A stretch of 64,000 bases of DNA, from positions 3,084,501-3,148,500 of the forward strand of contig NC_015167.1 in assembly GCF_000190595.1 (NCBI RefSeq), written 5' to 3'. The translations under genes were made by a program, and so were the position numbers. The notes beneath the pieces are model-generated. The model was not told the DNA's origin. It saw nothing but the letters and a program-made list of their open reading frames with translations, and did no database searches. Positions 1 to 64,000 of this stretch are shown here, piece by piece; positions within the stretch are counted from its first letter, which is position 1, and every line of letters begins with the position of its first letter. The stretch comes from Cellulophaga lytica DSM 7489. Its GTDB lineage: Bacteria > Bacteroidota > Bacteroidia > Flavobacteriales > Flavobacteriaceae.

Positions 1-213
1 AATACAGTAGATAAAAAGTTCTTGGTTAGATCTCCTTTAAAAGATTATTTAGAAAAATTACCTAAAGATAAGTTTTATAGAGCTCATAAATCATACATTG
101 TAAATGTAGATCATATTGGAGCGGTAAATTCTAAAGATGTTATGATTAATGATAAATTAATTCCAATATCTAAAGAGTTTAAAGAATTTATTATTTCTTC
201 TATGAATTCATAA
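1..213 (+). CDS. LytTR-family response regulator, C-terminal part
   Basis: The reading frame is open from base 1 and ends at a TAA at 211-213, so the start of the gene lies outside the window. The visible 70 residues match the second half of a LytTR DNA-binding domain: a basic segment followed by FYRAHKSYIVNVDHI, the typical 'R-hydrophobic-H-R-S-Y-I-V-N' core of this family, and then a beta-strand stretch ending in the 'IPIS' element. Proteins of this kind are usually response regulators with an N-terminal receiver domain, which cannot be confirmed here. A sensor kinase gene follows about 400 bases downstream, so the two may form a two-component pair, although a terminator separates them. Confidence 0.85.
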   Translation, partial: NTVDKKFLVRSPLKDYLEKLPKDKFYRAHKSYIVNVDHIGAVNSKDVMINDKLIPISKEFKEFIISSMNS

Positions 214-240
214 AATAATACAGCAACTACAAACGTGTAA

Positions 241-272
241 AGCCTTACTATAATTTAGTAAGGCTTTTTTTT
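241..272 (+). terminator. Intrinsic terminator after the LytTR gene
   Basis: A perfect 10-bp inverted repeat (AGCCTTACTA / TAGTAAGGCT) with a 5-base loop is followed by an uninterrupted T-run. It lies 28 bases after the LytTR stop codon and should end that transcript before the kinase gene. Confidence 0.9.
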
Positions 273-616
273 ATATCACATTGCAAAAAATAATATTCTT
301 TTGCTATTAATTAGAATCATTTTTTTGTAATATTTTAATTTACCAGCAATTAAACAGAGTAAATAAATTATTTATTTTAATATTAAACTTGCTAAGTATA
401 ATTAGAATGGTGCAATTCTTACATAACTATAGTTCTTTTATACATTTTAAGAGGTTTTGCCTTATTATTTTTACTATTTTCAGCTTATAATTATTAAGAA
501 AATCATAACTTGCCCTAGAGTTTAACAAAAACTTAAGAAAAAGGAGTGTTTTGGGGCACTACGCTCTTTTACTTATACCCAAGTAAGGCAAGAATTTTTT
601 ATAACAGACCCGTAAT
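273..616. other. Non-coding gap before the sensor kinase
   Basis: This AT-rich stretch contains no convincing open reading frame on either strand. I found no clear match to the TAnnTTTG promoter box. The promoter of the kinase gene is presumably here but cannot be placed. Confidence 0.5.
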
Positions 617-2647
617 ATGATTACAAAAATTGCTAAATTTTTAAGCAACAATAAAAATACACAGTACACTTTAAAAACAAACAACAGCATATTTTCTTTT
701 AAAACATATATTGCTGTATTCTTTTTTTCGTTTGTTTTTATTAATCTGTCTAATGCGCAAGAAATACAATTACAGCAAACTGTTTTAGACAGTTTTGTTA
801 AAATACCGTCTGCTAAAGATAAGTTTGCCTACTTTTATAAAACACCAAATAGATATAAAGAAAACTCTAGCTATGAGTGGTTAGAGCGTATAGACTCTAT
901 GTTAACTAAGGCCAGAAATGCTCAGGATGATGGCTCTGTAGAATACTATAGAATTTTGCAAGCACACATACATCAAGACTTGGTGCAGTATGATAAAAGT
1001 ATTGCTATTACCAATGAGTTATATATAGATAAAACAAAGCTTAGTGACACCCTTAAAAGTGCATTGTTAGATATTATGGATGAGAATTATTCTCAGCTTA
1101 AACTATATGAAAAACAAATTGCAATACGTAAGGAAAAGAAAGAACTAGGTTTAGCAGACAATATTTCATTTTATGATATTTATGCAGACCAAGGCCTATA
1201 CCAAAAAGCCAGAAGCGAATACATAAGAGAAAAAAGCAATGTTGTTAGTAGTGATGATTATTACGGACAAGCTGTTTATAATAATAAAATAGGAGATTTT
1301 TTAAGGTTAGATAAATCTTCACAAGTTGCCTTAGAAAAATATCAAGAAGCACGCAAATACATAAATACATATTTAGATACTATTGCCAGACCAAAAACTG
1401 AAGATGAGTTGGCAAAAGGAGCTCTTTTAAAAGGTGTTATAGAGGGCAATATAGGTAAATGCTATATGCTTTTAAAAAGGTATGAAGAGGCTATACCATT
1501 GTTAGACTCTAGTTTGGTTAAAATTAGAGAATTTAACGTAGAAGTATATTCGCAAGACGCGGTAGAAAACACCTTAGACTTAGCTAATTGCTATTTACAG
1601 ACTAATAAATTAGATAAGGTTTTAGAGCTTATTAATGATGACTTACGTGCAATAAAAGTATCTAACGTATTACGCAAAAATCAATTGTTGGCTGTTTATT
1701 ATCAAAAAATGAACGATTACAAAAAAGCCAACTACTATTTAAATAACAATATAAAAATTAACGATTCTATTAGAGTTAATGAAACGCTTAAAAAGCATCA
1801 GCAAATTGCAACTGTTTTTGAAAAAGAATTAGAAAATTCTGAAGACAGATTAGATGAAAAGAAAATAGAATTAGAAAATGCAAAAATAGAGGCACAGGCT
1901 AGTGATGAGCGTATGAGTCTTATTTTAATATCGTTAATATTTACATTATTAGGCTTAGGTGGTTTGGTATTTGCTTACATCAAAAGTATAAAAAACCAAC
2001 GCGTTATTGCTAAGCAAAATAATATTATAGAAAGTCAGTTAACAGAAAAAGATTCGCTTTTAAAAGAAATTCACCATAGAGTAAAAAACAACCTTCAAAT
2101 GGTATCTAGTTTGTTAAGTCTACAAACTAAAAATACTAAAAGTAAAGCTGCAATTATGGCTTTAGAAGAAGGTAAAAGTAGAGTTAAAGCTATGGCTTTA
2201 ATTCATCAAAAACTATATCAGAATGATGATTTATCTGTAATAGAAATGCAAGGCTACGTAGAGAGTTTGGTAAACAGTGTACAATCTGTATTTAAAAAAG
2301 GAGGTCACAATATAAACATTACCATAGATGCAGAAGGTGTAGAGTTAGATATTGATAGAGCAATTCCTTTTGGATTAATACTAAATGAGCTTGTTTCTAA
2401 TTCTTTTAAATATGCTTTTCCAGATAATGATGAAAATGGTAAAATATACATTCATTTAAGAAATACAGAAACTGGTGGTTATTTTGAATATACAGATAAC
2501 GGTGTTGGTTTACCAGAAGATACAGATGAGAGAACTAAATCTTCAATGGGAATTCGTTTAATGAACCGTTTGGTAAATCAATTACAATCTACACTTAATA
2601 TAGATAAATCTGTAGAAGGAGTTCGTTTTTGGTTCAATTTTAAATAA
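617..2647 (+). CDS. TPR-containing sensor histidine kinase (HisKA_2 type)
   Basis: A 676-residue membrane sensor kinase. The N-terminus has a hydrophobic export segment ending near residue 47 (SNAQ). The periplasmic part is mostly helical, with repeats of tetratricopeptide character such as the segment around residues 275-300, then a coiled coil. A single membrane helix follows at about residues 432-454. The cytoplasmic part carries a HisKA_2 dimerisation motif EIHHRVKNNLQ, where H487 is the likely phosphorylated residue, and an HATPase domain with an N-box at about 587-597 (NELVSNSFKYAF) and G-boxes near 627 (DNGVGL) and 645 (MGIRL). In this family the partner is often a LytTR response regulator, which fits the upstream gene. 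The stimulus is unknown. Confidence 0.9.
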   Translation: MITKIAKFLSNNKNTQYTLKTNNSIFSFKTYIAVFFFSFVFINLSNAQEIQLQQTVLDSFVKIPSAKDKFAYFYKTPNRYKENSSYEWLERIDSMLTKARNAQDDGSVEYYRILQAHIHQDLVQYDKSIAITNELYIDKTKLSDTLKSALLDIMDENYSQLKLYEKQIAIRKEKKELGLADNISFYDIYADQGLYQKARSEYIREKSNVVSSDDYYGQAVYNNKIGDFLRLDKSSQVALEKYQEARKYINTYLDTIARPKTEDELAKGALLKGVIEGNIGKCYMLLKRYEEAIPLLDSSLVKIREFNVEVYSQDAVENTLDLANCYLQTNKLDKVLELINDDLRAIKVSNVLRKNQLLAVYYQKMNDYKKANYYLNNNIKINDSIRVNETLKKHQQIATVFEKELENSEDRLDEKKIELENAKIEAQASDERMSLILISLIFTLLGLGGLVFAYIKSIKNQRVIAKQNNIIESQLTEKDSLLKEIHHRVKNNLQMVSSLLSLQTKNTKSKAAIMALEEGKSRVKAMALIHQKLYQNDDLSVIEMQGYVESLVNSVQSVFKKGGHNINITIDAEGVELDIDRAIPFGLILNELVSNSFKYAFPDNDENGKIYIHLRNTETGGYFEYTDNGVGLPEDTDERTKSSMGIRLMNRLVNQLQSTLNIDKSVEGVRFWFNFK

Positions 2648-2669
2648 ATTTGAACTAAAATAACATACT

Positions 2670-3350
2670 ATGAAAATTACATTCCTTGGTCACGCAACTT
2701 TGTTAATAGAGGTAGCAGGCAAAACTGTTTTGGTAGATCCATTTATTTCTGGTAATCCAAAGAATAATAATCAAGTAGATAAAGACTCTTTAAACCCAGA
2801 TTACATTTTAGTTACCCACGCACATCAAGACCACGTTTTAGATGTAGAAGATATAGCTACAAGAACCAATGCAGTAATAGTTAGTAATTACGAGATTGCT
2901 ACGTATTATGAAAATAAAGGACTAAAAGTACACCCAATGAATCATGGAGGTAGTTGGTCTTTTGATTTTGGAACTGTAAAATACGTTAATGCTATACACA
3001 CATCTTCATTTGCAGATGGTACAGAGGGTGGTCTTCCTGGAGGATTTATTATCGCATCAGCAAACAAAAGTGTTTACATAGCTGGCGACACAGCCTTAAC
3101 TATGGATATGAAACTTATACCAATGTTTACTAAGTTAGACTTAGCCGTTTTACCAATAGGAGACAACTTTACTATGGGTGTAGATGATGCTATTATTGCA
3201 TCAGACTTTATAGAATGTAATACTATTTTAGGCTACCACTTTGATACTTTTGGTTTTATAGAGATTGATGAAGCTAAAGCTATAGAAAAGTTTAAAGCGT
3301 CAGGTAAACTATTGCATTTATTGCCAATAGGCAATTCCCTTACAGTATAA
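2670..3350 (+). CDS. UPF0173-type metal-dependent hydrolase (metallo-beta-lactamase fold)
   Basis: A 226-residue cytoplasmic protein of the metallo-beta-lactamase fold. The zinc-binding motif THAHQDH is intact (H50, H52, D54, H55), and further ligands are suggested by H109 in the IHTSSF segment, the GDT motif near residue 150 and H190 in YHFDTFG. The length and the opening MKITFLGHAT are typical of the UPF0173 family, whose substrate is not established. It lies 22 bases after the kinase gene and 11 bases before menC. In related flavobacteria a gene of this kind often sits among menaquinone genes, so a link to that pathway is possible but unproven. Confidence 0.88.
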   Translation: MKITFLGHATLLIEVAGKTVLVDPFISGNPKNNNQVDKDSLNPDYILVTHAHQDHVLDVEDIATRTNAVIVSNYEIATYYENKGLKVHPMNHGGSWSFDFGTVKYVNAIHTSSFADGTEGGLPGGFIIASANKSVYIAGDTALTMDMKLIPMFTKLDLAVLPIGDNFTMGVDDAIIASDFIECNTILGYHFDTFGFIEIDEAKAIEKFKASGKLLHLLPIGNSLTV

Positions 3351-3361
3351 TTTTTACTGTT

Positions 3362-4411
3362 ATGAAAGCAATTTATAAGAAATACACGCTAGATTTTAAA
3401 AGGCCTAGTGGTACTTCCCGTGGTGTACTTACCCAAAAAGAAACTTGGTTTATTATTTTAAAAAATGATAATAAAACAGGAATTGGTGAATGCGGAATTT
3501 TAAGAGGTTTAAGTATAGACGATGTTCCAAACTATGAAGAAAAGCTAAATTGGGTGTGTAACAACATTCATTTAGGCTTAGAGGTTCTTTTAAATGATTT
3601 AACAGAGTTTCCTAGTATACAATTTGGTTTAGAGCAAGCATTTTTATCATTAACAGCAGATAATCCTTTTATTTTATTTGAAAATAATTTTTCAACCAAA
3701 GAAGCTCCTATTCCAATAAACGGATTAATTTGGATGGGAGAGGAGTCTTTTATGCACCAACAAATACAGCAAAAACTGAAAGACGGGTTTAACTGTATTA
3801 AAATGAAAATTGGAGCAATAGATTTTGATACAGAGGTTTCGCTTTTAAAATCGATTAGGAAAACATACAAAAAAGAAGAAATAGAGCTGCGTGTAGATGC
3901 TAACGGTGCTTTTAAAGAAGATGCTTTAGATAAGCTTAAAATTTTAGCAGAATTGGACTTACACTCTATAGAACAGCCAATTAAACAAGGTAATTACGCA
4001 AAAATGAAAAATTTGTGTGCAGTTACACCATTGCCTATTGCTTTAGATGAAGAATTAATTGGTGTGTTTAGTGTAACAAAAAAGCAAGAACTGCTACAAA
4101 CAATACAACCGCAATATATAATTTTAAAACCCAGTTTAGTTGGGGGTTTTAAAGGGGCACAAGAGTGGATTTCCATAGCAGAAAAATATAATATTGGTTG
4201 GTGGGTTACAAGTGCATTAGAAAGTAATATAGGGTTAAATGCAATTGCACAATGGACCTATGGTTTGCAAAGTAAAATGCCGCAAGGTTTAGGTACTGGT
4301 AGTTTGTATACCAACAATTTTAATAGTCCTTTAGAGGTTAGTAACGGAGCTATTAGTTACCGTAATAACTTAGATTGGCAACAAAATTTAATAGAAGATT
4401 TATGTATATAG
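3362..4411 (+). CDS. menC: o-Succinylbenzoate synthase (enolase superfamily)
   Basis: Expected to dehydrate SHCHC to o-succinylbenzoate in menaquinone synthesis. The 349-residue protein has the full enolase-superfamily active site: the KxK pair K147/K149 (IKMKIG), metal ligands D179 (RVDANGAF), E204 (IEQP) and D229 (ALDEE), and the second catalytic lysine K256 (ILKPSLVGG). Enolase-superfamily sequences alone do not separate OSB synthase from dipeptide epimerase, but menE lies two genes downstream and supports menC. The gene begins 11 bases after the hydrolase and its last codons overlap the start of the CPBP protease gene, so the cluster is probably co-transcribed. Confidence 0.85.
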   Translation: MKAIYKKYTLDFKRPSGTSRGVLTQKETWFIILKNDNKTGIGECGILRGLSIDDVPNYEEKLNWVCNNIHLGLEVLLNDLTEFPSIQFGLEQAFLSLTADNPFILFENNFSTKEAPIPINGLIWMGEESFMHQQIQQKLKDGFNCIKMKIGAIDFDTEVSLLKSIRKTYKKEEIELRVDANGAFKEDALDKLKILAELDLHSIEQPIKQGNYAKMKNLCAVTPLPIALDEELIGVFSVTKKQELLQTIQPQYIILKPSLVGGFKGAQEWISIAEKYNIGWWVTSALESNIGLNAIAQWTYGLQSKMPQGLGTGSLYTNNFNSPLEVSNGAISYRNNLDWQQNLIEDLCI

Positions 4412-5340
4412 AACAAGGGCTCAAAGCAAAAACAAGAGGTATGTGGAAGTATTTTATACTTCCAACTGGGTTTATAATTTTAATGATATTTAATTATATC
4501 TCTGTAAAAACCTCTCCAATTCCTGTAGATGAGCTAATGAATAAGTTAATAGAACAATTTGGTAGAAATCCAGTGTTTGCTATTAACTTAGTGCCTTTAG
4601 CATTTGGTTTGTTGGTGGTTTTAGGTTGGACAAAGCTTGTGCATGGGCAATCTGTAACATCTTTAACTACCGCAAGAAAAAAGATAGATTTTAAACGTAT
4701 TGGATTTTCTTTTGCTTTTTGGGGATTATTAACCATATTTTTATTTGCTATTGGTTTTGTTCTTTCTCCAGACGATTTTGTTTTTAATTTTAAGTTAGGG
4801 CCTTTTATAACTTTAGCTATTATTAGCATACTTTTAATTCCGTTACAAACTAGTTTTGAGGAGTACCTTTTTAGAGGGCATATGATGCAAGGTCTTGGTA
4901 TTTTATCAGGAAATAGGTTAGTGCCTTTAATTATTACATCTGTTTTGTTTGGTGTTATGCATATGGCAAACCCAGAGGTAGAAACACTTGGTTATGGTAT
5001 AATGGTGTACTACATTGGTACGGGGTTCTTTTTAGGTATTATAACGCTAATGGATGACGGTTTAGAACTTGCTCTTGGTTTTCACGCTGCTAATAATTTA
5101 ATAGGAGCACTACTTGTTACTGCAGATTGGACCGTTTTTCAGACAGATTCTATTTATGTAGATGTTAGTAAGCCAGAGTTGGGTTGGGATATTTTTGTGC
5201 CAGTTTTGGTAATATATCCAATACTAATATTCCTTTTTGCTAAAAAATACAAATGGGCAAACTGGAAAGAAAAGCTAACTGGTAAAGTTTTTAAAGAAGA
5301 AGAATTGACTGCAGAACAGCTTACAGATGAAGCATTTTAG
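4402..5340 (+). CDS. CPBP-family intramembrane metalloprotease
   Basis: A 313-residue integral membrane protein with about eight hydrophobic segments. The three CPBP (CAAX protease/bacteriocin-processing) motifs are present: EE153-154 followed by R158 (FEEYLFRGH), FGVMH187xxN190, and a third histidine in GFHAANN near residue 231. The ATG at 4402 overlaps the menC stop by 10 bases, the usual sign of translational coupling. A TTG at 4375 would add nine residues inside menC and is less likely. The 3' end overlaps menE by 14 bases. CPBP genes are often found between menC and menE in flavobacteria, but no role in quinone synthesis is known to me. Confidence 0.85.
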   Translation: MYIEQGLKAKTRGMWKYFILPTGFIILMIFNYISVKTSPIPVDELMNKLIEQFGRNPVFAINLVPLAFGLLVVLGWTKLVHGQSVTSLTTARKKIDFKRIGFSFAFWGLLTIFLFAIGFVLSPDDFVFNFKLGPFITLAIISILLIPLQTSFEEYLFRGHMMQGLGILSGNRLVPLIITSVLFGVMHMANPEVETLGYGIMVYYIGTGFFLGIITLMDDGLELALGFHAANNLIGALLVTADWTVFQTDSIYVDVSKPELGWDIFVPVLVIYPILIFLFAKKYKWANWKEKLTGKVFKEEELTAEQLTDEAF

Positions 5341-6382
5341 TAGCATTAATCCTAAGTTTAAATTAAACGGCATTTCATATACTAAGGATCAATTGTGTTC
5401 TTTAGCTGTAGAATTGGCAGAAAAAGACAATTTTAAAAAAGAAATAGGCTCTTTTTTGCAAGATTGGCTTTCTAATTCGCCTACATTAATTGTTCATACT
5501 TCTGGCTCTACAGGCACACCTAAGCCAATAATACTACAAAAACAGCAGATGGTAAATTCTGCTTTAGCAACAGGTTCTTTCTTTAATTTAAAAGAAAGTG
5601 ACACAGCTTTATTATGTTTACCCGCAAGTTATATTGCTGGTAAAATGATGCTGGTAAGAGCATTGGCTTTGGGTTTAGAAATAGATTTTGTAGAACCCAG
5701 TTCTAATCCTTTAAAAGAAATAAATAAAAAATATAAATTCTCTGCAATGGTTCCTATGCAGGTTTATAATTGTTTGCATAATTTACACTTTATAGATACA
5801 CTTATAATTGGTGGTGCAGCTGTTTCATTAGATTTAAAAGAGAAATTAAAAAGCGTGTCTACACATTTGTTTGAAACTTATGGGATGACGGAAACCATTA
5901 CCCATATTGCAGTAAAAGAAATTAAATCTGATTCTTTTAAAACCTTACCAAACGTTACAGTCTCTTTAGATAATCGTAATTGCTTAATTATTAATGCGCC
6001 AAAAGTCTCAGATGTTATTATAACTACTAACGATGTTGTAAAACTTATAACGGAAAACGAATTTAAATGGTTGGGTAGGTTTGATAATATTATAAACTCT
6101 GGTGGAATAAAACTGAATCCAGAACAGATTGAAGCTAAATTATCTGACTATATTAATTCTGATTTTTTTATTACAAGCTTGCCCGACCCTGTTTTAGAAA
6201 ACAAACTTGTTTTGCTAATAGAGGGGGAGCAAAAAAATGAAGATATTATTACTACGCTAAAAAAATCTACTGCATTTACCTCTTATGAAATACCAAAGGA
6301 GGTAAACTACATTACTAATTTTGTACGTACAGAATCAGGTAAAATTCAACGTACTAAAACTTTAGAATTACTTAAAAAGTAA
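5327..6382 (+). CDS. menE: o-Succinylbenzoate-CoA ligase (AMP-binding enzyme)
   Basis: An adenylate-forming enzyme that would activate o-succinylbenzoate to its CoA ester. The P-loop motif TSGSTGTPKP lies at residues 58-67, the FETYGMTET substrate/adenylate motif at 182-190, a GRFDN hinge near residue 250, and the catalytic lysine in SGKIQRTK close to the C-terminus. At 351 residues it is about 100 shorter than the enterobacterial or Bacillus enzyme. The missing part is at the N-terminus, a compact form also seen in other Bacteroidota. The start overlaps the CPBP gene by 14 bases, consistent with one operon 2670-6382. Confidence 0.85.
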   Translation: MKHFSSINPKFKLNGISYTKDQLCSLAVELAEKDNFKKEIGSFLQDWLSNSPTLIVHTSGSTGTPKPIILQKQQMVNSALATGSFFNLKESDTALLCLPASYIAGKMMLVRALALGLEIDFVEPSSNPLKEINKKYKFSAMVPMQVYNCLHNLHFIDTLIIGGAAVSLDLKEKLKSVSTHLFETYGMTETITHIAVKEIKSDSFKTLPNVTVSLDNRNCLIINAPKVSDVIITTNDVVKLITENEFKWLGRFDNIINSGGIKLNPEQIEAKLSDYINSDFFITSLPDPVLENKLVLLIEGEQKNEDIITTLKKSTAFTSYEIPKEVNYITNFVRTESGKIQRTKTLELLKK

Positions 6383-6442
6383 CTTAACTCACTCAAAAGT
6401 ACACTTCCCTAATTCTGTGTTTTTCTACTAATGACTCTATTG

Positions 6443-6450
6443 TAGGTTTG
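6443..6450 (+). promoter_or_regulatory. Candidate -7 box for the plug/VWA operon
   Basis: TAGGTTTG matches the Bacteroidetes -7 consensus TAnnTTTG and lies 24 bases before the ATG at 6475. No clear TTTG -33 element is present at the right distance, only a T-run. Confidence 0.45.
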
Positions 6451-6474
6451 TTTTAAACTTATAAACCAATCATT

Positions 6475-7071
6475 ATGAAAAACTTTTTAATTGCCTTATG
6501 TATCATTTTTTTTAGCACAGAATTAAGTGCTCAGACAAAAACAGTTACAGGAACTGTAATGTGTGATAACAACCCTTTGCCCGGAGTAAATGTTGTTGTT
6601 AAAGGAACAAACAAAGGCGTATTAACAGATTTTAATGGTCATTTTTCAATAAAGTCTATGAAGAATGATAAACTTGTCTTTACCTGTTTAGGTTATAAAC
6701 CTAAAGAAATTAAACAGAAAAAAATAAAGTCAACAGTTAACTTACAAGAAGATTTTACAATTTGCTTTGCTAAACTATCGTATTTTTTACCATTTAATAT
6801 TTACGAGTTTAATGCAGAAAATATAAACACACCACAAGATTTGTACAATACAATTAGGACAAAAGTTCCGGGTGTACAAATAACAAACACTCAAACTAAT
6901 AATACACCAAAAATTACAATGCGTGGCGATAGTAATACCATTGTTATTATAGATGGTGTACGCTACACAGATACTTCAATCTTACAAACCATAAACCCTT
7001 CAGATATTGAAAAGGTGTACGTTGCTAATTCTGTTGCAGCATCTAACTATTTACTAACCAAAAGAAACTAA
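6475..7071 (+). CDS. Secreted protein with carboxypeptidase-regulatory and barrel-less TonB-plug domains
   Basis: A 198-residue exported protein. It has a signal peptide of about 20 residues (ending SAQ), then a carboxypeptidase-regulatory-like beta-sandwich at about 22-95 (VTGTVMCDNNPLPGVNVVVKGT, DFNGHFSI), then a shortened TonB-plug-like domain at about 118-195 with the motifs PGVQI, MRGDSNTIVIIDGV and INPSDIEKVYV. The outer-membrane beta-barrel that normally follows a plug is absent. Five bases separate it from the next gene, which has the same two domains, so the two probably form an operon. What it binds is unknown. Confidence 0.75.
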   Translation: MKNFLIALCIIFFSTELSAQTKTVTGTVMCDNNPLPGVNVVVKGTNKGVLTDFNGHFSIKSMKNDKLVFTCLGYKPKEIKQKKIKSTVNLQEDFTICFAKLSYFLPFNIYEFNAENINTPQDLYNTIRTKVPGVQITNTQTNNTPKITMRGDSNTIVIIDGVRYTDTSILQTINPSDIEKVYVANSVAASNYLLTKRN

Positions 7072-7076
7072 ACCTT

Positions 7077-9167
7077 ATGAAAAATCTATTATTTATACTT
7101 TGCGTAATTGTATGTAGCATACAAGCAAACGCACAAGAACTAACAATTACGGGTACAGTTACAGATGTTACTGGTCCTTTGCCAGGAGTAAATATCATTA
7201 GTTCTGGGACTAAATACGGAACAACCACAGATTTTGATGGTTTATACACTATAAAAACAAGAAAAGGAGATACGTTAGCATATACCTACATAGGCTATAA
7301 ATACAAAGAGGTTGTAGTAAAAGATAGTCTTAAAATAGATGTAGTTTTAGAAGAGGATAATGCAACTTTAGAAGAAGTGGTTGTTGTGGCATATGGCACA
7401 ACTTCAAGAAAATCATATACAGGTAGTAATGTCAGAAAGGTAACAAAGAGAGAAAAAATACAAAACAATATTTCTAGCCAATTAACAGGTAATGTTGCAG
7501 GTGTACAGGTTACAAAGGGAGCCAAAAAGAGAGGTAAGCCAATTCAGATTAGAGGTGTATCATCAATTAACACAGCTAAGGATCCATTGTATATTGTAAA
7601 CGGAGTTCCTGCTAAAGAGGGTAACAGAGCTATTTATAAAATTAAGCCATCAAAAATTACATCTATGAAAGTTTTTAAATCTCCTAAAGCAAGAGTATTG
7701 TTTGGAGACTCAGCCAAAAACGGATGTATTGTAATTACCACTAAAGGATATACAAATACAATTAATTATGATGAAGAATATGCTAAATTATCAGAAAATC
7801 AGTTTAAAAAGGCTACGCTAAATCCGCTTTCTACTTTTTCTATAGATGTTGATAAGGCAGGTTATAGTAACGTAAGAAGAATGATAAATAACGGAGACAA
7901 TATACCTTATGATGCTGTTAAGATTGAAGAAATGGTAAATTATTTTGATTATGATTACCCGCAACCAACAGACGAACATCCATTTTCTATATCTACAGAT
8001 GTGGCTAAAACGCCTTGGAATACACAAACACAATTGGTTCGTATAGGTTTACAAGGAAAAGAGTATTTAAATGAGGAGTTACCAGCTTCTAATTTAACTT
8101 TTTTAATAGATGTTTCTGGCTCTATGGAAGATCATAATAAGTTACCGCTTTTGATATCTGCTTTTAAATTGTTGGTGCATCAACTTATAGAAAAAGATAA
8201 AGTTTCCATTGTGGTTTATGCTGGAGCTGCTGGTGTAGTTTTGCCTCCAACTAATGGAGATCAAAAAGAAAAAATAATAAATGCATTACAAAAATTAGAA
8301 GCTGGTGGCTCTACCGCAGGCGGACAAGGTATTAAATTAGCATACAAATTAGCAGAAAAGAATTTTAAAAAGAACGGAAACAACAGAGTTATACTTGCTA
8401 CAGATGGTGATTTTAATGTTGGCGCATCTAGTGATACAGCTATGGAAAAATTAATAGAGAAAAAAAGAGCTTCAGGAGTTTTCTTATCTGTTTTAGGTTT
8501 TGGTATGGGAAATTATAAAGACTCTAAGTTAGAAACCTTAGCAGATAAAGGAAACGGCAACCACGCTTATATAGATACTATGCAAGAGGCACAAAAAGTA
8601 TTTGGTGATGAATTTGGAGGTACGCTGTATACTATTGCTAAAGATGTAAAAATTCAGGTTGAGTTTAATCCTGCTAAAGTACAAGCTTACCGTTTAATTG
8701 GTTATGAAAACCGACTTTTAGCAGATGAAGATTTTGTAGATGATACTAAAGATGCTGGTGAGTTGGGAAGCGGACATAGGGTAACGGCACTTTATGAGGT
8801 GATACCTGTTGGTGTAAAAAGTGATTATTTAAAAGAAGTGTCACCATTAAAATACACAAATGTAGTAGCAGCAGATAGCTATACGGATGAGTTGTTTACG
8901 GTAAAGTTTAGGTATAAGAAACCAAATAAAGATACAAGTATAGAAATGGTTCACATTCAAAAAAATGAAGAAACAGAAATGTCTACTGATTTTAAATTTG
9001 CTTCTGCAGTTGCTTTATTCGGACTTAAATTACGTAAATCTCAGTTTACAAATAATGCTAGTTATACTACTATAATTGAGTTAGCAGAACAGGGCAGAGG
9101 GGAAGATGCACAAGGTTACAGAGCAGAGTTTATACGTTTAGTAAACGCTGCACATAAAGAGTTGTAG
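7077..9167 (+). CDS. Secreted carboxypeptidase-regulatory/TonB-plug/von Willebrand A fusion protein
   Basis: A 696-residue modular protein. In order: signal peptide (about 1-20), carboxypeptidase-regulatory domain (about 22-95), a TonB-plug-like region (about 100-215: EEVVVVAYGT, QLTGNVAGVQV, IRGVSSI), a YfbK-type N-terminal region (about 240-325: NPLSTFSIDVDKAGYSNVRR), a von Willebrand A domain whose MIDAS motif DVSGS lies at about 344-348, and a DUF3520-like C-terminal domain (about 520-690). There is no beta-barrel, so it is not a transporter. The VWA part suggests metal-dependent protein binding at the cell surface or in the periplasm. It follows the smaller plug protein by five bases. 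Confidence 0.82.
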   Translation: MKNLLFILCVIVCSIQANAQELTITGTVTDVTGPLPGVNIISSGTKYGTTTDFDGLYTIKTRKGDTLAYTYIGYKYKEVVVKDSLKIDVVLEEDNATLEEVVVVAYGTTSRKSYTGSNVRKVTKREKIQNNISSQLTGNVAGVQVTKGAKKRGKPIQIRGVSSINTAKDPLYIVNGVPAKEGNRAIYKIKPSKITSMKVFKSPKARVLFGDSAKNGCIVITTKGYTNTINYDEEYAKLSENQFKKATLNPLSTFSIDVDKAGYSNVRRMINNGDNIPYDAVKIEEMVNYFDYDYPQPTDEHPFSISTDVAKTPWNTQTQLVRIGLQGKEYLNEELPASNLTFLIDVSGSMEDHNKLPLLISAFKLLVHQLIEKDKVSIVVYAGAAGVVLPPTNGDQKEKIINALQKLEAGGSTAGGQGIKLAYKLAEKNFKKNGNNRVILATDGDFNVGASSDTAMEKLIEKKRASGVFLSVLGFGMGNYKDSKLETLADKGNGNHAYIDTMQEAQKVFGDEFGGTLYTIAKDVKIQVEFNPAKVQAYRLIGYENRLLADEDFVDDTKDAGELGSGHRVTALYEVIPVGVKSDYLKEVSPLKYTNVVAADSYTDELFTVKFRYKKPNKDTSIEMVHIQKNEETEMSTDFKFASAVALFGLKLRKSQFTNNASYTTIIELAEQGRGEDAQGYRAEFIRLVNAAHKEL

Positions 9168-9189
9168 TGTTAATAGTGGTTGTATTTTT

Positions 9190-9222
9190 AAGTGTTAACT
9201 AGCAATGGTTAACACTTTTTAT
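9190..9222. terminator. Bidirectional terminator
   Basis: The inverted repeat AAGTGTTAAC / GTTAACACTT is followed by a T-run on the plus strand and preceded by several A residues. It closes the plug/VWA operon and also overlaps the last codon and stop of the converging MFS gene. Confidence 0.75.
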
Positions 9223-10471
9223 GCTGTAATCTGTAAAATAGTATAGAGGCAACTAAACCAATAAAAGAAAAAATAGCCAGCATAATAAATACGTGTTGGT
9301 GACCTAATTCACCAGGAGAATTATCTAATAATATCCCCATTAACGGGCCCGCAAAAATATCTGGTGTATAGCCTATAATAGAAATAAGTCCTACTGCAGT
9401 TCCTGTTAATAGTAAAGGTATATGACCTTCTTGCATTGTAGCAAAATATAAAGAACGCACCGCGTAAACTCCGGTTACAGTAATTAAAATAGAAGCCATA
9501 AATAGTGTTGTACTTGTAGGATTAATAATTCCTGATGCAAATAGTAGAGCACCTAAAATACTAAAAATAAAACTAATAATAAGCCAAAGTGTAGTTTTGC
9601 TTTTATCTGCAATAAAACCTATTAAAATTCCAATAAACGGTCTAATAAATAGTAAAATTGTGCCTATTTCAGCAGATTTTACTTCATTATATAACATTAC
9701 ATCTTTTGCGTAGAGCGAGAAAACATCAGTTATTTTATAGCCTACATAAGCACATAATATTATCACCATTAACAACCAAACAGATGGTATTTTTAAAACT
9801 GTTTTTATTTGATGAGTAGATATGGATTGTATTTGTATTTCTTCTTCTTTAATTTCTTTAGATTTTAAGAAAAACCAAACAACAATACCAATTACAATAA
9901 TTATTGCAGAAGTTACCCATACAATATAATTAAATGCTTCTGCTCTATTTGCTAAGCTAGCAGTTTCTACAGAACCAATTATAAATAAAGAAAATATAAA
10001 AACACCTAAAGCACCAAAACTAGCACCAACTAAACCTCTACCGCCATCTAAAAAACCAAATGCTTTACCTTGGGAGTGGTTTCCTCCCCAAACGCGTGTA
10101 GCTTTTATCATTGGGGCCCAAAACAAAAAAATGGTTGTAAATCCCCAATAACCATACAATATTTTAAGAACAAAATAACTAGGGTTACTTGCAAGTACCA
10201 ATCCGCCTAAAGCAGTAGCAAATAATGCTACAGCAATTAGTTTTCTAGGAGGAAATTTATCTGCAATTGGTCCGCCTAATAAATAGGAAGCCATAGCAAC
10301 AAAACCATAAACAGAAAAACAAGTGCCTAGCTCTAAATTTGTAAGATTAAAAACCTCTAAAACTGTAGGTCTAAAAACTCTAGCTAAAACAAACGGTAAT
10401 ATAAAAACTGCTTCCCCTGATAAAATTAGGAGAAACAGATATAGCCAATTATGTTTTTTTTTAGTGTTGAT
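9209..10471 (-). CDS. MFS transporter with unusual start
   Basis: A 12-helix major facilitator superfamily transporter; the substrate cannot be read from the sequence. The frame from the first in-frame ATG (10294) starts inside the protein at MASYLLGGPIADKF, the loop 2-3 motif region of MFS proteins. The conserved first helix lies upstream in the same frame: KKKHNWLYLFLLILSG, then EAVFILPFVLARVFRPTVLE. No ATG, GTG or TTG exists in this upstream frame before the stop at 10517-10519. The best-looking start is the ATC at 10471-10469 (INTKKKHNW), which would give 420 residues; an ATT at 10495-10493 is another option. The gene begins 23 bases after the carboxylase stop codon. Confidence 0.75.
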   Translation of the reverse strand: MNTKKKHNWLYLFLLILSGEAVFILPFVLARVFRPTVLEVFNLTNLELGTCFSVYGFVAMASYLLGGPIADKFPPRKLIAVALFATALGGLVLASNPSYFVLKILYGYWGFTTIFLFWAPMIKATRVWGGNHSQGKAFGFLDGGRGLVGASFGALGVFIFSLFIIGSVETASLANRAEAFNYIVWVTSAIIIVIGIVVWFFLKSKEIKEEEIQIQSISTHQIKTVLKIPSVWLLMVIILCAYVGYKITDVFSLYAKDVMLYNEVKSAEIGTILLFIRPFIGILIGFIADKSKTTLWLIISFIFSILGALLFASGIINPTSTTLFMASILITVTGVYAVRSLYFATMQEGHIPLLLTGTAVGLISIIGYTPDIFAGPLMGILLDNSPGELGHQHVFIMLAIFSFIGLVASILFYRLQHKKC

Positions 10472-10494
10472 AAATAGAACTTTGAGTGTAAAAA

Positions 10495-12123
10495 TTAAAC
10501 CTGTATTACTCCTAAGTTAAAAGGTTTTTCAATAGGAGCGTGGTTAGCGGCTTCAATACCCATAGAGATCCATTTTCTGGTATCTAGTGGGTCTATTACA
10601 CCATCTGTCCAAATACGAGAAGCAGCATAATAAGGAGATATTTGCTCGTCATATCTTGCTTTCACTTTATCAAATAATTCTTTTTCTTTTTTCTCGTCTA
10701 TTTCTTCACCTTTTTTCAGCAATGAAGCTTTTTCAATCTGCATTAAAACCTTTGCAGCAGAATTACCACTCATTACAGCAAGCTCTGCACTAGGCCAAGC
10801 AGCAATTAACCTTGGGTCATATGCTTTACCACACATAGCGTAATTACCAGCACCATAACTGTTGCCAATAACAATAGTAAATTTTGGAACTACAGAGTTG
10901 CTAACTGCATTTACCATTTTTGCTCCGTCTTTAATTATACCACTATGTTCACTTTTACTACCAACCATAAAGCCGGTAACATCTTGTAAAAATACAAGCG
11001 GTATTTTCTTTTGGTTGCAATTTGCTATAAAACGGGTAGACTTATCTGCGCTGTCATTATAAATAACACCTCCAAATTGCATTTCTCCTTTTTTGGTTTT
11101 TACCAACTTTCGTTGGTTAGCAACTATACCAACAGCCCAACCATTTATACGAGCATAACCTGTAATTATAGTTTTTCCGTAACCTTCTTTGTATTCTTCA
11201 AACTCAGAATCATCAACCAAACGCTTAATAATCTCAAGCATATCATACTGGTCGCTTCTAGATTTTGGTAAAATACCATAAATATCTTTAGGGTCTAATT
11301 TTGGTTTTTTAGGTTCAATTCTGTTAAAGCCAGCCTTGTCAAAATCACCAATTTTAGCTACTATTTTTTTTATTTTATCTAAAGCATCTGCGTCATCTTT
11401 AGCTTTGTAATCAGTAACACCAGATATTTCGCAATGTGTAGTAGCGCCACCTAAAGTTTCGTTATCAATGCTTTCTCCAATAGCAGCTTTAACAAGGTAG
11501 CTACCCGCTAAAAATATACTAGCTGTTTTATCTACAATTAAAGCTTCATCACTCATAATTGGTAAATAAGCACCACCTGCAACACAACTTCCCATTACTG
11601 CAGATATTTGGGTAATTCCCATACTACTCATTACCGCATTATTTCTAAAAATGCGTCCAAAATGCTCTTTGTCAGGAAAAATTTCATCTTGCATTGGTAA
11701 ATAAACACCAGCACTGTCTACCAAATAAATTATTGGTAATTTATTTTCTATTGCAATTTCTTGGGCTCTTAAGTTTTTCTTGCCAGTTATAGGAAACCAA
11801 GCACCAGCTTTAACAGTGGCGTCATTAGCAACAACAATACATTGTTTGCCTTGTATATATCCTATTTTAACAATAACTCCTCCAGATGGGCACCCGCCAT
11901 GTTCTTTGTACATTCCTTCTCCTGCAAAAGCAGCTATTTCTATAACATCTGTATTGTTATCTAAAAGATAGTCTATACGCTCTCTGGCTGTCATTTTGCC
12001 TTTGGCGTGTTGTTTTTCAATTTTACTTTTGCCACCACCCAACTTTACTTTGGTCAGTTTATGTTTTAAATCTGATAAAAGGAGTTTGTTGTGATCTTCG
12101 TTCTTATTGAAATTTATATCCAT
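10495..12123 (-). CDS. Acyl-CoA carboxylase beta subunit (carboxyltransferase)
   Basis: A 542-residue biotin-dependent carboxyltransferase of the crotonase fold. It transfers carboxyl from carboxybiotin to an acyl-CoA. Family landmarks include GKMTARERIDYLLD, the N-terminal oxyanion region GSCVAGGAYLP, the C-terminal GNSYGAGNYAMCG, and the final TRKWISMGIEAA. The overall pattern resembles methylcrotonyl-CoA carboxylase beta subunit more than propionyl- or acetyl-CoA carboxylase, but no biotin carboxylase or leucine-degradation gene is adjacent, so the substrate is left open. The MFS gene follows closely downstream on the same strand. Confidence 0.85.
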   Translation of the reverse strand: MDINFNKNEDHNKLLLSDLKHKLTKVKLGGGKSKIEKQHAKGKMTARERIDYLLDNNTDVIEIAAFAGEGMYKEHGGCPSGGVIVKIGYIQGKQCIVVANDATVKAGAWFPITGKKNLRAQEIAIENKLPIIYLVDSAGVYLPMQDEIFPDKEHFGRIFRNNAVMSSMGITQISAVMGSCVAGGAYLPIMSDEALIVDKTASIFLAGSYLVKAAIGESIDNETLGGATTHCEISGVTDYKAKDDADALDKIKKIVAKIGDFDKAGFNRIEPKKPKLDPKDIYGILPKSRSDQYDMLEIIKRLVDDSEFEEYKEGYGKTIITGYARINGWAVGIVANQRKLVKTKKGEMQFGGVIYNDSADKSTRFIANCNQKKIPLVFLQDVTGFMVGSKSEHSGIIKDGAKMVNAVSNSVVPKFTIVIGNSYGAGNYAMCGKAYDPRLIAAWPSAELAVMSGNSAAKVLMQIEKASLLKKGEEIDEKKEKELFDKVKARYDEQISPYYAASRIWTDGVIDPLDTRKWISMGIEAANHAPIEKPFNLGVIQV

Positions 12124-12180
12124 TCTGTAAAAATTGCTTTAGACCATAAAGATAAGTGGAATAATATATATGATATTGAT

Positions 12181-12188
12181 TAACTTTG
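12181..12188 (+). promoter_or_regulatory. Candidate -7 box for the oxidoreductase gene
   Basis: TAACTTTG matches TAnnTTTG and lies 27 bases before the ATG at 12216. I could not find a matching TTTG element 19 bases upstream. Confidence 0.45.
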
Positions 12189-12215
12189 ATAAAAGTTTAA
12201 AAAAATAGTTGATTG

Positions 12216-13199
12216 ATGAGCAAAAAAATAGGTTGGGGTATAGTTGGTTTAGGGAATATTGCAGATAAGTTTGCTAAAGATTTAGCTTTGGTTAAAAATG
12301 CAAATTTAGTTGCAGTATCTTCTAGAAGTGAAGAAAAAGCAAATACGTTTGCAGATAAACACAATGTAAAAAATAGATATACCAATGCCCAAGATTTATT
12401 TAATTGTACAGATGTAGATGTTGTTTACATAGCTACTCCGCATACCTTGCATATTAATTTTAGTATACAAGCTATGAACAGTGGTAAGCACGTTTTGTGC
12501 GAAAAACCAATGGGAGTTAACAAAGAGCAAGTGCAAAGTATGATTGCTGCTGCTGTTAAAAACAATGTTTTTTTAATGGAAGCTTTATGGAGTAGGTTTT
12601 TACCATCTATACAAAAAGTAAAGCAAATTGTAGATGCTAATGAGTTAGGAACTATAAGTTATATTAAGTCTGATTTTGCTTTTTATGGTTTAGATAGGGC
12701 AGAGGAGAGTAGACTTTTAAATCCAAATTTAGCAGGTGGCTCTTTATTAGATATAGGAATTTATCCTGTATTTTTATCGTACCTTTTGTTAGGAAAGCCA
12801 AATGAAATATTAGCGACAGCTAATTTTTATAAAACCGGAATAGAAAAACAAATTTCTATTATTTTTAAATATGATAACGCACAGGCGCATTTGTATAGTG
12901 GTTTAACGGCAAGCACAGAAACAAGCTCAGAAATATCTGGTGAAAAAGCAACGTTAAAATTAGAAACTAGATGGCACGAGGCTGAAGAGTATTATATTGA
13001 AAAGGCTCGAGAGAAAGAGTATTATAAAACAGCCAAAAAAGGAATTGGTTACACATATGAAATAGAAGAAGTGCACAAATGCATTGCTAACAACCAAATA
13101 CAAAGTAGCCTATGGTCTCATCAAAATAGTTTAGATTTAATACATTTATTAGATCAAATTAGAGATCAAACAGGTATAGTTTTTCCTTTTGAAGCTTAA
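12216..13199 (+). CDS. Gfo/Idh/MocA-family NAD(P)-dependent oxidoreductase
   Basis: A 327-residue cytoplasmic dehydrogenase. The N-terminal Rossmann fold has the nucleotide-binding motif GIVGLGNIADKFA near residues 7-19 and the family motif CEKPMGVN around 97-104, which carries the cofactor-contacting lysine. The C-terminal alpha/beta domain contains GGSLLDIGIYP near residue 175. It probably oxidises or reduces a sugar or inositol-type compound, but the substrate is unknown. The ATG at 12216 is preferred to the TTG one codon upstream. It is transcribed away from the carboxylase gene. Confidence 0.85.
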   Translation: MSKKIGWGIVGLGNIADKFAKDLALVKNANLVAVSSRSEEKANTFADKHNVKNRYTNAQDLFNCTDVDVVYIATPHTLHINFSIQAMNSGKHVLCEKPMGVNKEQVQSMIAAAVKNNVFLMEALWSRFLPSIQKVKQIVDANELGTISYIKSDFAFYGLDRAEESRLLNPNLAGGSLLDIGIYPVFLSYLLLGKPNEILATANFYKTGIEKQISIIFKYDNAQAHLYSGLTASTETSSEISGEKATLKLETRWHEAEEYYIEKAREKEYYKTAKKGIGYTYEIEEVHKCIANNQIQSSLWSHQNSLDLIHLLDQIRDQTGIVFPFEA

Positions 13200-13264
13200 T
13201 TTATTAGGTATTTTACCTTTAAAATTACGATATTTGGCATCTAATAAACCAACAATAATAGAAG

Positions 13265-13441
13265 ATGAATAAAAATACAGTTTTAGCTTGGGCTACATTT
13301 ATTATGATACTTGTAGGCTTAGCATTAATTGCACTTGGTGCATTTAGATATGATGATGTTGCCGGATGGGGTTTTGCAGCCGTAGGAATTGGCTTTTTTG
13401 CTATTGCATGGGTTTTTAATGCACTTAAAGGTAGAGTGTAA
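13265..13441 (+). CDS. CAL67264-family small membrane protein
   Basis: A 58-residue protein (starts MNKNTVLAWATF, ends NALKGRV) with two hydrophobic helices at about residues 7-26 and 34-52, joined by the short loop FRYDDVAGW. Length and sequence resemble the small Bacteroidetes membrane protein family known as CAL67264, which I recall as typically encoded next to ettA, as here. Function unknown. A strong terminator follows, so it is transcribed separately from ettA. Confidence 0.7.
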   Translation: MNKNTVLAWATFIMILVGLALIALGAFRYDDVAGWGFAAVGIGFFAIAWVFNALKGRV

Positions 13442-13455
13442 AACAAAATATATGT

Positions 13456-13496
13456 AGGCAAAACGGCATAATTCTATGCTGTTTTGCCTTTTTTTA
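13456..13496 (+). terminator. Intrinsic terminator
   Basis: A long inverted repeat (AGGCAAAACGGCATA / TATGCTGTTTTGCCT, one G-T pair) with a 4-base loop is followed by seven T residues. It lies just after the small membrane protein gene. Confidence 0.9.
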
Positions 13497-13528
13497 ATTC
13501 AAAATAATAACAACTAATAATACAAGAT

Positions 13529-15220
13529 ATGTCTGACGATAAAAAAGTCATTTTTTCAATGTCTGGAGTTACAAAAACCTTTAAAACGGCCAATACTCCA
13601 GTGTTAAAAAATATATACTTAAGTTTCTTTTATGGAGCCAAAATAGGTATTCTTGGTCTTAACGGATCTGGTAAATCTACTTTATTAAAAATTATAGCTG
13701 GTTTAGATAAAAATTACCAAGGTGATGTAGTTTTTTCTCCCGGTTATAAAGTTGGGTATTTAGAACAAGAACCTAAGCTAGATGAAGATAAAACTGTTTT
13801 AGAAATAGTTAAGCAAGGTGTAGCAGAAACTGTAGCCATTTTAGATGAGTACAATAAGATAAACGATATGTTTGGCTTAGAAGAAGTGTATTCTGATGCA
13901 GATAAGATGGACAAGCTAATGGCTAGGCAAGCAGTTTTACAAGACCAAATAGATGCTAGCAATGCTTGGGAGTTAGATACTAAATTAGAAATTGCTATGG
14001 ATGCTTTGCGTACTCCTGATGGTGATAAAAAAATAAGTGTATTATCTGGTGGTGAGCGCAGAAGAGTTGCTTTATGTAGACTGTTGTTACAAGAACCAGA
14101 AATTTTGCTTTTAGATGAACCTACCAACCACTTAGATGCAGAATCTGTACATTGGTTAGAGCACCATTTAGCACAGTACAAAGGTACTGTTATTGCAGTA
14201 ACGCATGATAGATACTTTTTAGATAATGTAGCTGGTTGGATTTTAGAGTTAGATAGAGGTGAAGGCATTCCTTGGAAAGGAAACTACTCTAGCTGGTTAG
14301 ACCAAAAATCTAAACGTATGGCAGATGAAAGTAAAACAGCGTCTAAGCGTCAAAAAACATTAGAACGAGAGTTAGAATGGGTGCGTCAAGGTCCTAAAGG
14401 AAGACAAACTAAGCAAAAGGCACGTTTAAAGAACTATGATAAATTAATGAGCCAAGATCAAAAACAACTTGACGAAAAATTAGAAATTTACATACCTAAT
14501 GGTCCGCGTTTAGGAACAAACGTAATTGAGGCTAAAGGGGTTAGCAAAGCTTTTGATGATAAGTTACTTTATGAAGATTTAAACTTTAAACTACCACAAG
14601 CTGGTATTGTAGGTATTATTGGCCCTAACGGTGCTGGTAAAACCACAATTTTTAGAATGATAATGGGTGAAGAAACTCCAGATAAAGGAGAATTTAGTGT
14701 TGGTGAAACTGCTAAAATTGCCTACGTAGACCAAAGTCACTCTAACATTGACCCAGAAAAAACAATTTGGCAAAACTTTAGTGATGAGCAAGAGTTGGTT
14801 ATGATGGGAGGTAAGCAAGTAAATTCTAGAGCTTATTTAAGTAGGTTTAATTTTTCTGGTAGTGAGCAAAACAAAAAAGTAAGCATGTTATCTGGTGGTG
14901 AGCGTAACCGTTTACACTTAGCTATGACGTTAAAAGAAGAGGGTAACGTTTTACTTTTAGATGAACCTACAAACGATTTGGATGTAAATACATTACGTGC
15001 ATTAGAAGAAGGTTTAGATAATTTTGCGGGTTGTGCTGTAGTTATTTCTCACGATAGATGGTTTTTAGATCGTATTTGTACACACATATTAGCTTTTGAA
15101 GGAGACTCGCAAGTATATTTCTTTGAAGGATCTTTCTCTGATTATGAAGAGAATAAGAAAAAACGTTTAGGTGGCGATTTAATGCCAAAACGTATTAAGT
15201 ATAAAAAATTAATTAGGTAG
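13529..15220 (+). CDS. ettA: Energy-dependent translational throttle protein EttA (ABC-F)
   Basis: A soluble 563-residue ABC-F ATPase with two tandem nucleotide-binding domains and no membrane helices. Domain 1 has Walker A GLNGSGKST (residues 43-51), signature LSGGERRRVALCR and Walker B LLLDEPTNHLD. Domain 2 has GPNGAGKTT, LSGGERNRLHLA and LLLDEPTNDLD. The charged linker between them (about 265-315, with KGRQTKQKARLKNYDKL) is the ribosome-contacting arm-linker region typical of EttA. EttA gates the first elongation cycle of the ribosome according to the ADP/ATP ratio. Length and domain order match the family. Confidence 0.93.
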   Translation: MSDDKKVIFSMSGVTKTFKTANTPVLKNIYLSFFYGAKIGILGLNGSGKSTLLKIIAGLDKNYQGDVVFSPGYKVGYLEQEPKLDEDKTVLEIVKQGVAETVAILDEYNKINDMFGLEEVYSDADKMDKLMARQAVLQDQIDASNAWELDTKLEIAMDALRTPDGDKKISVLSGGERRRVALCRLLLQEPEILLLDEPTNHLDAESVHWLEHHLAQYKGTVIAVTHDRYFLDNVAGWILELDRGEGIPWKGNYSSWLDQKSKRMADESKTASKRQKTLERELEWVRQGPKGRQTKQKARLKNYDKLMSQDQKQLDEKLEIYIPNGPRLGTNVIEAKGVSKAFDDKLLYEDLNFKLPQAGIVGIIGPNGAGKTTIFRMIMGEETPDKGEFSVGETAKIAYVDQSHSNIDPEKTIWQNFSDEQELVMMGGKQVNSRAYLSRFNFSGSEQNKKVSMLSGGERNRLHLAMTLKEEGNVLLLDEPTNDLDVNTLRALEEGLDNFAGCAVVISHDRWFLDRICTHILAFEGDSQVYFFEGSFSDYEENKKKRLGGDLMPKRIKYKKLIR

Positions 15221-15248
15221 TTCTATTTAATTAATTCAAAATAAAAAA

Positions 15249-15280
15249 AAGCTCTTTACTAGTTGTAAGGAGCTTTTTTA
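15249..15280 (+). terminator. Intrinsic terminator after ettA
   Basis: The stem AAGCTCTTTAC / GTAAGGAGCTT (one G-T pair) with loop TAGTT is followed by a T-run. It also has an A-run on its 5' side and could serve the converging lipoprotein gene. Confidence 0.85.
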
Positions 15281-15290
15281 TTTCATTTTT

Positions 15291-16079
15291 TTAGTAAGAT
15301 GCGTTAGGGTACCAGTCTAACTGTATAACTTCAATGTCTTTATTACCATCGTTTACCAATTGTTTAAATTTAGCTATATCACTAACATCTGGTTTGCCAC
15401 GGTAATGATATGGATACACTTGTTTTGGTTTAAATTCTAAAACAGCACTTGCGGCGCTTTTAACAGTCATAGTGTAAGGTAAGTTCATACAAATAAATGC
15501 TTTATCTATGTTTTGTAAAGCACGCATTTCTGGTATGTCTTCCGTGTCACCAGAAAAATAAACACGCTCTCCACCTTTCTCTAATAAATAACCGTTTCCG
15601 CGTCCTTTGCTATGAAATTTAATAGCTTCCTCTCTTAAATTGTACATTGGTATTGCTGTAATTTTTATATTGGCAAAATCTACAGAGGCATCGTTATTAA
15701 GTATAGTAAGTTTCGTTTTTAAGTTGTCAGACAGTTTATCTGCAACAGCTTGTGGGGCAATAATTGTTGTTTTTTTGGTGTTAATGGCTTCTAGAGTTTC
15801 AACATTTAAATGATCTCCATGAATATCTGTAACCAAAATTAAATCTGGTTCGTCTTGTTTTTTAAACATATCTGCTCCTCCAACAGGATCTATATAAATA
15901 GTTGTATTTCCCCATTTAAAAACAGCAGTAGCGTGTTCTATAGGTGTAATTTGGAAGTTGCTGTCATTTTCCTTAGTAATTTCTTTTGTAGCATTATTTG
16001 TTGCTGTTTCTTTCTTTTTACCGTCTTTACAGCTCACTATAAATAAGCAAAAAACAGCAATACCCATTAGTTTTTTCAT
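15291..16079 (-). CDS. Metallo-beta-lactamase-fold lipoprotein
   Basis: A 262-residue exported protein with a lipoprotein signal peptide; the lipobox FIVSC places the lipidated cysteine at residue 17, followed by a charged KDGKKK stretch. The rest is a compact metallo-beta-lactamase fold with UlaG-like features: IYIDPVGG, TDIHGDHL (85-90), YFSGDTE, and PYHYRGKPD near the C-terminus. The zinc motif is DIHGDH instead of HxHxDH, so the first histidine is an aspartate (D85), as in some UlaG-like enzymes. The substrate is unknown. Six bases separate it from the GNAT gene upstream on the same strand. Confidence 0.82.
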   Translation of the reverse strand: MKKLMGIAVFCLFIVSCKDGKKKETATNNATKEITKENDSNFQITPIEHATAVFKWGNTTIYIDPVGGADMFKKQDEPDLILVTDIHGDHLNVETLEAINTKKTTIIAPQAVADKLSDNLKTKLTILNNDASVDFANIKITAIPMYNLREEAIKFHSKGRGNGYLLEKGGERVYFSGDTEDIPEMRALQNIDKAFICMNLPYTMTVKSAASAVLEFKPKQVYPYHYRGKPDVSDIAKFKQLVNDGNKDIEVIQLDWYPNASY

Positions 16080-16085
16080 TAGTTT

Positions 16086-16553
16086 CTATTTTAAATTTAG
16101 TTCCATTTTTATACTACTTCTTTTGTAAACAACGTTTGGCTCTAACGGTACTTCTTTAAAACCAACTTTTTTATAAATATGTAGTGCATTTGTTAGCTTA
16201 ACACTAGAGTATAGGATTACTTGTTTCCATTGTTTTTCTTTGGCAAAGTTAATGGCGAAGGTCAATAGTTCTTGTCCAATTTTTTTTCCTTGATAGGCTT
16301 CACTTATTGCCATTTTACCTAATTCATAAACGTTGTCTTCAATTTTAATGTAGGCTACACAACCAACAATGGTAGTATCAATTTTAGCAAAAAAAATATA
16401 GCCTCCTTTGTTAATTATATTCTCTTCGCAATTGTCTAAAAGCTCTATATCCTTATTTTCAACCACAAAAAACTTTTTTATCCACTCTAAATTTAGATTT
16501 TTAAAGGTTTTAGCGTATTTTGGCTGAAAGGGAATAAATGTTAAATTATTCAT
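16086..16553 (-). CDS. GNAT-family N-acetyltransferase
   Basis: A 155-residue protein of the GCN5-related acetyltransferase fold. The acetyl-CoA-binding motif A is visible as ELGKMAISEAYQGKKIGQELLTFA (about 77-100), followed by ILYSSVKLTNALHIYKKVGF, the usual beta5-alpha4 segment. It probably acetylates a small molecule or a protein amine; the acceptor is unknown. It is the first gene of a two-gene minus-strand unit with the metallo-hydrolase lipoprotein. Confidence 0.85.
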   Translation of the reverse strand: MNNLTFIPFQPKYAKTFKNLNLEWIKKFFVVENKDIELLDNCEENIINKGGYIFFAKIDTTIVGCVAYIKIEDNVYELGKMAISEAYQGKKIGQELLTFAINFAKEKQWKQVILYSSVKLTNALHIYKKVGFKEVPLEPNVVYKRSSIKMELNLK

Positions 16554-16655
16554 TATAAATTATAATTTTAGGTAATTATTTCCGTTAGACGATTAATATT
16601 GGACTTAAACCAATTTTTAAGTGCATATAATCTAAATGTTAAACCAAAACGTATA

Positions 16656-16663
16656 TAAATTTG
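16656..16663 (+). promoter_or_regulatory. Candidate -7 box for the coiled-coil protein gene
   Basis: TAAATTTG matches TAnnTTTG and lies 56 bases before the ATG at 16720, in the divergent intergenic region. No clear -33 element is seen. Confidence 0.45.
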
Positions 16664-16719
16664 AACCAAAAGATTAACTTAGTCAAGTTAATAAATTAAA
16701 CTGAATTAATAGTATTGTT

Positions 16720-17607
16720 ATGAGTGAGAAAAAGAGTAATACAGGATTAAAGGTACTTGCTGTTTTATTGGGAGTAGGATTATTAGCTTCTATTGCCTAC
16801 ACAGTGTCTTTATACAAAGACAGAGAGAAAACCAAAACTGTTTTAACGCAAGAGAAAGAATATGTAGTTAATGATTTAACTAGCTTACAGTCTGAGTATG
16901 ACAAGGCTATTATGGAAAGTAATGCTACAAATGAAGAATTAGTTGAGGCAAGAGACAGAATTGCTAAGTATATTGACTCTGTTAAGACAATGAAAACTGA
17001 TATTTCTTCTTTATCTAGATATAGAAGACAGGTTGATTTGTTAAAGAAAGAAAGAGCTTTTTTACTTAAAAAGGTTGATTCTTTAACTACATCTAACACT
17101 ATGTTAGCTATGGAAAGAGATAGTACATACCAAGAATTATCTAGACAAACAGTTTTTAATGATTCTTTAGTTGTACAAAACACACAATTGGCTGATGCTG
17201 TAGAAAAAGGTTCTGCATTAAACTTGGCTAAATTTTCTGTAGATGCAGTTAAAGAGCGTAATAGCGGAAAATTAGTTTCTACAACTAGAGCTAGTAGAGC
17301 AGATAAATTAAAAATTTGTTTTACTGTAGCAGATAATGCAATTGCACAAGCTGGTGACAGAGAGTTTTATATTGAAGTTTTAGATCCTCAAGGAAATGTT
17401 TTAGGAGAAGGAACTACAAAGTCTAATGAAACAGGAGCTTCTTTAACGTATAGTAAGGCTACAGCTTTTTATTATGAAAACAGAACTTTAGACATTTGTG
17501 ATTACGTAAATAAGCCAGTTGGTGATTTTCAAAAAGGAAACTATATGGCTATAGTTTACGATTCTAAATTAAAGATATTAGGTAAAAGTGAGTTTACCCT
17601 TAAGTAA
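16720..17607 (+). CDS. Membrane-anchored coiled-coil protein of unknown function
   Basis: A 295-residue protein. A short cytoplasmic start is followed by one membrane helix at about residues 9-27 (GLKVLAVLLGVGLLASIAYTV). A long charged coiled coil then spans about 30-165, followed by a beta-rich C-terminal domain from about 185 with the segments KICFTVADN, FYIEVLDPQGNVLGEG and YMAIVYDSK. The layout suggests an envelope-spanning scaffold with its C-terminus in the periplasm. I do not recognise a named family and infer no function. It is a single gene flanked by a divergent gene and a shared terminator. Confidence 0.75.
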   Translation: MSEKKSNTGLKVLAVLLGVGLLASIAYTVSLYKDREKTKTVLTQEKEYVVNDLTSLQSEYDKAIMESNATNEELVEARDRIAKYIDSVKTMKTDISSLSRYRRQVDLLKKERAFLLKKVDSLTTSNTMLAMERDSTYQELSRQTVFNDSLVVQNTQLADAVEKGSALNLAKFSVDAVKERNSGKLVSTTRASRADKLKICFTVADNAIAQAGDREFYIEVLDPQGNVLGEGTTKSNETGASLTYSKATAFYYENRTLDICDYVNKPVGDFQKGNYMAIVYDSKLKILGKSEFTLK

Positions 17608-17630
17608 TACTTAATTTAATACATATAAAA

Positions 17631-17660
17631 AAGGTGCAATTTAAAATTGCACCTTTTTTG
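17631..17660. terminator. Bidirectional terminator between the coiled-coil gene and fumC
   Basis: The perfect inverted repeat AAGGTGCAATTT / AAATTGCACCTT is flanked by A-runs on the left and T-runs on the right, so it works for both converging genes. Confidence 0.9.
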
Positions 17661-17679
17661 TTTTATAGTAGTTAGGTTT

Positions 17680-19077
17680 TTATTTTAATGAACCTACCAT
17701 TTCTTCAGGTTTTACCCATTCATCATATTGCTCTGCAGTTACGTAGCCTAAATTAATAGCTTCTTCTTTTAGTGTAGTACCATTTTTATGTGCAGTATTT
17801 GCAATTTCTGCAGCTTTGTAATAACCAATTTTAGTGTTTAAAGCTGTTACAAGCATTAAAGAGTTATTTAATAATTCTTTAATTACATCGTGATTTGGTT
17901 GTATGCCAGACGCACAATTAACATCAAAACTAACGCAAGCGTCACCAATTAATTGGGCAGATTGTAATATGTTAGCAGCCATCATAGGTTTAAATACATT
18001 TAGCTCATAATGGCCTTGTGTACCACCAACAGTTACAGCAACATCATTACCCATAACTTGTGCGCAAACCATAGTTATAGCTTCTGCTTGTGTAGGGTTA
18101 ACCTTTCCTGGCATAATAGAACTTCCTGGTTCGTTTGCAGGTATAATTATTTCGCCAATACCAGATCTTGGCCCAGAAGCCATCATTCTAATATCATTAG
18201 CAATTTTATTTAAAGAAACAGCTAGTTGTTTTAGTGCTCCGTGACTTTCTACTATGGCATCATGGGCAGCTAATGCTTCAAATTTATTTTTAGCAGTAAT
18301 AAAAGGCAATCCTGTAAATTCTGCTATGTACTTTGCAACAAGAACATCATAACCGGCAGGTGTATTTAAACCTGTACCAACAGCAGTACCACCAAGAGCA
18401 AGCTCTGCTAAATGCGGCAATGAGTTTTCTAAAGCTTTTAAACCGTGATCTAGCTGAGATACATAACCAGAGAACTCTTGTCCTAAAGTTAAAGGAGTAG
18501 CATCCATAAGGTGAGTACGTCCTATTTTTACAACATTTGCAAATTCTTTAGATTTCTTTTCTAAAGTATCTCTTAGTTGTTTAACTCCAGGTATAGTAAC
18601 TTCTGTAATTTTTTTATATGCAGCAATATGCATTCCTGTAGGAAACGTATCGTTAGATGATTGAGATTTGTTTACATCATCATTAGGCTGTATTGTTTTT
18701 TCGCCTTCACCGATAACATTACCAGCTATTTCATGAGCTCTGTTTGCAATAACCTCATTTACGTTCATATTACTCTGTGTACCAGAGCCAGTTTGCCATA
18801 TTACCAATGGAAACTGATCATTGTGTTTGCCTTCTAAAATTTCATCACAAACTTGTGCAATTAAATCTCTTTTTTCTGTAGATAATACACCTAACTCACA
18901 GTTTGTATATGCTGCTGCTTTTTTTAAATAAGCAAAACCATAAACAATATCTAATGGCATAGATGCAGCAGGACCAATTTTAAAATTGTTTCTAGAGCGC
19001 TCTGTTTGTGCTCCCCAATATTTATCAGCAGGTACTTCTACCTTACCCATTGTATCTTTTTCTATTCTAAAGCTCAT
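17680..19077 (-). CDS. fumC: Class II fumarate hydratase
   Basis: Hydrates fumarate to L-malate in the TCA cycle; cytoplasmic homotetramer. The 465-residue length fits class II. Recognisable family motifs are [12 protein letters not shown] (about 97-108), the [14 protein letters not shown] region near 185-195, and the superfamily signature [11 protein letters not shown] around 317-327, whose loop carries the catalytic serine. It is transcribed alone, with a candidate promoter 21 bases upstream and a shared terminator downstream. Confidence 0.95.
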
Positions 19078-19098
19078 TGTACTAATTTTTTATAGATA

Positions 19099-19106
19099 CA
19101 AAGGTA
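19099..19106 (-). promoter_or_regulatory. Candidate -7 box for fumC
   Basis: On the minus strand this reads TACCTTTG, a match to TAnnTTTG. It ends 21 bases before the fumC ATG. No matching TTG was found 19 bases further upstream. Confidence 0.5.
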
Positions 19107-19190
19107 AGAATTTGGAAAATTTTTAATGCCTATTTATTTGATGATTTTGGTTTATTTTGGAGTAAATATGAACTTTAATTAAAAATATTG

Positions 19191-21623
19191 TTAATTAAAT
19201 TTATATGTAAATGTGGCTCTTAGGTTTCTTTGGTCTGATTGAAGTTCATTATAAGAAATAGAATTGTCTAAATTGCTGGTAGAATACCTTCTGTAAGCAT
19301 TAAAAATATCTGTTACGCCTATAGATACAGATACCTTATTTTTAAATATGTTTTTGCTAAACGCAAAGTCTAACCTGTCTAGTGCTTTTGTTTTTGTTTG
19401 AGAGTTATTGTTTGCTCCTATGTAATAGTAGTTTGTCTGAAAATTAATATCATACATTAAAGGTAATCTAGCACTAGCGCTACCTGTCCATCTAAATTGG
19501 TTGGCATTAAAGTCTACATTAATTAACTGGTTGTTATTATTGGTGTAGTTATAACTGCCATTTAATTTTTGGTTATACATAAAAAGGTTTAAAGACAAGC
19601 GCCATTTTTTACGCGGAACATAAGTAACAGTAGCATCTAACCCATACCTGTCTTCCTCTGCAATATTGCGCTTAGTTTTTGCAATTATAGGAGCAGCTAT
19701 AGTATTAGTGCTGTTTGTAATAATCTCTGTTTCGCCTGTTTCTATTATTACATTGTGTATTACATCTTCTGTTTTAGAATAGAATAGGGCAGTGTTAAAA
19801 GTTATTTTATCCCATTTATTTAAATAGTTAAACTCAAATGAGTTTGTAAACATTGGGTCTAAATCTGGATTACCATAAAATAAGTTGGTTTTACTAACTC
19901 TATTAGGAAAAGGATTTAAATTACCTGCTGTAGGTCTATCAATTCTTTTGCTATAATTTAAACTAATCTTTTCTTTATTAGTAAACTCATAACTTAAAAA
20001 AACAGAGGGAAACCAATTTGTATAAGATTTATTATCTGTACTGTTATTATTGGTAAGTAACACCGCTAAATTTGTATGTTCTACTCGCATACCTAAAGAG
20101 GCACTAAATTTATTAAAACCTTGTGCAAATTGTAAGTATCCTGCATTAACATCTTGACTATATATTAAATTGTTGCTGTAGATATTATTTTTTATAAATT
20201 GATTGTTAATTATAGAACCTTCTGTATAGTCTATATGATAATTATCAAAAACACCTCTGTAACCAACTTCTATTTTAGAATTGTAATTTTTTCCAAAAGG
20301 TAAGGTATAATCCAATTGGGCAAGCTGACTAATTTGATGGTCATCAGTAATTGCTTCTTCAAACAAGCCATTGTTGTTATTGCCTAATATAACCTCGTTA
20401 ATAGCTCTATCTTCTAGCTCAAAACTTCTAGAGTATTGGTAATCTGCAGTTAAAATATGACCTTTAGAATTAAATTTTCTTTTATAGTTTAGGGAATAAC
20501 GTATGTTTTCTTCATTACTATCTTCTTCAGTATTTCTACTTCTGTTAATAGTTGTATTGTTTAGGGTATTAAAATTATTTAAATCTATACCAGTATAGTT
20601 TAAACCTGATGCTTTAGTATAAGCAACAGAATTAGTGATGCTAGAGGTTTTATTTAACAAAAGCTCTATACCTGCATTAATAGTAAGGTTTTTATAATTA
20701 CGATCTAATGATCTGTACTCATTTTCATAACCTATTTTGGTATTACTATTATCAAAAAAATCGTTATTAAATAATGAGTATCCAGGTCGTTCCCTGTCTG
20801 TATAAGTTACATTAGAAAAAATATTAAATAATTTTCTTTTTAAACCTAAAGACAATCCTAACTTATAATATTCAGGGTCTTTAATAGTTGCAGTTACAGA
20901 ACCATTAATACCTGCTTTTTTAGATTTTCTAAGTATTATATTTAAAATGCCTGCAGTACCAGAGGAACTATATTTAGAAGAAGGGTTTGTAATAACTTCT
21001 ACCTTTTGTATTGTGCTTACTGGCATTTGCTTTAAAGCCTCTGGACTTACACCAGATAATGTAGAAGGTTTGCCATTAATTAATATTTTTACATTATTGT
21101 TACTTCTTAAACTAATAGTACCTTCAGCATCTACAGCTACAGAGGGGATATTGTTTAATACGTCAGAAGCAGACCCTCCGTTTAAAGTTAAGTCTTTACC
21201 AACATTGTATATTTTTTTATCTAACCTTAGCTCTACAGTTGTTTTTTCAGCAATAAGCTCAACCTCGTTTAACTCTTCTACATCTAAGTCTAGCAATATT
21301 TGTCCTAGGTTTTTAGACTTTGTTATAGTAACATTATTTAGGTAATAGGTTTTGTAAGAAATATACTCAACCTTAATATTATAATTTCCTTTAGGAATAT
21401 CATTTATAATAAACTTGCCATTTTTATTGGTTATACCTCCAGAAATAAAACTAGGGTTATTATTATCTTGTATAATTAATGTAGCAAATTCTAGCGGATT
21501 CTTTGTTTCAGAATCTACAATTGTACCGGTTAACTTTACAGAACTATTGCTATTGTTAACTTGGTTTTGTTGAGCGTTAATAGCTGTTGTTAGGGCTAAA
21601 AACAAAAATAAAATATTTTTCAT
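19191..21623 (-). CDS. TonB-dependent outer-membrane receptor, OMP_b-brl_3 type
   Basis: An 810-residue outer-membrane protein. It has a signal peptide (about 1-18, ending NAQ), a carboxypeptidase-regulatory domain (about 28-115), a TonB-plug domain (about 125-235: LRLDKKIYNVGKDLTLNGG, KILINGKPSTLSG, VITNPSSKYSSSGTAGILNI) and a C-terminal beta-barrel that ends in the aromatic residue pattern FTYKFN. Substrate unknown. It is clearly paralogous to the receptor at 22236-24749: plug motifs and domain order match, but this copy is 27 residues shorter and lacks the acidic tail. A small oppositely oriented gene lies between them. Confidence 0.88.
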   Translation of the reverse strand: MKNILFLFLALTTAINAQQNQVNNSNSSVKLTGTIVDSETKNPLEFATLIIQDNNNPSFISGGITNKNGKFIINDIPKGNYNIKVEYISYKTYYLNNVTITKSKNLGQILLDLDVEELNEVELIAEKTTVELRLDKKIYNVGKDLTLNGGSASDVLNNIPSVAVDAEGTISLRSNNNVKILINGKPSTLSGVSPEALKQMPVSTIQKVEVITNPSSKYSSSGTAGILNIILRKSKKAGINGSVTATIKDPEYYKLGLSLGLKRKLFNIFSNVTYTDRERPGYSLFNNDFFDNSNTKIGYENEYRSLDRNYKNLTINAGIELLLNKTSSITNSVAYTKASGLNYTGIDLNNFNTLNNTTINRSRNTEEDSNEENIRYSLNYKRKFNSKGHILTADYQYSRSFELEDRAINEVILGNNNNGLFEEAITDDHQISQLAQLDYTLPFGKNYNSKIEVGYRGVFDNYHIDYTEGSIINNQFIKNNIYSNNLIYSQDVNAGYLQFAQGFNKFSASLGMRVEHTNLAVLLTNNNSTDNKSYTNWFPSVFLSYEFTNKEKISLNYSKRIDRPTAGNLNPFPNRVSKTNLFYGNPDLDPMFTNSFEFNYLNKWDKITFNTALFYSKTEDVIHNVIIETGETEIITNSTNTIAAPIIAKTKRNIAEEDRYGLDATVTYVPRKKWRLSLNLFMYNQKLNGSYNYTNNNNQLINVDFNANQFRWTGSASARLPLMYDINFQTNYYYIGANNNSQTKTKALDRLDFAFSKNIFKNKVSVSIGVTDIFNAYRRYSTSNLDNSISYNELQSDQRNLRATFTYKFN

Positions 21624-21792
21624 TTATGGTTAGCCTTTTGTAATTTGGGTAAAAAAGACTAGGAAATTATAAGTGTTCTTATGCATAAGTTTAACGTAGG
21701 TTATTTGGTTGAGTATGTTAGTTAAAAAAACGCTTTGTATTTCCTTGGTTACTTACAGGTATTTTAAGGTAAAATTAGTACGTCTTATACTA

Positions 21793-21800
21793 CAAATATA
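21793..21800 (-). promoter_or_regulatory. Possible -7 box for the 810-residue receptor gene
   Basis: Reads TATATTTG on the minus strand (TAnnTTTG). It would give a leader of about 160 bases before the ATG at 21623. No -33 match is visible, so it is tentative. Confidence 0.35.
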
Positions 21801-21840
21801 AAAAAATATTAAAATAATTATTATTTTTTTATGATTTAGA

Positions 21841-21871
21841 TTTGTTCTATTCATTTGAACAAGTATCTTTG
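21841..21871 (+). promoter_or_regulatory. Bacteroidetes-type promoter for a small membrane protein gene
   Basis: TTTG at 21841-21844, a 19-base spacer and TATCTTTG at 21864-21871 give a full match to the TTTG-N19-TAnnTTTG consensus of the Bacteroidetes primary sigma factor. The ATG at 21894 follows 22 bases later. Confidence 0.8.
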
Positions 21872-21893
21872 TAACCGTTAAAATAAATTACTT

Positions 21894-22067
21894 ATGTTTG
21901 AATTTGACCAGTATTTAGGTTTTTTAGCTTTTTTAACTATCCTTACAATAGGATTTTGGCTAATGATATTTTTATTAACATTTGTTATACCTTATTGGTT
22001 GGGCGGATCACTTATAGAATTTCTGAAAGAAAAACGAGAAGCTAAAAAAGCAAAGCGTTTAGAATAA
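21894..22067 (+). CDS. Small membrane protein of unknown function
   Basis: A 57-residue protein (starts MFEFDQYLGFLAF, ends KKAKRLE). One long hydrophobic region at about residues 8-35 could form one or two membrane helices, followed by a basic and acidic cytoplasmic tail (EKREAKKAKR). A full consensus promoter upstream and a terminator ten bases downstream support it as a real single gene. It lies between two paralogous receptor genes on the other strand. I do not recognise a family. Confidence 0.7.
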   Translation: MFEFDQYLGFLAFLTILTIGFWLMIFLLTFVIPYWLGGSLIEFLKEKREAKKAKRLE

Positions 22068-22076
22068 AAAACAAAA

Positions 22077-22101
22077 AAGAGACTTAAAAGTCTCTTTTTT
22101 T
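22077..22101 (+). terminator. Intrinsic terminator after the small membrane protein gene
   Basis: The stem AGAGACTT / AAGTCTCT is followed by a seven-T run, directly after the small gene's stop codon. Confidence 0.85.
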
Positions 22102-22175
22102 GTACCCTATATTTAATAAAATATACGTTTACTTAGGTGTGTATTTTAGTGTGTAATATAATTTAGTTATAAAAT

Positions 22176-22212
22176 AAAAAAAGGATGTTGTTAAACAACA
22201 TCCTTTTTTTTA
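22176..22212. terminator. Terminator of the receptor operon
   Basis: The perfect inverted repeat AAAAAGGATGTTGTT / AACAACATCCTTTTT with a two-base loop has A-runs on the left, which are T-runs for the minus strand. It lies 24 bases beyond the stop of the minus-strand receptor gene. Confidence 0.85.
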
Positions 22213-22235
22213 TTGTGGTTATTTAATTATGCAAT

Positions 22236-24749
22236 TTACCCTTGCATATCCATATCATCACCGCCACCATCTCTCATTTCACCTTTGTTACGTTGGTTTT
22301 TTTGTTGGTTAAATCTGTATGTAAAAGTTAACGCAACACTTCTTTCTCTCCATTGAAATTCACTGTTAGAGAAGATATTTTCAGTTCTACTTTCAGATCT
22401 TCTTTTTCTAGAATTAAAAATGTCACTAACACTTAAAGATAAAGTACCTTTTTCCTTTAATATATCTTTACTTAATGCTAAGTCAGATCCAAACATTCCT
22501 TTAGTATCAGTTTGTGCATTTTTAGATGGACCTCTATAAGTTAAGTTTGTTTGAAAATCTATTTCTGCAGGCAATGGTATTTTTGCACTAAATTTAGAAA
22601 ACCAGCTAAAATTATCAGCATCAAAATTTTGAGTAATTTCTTCGTTTAAGAAATTAGTATAGGTGTGTTCACCTTCTAAGCTTTGTTGAAATAAGTTAAG
22701 GTTTAAGCTAAATCTCCAATTACGTATTGGTGTATAGGTAGATGTAATATCTAAACCGTATCTAGTTTCTGTAGCTAAGTTAATTGGTGTTCTAGCTTGT
22801 ACAGGAATTTCTACAGTACTTCCAGGGTTAGCAGGGTCTTCTATGCTTACAAAGTCACCTGTTTCTTGTGAAATAAATTGAAAAACTCCAGTAGAATGAT
22901 TGTAGTAACCAGAAATGTTAAATAAAACTTTGTCCCATCTTTTTAAGTAACCTAAATCATACGCATCTGTAAAAGTTGGATCTAAGTCTGGATTACCAAA
23001 AAACAAGTTTGTATTACTAGATCTAGAAGGGAAAGGATTTATAAACCTAGAACGAGGTCTTCTTAATCTTTTGCTGTAGCTAAGTGTAAATTGTTCCATT
23101 TCCGATAACTCATACCCTAAAAATACAGAAGGGAACCAGTTTGTGTAATTTTTGGTGTTAATTTCATTAGTTTCTGCTAACTCAATTTCTATATCTGTAG
23201 ATTCCATACGTAAGCCACCAAGTAAACTAAACTTATCAAATTTAGTACCTAATTGTACATAAGCAGCATTTATATTTTCTCTGTAAAAAAGCTCGTTACT
23301 AAAATTTGGGTTACTAGTGAAGTTACCATTAACTTCTTCTCCAAAATCATAATCTGTATTATAAAAGTTAAAGTTACCTCTATAACCTGCTTCAAACTGA
23401 GAGGCTAAATCTTTACCAAAAGGTAAAACATAGTCTACCTGTACTAATTGATCTATTTGTTTGTTGTCAGAAATTGTACGTTCTAAAGGGTTGCTGCTAG
23501 CATTACCACTAACTAATTCTTCAATACTAGCATTTTCTAGCTCATTAGATCTAGAGTATTGGTAGTCTACAGTTAATTTATTACCATCATCATTAAACCT
23601 TTTTACATAGTTTAAAGAATATTGTACAGTTTCTTCATCATCATCTTCTACTGTGTTTCTTTGTCTTTCAATGGTTGGATTCATATTACCATCAAAATTA
23701 AAAAAGTTAACATCTGCTTTATCTAAACCGTTAGAGTTTCTATATAAAACAGAGTTTGTTATACTACTAGTTTCGTCTATAAAATATTCAAAACCTATAT
23801 TTGCGTTGTAATTTTTACTGCTACGATCGTAATTTCTGTATTCGTTTTCAAAACTTGAAGTTGTACCGTCATCATTAAGGTATTCATTTTCAAAAGTAGC
23901 ATTTCCAGGTCCTGTTCTGTCTCTATAGCTTAAGTTAGTGTATAAGTTAAATTTATCTCTTCTTAAGTTAATATTTGCAGAACCAGCGTATTGTTCTGGA
24001 TCACCAACTGAAGCAGATACAGATCCGTTTAGGCCAGCAGTTTTACTTTGTTTTAAAATGATGTTTAAAATACCAGCAGTACCTTCTGCGTCATATCTAG
24101 CAGATGGGTTTGTTACTACTTCTACTTTTTCAATAGCATCTGCAGGTAAAGATTTTAGTGCAGCATTGTCTAAACCAGATAGGGCAGACGGTTTACCATT
24201 AATTAATATTTTAACACTTTCATTACCACGCAAGCTAATAGCTCCTTCTACATCTACATCTACAGATGGTACATTGTTTAAAACGTCTGTAACAGAACCA
24301 CCTTTTACGGTTAAATCTTTACCCACGTTGTAAACTTTTTTATCTAATCTAAGTTCTACGGTAGTTTTTTCGGCAACTAAAACAACATCATCTAGCTGCT
24401 CTACATCTAAAGCTAATTTAATAATACCTAAATCTATAGATTTGGTTAGGTTTTGATTGTTAAGTGTGTATGTTTTGTAAGATAAAAACTCTACTTTAAT
24501 ATTGTAAAGCCCTGCGTCTGCAGTAACATTAAATTTTCCTTGTTGATTTGTTATACCTCCTGTAACTACAGATGGGTCTTTAACACTTTCTAATATTAGT
24601 GTTGCGTATTCTAACGGGTCTCCTGTTTCATCATCAACCACAGTACCTGTGACTTTAATTTTTTTAGGGTTTTTAGATTGTGCATTGGGACCTTGAGCGT
24701 ACGTAATTACGGTTGCAAATACTAGTACTAAGGAAAGTAGTTGTTTCAT
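22236..24749 (-). CDS. TonB-dependent outer-membrane receptor, OMP_b-brl_3 type, second copy
   Basis: An 837-residue outer-membrane protein. It has a signal peptide (about 1-18), a carboxypeptidase-regulatory domain (about 28-120), a plug domain (about 130-240: LRLDKKVYNVGKDLTVKGG, ILINGKPSALSG, VVTNPSARYDAEGTAGILNI) and a beta-barrel ending TFTYRFN. After the barrel there is an unusual hydrophilic tail of about 25 residues rich in Gln, Asn, Gly, Asp and Met (ending GGGDDMDMQG). The start overlaps the stop of the upstream 157-residue gene by four bases (ATGA), so the two are translationally coupled. Substrate unknown. Confidence 0.88.
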   Translation of the reverse strand: MKQLLSLVLVFATVITYAQGPNAQSKNPKKIKVTGTVVDDETGDPLEYATLILESVKDPSVVTGGITNQQGKFNVTADAGLYNIKVEFLSYKTYTLNNQNLTKSIDLGIIKLALDVEQLDDVVLVAEKTTVELRLDKKVYNVGKDLTVKGGSVTDVLNNVPSVDVDVEGAISLRGNESVKILINGKPSALSGLDNAALKSLPADAIEKVEVVTNPSARYDAEGTAGILNIILKQSKTAGLNGSVSASVGDPEQYAGSANINLRRDKFNLYTNLSYRDRTGPGNATFENEYLNDDGTTSSFENEYRNYDRSSKNYNANIGFEYFIDETSSITNSVLYRNSNGLDKADVNFFNFDGNMNPTIERQRNTVEDDDEETVQYSLNYVKRFNDDGNKLTVDYQYSRSNELENASIEELVSGNASSNPLERTISDNKQIDQLVQVDYVLPFGKDLASQFEAGYRGNFNFYNTDYDFGEEVNGNFTSNPNFSNELFYRENINAAYVQLGTKFDKFSLLGGLRMESTDIEIELAETNEINTKNYTNWFPSVFLGYELSEMEQFTLSYSKRLRRPRSRFINPFPSRSSNTNLFFGNPDLDPTFTDAYDLGYLKRWDKVLFNISGYYNHSTGVFQFISQETGDFVSIEDPANPGSTVEIPVQARTPINLATETRYGLDITSTYTPIRNWRFSLNLNLFQQSLEGEHTYTNFLNEEITQNFDADNFSWFSKFSAKIPLPAEIDFQTNLTYRGPSKNAQTDTKGMFGSDLALSKDILKEKGTLSLSVSDIFNSRKRRSESRTENIFSNSEFQWRERSVALTFTYRFNQQKNQRNKGEMRDGGGDDMDMQG

Positions 24750-25219
24750 TCTTTTCGTTTAGTTTTTTTCTTTTTCTTTTTCTTGGCTTTTTTAAAGCCT
24801 TCTTTTTCTAAAGCAACATAGGCCTCATATTTTTCTTTAGGCAGTGCAGCTTTTAATTCTTCAGATTGTTGTTCTTTTAATTTTTCTATGCTTTCTTTCA
24901 TTTTTTCACCGTCTAGCTTTAAAATCTGCAGTTCCATATACTTTTTAATGTATTTGGTTAAAGTTGTGCTTAGCACTGCTTCTTCAAAACTATTAAGATC
25001 TATAACTTCTAAAATTTTAGGCATTTGTAAGTCTACAATTTCTTCAGCTGTTAAAGGCTCTGGTTTTTCATTAGATTGTGTTTGTGGCATTTGGTTTCTA
25101 ACACGTCCGTTTCCGTACCCATTATTATAACCGTTACCGTAACCATACTGCGCTTCTACAGTAGAAAAAGACAATACAAATACTATTGTTGCATAAAAAA
25201 ATATTTTATTAGTTTTCAT
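24746..25219 (-). CDS. Exported helical protein with lysine-rich tail
   Basis: A 157-residue protein with a signal peptide of about 23 residues (ending VEAQ), a Tyr/Gly/Asn-rich spacer (YGYGNGYNNGYGNGR), then an all-helical, highly charged domain of about 90 residues and a C-terminus of almost pure lysine (KKAKKKKKKKTKRKE). The helical part resembles small periplasmic proteins of the Spy/CpxP kind in composition only; I see no LTxxQ motif. It is translationally coupled to the downstream receptor gene, which suggests a periplasmic or surface partner role. Function unknown. Confidence 0.7.
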   Translation of the reverse strand: MKTNKIFFYATIVFVLSFSTVEAQYGYGNGYNNGYGNGRVRNQMPQTQSNEKPEPLTAEEIVDLQMPKILEVIDLNSFEEAVLSTTLTKYIKKYMELQILKLDGEKMKESIEKLKEQQSEELKAALPKEKYEAYVALEKEGFKKAKKKKKKKTKRKE

Positions 25220-25326
25220 AACTTTCTGAATTAGTAAGAGTTTAAAAATTAAAGAAGGTTTAATCTGGTTTGGTTAAAGATTTGTTAAAAGAATTAGCAA
25301 TAAAAATGCCAAAAATTAAACTGTTA

Positions 25327-25668
25327 CTAAATTACAGTTTTTATTGCTTCTGTAGGTCTTCCTATAACGGCTTTATTTCCGTTAATAACAATTGGTCTTT
25401 CTATTAGTTTAGGATTGGCAATCATAGCATCAATAATTTCATTATTAGATAGTTGCTTGCCTTTGTAGTTCTCTTTCCAAATAGCCTCATTTTTACGTAC
25501 TAAAGCTATAGGTTCTATAGCTAAAAGGCTAATAATGTTTTGTAGCTCTTGTTTTGTAGGTACATTTTCTAAATATTTTACAATTTCAAAAGGTTTACCA
25601 GTTTCTTCTAAAAAAGCTACTCCTGCTCTAGATTTACTACATCTGTTGTTATGGTAAATTTTTATCAT
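25327..25668 (-). CDS. arsC: ArsC-family arsenate reductase-like protein
   Basis: A 113-residue thioredoxin-fold protein of the glutaredoxin-coupled arsenate reductase family. The active-site segment NNRCSKSRAG places the catalytic cysteine at residue 10; the C-terminal segments ERPIVINGNKAVIGRP contain the conserved arginine of the family. Such proteins may reduce arsenate, but many Bacteroidota copies are untested and no arsenic transporter is adjacent. It lies 17 bases after prfB on the same strand and could be read through from it. Confidence 0.8.
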   Translation of the reverse strand: MIKIYHNNRCSKSRAGVAFLEETGKPFEIVKYLENVPTKQELQNIISLLAIEPIALVRKNEAIWKENYKGKQLSNNEIIDAMIANPKLIERPIVINGNKAVIGRPTEAIKTVI

Positions 25669-25685
25669 TATTATATTATTAAAAA

Positions 25686-26784
25686 TTAATCTTCATTTTT
25701 TTGTCCCATCATCATTAAATAAGCTTTTAAAAATGGGTCTATTTGTCCGTCCATCACAGCATCTACGTTACCCGTTTCCTCGGCTGTACGCACATCTTTT
25801 ACTAATTTATATGGGTGCATAACATAGTTACGTATTTGAGATCCCCATTCAATTTTCATTTTACCAGCTTCAATTTCGCTACGTGCTTCTTGTTTTTTAC
25901 GCAATTCAATTTCGTATAATTGAGATTTAAGCATTTTCATAGCTGTAGCCCTGTTGTCATGCTGAGATCTAGAATCAGAACAAGAAATTTGTATTCCTGT
26001 TGGTTTGTGAGTTAACTGTACTTTGGTTTCTACTTTATTAACATTTTGTCCACCAGCTCCGCTAGAACGTGCTGTTGTAATTTCTATATCAGCAGGGTTA
26101 ATTTCTATTTCTATACTGTCATCTGCAAGTGGGTATACATATACAGAAGCAAAAGAAGTATGTCTTTTAGCATTACTATCAAAAGGAGAAATACGTACCA
26201 AACGGTGTACTCCGTTTTCACCTTTTAGCCAGCCAAATGCATAATCACCTTCAATTTCTAAAGTAACTGTTTTAATACCAGCAACATCTCCTTCTTGGTA
26301 ATTTAGTTCTTTAATTTTATAACCATTTTTTTCTGCCCACATTAAGTACATACGCATAAGCATAGCAGCCCAGTCACAACTTTCTGTTCCGCCGGCACCT
26401 GCTGTTATTTGTAAAATGGCAGTGAGTTCATCTCCTTCATCAGAAAGCATATTTTTAAACTCTAAGTCTTCAATATGAGTTTTTGCTTTGTTGTAGTGGT
26501 TCTCTACCTCTTCAGCAGTAACATCGCCTTCTTTTAAAAACTCTAGCAGAACCTCTAAATCTGCAATAAGTATTTTTGCATCATCAAAATCTTTAACCCA
26601 TTTTTTTTTAGATTGTAGAACTTTCATTTGCGCTTGTGCAACTTGCGCATTATTCCAAAAATCTGGAGCTAGTGTTTTTTCTTCTTCATTTTCTATTTCT
26701 ATAAGCTTGGCATCTATGTCAAAGATACCTCCTTAACGCACCAAGGCGATCTAAAAGATCTTTATATTGATCTGTTGTTATCAT
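25686..26784 (-). CDS. prfB: Peptide chain release factor 2, with programmed +1 frameshift
   Basis: Recognises UGA and UAA stop codons and triggers peptide release. The gene is in two frames. Codons 1-21 run from the ATG at 26784 to CTT at 26724-26722 ([21 protein letters not shown]). The next in-frame codon is TGA (26721-26719). Reading resumes one base further on with GAC (26720-26718), giving 365 residues in total, the normal RF2 length. The shift site AGGAGGTATCTTTGAC has the Shine-Dalgarno-like AGGAGG three bases before CTT TGA, as in Escherichia coli. The RF2-specific SPF anticodon motif lies at 199-201 and the catalytic GGQ at 244-246. The ATG at 26627 is internal (M53). Confidence 0.95.
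26709..26730 (-). promoter_or_regulatory. prfB: prfB programmed +1 frameshift site
   Basis: On the minus strand the sequence is AGGAGG TAT CTT TGA C. The internal Shine-Dalgarno-like hexamer, the slippery CTT codon and the in-frame TGA followed by C are all present, so RF2 shortage increases frameshifting and RF2 synthesis. This is the classical autoregulation of prfB. Confidence 0.95.
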
Positions 26785-26803
26785 TCTTAAATTAATTTAA
26801 AAG

Positions 26804-26833
26804 CAAAAATAGCACTAAACTATGGTTGTACAA
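26804..26833 (-). promoter_or_regulatory. Candidate promoter of prfB
   Basis: On the minus strand, TTG (26833-26831), 19 bases and TATTTTTG (26811-26804) match the TTG-N19-TAnnTTTG consensus. The ATG at 26784 lies 19 bases downstream. Confidence 0.65.
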
Positions 26834-26873
26834 TCTATTTTATATAAATTTAGAAAATCTAAAAAACCAACCT

Positions 26874-29273
26874 ATGAAGCATATTTCTATATTCCTACTA
26901 TTGATAACTTATTCTTTATCTATAAATGCACAATTTACAAGTAAGAAAAATGATTTTAAAAAATACTCTGGCTATTTTTCGTTTTATTACGATGACAAAA
27001 AAGATAAGGTATATTTAGAAGTTGAAGAATTGGAAAAAGAATTTTTATATGTAAATTCTTTAAGTAGTGGTATTGGTAGTAATGATATTGGTTTAGATAG
27101 GGGCCAGTTAGGTAAAACTAGAGTAGTATTTTTTAAAAAAGCAGGAAACAAACTAGTATTAGTACAACCAAATTTAAAATATAGAGCGTTAACTAATAAT
27201 GTTTTAGAAAAACAATCTGTAGAGCAAGCTTTTGCAAAATCTATTTTGGGTGGTTTTAAAATTGAAGAAGAAAAAGAAGGTAAATATATAATAGATATTA
27301 CCCCATTATTAATGCAAGATACCCACGGTGTTGCCGCTAAATTAAAAAATTCTGCTCAAGGTAGTTATAGTTTAGATGCTAGTAAAAGTGCTTTTAATTT
27401 AGAGCGTACAAAGGCTTTTCCTAAAAATATAGAGTTTGATGTTTTTTTAACCTTTAAAGGAACTGCAAAGGGTAGGTATATTAGTTCTGTAACGCCAACA
27501 TCTAGCCTAGTAACAGTAGCACAGCATCATTCTTTTATAGAGTTGCCAGATGACAATTATAAAAAAAGAAGTTATCATCCACAAAGTGGTTCCTTTATGT
27601 TTTCTTATTATGATTATGCTACTCCAGTACAAAAAGACATACAGAAAAGATTTATTACTAGGCACAGATTAGAAAAGAAAAACCCTAATGCGGCAATAAG
27701 TGAGGCAGTAGAGCCAATTGTCTATTATTTAGATAATGGCACACCAGAACCAGTACGCTCTGCACTGTTAGAAGGTGGTAGGTGGTGGAACCAAGCTTTT
27801 GAAGCTATTGGTTATAAAAATGCTTTTCAGTTAAAAATATTACCAGCAGATGCAGACCCAATGGATGTTAGGTATAACGTTATACAATGGGTACATAGAT
27901 CTACTAGAGGGTGGAGTTATGGTGCTAGTGTTACAGACCCTAGAACCGGAGAAATTATAAAAGGGCACGTAAGTTTAGGAAGTTTACGAATTCGCCAAGA
28001 TTTTTTAATTGCGCAAGCCTTAACAAATAAACCTTTTGCAAAGAGTGATGATAACTATAACAAAATGCTTGAACTTGCACTAGCACGTATAAGACAGTTG
28101 TCTGCACACGAAATTGGACATACCTTAGGTTTTGCTCATAATTTTGCAGCTAGTACCAATAACAGAGCATCTGTTATGGATTATCCGCATCCACAATTTA
28201 AGTTGAAAGGAAAAAATATAGATTTTTCTAGTGCATATGCAGAGGGTATAGGTGAGTGGGATAAATATACAGTAGCTTATTCTTATTCAGATTTTAAAGA
28301 TGGTGTAGACGAAGAAAAAGAATTGAAAAAAAATATTGAAAAGGCATATAAAGAAGGATATAGGTTTATATCAGACAGAGATGCCAGAGCCAGTGGAGGT
28401 GCACATGCATATGCACACCTTTGGGACAATGGAGGTAATGCAACAGAAGAATTAAATAAGGTGTTAAAAATTAGAGCAGTAGGTATTTCTAATTTTTCTA
28501 TAGATAATATTAAGGAAGGACAACCAAATTCAGTTCTAGAAGATGTTTTTGCTCCATTGTATTTTTTTCATAGATACCAAACTGAAGCCGTAACTAAACT
28601 AATTGCTGGTTTAGACTATAATTATGCAGTAAAAGGAGATGGGCAATTTACAGTTAAAACAGTATCTAGTAAAGAGCAACAATACGCCTTAGATGCATTA
28701 TTAAAAACATTAAAAGCTGAACAGATTGCAATTCCTAAAAATAAACTACCTCTTTTTCCTCCTAGAGCTTTAGGTTATGGTAGCAGTAGGGAATCTTTTA
28801 GCGGAAAAACAGGAATTTCTTTTGATGCGCTTTCTGCTGCAGAAACAGCTGCAGATATGACACTTTCTTTTTTATTGCATCCGCAAAGAGCATCTAGATT
28901 AATACAGCAAAAAAGTTTAGACTCCAAACAACTAGGACTACAAGATGTGTTAAACCAATTAGTTAATACTACACTAAATTATAATTATAAAGATTCTTAT
29001 TTAAATGGTGTACAACAGAATATTAACTTTAGAGCTCTATATTATATCACAAAATTAGCGTTAAGTAAAAACGTACATCCGCAAGTAAATGCTATTGCTA
29101 ATTTTAAGCTAAACGAATTAAAAAATAAGTATAATGCAGTAAGTACGCCATATGCTTTAGAAATTGTAACAAGAATAAATTATTATCAAAAACACCCAGA
29201 ATTATTTAAGGTAGTTACGTCTCCTAAAATTCCTGATGGTTCTCCTATAGGAATGGAATGTCTATCAAACTAA
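26874..29273 (+). CDS. Secreted zinc-dependent metalloprotease (DUF5117 type)
   Basis: A 799-residue exported protein with a signal peptide of about 20 residues (ending INAQ). The N-terminal half corresponds to the DUF5118/DUF5117 region found in this Bacteroidota and Proteobacteria family. The metzincin-like zinc motif HEIGHTLGFAH gives ligands H412, H416 and H422 with catalytic E413. A downstream SVMDYP segment matches the Met-turn of metzincins. The ATG at 26874 is chosen because it directly begins the signal peptide; an upstream TTG at 26826 would place 16 polar residues in front. Probably a periplasmic or surface peptidase; the target is unknown. Confidence 0.85.
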   Translation: MKHISIFLLLITYSLSINAQFTSKKNDFKKYSGYFSFYYDDKKDKVYLEVEELEKEFLYVNSLSSGIGSNDIGLDRGQLGKTRVVFFKKAGNKLVLVQPNLKYRALTNNVLEKQSVEQAFAKSILGGFKIEEEKEGKYIIDITPLLMQDTHGVAAKLKNSAQGSYSLDASKSAFNLERTKAFPKNIEFDVFLTFKGTAKGRYISSVTPTSSLVTVAQHHSFIELPDDNYKKRSYHPQSGSFMFSYYDYATPVQKDIQKRFITRHRLEKKNPNAAISEAVEPIVYYLDNGTPEPVRSALLEGGRWWNQAFEAIGYKNAFQLKILPADADPMDVRYNVIQWVHRSTRGWSYGASVTDPRTGEIIKGHVSLGSLRIRQDFLIAQALTNKPFAKSDDNYNKMLELALARIRQLSAHEIGHTLGFAHNFAASTNNRASVMDYPHPQFKLKGKNIDFSSAYAEGIGEWDKYTVAYSYSDFKDGVDEEKELKKNIEKAYKEGYRFISDRDARASGGAHAYAHLWDNGGNATEELNKVLKIRAVGISNFSIDNIKEGQPNSVLEDVFAPLYFFHRYQTEAVTKLIAGLDYNYAVKGDGQFTVKTVSSKEQQYALDALLKTLKAEQIAIPKNKLPLFPPRALGYGSSRESFSGKTGISFDALSAAETAADMTLSFLLHPQRASRLIQQKSLDSKQLGLQDVLNQLVNTTLNYNYKDSYLNGVQQNINFRALYYITKLALSKNVHPQVNAIANFKLNELKNKYNAVSTPYALEIVTRINYYQKHPELFKVVTSPKIPDGSPIGMECLSN

Positions 29274-29292
29274 AAAAAAAGAATATCTAAAA

Positions 29293-30315
29293 ATGAAAAT
29301 AAACCTTATTAGTGATACGGTAACAAAGCCTACCCCAGAAATGCTAAATGCAATGTTTGCCTCTGAAGTAGGAGATGATGTTTTTAAGCATGACCCAACT
29401 ATTAATGCGTTAGAAGAAAAACTAGCAACAATGTTTGGTAAAGAAGCAGCTTTATTTTTTCCTAGTGGAACTATGGCAAACCAAACAGCAATAAAATTAC
29501 ATACACAACCAGGAGAGCAATTAATTTGTGATAAATATGCTCATATTTTTAATTATGAGGGAGGTGGTGTTAGCTTTAATAGCGGTGTGTCATGTAGGCT
29601 TATTGATGGCCACAGAGGTATGATGACTGCAAAACAGGTAGAGGAAGCAATTAATCCGCCAGATTTTTATCATAGTCCGCTTACCACACTAGTTTGTATA
29701 GAAAATACAACTAATAAAGGAGGAGGAGCTTGTTGGGATTTTGAAGAGCTAAAAAAAATTAAGATGGTTTGTGAAAAACACAACTTAAAATACCATTTAG
29801 ATGGGGCTCGTTTATGGAATGCATTGGTAGCTAAAAATGAAACTCCAAAACAATATGGAGATTTGTTTGATACCATAAGTGTTTGCTTAAGTAAAGGTTT
29901 AGGATGTCCTGTAGGGTCTGTATTAATAGGCTCTAAAGAGGATATAGAAAAAGCTATCCGGGTACGTAAGCTATTTGGTGGCGGAATGAGGCAGGCAGGT
30001 TATTTAGCTGGTGCAGCTATATATGCTTTAGATAATCACATAGATAGATTAAAAGAAGATCATAGAAAAGCAAAAGAGATAGGAGAGGTATTGCAAAACT
30101 TAAGCTATGTAAAAACTGTAGAGCCTATAGAAACTAATATTGTTATTTTTGCTATTGATGAAAATAAATTAAGCCAAGAACAATTCTTAGATAAATTACT
30201 TAAAAAAGGAGTAGAAATTATAGGAATGGGACAAGGAAAATTACGTATAGTTACTCATTTAGACTACACAGATACTATGCATAGCACTTTTTTGTCTGTT
30301 TTAAAGAGTTTGTAA
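29293..30315 (+). CDS. ltaE: Low-specificity L-threonine aldolase
   Basis: A 340-residue PLP enzyme of fold type I that cleaves L-threonine or L-allo-threonine to glycine and acetaldehyde. Family landmarks are ISDTVTKPTPEML at the N-terminus, the HIFNYEGGG segment near residue 85, HLDGARLWNA near 170, the PLP lysine in SVCLSKGLGCPVGS near residue 200, and RVRKLFGGGMRQAG after it. It starts 19 bases after the metalloprotease stop, so both may be co-transcribed. Its last 15 bases overlap the converging DUF1508 gene tail to tail. Confidence 0.9.
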   Translation: MKINLISDTVTKPTPEMLNAMFASEVGDDVFKHDPTINALEEKLATMFGKEAALFFPSGTMANQTAIKLHTQPGEQLICDKYAHIFNYEGGGVSFNSGVSCRLIDGHRGMMTAKQVEEAINPPDFYHSPLTTLVCIENTTNKGGGACWDFEELKKIKMVCEKHNLKYHLDGARLWNALVAKNETPKQYGDLFDTISVCLSKGLGCPVGSVLIGSKEDIEKAIRVRKLFGGGMRQAGYLAGAAIYALDNHIDRLKEDHRKAKEIGEVLQNLSYVKTVEPIETNIVIFAIDENKLSQEQFLDKLLKKGVEIIGMGQGKLRIVTHLDYTDTMHSTFLSVLKSL

Positions 30316-30624
30316 ATTGGGCATAGATAAAAAGCTGTTTTTTAAATTTTTAATACCATTTTCCATACCAGCTTCTGATGAATAAAACTGACTTTTACCA
30401 ATAACCTTACCGTTTAAACCTTTTAAATTAAATAAAAACTTGCCATTGTAAGCGGTCTTACGTTCAAAAACGTTAAGACTGTTTATAGATGGCATTATTT
30501 CTTTTATGGCACTATGTAACTCTTCTTTTGTTTTAAAACTGTTCCCTTGCAGTAACACAACATTGTTCTTTGTTTTTAAACTAAAAGTAAAAGTATTATC
30601 CTCTTTTTTTTCAATATCTAACAT
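30301..30624 (-). CDS. YegP-like DUF1508 protein
   Basis: A 107-residue protein made of two DUF1508 repeats. The typical pattern 'F.F.LK..N..VLL.G..F.TKEEL..AI..I' (about residues 11-45) is repeated as 'GKFLFNLKGLNGKVIGKSQFYSSEAGMENGIKNLK' (about 61-95). Proteins of this type are small and cytoplasmic with unknown function. The final codons overlap those of the threonine aldolase gene on the opposite strand by 15 bases. Confidence 0.85.
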   Translation of the reverse strand: MLDIEKKEDNTFTFSLKTKNNVVLLQGNSFKTKEELHSAIKEIMPSINSLNVFERKTAYNGKFLFNLKGLNGKVIGKSQFYSSEAGMENGIKNLKNSFLSMPNLQTL

Positions 30625-30805
30625 ACCTACACATTTTTATTAAATATAAGAATTTTTTTAAAGTTATGGTAAAATTAATTTTAAGACTTTGTTAAGATTA
30701 GTGGTTTATTTATAAATTAACGCTTGTTAAGCCTTAAAACACTAGTAAAATAAGGTTTTTTTATAAATTAATGCTCTTTTTTTATGATTAGTTGAACATA
30801 AAAAT

Positions 30806-30813
30806 TATATTTG
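30806..30813 (+). promoter_or_regulatory. Candidate -7 box for the OmpA-like gene
   Basis: TATATTTG matches TAnnTTTG. The ATG at 30865 lies 51 bases downstream, leaving a leader of about 45 bases. The -33 region is T-rich but not a clear TTTG. Confidence 0.5.
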
Positions 30814-30864
30814 CAGTATAATTATTTAACATATTTTAACATTAATTAAACACATTAACCAAAA

Positions 30865-31965
30865 ATGAAAAAATTATTATTCTTATTTGCAGTAATGACT
30901 GCATCTGTTACTATGGCTCAAGATTTGCCTACAAATCCAGAACCAGGTAAATGTTACGTACGTTGTACAACTCCAGACGTATACGTTAATGAATCTATTA
31001 CAATAACTACTAAACCTGCATATTCTGTATTAAAAACAGTGCCTGCAACTTTTAAAACTGTTACAGAGCGTGTTTTGATTAAAGATGAAAGTAAAAGTTT
31101 AAAAATAGTACCTGCTAAATGGGGAACAGAAACTGTTAGTTATGTAGCTAAAGAAGGAGGTAATACGTTAAGCATTACTCCTGCAAGTTTTACACCAAGC
31201 TCACAAACTATAGAGGTTAAGCCTGCATATGCAGTTTGGGAATTAGGTGCTCCTGCTCCTGATTGTGCTTCTAGCAACCCAGATGATTGTAGATACTGGT
31301 GTTACAAAGGTTACCCAGCAGAGTTTACAACTATTCAAACTCAAGAATTAGCTTCAGACGCTACTGTATCTAAAACACCAATTGGTTCTAGAAACGCAAC
31401 TTACAAGAAAACTGTTTTAGTTTCTGGTCCTTCTGTTGTAGAAACTATAATTCCTGCTGAGTACAAAGAAATTACTAAAACTGTTTTAGATAAGGATGCT
31501 TTTACTACAAGTGTTTCTGTACCTGCTGTAACTAAAACTATTACCAAAGAGGTATTAAAGCAAAAAGGTGGTCTTACTACTTGGAGCGAGGTTGAGTGTT
31601 CTTTAGTACAATACCAAGCTTTACCAATTAACTGGAATACTGGTAGCTCTACTTTAACTGCTGAAGCAAAAAGAATTATTGATTCTAGATTAATGCCAGT
31701 TTTAAACCAAAACCCAGGTGTTAAATTAGAGATTGCTTCTCATACAGATTCTAGAGGTAATAGCGTATCTAACCAAAGTTTATCAGAAAGAAGAGCTAAG
31801 TCTGTTGCAGATTACTTAATTTCTAAAGGAGTAAACTCTAGCTTATTAGTAGCTAACGGTTACGGTGAAAACAAATTAAAGAACAGATGTAAAGATGGTG
31901 TTTCTTGTACAGAAAGAGAGCACGCTGCTAACAGAAGAACTGAATTTAGATTAATTAACAACTAG
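30865..31965 (+). CDS. OmpA-family outer-membrane protein with repeat N-terminus
   Basis: A 366-residue exported protein. After a signal peptide (about 1-18) the N-terminal two-thirds is not a recognised barrel. It is built of beta-rich repeats of the form 'PAxxKxxTxxVLxKD', for example VPATFKTVTERVLIKD near residue 55, IPAEYKEITKTVLDKD near 196 and VPAVTKTITKEVLKQK near 218. It also contains several cysteines (CYVRC, CRYWC). The C-terminal OmpA domain (about 250-365) has the peptidoglycan-binding pattern SHTDSRGNSVSNQSLSERRAKSV. It probably links the outer membrane or a surface structure to peptidoglycan. Confidence 0.85.
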   Translation: MKKLLFLFAVMTASVTMAQDLPTNPEPGKCYVRCTTPDVYVNESITITTKPAYSVLKTVPATFKTVTERVLIKDESKSLKIVPAKWGTETVSYVAKEGGNTLSITPASFTPSSQTIEVKPAYAVWELGAPAPDCASSNPDDCRYWCYKGYPAEFTTIQTQELASDATVSKTPIGSRNATYKKTVLVSGPSVVETIIPAEYKEITKTVLDKDAFTTSVSVPAVTKTITKEVLKQKGGLTTWSEVECSLVQYQALPINWNTGSSTLTAEAKRIIDSRLMPVLNQNPGVKLEIASHTDSRGNSVSNQSLSERRAKSVADYLISKGVNSSLLVANGYGENKLKNRCKDGVSCTEREHAANRRTEFRLINN

Positions 31966-31999
31966 TAGTAAAATCTATTATAGTTAATCACTAACCAAT

Positions 32000-32040
32000 A
32001 AAAAGGGCTTTCAATTAATTTTGAAGGCTCTTTTACTTTT
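32000..32040 (+). terminator. Intrinsic terminator after the OmpA-like gene
   Basis: The stem AAGGGCTTTCAA / TTGAAGGCTCTT (with G-T pairs) is followed by a T-rich tract. Confidence 0.75.
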
Positions 32041-32130
32041 TAAATAATCCTATTTTGGTTTGTTGTTATTTGGTAATTTGTTTACAAATGTTAAGTAGTG
32101 TTGTTTAAGGGGCAACAATTTTAAGTAGAT

Positions 32131-32168
32131 GTAAAAAAAAGACCCTTAATATAAATTAAAGGTCTTGT
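32131..32168 (-). terminator. Terminator of the thioredoxin-like gene
   Basis: Read on the minus strand, AGACCTTTAA / TTAAGGGTCT forms a stem followed by nine T residues. It lies beyond the stop of the minus-strand thioredoxin-like gene. Confidence 0.75.
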
Positions 32169-32193
32169 TTGCTTTTTTACTGTAAGATGAAAA

Positions 32194-32649
32194 CTATTTC
32201 ATATACTTCTTTAAAAACTTAATATGGTGTTGTACTTCGCCGTTCATACTATAACCGTGTAAAGCACCTTTTTCTCTGCCTTTACTATCTAGTATTTTTA
32301 AGTTAGGAAATACTCCTTTTTTATTATACTTAGCCATTAAATCCATATTGTGTTTTAATTGCTTTTCCGTTAATAAGTCATTGTTTCTAGGAATATCTAT
32401 ATATAATAACTCGTAATTTTCAGATATTTCTTTAAATTCAGCTGTAGCAAACAAATCCTTTTTTAGCATTTTGCAAGGTCCGCACCAATCACTCCCCGTA
32501 AAGTAAACTAAAATGTTTTTATCTGCTTTTTTAGCCTTTTTTAGCACAGTTTCATAATCTGTGTTCCATTCTACATCTCCAATAACTTTATTAGCTGGTG
32601 CAAAACCAAATACTAAAGGAAAAATTAAGGCAATTAATAAGTGTTTCAT
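32194..32649 (-). CDS. Periplasmic thioredoxin-family protein
   Basis: A 151-residue protein with a signal peptide (about 1-18) and a thioredoxin fold. The active site WCGPC gives C56 and C59, and the preceding FTGSDW is typical of the thioredoxin_7/DUF255-like group of exported thiol oxidoreductases. The cis-proline region is GVFPNLKILDSKG near residue 112. It probably reduces disulfides or assists folding in the periplasm. It lies downstream of ybaB on the same strand with a 41-base gap. Confidence 0.82.
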   Translation of the reverse strand: MKHLLIALIFPLVFGFAPANKVIGDVEWNTDYETVLKKAKKADKNILVYFTGSDWCGPCKMLKKDLFATAEFKEISENYELLYIDIPRNNDLLTEKQLKHNMDLMAKYNKKGVFPNLKILDSKGREKGALHGYSMNGEVQHHIKFLKKYMK

Positions 32650-32690
32650 CTTTGTCTTTTTTATTGTTGATACAAAAAACTTGCCAGTTT

Positions 32691-33017
32691 TTATTTAAAT
32701 AACGAATCCATTCCCGGAATATTGGGTAAACCGTCTTTTGCAGCAGCAGCTAATTCGGTTTCATTTACCTGTGTAGCTTTTTCTATAGCCTTGTTTAATG
32801 TAATTATTAAATAATCTTCAAGCTGTTCTTTATCATTTAAAATACTTTCATCAATCTCAATACTTTTAATTGTTCTGTTAGCCGTAATTGTTACTTTAAT
32901 AGCGTTATCAGTAGATTTTTCGTCAATTAAAACAGTATTTAAGCGCTGCTTTGTTTCTTCAACTTTTTGCTGGGTTTCTTTTAGTTTTCCCATCATACCC
33001 ATCATATCTCCAAACAT
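32691..33017 (-). CDS. YbaB/EbfC-family nucleoid-associated protein
   Basis: A 108-residue cytoplasmic protein of the YbaB/EbfC DNA-binding family. The N-terminus [26 protein letters not shown] forms the characteristic long helix, followed by a beta-sheet segment (VKVTI-like: [18 protein letters not shown]) and a helical C-terminus. Such proteins dimerise and bind DNA broadly. No recR or dnaX neighbour is present, unlike in many bacteria. Confidence 0.88.
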
Positions 33018-33086
33018 AATATTTATAAATTATAGTTATTATTTTTCAAAATTACTAAATTGTAGCTCAATCAATCTTAAAAAAAA

Positions 33087-35225
33087 ATGAAAGTCATAAA
33101 AAAAGGTATTGTTCTGTTAGTTAGTATTATTTTTGTCGCTTCATGTAAAAATATAAATAAGCCTATGGCTACTATAAAAACTCCTGTTGCAAAAAAAGTT
33201 CCAAAAGAATTAGTTAAACATAATGATGTTAGAGTAGATGATTATTATTGGCTAAACAACAGAGAAGATAAAGAAGTTATTACATATTTAGAAGAAGAAA
33301 ACACTTATTATAATACCTTAACCGCACACACTAAAGAGTTTCAAGCATCACTTTTTAGTGAAATGAAAGGGCGAATAAAAGAAGATGATTCCTCTGTACC
33401 TTACAAGTTAAACGGGTATTGGTATGGAACTAGATATGAAGTTGGTAAAGAATACCCTATTTACTCTAGAAAAAAAGGTGAGGAATCTGCCCAAGAAGAA
33501 ATTATTTTTAATTGTAATGATTTAGCAAAAGATCATGATTATTTTAATTTAAGTGGTATTGCAATTAGCCCTAATAACAAATTAGCAGCTTTTGGTGTAG
33601 ATACTGTTTCTAGAAGAGAATATACAATTAAAATTAAAAATTTAGAAACAGGGGAAGTTTATAAAGATGTTATAGAGAAAACCACAGGTAGTAGCGTATG
33701 GGCTGCAGATGATAAAACACTTTTTTATGCTAAAAAAGATCCTGTAACATTAAGGTCTGATAAAATTTACAAACATAAACTGGGTACACCAACCTCTGAA
33801 GATGTTTTAGTGTATCATGAACAAGACGAAACTTTTAATACTTACATATATAAAACCAAGTCAAAAAAATACATAGTAATTGGGTCTTCTAGTACATTAA
33901 CATCTGAGTATAGATTTATTAATACAGATGAGCCAGATTCAGATTTTAAAATATTTTCTCCTAGAGAAAGAGGATTAGAGTATTCTATAGCACATTATGG
34001 AGATAAGTTTTTTATTTTAACCAATAAAGACCAAGCTTATAACTTTAAATTAATGACTTGTAATGAGTCTGCAACGGCAGCTACAAATTGGAAAGAATTT
34101 ATACCTCATAGAGAAAATGTACTCCTTGAAGATTTAGACATATTTAAAGATTATTATGTATTATCTGAAAGGGAAAATGGATTAAATAAATTAAAAATTG
34201 TTCGTTGGGATACTAATAAAGGATATTACTTGCCTTTTGAGAGTGAAACCTACACGGCTTATGTAGGTACTAATCCAGATTTTAATACATCTATACTAAG
34301 GTATGGTTATAATTCTTTAACAACACCAAGTTCTGTTATAGATTTTAATATGGATACCCAAACCAAAGAAATTAAAAAAGAACAAGAAGTATTAGGAGGT
34401 AAGTTTAAAAAAGAAAATTACAGATCTCAGAGAGTTTGGGCAACCGCCAGAGATGGTGTTAAAATACCAATGTCTGTAGTTTATCATAAAAATACTAAGT
34501 TAGATGGTACTAGCCCTTTACTGCAATATGCATACGGCTCATACGGTTATACAATAGATCCTTATTTTTCTACAGTACGTTTAAGTTTATTAGACAGAGG
34601 TTTTATTTATGTAATTGCACACGTTAGAGGAGGAGAGTATTTGGGAAGAAAATGGTACGAGGACGGAAAGCTTTTAAAAAAGAAAAACACTTTTACAGAT
34701 TTTATAGACTGCTCTAAATATTTAATTGATAATAATTATACGAGTACAAAACATTTGTATGCCTCTGGAGGATCTGCCGGAGGATTGTTAATGGGTGGCG
34801 TGCTTAATATGGCGCCAGAGTTATATAACGGTGTAATTGCAAGTGTGCCATTTGTAGATGTTGTTACAACAATGTTAGATGATTCTATACCACTTACAAC
34901 AGGTGAGTATGATGAGTGGGGAAACCCAAATGATAAAGAGTATTATGATTATATGAAATCTTATTCTCCTTATGATAATGTTACAGCACAAGATTACCCA
35001 ACAATTTTAGTAACAACAGGATTGCATGATTCTCAAGTACAATATTGGGAGCCTGCTAAATGGGTTGCAAAATTACGAGAACTTAAAACAGATAGTAATT
35101 TACTATTTTTAGATACTAATATGGATGCTGGCCATGGCGGTGCTTCAGGAAGGTTTGAGGCATTAAAAGAAGTAGCAAAAGACTATGCGTTTTTAATAGA
35201 TTTAGAGGGAAAAATCGATAAGTAA
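33087..35225 (+). CDS. ptrB: Oligopeptidase B-type S9 peptidase lipoprotein
   Basis: A 712-residue serine peptidase of the prolyl oligopeptidase family. The lipobox VASC (C20) predicts a lipid-anchored periplasmic or surface protein. The N-terminal half (about 60-430) is the beta-propeller, the C-terminal part the alpha/beta hydrolase domain. The nucleophile serine lies in GGSAGG near residue 560, the aspartate in the THLHDSQV-like segment TGLHDSQVQYWEPAKW near 651, and the histidine in DAGHGGASGR near 688. The acidic residues that in oligopeptidase B select basic P1 residues are plausible but were not checked. It cleaves short peptides. Confidence 0.85.
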   Translation: MKVIKKGIVLLVSIIFVASCKNINKPMATIKTPVAKKVPKELVKHNDVRVDDYYWLNNREDKEVITYLEEENTYYNTLTAHTKEFQASLFSEMKGRIKEDDSSVPYKLNGYWYGTRYEVGKEYPIYSRKKGEESAQEEIIFNCNDLAKDHDYFNLSGIAISPNNKLAAFGVDTVSRREYTIKIKNLETGEVYKDVIEKTTGSSVWAADDKTLFYAKKDPVTLRSDKIYKHKLGTPTSEDVLVYHEQDETFNTYIYKTKSKKYIVIGSSSTLTSEYRFINTDEPDSDFKIFSPRERGLEYSIAHYGDKFFILTNKDQAYNFKLMTCNESATAATNWKEFIPHRENVLLEDLDIFKDYYVLSERENGLNKLKIVRWDTNKGYYLPFESETYTAYVGTNPDFNTSILRYGYNSLTTPSSVIDFNMDTQTKEIKKEQEVLGGKFKKENYRSQRVWATARDGVKIPMSVVYHKNTKLDGTSPLLQYAYGSYGYTIDPYFSTVRLSLLDRGFIYVIAHVRGGEYLGRKWYEDGKLLKKKNTFTDFIDCSKYLIDNNYTSTKHLYASGGSAGGLLMGGVLNMAPELYNGVIASVPFVDVVTTMLDDSIPLTTGEYDEWGNPNDKEYYDYMKSYSPYDNVTAQDYPTILVTTGLHDSQVQYWEPAKWVAKLRELKTDSNLLFLDTNMDAGHGGASGRFEALKEVAKDYAFLIDLEGKIDK

Positions 35226-35236
35226 AAAAAAAAACC

Positions 35237-35244
35237 TAAATTTG
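35237..35244 (+). promoter_or_regulatory. Candidate -7 box for the cysteine-synthase-like gene
   Basis: TAAATTTG matches TAnnTTTG, 55 bases before the ATG at 35300; no -33 match seen. Confidence 0.4.
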
Positions 35245-35299
35245 TCACGTAATTGATAAGCAAACCAACAAAGTCTTATCATTTTATAACCAAATACGC

Positions 35300-36340
35300 A
35301 TGGAAAATAAAATTAATGCCTATAACAATGTTTTAGAGTTAATAGGTAACACTCCGTTAATTAAAATTAATAATGTTACTAATTCCTTTAAAGGAGAATA
35401 TTACGCTAAAGTAGAGGCTTTTAATCCGGGACATTCTGCAAAAGACAGAATAGCAATTCATATAATTGAAGAAGCAGAACGTAAAGGATTATTACACGAA
35501 GACAGTACAATTATTGAAACAACATCTGGTAATACAGGTTTTAGTATTGCAATGGCAAGTATTGTTAAAGGATACAAATGTATATTAGCAGTAAGTTCTA
35601 AATCATCTCCAGATAAAATAGATATGTTGCGCTCTATGGGAGCACAAGTATATGTTTGTCCTGCGCACGTAAGTGCAGATGATCCTCGTTCTTATTATGA
35701 GGTTGCTAAAAGGTTACACAGAGAAACAGAAGGTTCAATATACATTAATCAATATTTTAATGAACTTAATAGAGCTGCACATTACGCTTCTACAGGGCCA
35801 GAAATTTGGGAACAAACAAATGGCAATATTACCCATTTAGTTGCATGTAGTGGTACAGGTGGTACTATTTCTGGTACAGCAAAGTATTTAAAAGAGCAAA
35901 ACCCAAATGTAAAAGTTATTGGAGTAGATGCTTTTGGGTCTGTATTAAAAAAATACCATGAAACACGTGAGTTTGATGCTAATGAAATTTACCCTTACCG
36001 TATAGAAGGTTTAGGTAAAAATTTAATACCAGGAGCAACAGATTTTGATGTTATAGATAAATTTGTAAAAGTTACAGATGAAGAAAGCGCACATACTGCA
36101 AGACAAATTTCTGGTACAGAAGGTTTGTTTGTTGGGTACACTAGTGGTGCTGCAATGCAAGCTGTAAAACAATTACATGCAGATGGTGAATTTGATGCCA
36201 ATAGTAAAGTAGTTGTTATATTTCCTGATCACGGATCTAGATATATGAGTAAAATTTATAGTGATGAATGGATGGAGGCACAAGGGTTTTTAAATGCTGT
36301 TGTAGAACAGGAAAAGCCAGAAATTCAATTTGTTAAGTAA
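35300..36340 (+). CDS. PLP-dependent cysteine synthase-like enzyme
   Basis: A 346-residue beta-family (fold type II) PLP enzyme. The PLP lysine is K48 in HSAKDR, the substrate-binding loop is TTSGNTG (74-80), and the phosphate-binding [13 protein letters not shown] lies near residues 194-206. These are the hallmarks of O-acetylserine sulfhydrylases and relatives such as cystathionine beta-synthase and cysteate synthase. Sequence motifs alone do not fix the substrate. The next gene is an alpha-oxoamine synthase, and this neighbourhood makes a role as cysteate synthase for sulfonolipid production attractive, but ordinary cysteine synthesis remains possible. Confidence 0.85.
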
Positions 36341-36365
36341 AAAACTTAGAAAATATAAAATAAAA

Positions 36366-36399
36366 AAGCAATGAATTTTAGTTCATTGTTTTTTTTTGT
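36366..36399 (+). terminator. Intrinsic terminator after the cysteine-synthase-like gene
   Basis: The stem AGCAATGAA / TTCATTGTT (loop TTTTAG) is followed by a nine-T run. Confidence 0.8.
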
Positions 36400-36434
36400 T
36401 CATAAAATTGTTATGAAACCTTGCTGAAATTCTG

Positions 36435-36442
36435 TACTTTTG
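36435..36442 (+). promoter_or_regulatory. Candidate -7 box for the alpha-oxoamine synthase gene
   Basis: TACTTTTG matches TAnnTTTG and lies 21 bases before the ATG at 36464. It follows the terminator of the upstream gene, so the synthase has its own promoter. A TTG lies at 36408-36410 with a long spacer. Confidence 0.55.
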
Positions 36443-36463
36443 CAGACAGCCAAAATAGCTTAG

Positions 36464-37723
36464 ATGAGAGATTTATTTGATAGAATACTAGCGAACAAAG
36501 GACCATTAGGAAAATGGGCATCGCAAGCAGAGGGATATTTTGTTTTCCCTAAATTAGAAGGAACTATTTCTAATAGAATGAAATTCCAAGGGAAAGAAGT
36601 AATTACTTGGAGTGTTAACGATTATTTAGGTTTAGCAAACCACCCAGAAGTGCGTAAAGTAGATGCACAAGCAGCAGCAGATTATGGTTCTGCTTACCCA
36701 ATGGGAGCACGTATGATGTCTGGACACACAGACTTACACGAACAATTACAAAATGAGTTGGCTGAATTTGTTAAAAAAGATGCAGCTTACTTATTAAACT
36801 TTGGTTACCAAGGTATGGTATCTACTATAGATGCGTTGGTTTCTAAAGATGATATTATAGTTTATGATGTAGACTCGCACGCATGTATTATTGATGGTGT
36901 ACGTTTGCATATGGGTAAACGTTTTACTTACAAGCATAATGACGTTGAGAGTTTAGAAAAAAACTTAGAGCGTGCTACTAAAATGGCAGAACAAACTGGT
37001 GGAGGTATTTTAGTTATCTCTGAAGGTGTTTTTGGTATGCGTGGTGAGCAAGGTAAATTAAAAGAGATTGTAGCTTTAAAGAAAAAGTACAACTTTAGGT
37101 TTTTAGTAGATGATGCTCACGGTTTTGGTACATTAGGTAAAACTGGTGCTGGAGCAGGTGAAGAACAAGGAGTGCAAGATGAAATAGACGTGTACTTTGC
37201 TACTTTTGCAAAATCTTTAGCTAGTACTGGTGCATTTATAGCAGCAGATCAAGAAATTATAGATTACTTAAAATACAACTTGCGTTCGCAAATGTTTGCA
37301 AAGTCATTACAAATGCAATTGGTTGTAGGTGCATTAAAGCGTTTAGATATGCTTAGAACAATGCCAGAGTTAAAAAATAAACTTTGGGAGAATGTAAATG
37401 CATTGCAAAGTGGATTAAAAGAACGTGGTTTTGATATAGGAACAACTACTAGTTGTGTTACTCCTGTGTTTTTAAATGGTAGTATACCAGAAGCTATGGC
37501 GTTGGTTAGAGATTTAAGAGAAAACTATGGTATTTTCTGCTCTATAGTGGTTTATCCTGTAATTCCTAAAGGACTTATTTTATTAAGAATGATTCCTACA
37601 ACTTCTCATACCTTAGAAGATGTAAATGAAACGCTTAATGCTTTTGATGCAATACGTGAGCGTTTAACAAATGGTACATACAAAAGATTATCTGCCGCTG
37701 TTGCAGCTGCAATGGGAGAGTAA
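36464..37723 (+). CDS. Alpha-oxoamine synthase (serine palmitoyltransferase or cysteate acyltransferase type)
   Basis: A 419-residue PLP enzyme of the alpha-oxoamine synthase family, which condenses an amino acid with an acyl-CoA and releases CO2. Motifs are the glycine-rich SVNDYLGLANHP, SGHTDLHEQLQ, the DDAHGFGTLG aspartate/histidine segment, and the PLP lysine K250 in FATFAKSLASTG. The N-terminus (KGPLGKWASQAEGYFVFP) and length resemble Bacteroidota serine palmitoyltransferase-like proteins more than KBL or BioF. In flavobacteria such enzymes can be cysteate acyltransferases that make capnine for sulfonolipids. A GNAT-like gene converges from downstream. The exact amino acid substrate is not proven. 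Confidence 0.82.
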   Translation: MRDLFDRILANKGPLGKWASQAEGYFVFPKLEGTISNRMKFQGKEVITWSVNDYLGLANHPEVRKVDAQAAADYGSAYPMGARMMSGHTDLHEQLQNELAEFVKKDAAYLLNFGYQGMVSTIDALVSKDDIIVYDVDSHACIIDGVRLHMGKRFTYKHNDVESLEKNLERATKMAEQTGGGILVISEGVFGMRGEQGKLKEIVALKKKYNFRFLVDDAHGFGTLGKTGAGAGEEQGVQDEIDVYFATFAKSLASTGAFIAADQEIIDYLKYNLRSQMFAKSLQMQLVVGALKRLDMLRTMPELKNKLWENVNALQSGLKERGFDIGTTTSCVTPVFLNGSIPEAMALVRDLRENYGIFCSIVVYPVIPKGLILLRMIPTTSHTLEDVNETLNAFDAIRERLTNGTYKRLSAAVAAAMGE

Positions 37724-37744
37724 AAAATCTTTTTATTTTATATT

Positions 37745-37778
37745 AAAAAACCCAAGCAAATTATGCTTGGGTTTTTTA
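37745..37778. terminator. Bidirectional terminator
   Basis: The perfect inverted repeat AAAAACCCAAGCA / TGCTTGGGTTTTT with loop AATTA serves the plus-strand synthase and, through its A-run, the converging GNAT-like gene. Confidence 0.9.
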
Positions 37779-37780
37779 GT

Positions 37781-38899
37781 TTATAAGTTTTTGCGGTATG
37801 TTCTGCGTCTTCTAAATATTTTTGGATCAAAATTTTTCCAAAGCTGTCTAATAGCGGTATTTTCTTCTAACTCTGGTGTTCTTATGCAATTTTCTATACC
37901 TTTATCTTTAAATGTTTTATAATATTCATTAAAAATAATAGCTGTTACTCCTTTGTTTTGGTATTCTGGGTGTACACCAATTAAATAAAAAATAACATCT
38001 TTACTCTGTTTTTTAGCTTTAAGTAAATGGTAAGCGCCAAAAGGAAATAATTTCCCCTTAGATTTTTGTAATGCTTTAGAAAAAGAAGGCATTACTATAG
38101 AGAAAGCAACAAGATTATCATCTTTATCTACCACAAATTTTATGTACTCTGGGTTAATAAAGCTTATGTATTTTTGCTTAAAGTGTTCTTTTTGTATGTC
38201 GTTTATAGGGACAAAAGAAGATAAGGAAGCGTAAGACTCATTAAACAAATCAAACATTTTATCTGCTAAAGGCATTACATCTTTAGTTTTTGTAAAATTT
38301 ATTTCTCTTAGGTTGTATCTCTTTTTTATTAAACCCTGTATTCTTTCAAAAAATTCTGGTTTGGCATTGGCAAACGGAAATTTATTTTCTAAATATTCTT
38401 TTTCTTTTACAAAACCTAAACGTTCATAATGTTTAACGTAATAGGGGTGGTTGTACCAAGTTATCATACTACCAATATGGTCATAACCTTCTGTAACAAC
38501 ACCTACTTTATCTAAATTAGAAAAGCCAACGGGGCCTTCCATAAACTCTAATTTGTGCTCTCTACCTATTTCTTCAACCCTTTTTAGTAAAGCCTCAGAT
38601 ACGTTTGTATCATCAACAAAATCAAACCAACCAAAGCGCATTTTTTTAACTTTTTGGTTGTTAATTTCTATCCAATTAATTATTGCAGCAACCCTACCTA
38701 CAAGTTTAGGTCCGTTGTAAGCTAATAAAAACCAGGCTTCTGCATCTTTAAAAACAGGATTTTTGTCTTTATTAAATGAATCTAATTCATCATTAATAAT
38801 TGGTGGCACCCAGTAAGGTGAATTTTTGTATATACTAAACGGAAATTTTACAAATTGCTTTAATTCTGCTTTGGTTTTAGCTTCAACAATGGTAATCAT
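37781..38899 (-). CDS. GNAT-like acyltransferase of about 370 residues
   Basis: A 372-residue protein with no signal peptide. The N-terminal region (FVKFPFSIYKNSPYWVPP, then WFLLAYNGPKLVGRVAA) and the C-terminal region (FYLIGVHPEYQNKGVTAIIFNEYY, an acetyl-CoA-type motif A near residues 310-333, then NTAIRQLWKNF) look like the two halves of an acyl-CoA N-acyltransferase fold. Relatives in databases often carry misleading names. It ends beside the alpha-oxoamine synthase gene. Bacterial ceramide synthases belong to a GNAT-like group, so N-acylation of capnine or a sphingoid base is a reasonable hypothesis, not a demonstrated role. Confidence 0.72.
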   Translation of the reverse strand: MITIVEAKTKAELKQFVKFPFSIYKNSPYWVPPIINDELDSFNKDKNPVFKDAEAWFLLAYNGPKLVGRVAAIINWIEINNQKVKKMRFGWFDFVDDTNVSEALLKRVEEIGREHKLEFMEGPVGFSNLDKVGVVTEGYDHIGSMITWYNHPYYVKHYERLGFVKEKEYLENKFPFANAKPEFFERIQGLIKKRYNLREINFTKTKDVMPLADKMFDLFNESYASLSSFVPINDIQKEHFKQKYISFINPEYIKFVVDKDDNLVAFSIVMPSFSKALQKSKGKLFPFGAYHLLKAKKQSKDVIFYLIGVHPEYQNKGVTAIIFNEYYKTFKDKGIENCIRTPELEENTAIRQLWKNFDPKIFRRRRTYRKNL

Positions 38900-38983
38900 A
38901 TTCTAATATCTTTTTCTGCATCAATATTAGGGATATTAATTAATAAGAGAAAGTTTTAAGCTTGTAAAAATTAGAAGTTGTTT

Positions 38984-40006
38984 TTAAAAATCTATAGGCT
39001 CATCATCTTTAGATTTCTTTTTCTTGCTTTTTTTTCCTTTAGCATCTCTTTTTGCTTGTTTTCTTTTCTTTTTAAGGTCTTTCTTTCTAATTTTTCCATC
39101 CTTAGTTGTTGCATTCTGATCTTCAATAGCAATTACTTTATCTTTATGCATATCTAACCTATATGAAAAACCAGCAGCAAAAAATAGGCGGGTAGGAGTA
39201 TCTTTTATATTGGCACCCAAATGTAAATCTACTTGCATATTTTCATCAATTAAATAAGCAGTACCACCTCTAAAAATTACATCAGAATATCTGTCGCTTT
39301 TAATACCTTGGTTTTCTGCAAAAACACTCCATTTAGGGTTTCTAAATGCATGAGATAAAGAAACAATGTAGCTCCATTCGGGAAAATCTGTTCCTATGCG
39401 GTCATAAGCAACGTTAGTAATAAGCACAAATTTTGGAGAAAGCCTACTTTGTGTAGCAATCATACCTCTTGGAGATACTGTAGCTTCACCAGGGTAGTAT
39501 GGATTGTCACCCAAAACAAAGTTGGCACCTGCATAAACAGATATTGCAGGTATTAAATTTTTTAGCTGAAATGTGTTATTAGCTTTCCAGCTATATAAAT
39601 TTGGCTTGTTTGCTTCTTCACTCTTGTAAGGGTCAAAAATTAAATATTTTAATCCAATTCTATTTCTTTTAAAATCTGTATACTTTTGATCAGGAAAACC
39701 AATGGTAGAATATGTTCTGTTTTCATTAGTATATGTCCCTTCATATATAATTTCTAATTCTTCAAAAAACAAACCATACCTTAAAGCTAAATCTACTCCC
39801 AGTAATTTAGAATCAGTTTTTAGTGTGTTATGACTTTGTTTTTCGTAAGACATTCCGGCTTCGGCCTGTAAAACTCCTGTGCCAATTGCATATGCACTTA
39901 CAGATTGTCCTGGTCTGTTAGAGTTTATAACGTCTGTGTATTGTGAAAGTCCTAAAAATGGAAGTGTAAAAAGAAATAAAGAGAATATATTTTTTAATTT
40001 TTTCAT
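38984..40006 (-). CDS. Outer-membrane beta-barrel protein with lysine-rich tail
   Basis: A 340-residue exported protein. The ATG at 40006 begins the signal peptide MKKLKNIFSLFLFTLPFLGLSQ; starting upstream at 40069 would add 21 unrelated residues. The mature part reads as a transmembrane beta-barrel of the phenol-degradation MetA/transporter type (alternating strands such as VLQAEAGMSYE, LRYGLFFEELEIIYEGTY, LFFAAGFSYRLDM). The last 45 residues are strongly basic (KKDLKKKRKQAKRDAKGKKSK) and end in an acidic DDEPIDF. Such a tail on a barrel is unusual. The role is unknown. Confidence 0.75.
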   Translation of the reverse strand: MKKLKNIFSLFLFTLPFLGLSQYTDVINSNRPGQSVSAYAIGTGVLQAEAGMSYEKQSHNTLKTDSKLLGVDLALRYGLFFEELEIIYEGTYTNENRTYSTIGFPDQKYTDFKRNRIGLKYLIFDPYKSEEANKPNLYSWKANNTFQLKNLIPAISVYAGANFVLGDNPYYPGEATVSPRGMIATQSRLSPKFVLITNVAYDRIGTDFPEWSYIVSLSHAFRNPKWSVFAENQGIKSDRYSDVIFRGGTAYLIDENMQVDLHLGANIKDTPTRLFFAAGFSYRLDMHKDKVIAIEDQNATTKDGKIRKKDLKKKRKQAKRDAKGKKSKKKKSKDDEPIDF

Positions 40007-40080
40007 ACCTGTAAGCTTACCTAAATATACTTTTATTATTATTTTAAGAGATATAATCTTTATATACAACGGTAGAATTG

Positions 40081-40088
40081 TATTTTTG
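40081..40088 (+). promoter_or_regulatory. Candidate -7 box for the DUF4834 gene
   Basis: TATTTTTG matches TAnnTTTG and lies 21 bases before the ATG at 40110. The -33 region lacks a clear TTTG. Confidence 0.45.
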
Positions 40089-40109
40089 ATATAAATTTTT
40101 AGAACAAAT

Positions 40110-40379
40110 ATGGATTTTTTAATAGCTATTCTTGTAATTGTTGCGGTTTATTACCTATTAAAGTTTTTGATACGCTTGTATGCGCCTAAAATGATGAATT
40201 ATGCAGCTAAAAAAACTGAAGAACATTTAAAGAAAAAATTTGAAGAGTTTGCGCAAAACCCTAATCAGGGATATACTAATACAACAGATGAGTCTTCTTC
40301 AAAAACAAATAAGACTAAGTTCAAATCTAACCCTTCTAAAAAAGTAGGAGAGTATATAGATTTTGAAGAAGTAGAATAA
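40110..40379 (+). CDS. DUF4834-family small membrane protein
   Basis: An 89-residue protein with one N-terminal membrane helix (about 2-24: DFLIAILVIVAVYYLLKFLIRLY), a charged helical middle and a polar Ser/Thr/Lys-rich linker, ending in GEYIDFEEVE. Size and layout match the DUF4834 family of flavobacteria, whose function is unknown. It precedes the yfhO gene by about 100 bases. Confidence 0.75.
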   Translation: MDFLIAILVIVAVYYLLKFLIRLYAPKMMNYAAKKTEEHLKKKFEEFAQNPNQGYTNTTDESSSKTNKTKFKSNPSKKVGEYIDFEEVE

Positions 40380-40482
40380 AAAAATAACAACCAACCTTTA
40401 TTAAGTTTAGAGTTTAGGCAACCAAAAAATGCTTATTTTGCTAAACTTACGTATGAAAATTTAATACAACACCAACAACATA

Positions 40483-42921
40483 ATGAAAATTAATTTTAGA
40501 TCTGTTTTAACCAACTTTTTTGTTCTTGTTTTATTTGTAGTTGCCTCTTTGGCTTATTTTACTCCTGTTTTACAGGGTAAAAAAATATTTCAGTCAGATA
40601 TTGCCCAGTATACAGGAATGGCAAAAGAGCAAAATAATTTTAGAGAAAAAACAAATACAGAGCCTTATTGGACAAACAGTGCTTTTGGTGGTATGCCAAC
40701 ATATCAGTTAGGAGCTAATTACCCTCATAATTACATAAAAAAGTTAGACAAATTAATACGGTTTTTACCTAGACCAGCAGATTATTTATTTTTATACTTT
40801 TTAGGTTTTTATATTTTATTATGTTGTCTAAAAGTAGATTATAGGTTGGCCGTTGTTGGTGCATTGGCTTTTGGTTTTAGTACTTATTTAATTATAATTT
40901 TAGGTGTTGGCCATAATGCAAAGGCACACGCTTTGGGGTATATACCAATGTTGTTAGGCGGTATAATTTTAATGTTTAGAAAAAAATACATTTTAGGATT
41001 TATACTCACAGCATTTGCAATGGCTTTAGAGGTTAATGCCAACCACTACCAAATGACCTATTATTTTATGTTGCTAATTTTAATATTAGGTGTTATTTAC
41101 TTGGTTTATGCTATTGTAGAAAAACAACTAAAACATTATTTTGTTTCTGTAGGCTTGCTTTTTGTTGCAGTATTAATAGGTATTGCAACCAATGCTACTA
41201 ATTTAATGGCTACAAAAGAGTACTCTGACTGGAGCACTAGGGGAGTGTCTAATTTAACTATTAATAATGATGGCTCTGAAAGAGAAAATACTGGAGGTTT
41301 AGATAAAGAGTATATTACACAATATAGTTACGGAATAGCAGAGTCTTTAAACATATTTGTGCCAAGATTATTTGGAGGGTCTAATTCTGAAAATTTAGGA
41401 GAGGAATCTAAAACATATGAGTTTTTAGTTCGTAAAGGATTATCTAGAAAACAAGCGTTAGATTTTGCAGAGGGTTTGCCTTTGTATTGGGGAGACCAAC
41501 CAGGTGTTTCTGGCGCAGCTTATGTAGGAGCAGTATTATTTTTCTTATTTATTTTAGGTTTAATTATAGTAAAAGGAAAAGTAAAATGGTGGCTTTTAGC
41601 AGGAGCTGTAATGTCTTTAGTACTTTCTTGGGGTAAAAACTTTAGTGGTTTAACTAATTTTATGATAGATAATTTTCCTTTGTATGATAAATTTAGAGCA
41701 GTTTCATCTATACAAGTAGTTTTAGAATTATGCGTACCTCTACTTGGTGTTTTAGCTTTAATGACCTTGTTTAAAGAAAAGGAGAATAAGGCAAAGTACA
41801 ATATGCCATTGTTTATAAGTGCTGGGATAGTTTTGGGTACATTAATACTTTTATTTGTATTTAAAGGTGTTTTTACTTTTGATGGTTTAAGCGATGATAG
41901 CTACAGGAAATACTTTGGAGATGAAGTATTAACAATGATAAAGTTAGACCGTCAAGAGGCTTATACAAGTGATGTTTTACGTTCTTTAATATATGTGTTA
42001 CTTACAGCAGCTACATTGTCTTTATTTATACATAAAAGGTTAAAAAATAATGTATTTATAGCGGTAATAGGTGTGTTAATTTTAGCAGATTTGGTACCTG
42101 TAGCTAAAAGATATGTTACAGAAGATGATTTTGTACACGCTAGACAAATGGAACAACCATTTCCTTTAACAAATACAGATAAACAAATTAATCAAGATAC
42201 TTCTGTATACCGCGTTTATAACCCAAGAGAAGGTTTAAACGGAGCAAGCACATCATACTACCATAATTCTATTGGTGGTTATCATGGAGCTAAACCCGCT
42301 ACTATGCAAGACTTGTTTGATTTTCATATTTACAAAAATAATGTTAGGGTTTTAAGTATGCTTAACGTTAAATATGTTATTCAGGAAGATGAAGAAGGAC
42401 GTACTTACCCAGCAGTAAACCCTAATGCAATGGGTAATGCCTGGTTTGTGCAGAACCTTAAAAAAGTATCTTCGGCTAATGAAGAAATTATGGCATTAGA
42501 TAGTTTAAATATTAAAACAGAAGCTGTGGTTAATACAACAGAGTTTCCTTCGTTATCTAAGTTTACTTTTACTAAAGATTCTACAGCTACTATTAATTTA
42601 GATAACTATGAGCCTAACCATTTAACTTACACATCTACTACCAATTCTGATGCACTAGCTGTGTTTTCAGAAATGTATTATAAAAATGGATGGAATGCTT
42701 ATATAGATGGAAAAAAGTCTAGTTACTTTAAAGTTAACTATACACTTAGGGCAATGCAAGTTCCTGCAGGTGAACATAAAATTGAATTTAAATTTGAACC
42801 TGAAGTAGTTAAAAAAGGAAGTAAAATAGCACTAGCAAGTAATATTCTTTTGGCGTTAATAGTTATAGGAGGTATTGTATATAGTTTTAAAAAACCAACA
42901 GCTAAAAAAGAGAATAGCTAA
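40483..42921 (+). CDS. YfhO-family multispanning membrane protein
   Basis: An 812-residue protein with a long N-terminal membrane domain of about 11-13 helices (residues about 10-535), an exported-looking soluble domain (about 540-780) and a final membrane helix near 787-803. Typical YfhO features are the periplasmic start loop (FTPVLQGKKIFQSDIAQYTGM) and the C-terminal segment YYKNGWNAYIDGKKSSYFKVNYTLRAMQVPAG. Members are related to GT-C glycosyltransferases and act in cell-wall glycan or lipoteichoic acid glycosylation in Gram-positives. Here it heads a three-gene unit with a glycosyltransferase and a flippase, with one-base overlap to the next gene. Confidence 0.85.
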   Translation: MKINFRSVLTNFFVLVLFVVASLAYFTPVLQGKKIFQSDIAQYTGMAKEQNNFREKTNTEPYWTNSAFGGMPTYQLGANYPHNYIKKLDKLIRFLPRPADYLFLYFLGFYILLCCLKVDYRLAVVGALAFGFSTYLIIILGVGHNAKAHALGYIPMLLGGIILMFRKKYILGFILTAFAMALEVNANHYQMTYYFMLLILILGVIYLVYAIVEKQLKHYFVSVGLLFVAVLIGIATNATNLMATKEYSDWSTRGVSNLTINNDGSERENTGGLDKEYITQYSYGIAESLNIFVPRLFGGSNSENLGEESKTYEFLVRKGLSRKQALDFAEGLPLYWGDQPGVSGAAYVGAVLFFLFILGLIIVKGKVKWWLLAGAVMSLVLSWGKNFSGLTNFMIDNFPLYDKFRAVSSIQVVLELCVPLLGVLALMTLFKEKENKAKYNMPLFISAGIVLGTLILLFVFKGVFTFDGLSDDSYRKYFGDEVLTMIKLDRQEAYTSDVLRSLIYVLLTAATLSLFIHKRLKNNVFIAVIGVLILADLVPVAKRYVTEDDFVHARQMEQPFPLTNTDKQINQDTSVYRVYNPREGLNGASTSYYHNSIGGYHGAKPATMQDLFDFHIYKNNVRVLSMLNVKYVIQEDEEGRTYPAVNPNAMGNAWFVQNLKKVSSANEEIMALDSLNIKTEAVVNTTEFPSLSKFTFTKDSTATINLDNYEPNHLTYTSTTNSDALAVFSEMYYKNGWNAYIDGKKSSYFKVNYTLRAMQVPAGEHKIEFKFEPEVVKKGSKIALASNILLALIVIGGIVYSFKKPTAKKENS

Positions 42922-44207
42922 TGCAAAAGGTGCTCATTATAGCTTATTATTGGCCTCCTGCTGGTGGGCCAGGTGTACAACGTTGGCTTAAATTTGTAAA
43001 ATATTTAAAAGATTATAGTATTGAGCCAGTGGTGTATGTACCACAAAATCCTAATTATCCTATAATAGATGCATCATTTGTAAATGAAATTCCAAAAGAT
43101 GTAAAAATTTACAAGCAAAAAATTAATGAGCCTTATGGTTTGGCAAGTTTTTTATCAAAAAATAAAACCAAAAAAATAAGTTCAGGTTTAATACAAAGTA
43201 AAAATCAATCTTTGATAGAAAAAATTTTGCTTTGGGTACGTGGTAATTTTTTTATACCTGATGCTCGTAAAAATTGGGTTAAACCTTCTGTTAATTATTT
43301 AACTAAGGTAGTAGAAGAAGAAAATATAAATACAATAATAACAACTGGCCCACCACACAGTATGCATTTAATAGGCCTTAAACTTAAGGAGAAGTTAGGT
43401 GTTAGCTGGGTTGCAGATTTTAGAGATCCTTGGACTTCTATTGGATACCATAAAAAATTACGTTTAAGTAAAGCATCTGCTAAAAAGCATAAGTATTTAG
43501 AACATTTGGTTTTAAATAGAGCAGATAGTATTGTGGTTACTAGTGAAACAACTAAAAACGAATTTTTAAATATTACCAATAAGCCTATAGAAGTGATAAC
43601 AAATGGATTTGATGGTGATGTAGCTAGTGACGTGGCTTTAGATGATAAGTTTACCATTTCTCATATAGGATCTTTGCTTACGGGTAGAAATCCTGAGAAT
43701 TTATGGCTTGCATTAGAAGAATTGTGTAATGAAAATGAAGCTTTTAAAAATAGTTTATCGCTACAGTTTATCGGTGTTGTAAGTGAAGATGTGTTACAAA
43801 CAATATACAAATACAATTTAAAGTCTTACGTAAATTTAATTGGTTACGTATCACATACTGAAGCATTAAAGTATCAAGAAAAATCACAAGTACTATTACT
43901 TTCAGAAATAAATTCACCAGATACAGTAGGTATTATTGCGGGTAAATTATTTGAGTATATGCGAGCAAAAAGACCAATTTTGGCAATAGGACCAAAAGGT
44001 TGGGAGGTGAGTAATATAATTAAAGAGACAAATACAGGTGTTGCTTTTAATTATAATGATACATCTAACATAAAAAGTTTACTTTTAGATTGGTTTTTTA
44101 AATACCAAACAAAAGAATTAAGTGTAAATTCTACTAATATAAATACGTATAGTAGAAAAGAGCGTACAGCTAAATTAGCCAATCATTTATATGGGTATTG
44201 TATTTAA
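42921..44207 (+). CDS. GT4-like glycosyltransferase
   Basis: A 428-residue cytoplasmic enzyme of GT-B fold. The N-terminal acceptor domain begins KVLIIAYYWPPAGGPGVQRW, with the glycine-rich loop of family 4 enzymes. The C-terminal nucleotide-sugar domain includes FTISHIGSLLTGRNPENLW and the SPDTVGIIAGKLFEYMRAKRPILAIG segment, where an acidic residue and glycine contact the donor. The start codon overlaps the yfhO stop by one base (TAATG) and the end overlaps the flippase gene by 17 bases, so the three are coupled. Donor and acceptor sugars are unknown. Confidence 0.87.
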   Translation: MQKVLIIAYYWPPAGGPGVQRWLKFVKYLKDYSIEPVVYVPQNPNYPIIDASFVNEIPKDVKIYKQKINEPYGLASFLSKNKTKKISSGLIQSKNQSLIEKILLWVRGNFFIPDARKNWVKPSVNYLTKVVEEENINTIITTGPPHSMHLIGLKLKEKLGVSWVADFRDPWTSIGYHKKLRLSKASAKKHKYLEHLVLNRADSIVVTSETTKNEFLNITNKPIEVITNGFDGDVASDVALDDKFTISHIGSLLTGRNPENLWLALEELCNENEAFKNSLSLQFIGVVSEDVLQTIYKYNLKSYVNLIGYVSHTEALKYQEKSQVLLLSEINSPDTVGIIAGKLFEYMRAKRPILAIGPKGWEVSNIIKETNTGVAFNYNDTSNIKSLLLDWFFKYQTKELSVNSTNINTYSRKERTAKLANHLYGYCI

Positions 44208-45660
44208 ACAAACATTTAGTAATACTATAGTAACCTTTGTAGGGTTTGGTATTGGTGCTATTAATACACTTTTTTTATATACCAATTTTTTAACTAAAGA
44301 AAATTATGGTTTAGTTACAGTTATACTTGCTACAGCAGCTTTATTAATGCCATTGTTAACTTTTGGAGTGCAAAATACGTTAGTAAAATTTTATAGTAGT
44401 TATAAAGATAGTGATGATGTTAAGTATTTTTTAAACTTAATGTTGTACTTGCCATTACTTACAATTATACCATTTACACTGTTTAGTTATTTTGGTACTG
44501 ATTTTATAGGCGATTTTTTAGCAGAAAAAAACGAAGAGGTCAAAGGGTATGTTTGGTACATTTATTTTGTGGGACTGGCAATGTCTTATTTTGAAATATT
44601 TTACTCTTGGGTAAAAGTGCATATGAAATCTGTTTTTGGAAACTTTATGAAAGAAGTTTTTGGAAGACTATGTATTGCTATTTTACTTGTATTGGTACAT
44701 TATAATGTAATAACTGTAGATTTATTTTTAAAGTCCTTGGTTGGTGTTTATGTGTTACGTATGGTTGTAATGAAACTTTATGCCTTTAGTTTAGAAATAC
44801 CAAGTTTAAAATTTAGATTGCCTAAAAATTATAGTTCAATTATAAAATACAGTGCTCTTATAATATTAGGTGGTTCTGCAGCTGTAATACTTTTAGAGAT
44901 AGATAAGTTTATGCTAAATCAATATTTAGCAATAGAAAATGTTGCTTTTTATGGAGTTTCTGTATTTATTGCAACTGTAATTACGGTACCATCTAGAGCT
45001 ATGCACCAAATTACACATCCGTTAACTGCTAAATTATTAAACAGTAAAGACAAACCAGAGCTTCGTAAATTGTATAAGAAATCATCTTTAACATTATTTA
45101 TAATATCCGGAATTATTTTTTTGTTGATTATTTTAAACTTACAAGAATTATACAAATTAATGCCAGTTGCCTACAGAGGCGGAATGTTAGTGGTATTTTT
45201 AATAGGTTTAACAAAAGTGTTAGATGCTCTTTTGGGTAATAGTAATTCTATTCTTTTTAATTCTGACTATTACAGAGCAATTTTGGTAATGGGCGTTTTG
45301 TTAGCAATAGTGGTAGTGCTTTTAAACTATATGTTAATACCTGCTTATGGTTTAGGTGGTGCTGCGTGGGCAACGTTTATAGCTATTGCAAGTTTTAATA
45401 CAGTAAAAATTGGTTATGTATACGCTAAGTTTAAAATGCATCCGTTTACTTTAGACACTTTAAAAGTACTATTATTACTGTGTTTATTAGGAGGGGTATT
45501 TTTCTTTATAAACTTTAATTTTCATCCTATATTAAATATTGCTATAAAAAGTATATTTATGGGAGTTGTTTATATTTTAGTACTTTATAAACTCAGAGTT
45601 TCAGAAGATGTGTATAGTATAGTGTCTTCTTACCTAAGTAAAAAGGAAACAAAAAGGTAA
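44191..45660 (+). CDS. Oligosaccharide flippase (Wzx-like, MOP superfamily)
   Basis: A 489-residue protein with about 14 hydrophobic helices and no soluble domain, the pattern of polysaccharide exporters of the MOP superfamily. Supporting segments are the N-terminal FKQTFSNTIVTFVGFGIGAINTLFLY and EIDKFMLNQYL near residue 235. It would move lipid-linked oligosaccharide across the inner membrane. Gene overlap with the glycosyltransferase supports a joint role in surface glycan or LPS assembly. Confidence 0.87.
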   Translation: MGIVFKQTFSNTIVTFVGFGIGAINTLFLYTNFLTKENYGLVTVILATAALLMPLLTFGVQNTLVKFYSSYKDSDDVKYFLNLMLYLPLLTIIPFTLFSYFGTDFIGDFLAEKNEEVKGYVWYIYFVGLAMSYFEIFYSWVKVHMKSVFGNFMKEVFGRLCIAILLVLVHYNVITVDLFLKSLVGVYVLRMVVMKLYAFSLEIPSLKFRLPKNYSSIIKYSALIILGGSAAVILLEIDKFMLNQYLAIENVAFYGVSVFIATVITVPSRAMHQITHPLTAKLLNSKDKPELRKLYKKSSLTLFIISGIIFLLIILNLQELYKLMPVAYRGGMLVVFLIGLTKVLDALLGNSNSILFNSDYYRAILVMGVLLAIVVVLLNYMLIPAYGLGGAAWATFIAIASFNTVKIGYVYAKFKMHPFTLDTLKVLLLLCLLGGVFFFINFNFHPILNIAIKSIFMGVVYILVLYKLRVSEDVYSIVSSYLSKKETKR

Positions 45661-45722
45661 AGCCCCAGAAGAATAAATTCTTCAAGGACTTTAACAACTA
45701 ACAACCTAAAAAACTGTCTTTA

Positions 45723-46931
45723 TTATCTTCTGCTTCTTGTACTAGAGCTAGTTCTACTAGATCTAGAAGGAGCTTTTGCTTTACTTGACGTTCTAGAGCT
45801 ACTTTTTGTTGCAACTCTACTTTTAGAAGAACTACTTCTGCTAGGAGCTTTTGTTACGCTTCTAGTTGTTCTGGTAGTAGTTCTTGTGGCTCTACTATTT
45901 GTACTTTGTGGTTTTTTATAAACCGTTGTAGTTCTTTTAGTAGTGGTTCTTGCTGGTGTTTTAGCAGTACTTCTACTTGTAGTACTTCTTGTATTACCAA
46001 CTCTACTATTTGTTCTGCTTTTTGCAGGAGTTTTGTATGTTGTAGATCTTGTTACAGATCTAGATGTGTTAGGGTTTCTGCTACTTGTTCTGGTAACAGT
46101 TGTAGATCTAGTATTAGCTCTGTTATTTCTGTCTATAACAGTTCTGTTACTTTTTCTTGAGTTTTGTGCAACAGCTCTAGAGTTTGTTCTAGAAATACCA
46201 ACAGTTCTGTTGCTTCTTTGTGTTACTCTATTATCATTTCTATAAACTTTAGAAGATCTGTAATTATTTCTGTTGTTATTTTTATAAGACTTACCAACTC
46301 TTACATAAGATTTTCTATAGTTATTTCTATAAGGTCTGTAATAAGTATATCTAACAGGAGCATAATATCTTCTGTACGGTCTTGGTTGTACTAAACAAAA
46401 GTTAACAGCTGGTCTATGAAAATAGTTGTGGTAAGCTCTAAATGTATAATTTCTGTTGTACCTATTTATGTAACCTCTATGGTAATCATAAAATCCTCTA
46501 TTATTGTAGTATACATACATACCACCTAACCTATGAACTCTATTGTTTCTGTAGTTAATGTTTATGTTTCCAATTTGCTCAACTCTACCGTAATAATCAT
46601 AATAAATAGGAACATTTTCTACTTGTATAACAGCTCCATAATCATCATACTGTACATATGCATTATAATTGTAGCCAGTATTAAATGTAATATTTGCGTT
46701 TCTTCCTAAATTTATATTAGCATTTACATTTACTCTATTATCAATAAAGAAATCAAATTCACCATCAGGGAAAACTGAAAATGTTACGCCGTTCTCTACA
46801 AAGATGAAAGAATTGTTTTGTCTAAAAGTATTGCTGCTTGCAACCTTATTCTCTGTGTTTTCTGTAGTTACAGCCATTGTACTAAATGTACCTATTAAAA
46901 GAGCTGTAAAAAGTAGTACTGATTTTTTCAT
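45723..46931 (-). CDS. Exported Tyr/Asn-rich protein with Arg/Ser/Thr-rich low-complexity tail
   Basis: A 402-residue protein. The ATG at 46931 starts a normal signal peptide (MKKSVLLFTALLIGTFSTMAV); a TTG upstream would add ten residues. Residues about 40-130 are a beta-rich, aspartate- and asparagine-rich domain (VENGVTFSVFPDGEFDFFID, NVPIYYDYYGRVEQIGN). Residues about 130-220 are rich in Tyr, Arg and Asn. The last 180 residues are almost entirely Arg, Ser, Thr, Lys, Asn and Ala (for example TTRTTRSVTKAPSRSSSSKS). The mature protein is therefore extremely basic. Function unknown; polyanion binding is possible. Confidence 0.72.
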   Translation of the reverse strand: MKKSVLLFTALLIGTFSTMAVTTENTENKVASSNTFRQNNSFIFVENGVTFSVFPDGEFDFFIDNRVNVNANINLGRNANITFNTGYNYNAYVQYDDYGAVIQVENVPIYYDYYGRVEQIGNININYRNNRVHRLGGMYVYYNNRGFYDYHRGYINRYNRNYTFRAYHNYFHRPAVNFCLVQPRPYRRYYAPVRYTYYRPYRNNYRKSYVRVGKSYKNNNRNNYRSSKVYRNDNRVTQRSNRTVGISRTNSRAVAQNSRKSNRTVIDRNNRANTRSTTVTRTSSRNPNTSRSVTRSTTYKTPAKSRTNSRVGNTRSTTSRSTAKTPARTTTKRTTTVYKKPQSTNSRATRTTTRTTRSVTKAPSRSSSSKSRVATKSSSRTSSKAKAPSRSSRTSSSTRSRR

Positions 46932-47049
46932 ACTATAAGGTTTTATAAATTCTGAATGCAACTATTTACATTCTGATATTTATATTACAAACAGCGTGCC
47001 AAAAAACAGTTTACTCGCTTAACTAACTGATAATCAATGCGAAACAAGA

Positions 47050-49827
47050 TTATAGTTTTTCTTTGAGATATTTAGCTGTAAAAGATTTTTTACTTTTTGC
47101 AATTTGTTCTGGGGTTCCCTCTGCTATTAGCTCACCGCCTTTTGTACCTCCCTCTTGCCCTAAATCAATAATAAAATCTGCACATTTAATAAGGTCTATA
47201 TTATGTTCTATAACAACTACAGAATGGCCTTTTGCTAAAAGAGCATTAAATGATTTTAGTAATTTTTTTATATCATGAAAGTGTAAACCTGTTGTAGGTT
47301 CATCAAAAATAAATAAAGATTTGTTAGTTGTTTTGCCTTTTACTAAAAACGAAGCTAATTTAATACGCTGTGCTTCACCACCAGAAAGAGTAGAGGAAGA
47401 TTGCCCAAGAGTTACATATCCTAAACCAACATCTTTTAAGGGTTTAAGCTTGTTCATTATTTTTGTTTGTTGATGCTCTTCAAAAAATGCAATAGCATCA
47501 TCAATAGTCATAGTTAAAACATCATCTATACTTGCATCCTGAAATTTAACCTCTAATACTTCTTTTTTAAAACGTTTACCATTACAAGCGTCACAAACCA
47601 AATGTACATCTGCCATAAACTGCATTTCTACAGTTATTTCTCCTTCTCCTTTACATTTTTCACAACGGCCCCCGTCTACATTAAAAGAAAAGTGTTTTGC
47701 TTGGTACGATCTAAGTTTGCTTAATTTTTGCGCAGCAAATAATGCCCTAATATCATCATAAGCCTTTATGTAAGTTACAGGGTTAGACCTAGAAGACCTG
47801 CCTATGGGGTTTTGATCTACGAACTCTACATTTTTAATATCTTTAAATTCACCTTCTACAGAAGTAAATTGTCCGGCTTTTTCTCCATAGCCTCCAATTT
47901 CCTTTAATACTATAGGATAGAGTAGTTTTTTTACCAGCGTACTTTTTCCGCTACCAGATACGCCAGTTACTACGGTTAGTATGCCAAGCGGAAAAGTTGC
48001 ATTTATATTTTTTAAGTTGTTTTCTCTAGCACCATTTATTCTAATAAAATTGGTAAAGTTTCTTCTTTTTTTAGGAACCTCTATTTGTTTTTTGCCATTT
48101 AGGTAACTTGCGGTTAATGAGGATGATTTTAAAATATCTGTCATTGTACCATTAGCAACAACCTGGCCACCGTGCGTACCAGCTTCCGGACCTATATCTA
48201 TAACTTGGTCTGCAGCATTCATAATATCCTCATCATGTTCTACTACAATAACAGTGTTACCTAAATCACGTAAAGACTTTAAAACATCTATTAAGTTTTC
48301 TGTGTCTTTTGGGTGCAGGCCAATACTTGGCTCATCTAATATATACATAGACCCAACTAAGCTACTACCCAAAGATGTAGCTAAATTTATACGCTGACTC
48401 TCACCTCCAGATAAGGTATTAGATTTTCTGTTTAGTGTTAAATAAGTTAATCCAACTTTGTTTAAAAAACTAAGTCTTGTAGTTATTTCTACCAACAAGC
48501 GTTTTGCAATTTGTGCATCATGTTTACTTAGCTTAACCGAGTTAAAAAATTCTGTTAGTGTATCTATAGGTAGTTCTACTAGTTCTGATATGCATTTATC
48601 ATTAACCTTTACATAATCTGTCTCTGGGCGTAGACGTTTGCCATTACAAGTACCACACTTTGTTTTACCTCTGTAACGAGATAACATTACTCGGTTTTGT
48701 ATTTTGTAGCTCTTATCTTCAAGCATTGCAAAAAACTTGTTTAAGCCAGTAAAATATTTATTACCATCCCAAACTAATTGTTTTTGCTCATCTGTTAACT
48801 CAAACCAAGGTTTATGTATAGGAAAATCAAACTTATAAGAAGCAGCTATAAATTCATCTTTATATTTGCCCATACTTTCTCCTTTCCAAGGAAAAATAGC
48901 ACCTTCATATACAGACAAAGCAGTATTTGGCACAACTAAATCTTGGTCTATACCAATTACATCACCATAACCTTCGCAGGTTGGGCAAGCTCCAAAGGGA
49001 TTGTTAAAACTAAACAAGTGTACGTTTGGCTCTATAAATTTAATGCCGTCTAGTTCAAACTTATTACTAAAAGGAGTTTGTTTACCTGTTTCTAACTCTT
49101 CAATAATACAATTGCCTTCACCTTCAAAAAAAGCAGTATCAACAGCATTTGCTAATCTATTATAAAAATCTTCATCATCTTTAGTTATAATTCTATCTAC
49201 CACCAAATAAAACTCTCTGTCCATTTGTGTAATAGAATCATCTATACGTATAACTTTACCTTTGTGTTTTATTCTGGCATACCCTTGTTTAGAAAACATT
49301 TCTAAAGCTTTTAAAGGCTCCCTGTCTTCTTTTACCTTAATAGGTGCTAATAATAATAGCTTGGTATTACTACTATACTCTTTAATATAGTTAACAACAT
49401 CTGTAACAGTATGTTTTTTTACCTGTTTACCAGATACTGGAGATATGGTTTTACCAACCCTAGCATACAATAGCTTTAAATAATCATAAATTTCTGTTGT
49501 AGTACCTACAGTAGAACGTGGGTTTGTAGAGTTTACTTTTTGCTCTATAGCAATTGCAGGAGCTATACCTTTTATATAGTCTACTTTAGGTTTGTCCAAT
49601 TTACCTAAAAATTGGCGTGCATATGAAGATAAACTTTCTACATACCTACGTTGGCCCTCTGCATAAAGTGTATCAAAAGCAAGGCTAGATTTACCAGAAC
49701 CAGATAAACCTGTAATAACAACAAGTTTATTTCTAGGAATTACAACATCTATATTTTTGAGGTTGTGGAGTTTAGCACCCTTAATAATTATATTGTGTTT
49801 TGGGTCGACGTCTAAAAGTGTATTCAT
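47050..49827 (-). CDS. uvrA: Excinuclease ABC subunit A
   Basis: The damage-recognition ATPase of nucleotide excision repair. The 925-residue protein has two ABC modules: Walker [11 protein letters not shown] (about 40-49) and [10 protein letters not shown] (about 620), signatures [12 protein letters not shown] and [12 protein letters not shown]. Zinc modules are seen as CPTCEGYG with CGTCNGKR, and CEKCKGEG with CDACNGKRF. The UvrB-interacting N-terminal segment [18 protein letters not shown] is intact. Length is normal for UvrA. It is a single gene; uvrB is not in the window. Confidence 0.95.
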
Positions 49828-49923
49828 ATCCGTAATTAATACTGTAAAGATACAATTTGTACCTTTTAATAACCATAAAAGACGCTTTTACATCAAAAAT
49901 AGGGGTAATCACAACATAGATTT

Positions 49924-49953
49924 TTTGCGAACCTCTTATTTTATATATATTTG
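49924..49953 (+). promoter_or_regulatory. Promoter of the ECF sigma factor gene
   Basis: TTTG at 49924-49927, 18 bases and TATATTTG at 49946-49953 fit the Bacteroidetes promoter consensus. The ATG at 50082 lies 128 bases downstream, so the leader is long. Confidence 0.7.
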
Positions 49954-49968
49954 AAGTGTAATTAAACT

Positions 49969-49980
49969 TATAGGCCTATA
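49969..49980. promoter_or_regulatory. 12-bp perfect palindrome in the sigma factor leader
   Basis: TATAGGCCTATA is a perfect palindrome just downstream of the expected transcription start. It could be an operator for a dimeric regulator. No further support is available. Confidence 0.35.
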
Positions 49981-50029
49981 TAGCGAACATTACTTTTTTA
50001 AAATTATTAAACACTATTAAATGAACTTA

Positions 50030-50044
50030 TTCCCATATAGGGAA
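50030..50044. promoter_or_regulatory. Inverted repeat TTCCC-N5-GGGAA before the sigma factor gene
   Basis: Perfect 5-bp arms separated by ATATA, 37 bases before the sigma factor ATG. It may be a protein-binding site or a small RNA hairpin affecting translation. Confidence 0.35.
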
Positions 50045-50081
50045 GGGGTACGCATTAAATAACCAAAAAAAGTAACTCGAA

Positions 50082-50663
50082 ATGGATCTACAAATTGAAG
50101 ACTCAGTATTAGTAAAAAAGTATATTAACGGAGATGAAAAATCTTTGGAAGTATTAATAAACAGACATAACCAAAGAATTAGTAGTTTTATTTATTCTAA
50201 AGTATTAGATAGAGACATTACTGAGGATATATTTCAAGATACTTTTATAAAAGTGATTAAAACTTTAAAAAAGGGTTCTTATAGTGAAGAAGGTAAGTTT
50301 TTACCGTGGGTAATGAGAATTGCGCACAACTTAATTATAGATCACTTTAGAAAAAATAAGCGTATGCCTATGTTTGAAGGTAGCGATGATTTTAATATTT
50401 TTTCTGTAATAAGTGATGATAAATTAAACGCAGAAAAACAATTAATAAAAAATCAGATCGATTCTGACCTTAAAGTTTTAATTGAGGAATTACCAGAAGA
50501 TCAAAAAGAAGTTTTATTAATGCGTATCTACAAGGATATGAGTTTTAAAGAAATCTCTGAAAATACGGGTGTTAGTATTAACACTGCATTAGGAAGAATG
50601 AGATATGCTTTAATTAATATGAGAAAAATAATAGAAAAGCACAATATCGTTTTAACGAATTAA
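50082..50663 (+). CDS. ECF-type RNA polymerase sigma factor
   Basis: A 193-residue sigma-70 family factor with regions 2 and 4 only. Region 2 spans about 20-95, with DITEDIFQDTFIKVIKTL (region 2.2-like) and FLPWVMRIAHNLIIDHFRKNKR (2.3-2.4). Region 4 spans about 130-185, with the helix-turn-helix LPEDQKEVLLMRIYKDMSFKEISENTGVSINTALGRMRYA. No transmembrane anti-sigma factor gene follows, which is unusual for many Bacteroidetes ECF factors. A 48-residue gene lies 71 bases downstream. Confidence 0.9.
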   Translation: MDLQIEDSVLVKKYINGDEKSLEVLINRHNQRISSFIYSKVLDRDITEDIFQDTFIKVIKTLKKGSYSEEGKFLPWVMRIAHNLIIDHFRKNKRMPMFEGSDDFNIFSVISDDKLNAEKQLIKNQIDSDLKVLIEELPEDQKEVLLMRIYKDMSFKEISENTGVSINTALGRMRYALINMRKIIEKHNIVLTN

Positions 50664-50734
50664 TAGGTTTTTAACCTAAGAGTATAATATATCTAAAATA
50701 GTAGCGTTATCTTACTATAACAATACTATTTTAT

Positions 50735-50881
50735 ATGGAAAAAATTTACTCTAAACAACAAAACAACTCTTGTGCAATAATGGCAACATCAAAAAGTACA
50801 GTTCAGTTTTTACTGAATTATTCTAAATCGATGAATGTAATTACATACAATGAGATGCAATTTGAAAACATTTTGAACTAA
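50735..50881 (+). CDS. Small protein downstream of the sigma factor
   Basis: A 48-residue open frame (starts MEKIYSKQQNN, ends QFENILN) with no membrane segment. The second half (TVQFLLNYSKSMNVITYNEMQFENIL) looks like a short amphipathic helix pair. It lies 71 bases after the ECF sigma gene and is followed directly by a terminator, so the two are probably one transcript. I believe similar small frames accompany this sigma factor in other flavobacteria, but that is memory and not checked. Function unknown. Confidence 0.6.
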   Translation: MEKIYSKQQNNSCAIMATSKSTVQFLLNYSKSMNVITYNEMQFENILN

Positions 50882-50884
50882 AAA

Positions 50885-50909
50885 AAGAGCCTTAACGGCT
50901 CTTTTTGGT
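50885..50909. terminator. Terminator shared by the sigma unit and endonuclease III
   Basis: The stem AGAGCC / GGCTCT with loop TTAAC has A-runs on the left and a T-run on the right. It overlaps the last codons of the converging nth gene. Confidence 0.85.
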
Positions 50910-51554
50910 TTTATAATATTCTTCAATCACTGTTTTTCTCCCTATTGTTTTTGTAATTATATCTTTATCTAAATCCCAACCTCTGGCTGGCGAGTAGTCT
51001 CTACCGTACCAAATAATTTGCAAATGCAGATCGTTCCATAATTCTTTAGGAAACAATCTTTTTGCATCTTTTTCTGTTTGAGTTACATTTTTACCGTTTG
51101 TAAATCCCCATCTATACATTAATCTGTGTATGTGTGTGTCTACCGGAAATGCAGGTATACCAAAGGCTTGCGATACTACAACACCAGCAGTTTTGTGACC
51201 AACAGCCGGAAACTTTTCTAGAGCTTCCATATCTTTAGGTACAACACCATTGTGCTCATCTATTAACATTTGTGATAGGCCATGTATACCTTTTGCTTTC
51301 ATAGGTGATAAGCCAACTGGTTTTATTATTTCTCTAATTTCATCTACTGTTAATTTAACCATATCATAAGGGTTGTCTGCCTTTGCAAATAATAATGGCG
51401 TAATTTTATTTACACGTACATCTGTGCTTTGTGCAGACATTAAAACAGCAATTAATAATGTATACGGATCTTTATGGTCTAAAGGAACTGGTATTGTTGG
51501 GTATAGTTCCTTAAGTTTGTTTATTGTAAAAGTAACTTTTTCTGCCTTGGTCAT
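50892..51554 (-). CDS. nth: Endonuclease III homologue without Fe-S cluster cysteines
   Basis: A 220-residue base-excision-repair DNA glycosylase/AP lyase. The helix-hairpin-helix FPAVGHKTAGVV carries the catalytic lysine K121, and the catalytic aspartate is D139 in PVDTHIHRL. E. coli Nth ends with four cysteines that hold a [4Fe-4S] cluster. This protein contains no cysteine anywhere, and the corresponding C-terminal region reads RDYSPARGWDLDKDIITKTIG. The core fold and catalytic residues are intact, so it is probably active. Confidence 0.88.
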   Translation of the reverse strand: MTKAEKVTFTINKLKELYPTIPVPLDHKDPYTLLIAVLMSAQSTDVRVNKITPLLFAKADNPYDMVKLTVDEIREIIKPVGLSPMKAKGIHGLSQMLIDEHNGVVPKDMEALEKFPAVGHKTAGVVVSQAFGIPAFPVDTHIHRLMYRWGFTNGKNVTQTEKDAKRLFPKELWNDLHLQIIWYGRDYSPARGWDLDKDIITKTIGRKTVIEEYYKTKKSR

Positions 51555-51606
51555 TTTTGATTAGCTTTACTAAAAATTAGAAAAAACGAATTTAAATAAA
51601 TTACTT

Positions 51607-52059
51607 ATGAATACTTTAAAAGTAGGAGACAAAGTAGCAGATTTTACATCAAAAGATCAAGATGGTAATGCTGTAAGCTTATCAGATTATAAAGGAAAAA
51701 AGTTAATTGTATTTTTTTACCCTAAAGCAAGTACACCTGGTTGTACTGCAGAGGCTTGTAATTTAAGAGACAATTACAAAGAATTGCAAGAGCAAGGTTA
51801 TGAGCTTTTAGGAGTTAGTGCAGATTCTGCTAAAAGACAATCTAATTTTAAAACAAAGTATGAGTTTCCTTTTCCTTTATTAGCAGATGAAGACCATACT
51901 GTATTAAATATTTTTGGCGTTTGGGGCACAAAAAAGTTTATGGGTAAGGTTTATGATGGTATTCATAGAAAAACATTTATTATTAATGAAGAAGGAGTAG
52001 TAACTAAGGTTATAGATAAAGTTAAAACCAAAGACCACGCTGCACAAATATTAGAATAA
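51607..52059 (+). CDS. bcp: Thioredoxin-dependent thiol peroxidase (Bcp/PrxQ)
   Basis: A 150-residue peroxiredoxin that reduces hydrogen and organic peroxides. The peroxidatic cysteine is C46 in ASTPGCTAEAC and the resolving cysteine is C51, the five-residue spacing of PrxQ alpha-type enzymes. The FFYPKASTPGCT and LLADEDHTVLNIFGVWG segments are typical. Divergent from nth with a 52-base gap; a terminator follows directly. Confidence 0.93.
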   Translation: MNTLKVGDKVADFTSKDQDGNAVSLSDYKGKKLIVFFYPKASTPGCTAEACNLRDNYKELQEQGYELLGVSADSAKRQSNFKTKYEFPFPLLADEDHTVLNIFGVWGTKKFMGKVYDGIHRKTFIINEEGVVTKVIDKVKTKDHAAQILE

Positions 52060-52065
52060 TAGTAA

Positions 52066-52098
52066 AAAAAAGCCACATTTAAAATGTGGCTTTTTTAA
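52066..52098. terminator. Bidirectional terminator between bcp and the conserved unknown gene
   Basis: The stem AAAGCCACATTT / AAATGTGGCTTT is flanked by A- and T-runs and lies immediately after both converging stop codons. Confidence 0.9.
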
Positions 52099-53544
52099 TT
52101 ATTTTTTATCTGCCTTACGTACAAATAACTCTTTTCGTTTTATAATTTCGGCAATACCTTCTGGTAACATTTTTTCCCAGTCTTTATCTCCGTTGGTAAT
52201 TTTCTTTAATACATCTCTAGAGAAAATATGTAAAATCTCCGGATCATAATCAAAAATATCCATTACTTTACCGTTATACTTAAAGAATTTGTAAAGCTCT
52301 TTCATTCTTGGGTGTACTTTAACGTTGTTACTTGTCATTATCTGACCAGTTTCTTCGTTTTTCATTGGGTATAAGTATACCTTTAAATCTTTAAAGAATA
52401 ATTTACCAAAAGCCTCAAGTATACCACCACTTAAATGTCTGTAATACTTTTCATCAAAAACCTCTACAAGGTTATTAACTCCCATTGTTAAACCAATTTT
52501 AGCTTTTGTATAATTGCTAAAATACTCTACAAGTCTAAAGTATTCTTGAAATTTAGAAATCATTACAGTATGGCCAAGAGAACATAAAAGTTCTGCTCTG
52601 TCCATAAAATCTTGCTCATCTATTTCTCCACTAGCTTTTAAGTTTGCCAGCGTAATTTCAAAAATTACAATAGTTTTATCTGGATTAACTGTTTGTTCAT
52701 TCATAAAAATATTATGAGATTTTTCAAACATATCCATATTAACTTTGGTTACTGGTCTATAACTACCACGCAACGCAAGTATATTTTTTTTGTATAAAAC
52801 AGCAGCAGGCAACAAGTTGTTACCATCAGGGCCAAACATAACAGCATCGGTCATATCATTTTTAATTAACTGTAAGCTAATTAGCCTGTTGTCTACTTTT
52901 TCAAAATTAGGACCAGAGAAATTAATCATATCAATTTCTACAGTATCCTTGTCTATATGGTCATAAAGGTATTTAAGTAGCTTACGAGGTTTATGATATT
53001 TGTAAAAAGCACCATAAATAAGGTTAACACCTAAAATACCTAAAGTTTCTTGTTGTAATCTAGCTTCGTTTTGTTTAAAACGAACATGCATAATTATTTC
53101 GTCAAATTCTTTTTGATCTGGATCTAGCTGAAAACGGATACCTACCCAACCGTGACCTTTGTATTTTTTAGCAAAATCTATGGTAGCAACAGTATTTGCA
53201 TAAGAGAAAAATAAACGCTCTGGATGTTTTTCTCTACTAATACGTTCCTCCATAAGTCCCATTTCGTGGGAAAGCATCGTTTTTAAACGGGCTTGGGTAA
53301 CGTATCTACCATCGTTTTCTACACCATAAATGGCGTCACTAAAATCTTTATCATACGCACTCATTGCCTTGGCAATGGTTCCAGATGCGCCACCAGATCT
53401 AAAAAAGTGTCTGGCAGTCTCTTGTCCGGCACCAATTTCTGCAAAAGTACCGTAGATATCAGGATTTAAATTTATTCTTAGGGTTTTGGCTTTAGTAGAA
53501 GGAATATTCTCAAAAGCAAAATCTTTTTTTAAGACTGATGACAT
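52099..53544 (-). CDS. Conserved flavobacterial protein of unknown function, 481 residues
   Basis: A soluble 481-residue protein without signal peptide or membrane helix. Notable segments are LRINLNPDIYGTFAEIGAGQETARHFFRSGGASGTIAKAMSAYD near the N-terminus, FSYANTVATIDFAKKYKGHGWVGIRFQ, DAVMFGPDGNNLLPAAVLYKKNILALRGSYRPVT, and LTMGVNNLVEVFDEKYYRHLSGGILEAFGKLFF. The glycine-rich blocks and conserved histidines suggest an enzyme. I do not recognise a characterised family and would not trust automatic names given to relatives. It has its own candidate promoter (53568-53575). Confidence 0.75.
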   Translation of the reverse strand: MSSVLKKDFAFENIPSTKAKTLRINLNPDIYGTFAEIGAGQETARHFFRSGGASGTIAKAMSAYDKDFSDAIYGVENDGRYVTQARLKTMLSHEMGLMEERISREKHPERLFFSYANTVATIDFAKKYKGHGWVGIRFQLDPDQKEFDEIIMHVRFKQNEARLQQETLGILGVNLIYGAFYKYHKPRKLLKYLYDHIDKDTVEIDMINFSGPNFEKVDNRLISLQLIKNDMTDAVMFGPDGNNLLPAAVLYKKNILALRGSYRPVTKVNMDMFEKSHNIFMNEQTVNPDKTIVIFEITLANLKASGEIDEQDFMDRAELLCSLGHTVMISKFQEYFRLVEYFSNYTKAKIGLTMGVNNLVEVFDEKYYRHLSGGILEAFGKLFFKDLKVYLYPMKNEETGQIMTSNNVKVHPRMKELYKFFKYNGKVMDIFDYDPEILHIFSRDVLKKITNGDKDWEKMLPEGIAEIIKRKELFVRKADKK

Positions 53545-53567
53545 TCTTTGTTGTTTTTTACGGTATA

Positions 53568-53575
53568 CAAAGTTA
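53568..53575 (-). promoter_or_regulatory. Candidate -7 box for the 481-residue protein gene
   Basis: Reads TAACTTTG on the minus strand, 23 bases before the ATG at 53544. Confidence 0.45.
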
Positions 53576-53609
53576 ACAAGATAGATTTATCTATTAAATA
53601 AATATGTTA

Positions 53610-53617
53610 TAAATTTG
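53610..53617 (+). promoter_or_regulatory. Candidate -7 box for the PhnP-like hydrolase gene
   Basis: TAAATTTG matches TAnnTTTG. It includes the TTG at 53615, so if real it rules that TTG out as the start codon and favours the TTG at 53633. Confidence 0.5.
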
Positions 53618-53632
53618 ATAAAAAAGGCCGAA

Positions 53633-54400
53633 TTGTTAAAAATCACATTTTTGGGTACAGGAACTTCTCAAGGAATACCAGTTATAGGTAGTAAGCATCC
53701 TGTATGTTTAAGTAAAAATCCAAAGGATAAAAGATTAAGAGTATCTGTTTTAATTTCATGGGACAACTATAACTTTGTAATAGATTGTGGTCCAGATTTT
53801 AGACAGCAAATGCTGCAAAATCCCATTCCTAATTTAGATGGTATTTTGTTTACCCATGAACACTCAGACCACACTGCGGGTATAGATGACATAAGACCAT
53901 TTTTCTTTAGACAAGGAGATATACCCATATACGCAGATAACCAGGTAATACAAGCATTAAAAAAAAGATTTGCATACATTTTTGCTGATATAAACAGGTA
54001 TCCTGGCGCACCAGCTGTAGCTATACATGAAATTAAAGAAAATACACCTTTTAAAATAGGAAACAAAGTAGCTATACCTATTAAAGCATTACATAATAGA
54101 TTAGAGGTTTTTGGTTTTAGAATAGATGATTTTGTGTATTTAACAGATGTAAAAAGTATTTCTAAAGAAGAAATAGCAAAGTTAAAAGATGTAAATGTAT
54201 TGGTGGTGAATGCGTTACGTTTAGAGGCGCATCACTCTCACTTTAATTTAGAAGAAGCATTAGAGTTTATTGCTGTTGTTAAACCTAAAAAAGCGTATTT
54301 AACACACATAAGCCATTTATTAGGTTTTCATGAAGAAGTAGAAAAATCTTTGCCAAATAATGTACATTTGGCCTACGATAATTTAACCATAAACATTTAG
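53633..54400 (+). CDS. PhnP-like metallo-beta-lactamase-fold hydrolase
   Basis: A 255-residue cytoplasmic enzyme. Family features are the opening ITFLGTGTSQGIPVIG, VIDCGPDFRQQM, the zinc motif THEHSDHTAGIDD, LTDV, and a C-terminal LTHISHLLGFH. These fit the PhnP/RNase Z-like phosphodiesterase group; the physiological substrate is unknown. No ATG is available. The TTG at 53633 (LLKITFLG) aligns with the usual start of the family. The in-frame TTG at 53615 lies within a likely promoter box. The next gene follows after 11 bases. Confidence 0.85.
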   Translation: MLKITFLGTGTSQGIPVIGSKHPVCLSKNPKDKRLRVSVLISWDNYNFVIDCGPDFRQQMLQNPIPNLDGILFTHEHSDHTAGIDDIRPFFFRQGDIPIYADNQVIQALKKRFAYIFADINRYPGAPAVAIHEIKENTPFKIGNKVAIPIKALHNRLEVFGFRIDDFVYLTDVKSISKEEIAKLKDVNVLVVNALRLEAHHSHFNLEEALEFIAVVKPKKAYLTHISHLLGFHEEVEKSLPNNVHLAYDNLTINI

Positions 54401-54411
54401 AATAATACCAA

Positions 54412-54903
54412 ATGAAAAAGTATTTATATTTATACCTATTTATTTTTGCAGCATTAATTGCATTATATCAGTTTGTAAGTGCAAATAAAATGATAGATGC
54501 TACAAACACTAAATTTGCTAAATTACAAACTCAAATAGAAACGCTTGAAGACTCTATACAAAAGGCTACTATTAAAGAGCTAGATCTCAAATATTTTTTA
54601 CTAGAAAATAATGATGATGCATTAACTAATTTTGATCACTTAAAATTAGAAAACCCTACAAGATATATTGAAGATAAGTTAATTGAAACCAATGAAGCTA
54701 AGGGAGATAACCCATTAGTGCCTTATGAAGGTATGGAAGGAGATTTTAAAATAAATAAAATTAAAGTTTTAAACCATAAATGGATTATTGCAGATTTTTC
54801 TGATGGTAAATATTGGGGAGAATTACTTATTAAGTATGACCTTAAAGATGATTTAGGTGTAGACTTTACTATGATGGATCATTTATTGTACCGTAGAGAC
54901 TAA
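54412..54903 (+). CDS. Membrane-anchored protein of unknown function
   Basis: A 163-residue protein with an N-terminal hydrophobic helix (about 3-20: KYLYLYLFIFAALIALYQFV) that is either a signal anchor or signal peptide. A short coiled coil (about 30-60: TKFAKLQTQIETLEDSIQKA) and a small globular domain (about 90-163: KINKIKVLNHKWIIADFSDGKYWGELLIKYDL) follow. It is probably periplasmic. It is cotranscribed with the PhnP-like hydrolase. No family recognised. Confidence 0.72.
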   Translation: MKKYLYLYLFIFAALIALYQFVSANKMIDATNTKFAKLQTQIETLEDSIQKATIKELDLKYFLLENNDDALTNFDHLKLENPTRYIEDKLIETNEAKGDNPLVPYEGMEGDFKINKIKVLNHKWIIADFSDGKYWGELLIKYDLKDDLGVDFTMMDHLLYRRD

Positions 54904-54924
54904 TGTATTTGCAGAGTTTAAAAT

Positions 54925-54960
54925 AAAGCCCCTGAATTACAATTCAGGGGCTTTATTTTT
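54925..54960. terminator. Strong bidirectional terminator
   Basis: A perfect 14-bp inverted repeat (AAAGCCCCTGAATT / AATTCAGGGGCTTT) with a two-base loop is followed by a T-rich tract. It serves the plus-strand pair and the converging esterase operon. Confidence 0.92.
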
Positions 54961-54975
54961 TACTAAAATTTAAAA

Positions 54976-55635
54976 CTATATTTTAGTAGACAACCACTCT
55001 TTAAACGAATAAAAATTTTGTGGGGCAACACCGTGCCCAACAGGGTACTCTTCATAAGTGCAAGTTATGCCTAAGTTTTTTAAATAATTTGGTGTTTTTT
55101 GAGCCCAACTTACTGGTATTACTTGGTCTACACTGCCATGAGAGGCATAAATGTTTAGTTTACTAGGATCTTTGTCTGTCTTAAGTTTATCTATTAAATT
55201 TTCATTAATATAACCACTTAAAGCTATTACATTTTTTACTTTTTCAGGATAAGAAATTGCCGTTGCGTAACTTAAAATTGCACCTTGACTAAATCCTAAA
55301 AGTGTAACATTATCTTTATCTAAGTTATAAGTATTACAAGCTTCATCTATAAAATTTAGTATTTTTTGTATAGACTCTGCAGCTTGTTCATCATCACTCC
55401 ATTTTCCTTTTTCTGCATCAAAATTTATAGCATACCAAGCATTGCCGTAAGGCTGCATAGGGTAGGGAGCACGTACAGATATAATACAAAGTTCTTTTTG
55501 TAATTCTGGAGCAAAAGAAAAAAGATCTTCTTCATTACTACCGTAACCGTGTAGCATAAATAAAACAGGGGTTTTATCTTGCTCTATAGTTGCTGGTTTT
55601 ATTATGTGTTCTAAGGATAAAGGTGCTGTAGTCAT
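54976..55635 (-). CDS. Alpha/beta hydrolase, carboxylesterase/phospholipase type
   Basis: A 219-residue cytoplasmic esterase of the carboxylesterase/phospholipase family (YpfH-like). The nucleophile serine lies in GFSQGA near residue 114, the aspartate in HGSVDQVIPVSWA near 170, and the histidine in YPVGHGVAPQ near 200. The early VLFMLHGYGSNEEDLF is the oxyanion-hole region. The substrate is probably a short-chain or lysophospholipid ester. It follows the small membrane protein gene with one base between. Confidence 0.85.
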   Translation of the reverse strand: MTTAPLSLEHIIKPATIEQDKTPVLFMLHGYGSNEEDLFSFAPELQKELCIISVRAPYPMQPYGNAWYAINFDAEKGKWSDDEQAAESIQKILNFIDEACNTYNLDKDNVTLLGFSQGAILSYATAISYPEKVKNVIALSGYINENLIDKLKTDKDPSKLNIYASHGSVDQVIPVSWAQKTPNYLKNLGITCTYEEYPVGHGVAPQNFYSFKEWLSTKI

Positions 55636-55636
55636 A

Positions 55637-55960
55637 CTAATTTATAAAAGTGAACCATTTTTGAGATGCTTTTCCAATAAATGGAATTGCTTGTTTTTTG
55701 TTGTTTAACATACCAATAAACCCATAGGTCCATAGTACTATGTAAGATATGTATAAACCGGCCGAAGCATACAGGTTTAACCATTGACTAATAAATAACG
55801 CAAAACCTAAAAAAAATAAGTTTAAACCAAAGTTTTGTCTAATATGAAAACGAGCAAAGTCGTGCTTGTCATCCATATTCATTGTAATTGCTATTAATGT
55901 ACCTACACCAGTTAAGTAAGACACTATTGCTGTAGTTTTTCCTTTAGGATTTGTACTCAT
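55637..55960 (-). CDS. Small membrane protein, DUF4870-like
   Basis: A 107-residue protein with three to four hydrophobic helices (TAIVSYLTGVGTLIAITMN, FGLNLFFLGFALFISQWL, LYISYIVLWTYGFIGML). The loop KHDFARFHIRQNFGL is typical of the DUF4870/Tic20-like group. The ATG at 55960 gives MSTNPKGK; starting at 55993 would add eleven residues within the upstream terminator region. Function unknown. It is directly followed by the esterase gene. Confidence 0.75.
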   Translation of the reverse strand: MSTNPKGKTTAIVSYLTGVGTLIAITMNMDDKHDFARFHIRQNFGLNLFFLGFALFISQWLNLYASAGLYISYIVLWTYGFIGMLNNKKQAIPFIGKASQKWFTFIN

Positions 55961-55990
55961 TATATTTTTTTGTGCAAGGTAAAAATTTTG

Positions 55991-56026
55991 CAAAAAAAAA
56001 GAGGTCTAATTAAGACCTCTTTTTAT
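55991..56026. terminator. Terminator of the 140-residue membrane protein gene
   Basis: The stem AAAGAGGTCT / AGACCTCTTT with A-run on the left acts on the minus strand, 17 bases beyond the stop at 56041. Confidence 0.8.
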
Positions 56027-56040
56027 ATATTATATTGTAA

Positions 56041-56463
56041 TTACACAAAGAATAATAGTTTAGTAATAATTTGCCAAACTCCTAAAGCAATTGCGGCAAT
56101 ACCTAATTTACCTTGTAAAGGTCTTAGTTTTGCTAATAAAAGTTCCCCTTTTGCTTTTGCTTCTTCATTTTTAGATAATAAATGTTTGTTTATCATTCCG
56201 TAACCTAAAATAAATCCTAAAGCAGCTAAAAGTACATTTACAGCTAAAAAAGTTGCCCAATAAATAGGATAAGTGGTAAGCCACCCAAGGTTTAATATAG
56301 AGGAAATAATTCCCCAAACTCCCCAAACACAAAATGCTAAACCTATCCAGCCTTGGTAAGGTGTAATTTTGTCTAAAAGTTCTTGTGCATCAGGTTTTCT
56401 AGATAATAGTAAAGATGGTGCGGCTAAAATGCCTAGTATTATTAACGTAATTCCAAAAATCAT
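56041..56463 (-). CDS. Integral membrane protein of unknown function
   Basis: A 140-residue protein with four hydrophobic segments, spanning about 1-18, 38-57, 63-86 and 115-138. Two similar halves are suggested by repeated '[23 protein letters not shown]' and '[23 protein letters not shown]' segments, so it may be an internal duplication. No named family recognised. It is transcribed alone. Confidence 0.72.
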
Positions 56464-56531
56464 AATTTATTAATTAGTTGGTTAAAAAAGTTGACTATCT
56501 ATTAGTCTTTTTAATAACGCAACTAAATAGT

Positions 56532-57788
56532 TTAAAGTATTTTTACCCTATCCTTATTTAAAATACCAAAAACTTGACCTTTTAACTTTTCTTCAAAAAA
56601 CATACAGTTTTTAGCAGTACTTATAGATGTGTTTTTACTTATAAAATGTTGTGTATCTTCATCAAATAAAGTAAAACAAGCTGTTTTGCCTTCTTTTATT
56701 TCTGGTTTTTGTAAACCATAGCGTTCTCTGCCTTTTGTTAAAATTTCTACAGTTGTTTCGGTATCAAAAATAGTATTTAATAAACCAAATGACGACTCTA
56801 AACCTATGGTGCCGTAAGCTGCATTATCAAACTCAATTTTTTTCTGTTCAATATCTAAAGGCGTATGATCTGTAGTTACAAAATCTATAGTGCCATTTTT
56901 AACAGCGTTAATTAGTGCTGTTTTGTCTTTTTTGGTTCGTAATGGAGGTAATACTTTATATGTTGTGTCAAATTCTGTTAGCTTGCTATCTGTGTAAAGT
57001 AAATTATATAAAGCAACACTACAACTTACATCTAGTCCTTTTTTCTTAGCGTCTGATATTAATTTTACAGACCCTGCAGTAGATATTGTTGGTATGTGTA
57101 ATTTACCTCCTGTGTATTCTAAAATAAATAAATCTCTGGCTACTTGTAGCTCCTCAGCTAATGCAGGAATTCCTTTTAATCCAAGACTTGTAGAAACATC
57201 TCCTTCATTAACTATCCCTTTACCAGCAATTTTAGTATCTAACGGAAATGAATAAATTAATCCATTAAAATTTTGAGCATACTGCAATGCTATTTTTAAT
57301 AGGTTAGAGTTGCTAGTTGCTTTTTTGTAATCAGAAAACCCAACTGCGCCAGCGTTTTTCATATCATACAATTCTGCTAAATCTACAGTTTCACTATTTA
57401 CAGTTAATGCACCTAGCGGATGTAAACTTGTTGTTTCTTGGCTTGCTTTATTTTTTATAAAAGCAATAGTAGAGCTTGTATACGGAATTGGATTTGTGTT
57501 GGTATTTAATATAATGTCTGTAAAGCCGCCTTTAGCAGCAGTTTTTAATCCGTTTGCTATTGTTTCTCTTTCTTCAAAACCAGGTTCTCCAAATGATACG
57601 CTAGTATCTAACCAGCCAATAGATATGCATAAGTTTTTTTTAGATATGACAGATGTATTTTTTTCTGGAGTTATAGTATCTGCAATTTTACTAATAACAC
57701 CATTTAGAACTAAAATATCTTTAGTTTTTAGATGGATATCTTTGTTTGATTTATCAAAAATTTTGGCAGATTTTATTAATATATTCAT
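56532..57788 (-). CDS. Dihydroorotase homologue lacking metal ligands
   Basis: A 418-residue amidohydrolase-fold protein. Its overall pattern matches class I dihydroorotases: FGEPGFEERETIANGLKTAAKGGFTDI (66-92), NTNTNP and TTDHTPL (D307, H308). But key metal ligands are missing. The DxHxH motif is D61-T-S-V-S65, the AHCED-type segment is SFPLD near 180, and the second histidine of the HxxH region (LHIPTISTAGS, 230-240) is threonine. It should therefore be catalytically inactive, like the noncatalytic PyrC' that supports aspartate carbamoyltransferase in some bacteria. The start overlaps the BatA-type gene by four bases (ATGA). Confidence 0.85.
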   Translation of the reverse strand: MNILIKSAKIFDKSNKDIHLKTKDILVLNGVISKIADTITPEKNTSVISKKNLCISIGWLDTSVSFGEPGFEERETIANGLKTAAKGGFTDIILNTNTNPIPYTSSTIAFIKNKASQETTSLHPLGALTVNSETVDLAELYDMKNAGAVGFSDYKKATSNSNLLKIALQYAQNFNGLIYSFPLDTKIAGKGIVNEGDVSTSLGLKGIPALAEELQVARDLFILEYTGGKLHIPTISTAGSVKLISDAKKKGLDVSCSVALYNLLYTDSKLTEFDTTYKVLPPLRTKKDKTALINAVKNGTIDFVTTDHTPLDIEQKKIEFDNAAYGTIGLESSFGLLNTIFDTETTVEILTKGRERYGLQKPEIKEGKTACFTLFDEDTQHFISKNTSISTAKNCMFFEEKLKGQVFGILNKDRVKIL

Positions 57789-59707
57789 TTAAAATATTTT
57801 TGAATAAGAACTTCTAGTACTAAAAAAAACAACGCAAAAATAACAAACCATTTCCAAAGCTCATGTACCTTTTGGTTATTTTCTAATTTGATTAATAATT
57901 GACCAATACTATCGTTATTTTTACTGTTAATTATAGTGTTAGTATCTATATACTGTAATTTACTTTCATCTCTATTATAATTAAAACTAATAGAACCTAG
58001 CTCTGTGTCTGCTTTTTTAATTTTGTAAATACCAGCTTTTTTAGGCGTGTTACTAAATGTTAAGGTTGCCTTATTAGTAAATGCTTGTTGTTGCGGAATA
58101 ATTTCAGTTTTACCTTTTGTAATTTTTAGAACAACATCTTTATCTAGTTTTGTTTCTACATCTACATTAGTTGTTTTATTTAAAGTAGCATATAGTTTAG
58201 GTATATTAAAACTGCTGTATCCTATATTATATAAAGTAGGTACAATTAGGGGAGAGCCTTTAAAGTTAGAGTTTTTTGTAGTTAAACTACTGGTAAAGAA
58301 ATAAACCCCGTTTGCTCCTAATAAAAAAGGAGAGCCATCTTGGTAGCTTAAAATTGAAGGAGCAGAACTGGTTACAATTAAAGAGCTATTAACCGTAGGG
58401 TACTGAAAGTTTGTTACCCTTTTTTGAAATACATTTTTGTATAATGTATGAGAAAAATTAATACCAGTAATTTTACGTTCTATTTTAGTTGTTCCTTTAA
58501 TGTTTGTTTTAAAATAGTTTGATAGTAAATTATTATAGCTATTAGCATCTGTTTGTAAAGAAGGAATTATTAATAAACTTCCTCCATTTTTAGTAAATGA
58601 AACTATAGCATTTTTTAAAGATTCAGGAATTAAGTCTACTTCGTTTAAAACAATTAAATTTTGGCTAGGAATTTTACTGTAATTTAATTGGTTTATTGTT
58701 GTTGTAGTAGTTGTAAATTCATCTTCTGTAAATATTTTATTTAAAAAGTTGTTGTCTGTATTAGAAATAGTTAACACTTTTATTTTTTCTCTTTTATTTA
58801 TATTAAAAAAGAAACTATTATCATAAAGTAAACCTGTATCTGTAAGCTCTATTTTACCATTAATTTTAACGTCTTTTGGTAATGTAAAATTTACTTCAGC
58901 TTTTTTAGAAGAATTAAATAATGCTGATGTTTTTGCTATTAATGTATCGTTATTATAAAGCGCAACCGCTGTGTTTTTTACATTGTTATTAGCTGTTAGG
59001 TTAGCACTTAGCTCTATATTGCTGGCATCTGTGTTAGAAATATAGATGCTATCAATACTAATATTATTAAAATTATTGGTTTTTTGTTTAACAGTGTAAA
59101 CATTTATATTTTTTGTACTATCTAAACTTACAGCATTAGTTTTCTGTTGAAAATCAGACACAATAATTAAATCTTTAATACTATTGTTATTAGAACTAAA
59201 TAGTGTGTTTGCCTTTAATAAAACATCATTTAAATGCAGCTGATTACTACTGTGCTCTAATGAAAGTAAATTATTTTGTATTTCTTTTAAAACTACATTT
59301 TTGTAGGTGCTTGTATTTGTAAAAAGACTAAAAACTTTTTCTTTTGGTGTATTTTTTACCAGCTCTTGTACTGCACTTTGTAAAATACTTGTGCCGTTAT
59401 TAGGAGCTTGCATACTAAAAGAATTATCTATGTAAATGACAGTTTCTCTCTTTTTAAAAACATCTTTTTTTGCAAAATAAGGCTGAGCAAAGGCTATAAT
59501 TAAAGCTGTAAATAGTAAAAGTCTAGTTATTAAAAGAAGCCACTTTTTTAAGTTTTTAGCTTTTTTGGATTGCGTTTTTACCTTTTGCAACATTGCAACG
59601 TTGGTAAAAGGAGTTTTTTTAAATCTACGGAGTTGAAAAAGATGAATAAATAGAGGAACCAATAGTAAAAATAAAGCCCAAAGAAGTTCCGGATATTTAA
59701 ACTGCAT
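57785..59707 (-). CDS. BatA-domain membrane protein with VWA-like region
   Basis: A 640-residue inner-membrane protein. The N-terminus is a BatA domain: helix 1 (about 5-24), basic linker LRRFKKTPFTNVAMLQKV and helix 2 (about 55-74). A VWA-like segment follows with DNSFSM near 93-98, a DxSxS variant, then a long beta-rich extracytoplasmic region and a final membrane helix near 617-635. Bat proteins are linked to aerotolerance and MoxR/VWA systems in Bacteroidetes. The stop overlaps the dihydroorotase-like gene by four bases, so both are co-translated. Confidence 0.82.
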   Translation of the reverse strand: MQFKYPELLWALFLLLVPLFIHLFQLRRFKKTPFTNVAMLQKVKTQSKKAKNLKKWLLLITRLLLFTALIIAFAQPYFAKKDVFKKRETVIYIDNSFSMQAPNNGTSILQSAVQELVKNTPKEKVFSLFTNTSTYKNVVLKEIQNNLLSLEHSSNQLHLNDVLLKANTLFSSNNNSIKDLIIVSDFQQKTNAVSLDSTKNINVYTVKQKTNNFNNISIDSIYISNTDASNIELSANLTANNNVKNTAVALYNNDTLIAKTSALFNSSKKAEVNFTLPKDVKINGKIELTDTGLLYDNSFFFNINKREKIKVLTISNTDNNFLNKIFTEDEFTTTTTTINQLNYSKIPSQNLIVLNEVDLIPESLKNAIVSFTKNGGSLLIIPSLQTDANSYNNLLSNYFKTNIKGTTKIERKITGINFSHTLYKNVFQKRVTNFQYPTVNSSLIVTSSAPSILSYQDGSPFLLGANGVYFFTSSLTTKNSNFKGSPLIVPTLYNIGYSSFNIPKLYATLNKTTNVDVETKLDKDVVLKITKGKTEIIPQQQAFTNKATLTFSNTPKKAGIYKIKKADTELGSISFNYNRDESKLQYIDTNTIINSKNNDSIGQLLIKLENNQKVHELWKWFVIFALFFLVLEVLIQKYFK

Positions 59708-59760
59708 TCCTTAATTTGATTTTTCAAATATAATGAAATTGCAGCAAAGCAGATAATACT

Positions 59761-60768
59761 TTAGCAAAAGAAAAAATAATCTTTTATTGTATTAATTTTT
59801 AAAGAATTAAGGTAGGTTTTTATACTTTTCTGCTCTTCTTGGTTAGCAACTGTAATTATAATTTGAGGATTTTTAACATCTGTGAGGACTGTAAAATGCT
59901 GTAATTTTATGTTGTAAATGTCTTTACCTATTTTTTGTTGGTTGTTACATACCCATTTAAAGTTAATATTTTTTTTAATTAGTTTTTTAGCAATTTCTTT
60001 TCCTTTTTTACCGGCACCCCAAACAAGTAGTGTTTTGTTTTTGCTATATTCTAACTCTAAAAAATAGTCAAGCTTTATATCTAAAAAGTAATTTTGTGCA
60101 TAATGCTCACTGGTTCGTGATGTTCTGGTGGTATAGTCTCTCCACATATGCAAAACCCTGTTACATGGTATACATTGTATATTGTGCTTGTAAAATCTAA
60201 ATGCTAAATCATAATCCTCAGGATATGTGTTGGGGTTAAATGCGTCTACATTTTCAAAGTCAGATTTATGTACCATCCAGCAAGGAGAAGGTATAACACA
60301 CTCTTTGTATATTTCGGTGTAATTAGTACCAATTGAAGTTAATTTATTTAGCCATGCTTCATATTTTTTATAGCCTTCGTTAACGCCGTTTTCTGCAAAG
60401 TATTTAACCTTACCAACAGCAATATGTTTTTTGCCACTTTTTAAAAGCGAAGAAAGCATAACCTCAATCTTTTCAGGCATCATTATATCATCAGAATCCA
60501 TTCTGGTAATATAGCTTCCATTAGATAATTTATAAGCTAACTGCAACGCGTTAATTATGCCTTTTCCAGTATTTAAAGTAGTTTTTATTCTGTTATCTTT
60601 AGCAGTGTATTTTTCTAATATTTTAGCACTTTTGTCTGTAGAATGATCATTAATAGCAATCACCTCCCAATTGGTATAGGTTTGAGAGATTATAGACGTT
60701 ATGCAGTCATCAAAAAATTTCTCAACATTTTTAAACGGTATTAAAATACTAACCAAAGGGGTGTTCAT
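59761..60768 (-). CDS. Family 2 glycosyltransferase with C-terminal nucleotide-binding-like domain
   Basis: A 335-residue enzyme. Residues about 5-225 form a GT-A family 2 domain: VSILIPFKNVEKFFDDCITSI, AINDHSTDKS and the metal-binding DxD in ITRMDSDDIMMPEKI near residue 95. Residues about 245-335 form a second small domain beginning LLVWGAGKKGKEIAKKL, a Rossmann-like glycine-rich loop, then NPQIIITVANQEEQ. Such a fusion is uncommon but is seen in some Bacteroidota. It starts four bases after the SGNH hydrolase stop. Sugar and acceptor unknown. Confidence 0.85.
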   Translation of the reverse strand: MNTPLVSILIPFKNVEKFFDDCITSIISQTYTNWEVIAINDHSTDKSAKILEKYTAKDNRIKTTLNTGKGIINALQLAYKLSNGSYITRMDSDDIMMPEKIEVMLSSLLKSGKKHIAVGKVKYFAENGVNEGYKKYEAWLNKLTSIGTNYTEIYKECVIPSPCWMVHKSDFENVDAFNPNTYPEDYDLAFRFYKHNIQCIPCNRVLHMWRDYTTRTSRTSEHYAQNYFLDIKLDYFLELEYSKNKTLLVWGAGKKGKEIAKKLIKKNINFKWVCNNQQKIGKDIYNIKLQHFTVLTDVKNPQIIITVANQEEQKSIKTYLNSLKINTIKDYFFFC

Positions 60769-60772
60769 GGCA

Positions 60773-61462
60773 CTATTGTTTAAGTGCTTTTTTTATAGCA
60801 GTTTCTGCTAAAGGAGCCATAATTTGATATCCTTTTTTATTAGGGTGCACGCCATCACCAGAGTGTTCTTTTTGTAATCCGTTTTCTGTAGTAGCCATAG
60901 CAGAAAAATAATCTAAATAAATTAAATTGTTTTCTTTAGCATAGGTTTTAAGCTTTTTATTTAGGGCAGGTATTTTTATGTTAGGCTCTTTGTTAGGAGA
61001 CCAAGGGTAATCAAAAGCAGGTAGTGTAGAGCAAATAATTACTTTTATATTGTTAGTAATGGCAAGTTCTGACATACTTTTTATATTGTTGGTAATTTCA
61101 TCTAATGTGGTAGGGCCTGTGTTACCAGCAATATCATTTGTGCCAGCTAGTATTACAACAACTTTAGGTTTTAGGTTTATAACATCTTGCCTAAAACGTA
61201 TAAGCATTTGGGGTGTGGTTTGCCCGCTTATACCTCTGTTAATATAATTTTTATTTTCAAAAAAGCTAGGCATTGCATTACTCCAGCCTTCTGTAATAGA
61301 GTTACCCATAAAAACAACTCTATTGTTATTTGTAGGTGTAGTAGTATTTAGTTCTTTATTAGCTTTTTTATATTTATTTAAATTGGCCCAGTCTTGAGCT
61401 TGAGAGGTACATGACATAAAAAAACATAAAATTAAAAAACAAAGTGTAGTTACTTTTTTCAT
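60773..61462 (-). CDS. Exported SGNH/GDSL hydrolase
   Basis: A 229-residue esterase with an N-terminal export signal; FFMSC around residue 18 could be a lipobox. Block I is FMGNSITEGW, with the nucleophile S55 (GNS in place of GDS). Block II glycine is in GISGQTT, block III is ILAGTNDIAG, and block V is SGDGVHPNKKGYQ with the Asp-His pair. It resembles acylhydrolases that remove acetyl groups from glycans or phospholipids. It is the first gene of an operon with the glycosyltransferase. Confidence 0.87.
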   Translation of the reverse strand: MKKVTTLCFLILCFFMSCTSQAQDWANLNKYKKANKELNTTTPTNNNRVVFMGNSITEGWSNAMPSFFENKNYINRGISGQTTPQMLIRFRQDVINLKPKVVVILAGTNDIAGNTGPTTLDEITNNIKSMSELAITNNIKVIICSTLPAFDYPWSPNKEPNIKIPALNKKLKTYAKENNLIYLDYFSAMATTENGLQKEHSGDGVHPNKKGYQIMAPLAETAIKKALKQ

Positions 61463-61582
61463 CTTTTAGGTTAATTAAAGTACCAAGGTAGTAAAAAATG
61501 AAAAAAATAACTGTATATAAATAAATAATAGGTGTAGGTACGTATTACTATTTATATACAGTTTTTATAAGAATATATGTTG

Positions 61583-62026
61583 TTATATTTTTTTAATGTT
61601 AGCATTTAAACCTTCAACTATGCCAAGAATGTTGTTTATAGTTTCTGTAAAATGATGCTTAATTAAATCGTTGGGGATGCGAATAGTTGTAAAGCCATTT
61701 TTAAAAGAATGCATTGCTTCTTCTAAATCGTTTATTGCCTGTTCATGAGTTAGCATATGGTACTCTGTATCTATTTCTATATTTAATTTAACTCTAGAAA
61801 TAGCAATGTCTATAGATTTTTTACCATCCCACCATTCTAACATTGGTGTTAAGCCTCTCTCTTTAAGACCATAGTATAACTGTATAGCTTCTTTAGGCGT
61901 ATTGTTTTTTATAATAAGCCTGTTTAATCTCACTTGATGCTTTGCACATAACTCAACTCCAAATGCATCAATAGCATTTTTATGGTCAATATAGCTTAGC
62001 TCTTTCTTACATTCTAAACATGTCAT
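61583..62026 (-). CDS. Small protein with CxxC motif and DUF559-like nuclease-type core
   Basis: A 147-residue protein. The N-terminus has CLEC (C3, C6) and CAKH (C27, H30), a likely zinc-binding knuckle. The middle reads LTPMLEWWDGKKSIDIAISRVKLNIEIDTEYH, which resembles the PD-(D/E)xK core of DUF559/very short patch repair-like proteins (D...ExD). The final part is helical. A DNA-related function is plausible but unproven. It is transcribed away from the ilv region. Confidence 0.65.
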   Translation of the reverse strand: MTCLECKKELSYIDHKNAIDAFGVELCAKHQVRLNRLIIKNNTPKEAIQLYYGLKERGLTPMLEWWDGKKSIDIAISRVKLNIEIDTEYHMLTHEQAINDLEEAMHSFKNGFTTIRIPNDLIKHHFTETINNILGIVEGLNANIKKI

Positions 62027-62094
62027 TAATAGTAGGTTTAATAAGGTTTGGGATTATTATAACCGTGCTTTTTTAGGTTTATTATTTACGTTTC

Positions 62095-62138
62095 GATGAA
62101 ATACACACAAGTTTTTGCTTTTTAGATGAAATGCACAC
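62095..62138. repeat. Two near-identical direct repeats upstream of the ilv leader
   Basis: GATGAAATACACAC (62095-62108) and GATGAAATGCACAC (62125-62138) differ by one base and are spaced exactly 30 bp, about three helical turns. They lie between the divergent minus-strand gene and the ilv leader. They could be a regulator-binding pair; no further evidence. Confidence 0.4.
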
Positions 62139-62176
62139 TTTTTAAGAAGATGTTAAGTAATTTCTCAAAAAAAATA

Positions 62177-62206
62177 TTGTCAATAAATAAAAAATATCTA
62201 ATATTG
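62177..62206 (+). promoter_or_regulatory. Possible promoter of the ilv leader transcript
   Basis: TTG (62177-62179), 19 bases and TAATATTG (62199-62206, one mismatch to TAnnTTTG). Transcription would begin only a few bases before the leader ATG at 62216, so this assignment is tentative. Confidence 0.35.
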
Positions 62207-62215
62207 CTATCAGCA

Positions 62216-62272
62216 ATGAAAAACAACATAATTATTATCGTATTAGTCATTATTATCTCTCTCTGGGGATGA
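62216..62272 (+). CDS. ilv operon leader peptide
   Basis: An 18-residue open frame encoding MKNNIIIIVLVIIISLWG. Eleven of its residues are Ile, Val or Leu (seven Ile, two Val, two Leu), the end products controlled by the ilv pathway. It lies 350 bases upstream of ilvD and just before a strong terminator hairpin. This is the standard layout of ribosome-mediated attenuation. Ribosomes stalling at the branched-chain codons would leave 62269-62281 free for antiterminator pairing. Confidence 0.88.
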   Translation: MKNNIIIIVLVIIISLWG

Positions 62273-62310
62273 TACGGTCTTATATTGATTTTAAGAAAAG
62301 CCTGTGTCAT
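62269..62310 (+). promoter_or_regulatory. Antiterminator stem of the ilv attenuator
   Basis: Bases 62269-62281 (ATGATACGGTCTT) can pair with 62298-62310 (AAGCCTGTGTCAT): 12 of 13 positions pair, counting two G-U pairs, with one mismatch. The second partner is the 5' arm of the terminator, so the two structures exclude each other. The first partner covers the leader stop codon, so a ribosome that finishes the peptide would mask it. Confidence 0.7.
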
Positions 62311-62337
62311 ATAAAATTGACACAGGCTTTTTTTTGT
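62296..62337 (+). terminator. Attenuator terminator upstream of ilvD
   Basis: The perfect stem AAAAGCCTGTGTCA / TGACACAGGCTTTT with loop TATAAAAT is followed by an eight-T run. It lies 24 bases after the leader peptide stop codon and 230 bases before ilvD, where a normal gene-end terminator would make no sense. Confidence 0.92.
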
Positions 62338-62566
62338 TTTCAACTTTATTACAACCATTATCTAATTAAACTATTAAAGGAAATAAAATAGCTGAATGTG
62401 ATACAAAATATGGTTTTATATTGTTGTAAATCAGTTAATTAAATTAATATATAGGAAGTTGGATTTATACTAAAAAACAATGTTAAAAAAATGAAGAAAG
62501 TGAAAGAATTATATTTGAATAGTAAATTATATTCAATAAACAATAAGAATTACAAGATATAGCCAA
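62338..62566. other. Leader between attenuator and ilvD
   Basis: AT-rich non-coding sequence with no credible reading frame. A TATATTTG box at 62510-62517 matches TAnnTTTG and could be a second promoter that bypasses the attenuator, but I see no -33 element. Confidence 0.4.
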
Positions 62567-64000
62567 ATGGAGTTAAATAAGTACAGTAAAAATGTAACAC
62601 AAGATCCTACGCAACCTGCCGCACAAGCAATGTTGTATGGTATAGGTTTTAAAGATGAAGATTTTAGTAAACCAATTGTGGGTATTGCAAGTACTGGTTA
62701 CGAAGGTAACCCGTGTAATATGCACTTAAATGATTTGGCTAAAGAGGTTAAAGAGGGTGTTAATACAAACGAATCTGTAGGTTTAATATTTAATACAATT
62801 GGTGTTAGTGATGGTATATCAATGGGTACTCCTGGTATGCGTTTTTCTTTACCGTCTAGAGATATTATTGCAGACTCTATGGAGACTGTTGTACAAGGTA
62901 TGTCTTATGATGGTTTAGTTACTGTTGTAGGTTGTGATAAAAATATGCCAGGTGCCTTAATGGCAATGATTCGTTTAAATAGACCATCTATATTAGTTTA
63001 TGGTGGTACAATTGCATCTGGTTGCCACAATGATAGAAAACTAGATATTGTTTCTGCATTTGAGGCATGGGGAGAAAAAGTAGCAGGTACAATGCAACAA
63101 GAGGAGTTTGGCTGTATTATTAAAAAAGCTATTCCTGGTGCGGGTGCTTGCGGTGGTATGTATACTGCAAATACTATGGCTTCTGCAATTGAGGCTTTAG
63201 GTATGTCTTTACCTTTTAATTCATCAAACCCAGCTATTGGAAAAGAAAAAAAGCAAGAGTGTGTAGCAGCTGGTAAACAAATGTATCACTTACTAAAAAA
63301 TGATATAAAACCTTTAGATATCGTTACTAGGAAATCTTTAGAAAACGCTATTCGTTTGGTAACTATAATGGGTGGTTCTACAAATGCAGTATTACATTTT
63401 TTAGCTATTGCAAGAGCGGCAGACATTGATTTTACGCTTCAGGATTTTCAGAAAATTAGTGATACCACGCCTTTTATAGCAGACTTAAAACCTAGTGGTA
63501 AATATTTAATGGAAGATGTACACCGTATTGGTGGTATTCCGGCAGTATTAAAATATTTATTGGAAAACGGATTATTACATGGCGATTGTTTAACTGTTAC
63601 AGGTAAAACGCTAGCAGAAAACTTAGAAGATGTGCCAAGCTTAATAGACGGACAAGATGTTATTCGTCCTCTAGAAAATCCAATAAAAGCAACTGGTCAC
63701 TTACGTATGCTGTATGGTAATTTGGCAGAAAATGGTTCTGTAGCAAAAATTACAGGTAAAGAAGGATTACTTTTTAAAGGAACAGCAAAGGTTTTTAATA
63801 GTGAGTATGACGCTAATGATGGTATTAGAGATGGTAAAGTTAAAAAAGGTGATGTAGTCGTCATAAGGTATGAGGGACCAAAAGGCGGACCAGGAATGCC
63901 TGAAATGCTTAAGCCAACAGCTGCAATTATGGGTGCTGGTTTGGGTAAAGACGTAGCCTTAATTACAGACGGTCGTTTCTCTGGAGGTACGCACGGTTTT
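62567..64000 (+). CDS. ilvD: Dihydroxy-acid dehydratase, 5' part
   Basis: Dehydrates 2,3-dihydroxy-isovalerate and 2,3-dihydroxy-3-methylvalerate to the 2-oxo acids in valine, leucine and isoleucine synthesis. The frame is open to the window edge, so 478 codons are visible and roughly 80 are missing. Iron-sulfur cysteines are seen in [17 protein letters not shown] and [14 protein letters not shown]. Other family motifs are [31 protein letters not shown] and, at the very end, [11 protein letters not shown]. The first gene of an ilv operon controlled by the attenuator immediately upstream. Confidence 0.95.

Follow-up and report, generated by a model that had tools for sequence, protein, structure and literature searches.

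A predicted isoleucine/valine-sensing, ribosome-mediated attenuator upstream of the ilvDBNCA operon in Cellulophaga lytica and its relatives

RESULTS

The ilvD leader region and its features

The window analyzed in this work is a stretch of 64,000 nucleotides from the genome of Cellulophaga lytica DSM 7489, and all positions refer to it. At its right end starts ilvD, the first gene of an operon that was read, with NCBIfam and Pfam names, in the order ilvD-ilvB-ilvN-ilvC-ilvA. According to these gene assignments, the products synthesize isoleucine and valine and also the precursor of leucine. The ilvD gene shares 97% identity with its C. fucicola counterpart. The nearest long frame on the 5' side of the leader (61583-62026) lies on the opposite strand and is divergent. 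The following features were annotated:

62177..62206, plus strand: predicted sigma-A promoter of the Bacteroidota type, with TTG at 62177-62179, a 19-nt gap, and the -7 box TAATATTG at 62199-62206
62216..62272, plus strand: leader peptide frame MKNNIIIIVLVIIISLWG with stop codon TGA at 62270-62272, from the sequence and 67 leaders
62251..62260, plus strand: strand 1, beginning at the third base of codon Ile12 and reaching Ser15, pairing with 62265-62274 (folding, covariation, and swap test)
62265..62277, plus strand: strand 2, spanning the stop codon, with a 3' part (62269-62277) that serves as the 5' side of the antiterminator
62292..62310, plus strand: strand 3, overlapping the 5' arm of the terminator (62295-62309)
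62295..62335, plus strand: predicted intrinsic terminator (3:4), with arms 62295-62309 and 62318-62332 and a U-run at 62328-62335
62567..64000, plus strand: ilvD (dihydroxy-acid dehydratase), continuing beyond the end of the window

The leader frame comprises 18 codons from ATG to TGA, and its 7 Ile, 2 Val, and 2 Leu residues agree with the preliminary description of this DNA, which had counted 11 Ile/Val/Leu residues among 18. Such a composition alone is not rare: 4 of the 274 ATG frames of 14 to 24 codons on both strands of the window reach 11/18, MKNNIIIIVLVIIISLWG being one of the four. The RNA of positions 62200-62345 folds at -44.6 kcal/mol (z = -7.8), a value equaled by none of 200 shuffles. 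It is the combination of frame and terminator, together with its conservation, that goes beyond chance, rather than the Ile/Leu/Val composition alone. An Rfam scan of the window, which covers leader, riboswitch, and T-box families, returned none at the gathering cutoff.

Three hairpins were identified. The 1:2 hairpin (anti-antiterminator or pause hairpin) has 10 bp, joins 62251-62260 with 62265-62274 within the leader codons, and rivals the antiterminator. The antiterminator (2:3) consists of 14 bp, namely, 9 bp between 62269-62277 and 62302-62310 and 5 bp between 62278-62282 and 62292-62296; the segment 62269-62277 of strand 2 resembles strand 4 of the terminator. The terminator hairpin predicted by folding has 15 bp and is followed by a run of eight U, so that a conserved, predicted intrinsic terminator stands between the leader and the first gene. 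It is not the end of the gene at 61583-62026, because that gene points the other way. Since 1:2, 2:3, and 3:4 are all present, the leader corresponds to a standard three-state attenuator. The preliminary description had reported a pairing of 62269-62281 with the 5' arm of the terminator and an overlap of the antiterminator strand with the leader stop; both were recovered, the former as the 9 + 5 bp helix and the latter as strand 2 covering the TGA at 62270-62272.

Conservation and covariation in the genus

All 18 genomes of the genus possess ilvD, and in 16 of them the element precedes it, with the terminator core ending 223 to 261 nt ahead of the gene. The preliminary description had made its proposal depend on conservation of the Ile/Val/Leu codons and the competing stems in close relatives; such conservation was found for the Ile and Val codons and the stems. 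In two of the 18 genomes (L116 and L119), no element was seen by eye or with model R1, and model R2 returned just one match at chance level (L116, E 0.28). No element was detected, by eye or by model, at six further loci of the family.

Covariation was assessed in an alignment of 15 distinct genus copies (A1), from which L107, identical to L106 in the aligned stretch, had been dropped; L003 and L004, which represent the same contigs as L106 and L115, were likewise left out of the counts. The best-covarying helix of the element is 1:2. It was paired in 94.7% of 150 cells and showed changes on both sides at 5 of its 10 pairs, for instance, two pairs each have U-A in place of C-G in four copies. 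The both-side changes amounted to 14 cells versus a shuffled mean of 4.3, a number reached in 0 of 500 shuffles, and pairing fell to 33 to 61% when the strand was slid by 1 to 3 columns. The terminator helix 3:4 was paired in 96.9% of 192 cells, with 8 both-side cells versus a shuffled mean of 3.2 (0 of 500 shuffles), in line with the strong terminator after the leader that had been noted before. Of five covariation measures, that of further pair types did not exceed the shuffles for either helix (386/500 for 1:2 and 446/500 for 3:4). The antiterminator 2:3 was paired in 87.4% of 190 cells (91.1% for the outer 9 bp) versus 36 to 56% when slid, and its covariation in the 15 rows gave no clear signal (3 both-side cells, 119/500 shuffles). 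As this helix hardly varies, covariation offers no argument in favor of 2:3. Such constancy might be expected of a strand that has two partners, but the signal is absent nonetheless. The check for covariation upstream of ilvD in related genomes, as suggested in the preliminary description, therefore supports 1:2 and 3:4, while 2:3 is nearly invariant. That antiterminator and terminator exclude each other is concluded from the calculated folding and from complementarity that is conserved, the antiterminator itself showing no clear covariation.

Copies in the family and the order

The family was searched with a covariance model built from 1:2 and 3:4, each genus being represented by one genome. 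Of these 199 genomes, 69 had a match at E <= 0.001 and 130 had none. The best 30 matches (at least 50 bits, window included) are located before ilvD in 26 cases and before ilvE in 4; this context was judged from the first long frame or, for L168 at a contig start, from the downstream ilvD frame, and the ilvE type was confirmed by profile on another locus, L038. The figure of 69 is no count of true copies because comparable weak matches in the order-wide search looked like chance terminators, and the true number lies somewhere between the best 30 and 69. That search, with the family model R2, gave matches in 14 of 196 genomes at E <= 1e-4 and 11 new loci. On visual inspection, four of these (L171, L172, L173, and L175) seem genuine, and the other seven (L174 and L176 to L181) resemble chance terminators. 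Order matches of 41 to 46 bits had that appearance.

The wide set left out weaker and antisense matches (26 of 57 kept) and all family matches after the best 30; antisense model matches overlapping sense ones were taken as mirror images of the terminator. From the best matches, the named genomes, and the genus, 71 copies were read, all with an Ile/Val-rich frame, and 67 were distinct after the removal of four duplicates. L168, L069, and L070, which have another terminator core, were set aside to give 64 parsed copies. Leader start codons were picked by Ile/Val share with a bonus for ATG, and the choice for L161 is probably too far upstream. Leader stop and strand 2 UGAU coincide in 48 of the 64 relatives; in the other 16, the stop lies 3 to 11 nt ahead.

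In 64/64 copies, the folding of 1:2 and of 2:3 surpasses the shuffled mean, and it surpasses 95% of shuffles in 50/64 and 59/64, respectively. The pairing of 1:2 and 3:4 in this wider set is partly selected because the search model contained both; 2:3 and an outer helix were absent from it as structure. In this outer helix, found in many relatives, codons from about -14 to -8 relative to the stop pair with the stretch after strand 2 and thereby enclose 1:2. When strands were exchanged between species, both 1:2 (-9.47 kcal/mol before and -6.08 kcal/mol after exchange) and the outer helix (-6.48 and -3.80 kcal/mol, respectively) were weakened (0/5000 permutations in each case), and the pause hairpin is therefore a long two-part structure in many species. 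The 2:3 helix hardly changed on exchange (-9.46 to -9.34 kcal/mol; 170/5000 with 64 copies and 542/5000 with 50 copies, the latter comprising the window and the copies from beyond the genus, a set in which a genus may occur more than once). The preliminary description had envisaged a compact switch of two states that lacked a separate pause hairpin. With a 10-bp 1:2 hairpin paired in 94.7% of cells and enclosed by a second helix in many relatives, this model is rejected, since 1:2 is the best-supported helix of all.

Codon signal of the leaders

Ile, Val, and Leu account for 27, 14, and 6.8% of the 1,211 residues in the 67 leaders, compared to background frequencies of 7.3, 6.5, and 9.2% of codons in 47 CDS from the window and its neighborhood. 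Leu, at 6.8% below its CDS background, was rejected as a general signal, so that of the Ile/Val/Leu signal proposed earlier, Ile and Val are conserved and Leu is not. Ile and Val together make up 65% of codons -14 to -5. The Ile/Leu/Val share at codons -8, -7, -6, and -5 is 85, 78, 97, and 81%, and it is 34% at codon -4; codon -6 is Ile or Val in 94% of the leaders. By composition and conservation, the predicted translation product is hence rich in the amino acids of its own operon. The leu genes, presumably leuC, leuD, and leuB, are located near the ilv operon on the opposite strand, and no such element was seen by eye in the approximately 140 nt before leuC. Among them is a LeuA-like gene (L139, 15903-17417, minus strand) of uncertain substrate, for which the best model was citramalate synthase, with 684.5 bits at a cutoff of 950 bits.

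GTC represents 96 of the 166 Val codons (58%) in the 67 leaders, versus 1.1% in the 47 CDS and 10% in ilvD of 78 loci; the window leader has one at 62246-62248. ATA is underused in the leaders. Among 38 tRNA genes, all read with ARAGORN, there is one tRNA-Val, with anticodon UAC. The third base of GTC is paired with a mean probability of 0.76, versus 0.49 for GTT. Since GTC thus lies mostly in paired RNA, structure may explain its excess, which need not point to a special role of this codon.

Computed switching

The effect of a ribosome was calculated by folding the RNA ahead of it, up to the end of strand 3, with assumed leading edges of 13, 15, and 17 nt. Free of a ribosome, the window RNA formed the antiterminator with a probability of 0.09, and strand 2 was paired upstream with a probability of 0.89. 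An A-site placed at any of codons -13 to -5, counted from the stop, raised the antiterminator probability to 0.95 to 1.00 (0.77 to 0.97 at codon -14); for a ribosome at the stop, the value was 0. The drop occurs somewhere between codons -4 and -2, according to the assumed edge. The means of the 64 relatives share the shape of this curve: 0.21 for the free RNA, 0.58 to 0.69 at codon -14 rising to 0.99 to 1.00 at codon -5, and 0.01 to 0.05 at the stop. In this calculation, the sensing Ile/Val codons stop just ahead of the point where stalling would cease to work, and mask folding and the codons of the 67 leaders place the control codons where the ribosome would block strand 1 or, at the end of the frame, strand 2.

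Predicted promoter and leader start

The box TAATATTG matches 5 of the 6 letters of TAnnTTTG, the flavobacterial sigma-A box, which is reported to sit at -12 to -5 (PMC9723704). Transcription is predicted to start near 62211-62212; the gap between box and start codon is 9 nt in the window, corresponding to a predicted 5' untranslated end of about 4 to 5 nt. In 27 of the 67 leaders, which are not independent since the species are related, a box with at least 5/6 letters ends on the 5' side of the start codon at a distance of exactly 4 or 5 nt; chance would give approximately 1.2 per position and thus 2.4 for the two positions. Among the 36 leaders without an upstream T-run, a box is found 3 to 9 nt before the start in 27. 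A box that ends 4 to 5 nt before the start codon would put this codon at +1 or +2, so that a leaderless leader mRNA is predicted. In the F. psychrophilum transcriptome, only 5.5% of the measured mRNAs are leaderless (PMC9723704).

Strict detector and tandem attenuators

A detector requiring an Ile/Val-rich short frame plus a terminator fired in 49 of 96 stretches upstream of ilvD, compared with 1/96 when their reverse strand was read and 0/96 when they were shuffled. It assigned one attenuator to 31 loci, two in series to 18, and none to 47. As it recovers 11 of the 16 genus copies and misses 5, it undercounts. The tandem loci, upstream of ilvD or ilvE, are L029, L038-L040, L043-L045, L050, L053, L060-L062, L069, L070, L075, L079, L081, and L082; all 18 pairs fall within the 78 named-genome loci, and the window has a single attenuator. 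Within a pair, 10 to 43 nt separate the first terminator from the start of the second leader, and the leaders, both Ile/Val-rich, differ from each other.

At 29 further ilvD loci across the phylum, the detector, applied alone and control-free, fired in 9, of which 5 belong to family f35 (with 7 loci), one pair to f28, one to f22, and two to the family of the window. In distant families, L219 to L222 and L224 (f35) and L227 (f28) show Ile/Val-rich leaders and terminators near ilvD, or a pair approximately 1 kb upstream.

DISCUSSION

It is proposed, with a probability of about 0.9, that the ilvDBNCA leader is a ribosome-mediated three-state transcription attenuator that senses a shortage of charged tRNA-Ile or tRNA-Val. 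Ribosome-mediated ilv attenuation had already been suggested in the preliminary description, and the conservation of codons, competing stems, and terminator, as well as the mask folding, argue for it. The basis of this reading is the anatomy, the conservation, the covariation of 1:2 and 3:4, and the calculated switching, and to it we add the inferred promoter position, ribosome stalling, and read-through. Transcription would begin a few bases ahead of the leader AUG. When Ile and Val are ample, the ribosome would reach the UGA and cover strand 2, the 3:4 terminator would form, and an RNA of approximately 125 nt would be the product. If Ile or Val codons at positions -13 to -5 are decoded slowly, the stalled ribosome would stop strand 1 from pairing, strand 2 would take strand 3, and, with 2:3 formed, RNA polymerase would read through into ilvD. 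An untranslated leader would form 1:2 and terminate by default. Leader-peptide attenuation needs tight coupling of transcription and translation.

Instead, the hairpin might be a plain terminator or mark where a small noncoding RNA ends, with the Ile/Val frame as a by-product of AT-rich DNA and the ilvD promoter located in 62336-62566. Short frames rich in Ile, Leu, and Val are indeed not very rare by themselves (4/274), and the 230 nt between terminator and ilvD could house a promoter. However, the upstream gene is divergent; frame, stop position, and competing stems are kept across genera; and the detector separates the ilvD loci (49/96) from both controls (1/96 and 0/96), all of which makes this explanation very unlikely. 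Even less probable is a metabolite- or protein-binding riboswitch, T-box-like or ppGpp-sensing, for example, whose terminator overlaps the short frame by chance. In other phyla, ilvD and ilvB are reported to be preceded by candidate riboswitches with unknown ligands (PMC8632094), but no Rfam family reached the cutoff in the window, the conservation tracks the Ile and Val codons, and the strands vary while pairing is kept.

The least likely alternative keeps the Ile/Val attenuation and adds an action in trans of the peptide or of the approximately 125-nt attenuated RNA. A short leader RNA is predicted here, and Sinorhizobium meliloti trpL offers a precedent (PMC7298713), yet beyond its Ile/Val content, the peptide shows little conservation in the 67 leaders.

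Attenuation at this locus as proposed above would follow the principle of the ribosome-mediated attenuators of Proteobacteria, such as E. coli trp, his, and ilvGMEDA. Shared with these are a short leader with many residues of the regulated amino acids, the 1:2, 2:3, and 3:4 hairpins, a stop codon at strand 2, and a terminator ahead of the first gene. Unlike them, the ilv element has no Rfam match and a Bacteroidota-type promoter, Leu is not enriched, the leader start is predicted to lie 0 to 5 nt from the transcript start, and two elements stand in series in some relatives. The Corynebacterium ilvBNC attenuator likewise has an ilv leader peptide and three hairpins, and a leaderless leader has been discussed for it, whereas phylum and operon order differ (PMC11857589, PMC10272879). 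Two leader frames in one leader region are also known from the Salmonella mgtCBR tandem attenuators (PMC3641672), which control other genes, whereas both members of the ilv pairs are Ile/Val-rich and spaced by 10 to 43 nt. Leaderless attenuator leaders are known or have been discussed elsewhere, for Sinorhizobium trpL (PMC7298713) as well as for the Corynebacterium gene ilvB.

Up to 2010, leader-peptide systems had, to the knowledge of the authors of a Firmicutes case, been shown only in Proteobacteria and Actinobacteria (PMC2965389). In 2020, short frames reminiscent of leader peptides were reported in Bacteroides thetaiotaomicron (PMC7366714), and in 2021, a transcriptome study of Flavobacterium psychrophilum, a member of the same family, reported "strong clues" for leader-peptide attenuation, an element of the same kind, before amino acid operons (PMC9723704). 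This study names pheA and hisG among structured 5' elements in other genera, and ilvD is absent from its main text (PMC9723704). The earlier remark that such an element is notable for a Bacteroidota thus holds insofar as it is hardly described in this family, although clues to attenuation were available in 2021 (PMC9723704). In the open full-text literature, no description of this ilv attenuator in Bacteroidota was found; a prior prediction in subscription papers is possible. The mechanism is the classic one, and the leaderless start and series arrangement of the ilv attenuators are the parts worth testing.

Tentatively, and judging from sequence, the Flavobacteriaceae may run a distinct version of the mechanism, with a leaderless leader, a long two-part 1:2 hairpin, and, in many ilv operons, two attenuators in series; on present evidence, this is somewhat less likely to be true than false. 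If true, ribosomes would engage nascent RNA at its 5' end, independently of Shine-Dalgarno pairing and fast enough to match RNA polymerase, and the series arrangement would sharpen the response. Bacteroidota are known for translation initiation without Shine-Dalgarno sequences and for an unusual primary sigma factor (PMC9723704, PMC7366714). Because attenuation needs coupling and initiation in this phylum is Shine-Dalgarno free, a conserved attenuator there would be a ready-made reporter of whether ribosomes track the polymerase in Bacteroidota and by what means. The ilv attenuator furthermore gives a rule to predict Ile/Val control in many flavobacterial genomes, and its tandem copies offer a natural test of two attenuators in series.

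Other amino acid operons of the same genome

A His attenuator was identified upstream of hisG at 3377816 (L247, G000:C1, minus strand), where the leader MRNKNTHHHHFTPCYQAS is followed by a terminator, and a 1:2/2:3 switch of the same design gives the same three-state folding. This His version adds to the case for the ilv reading, and C. lytica probably controls more than one operon by leader-peptide attenuation.

At L248 (minus strand), where no clear terminator was seen by eye, a Thr-rich frame with a TTG start, MDNVTTFSTTIFTCVITNTTITPLG, lies approximately 160 nt before an aspartate kinase gene and is reminiscent of a threonine leader.
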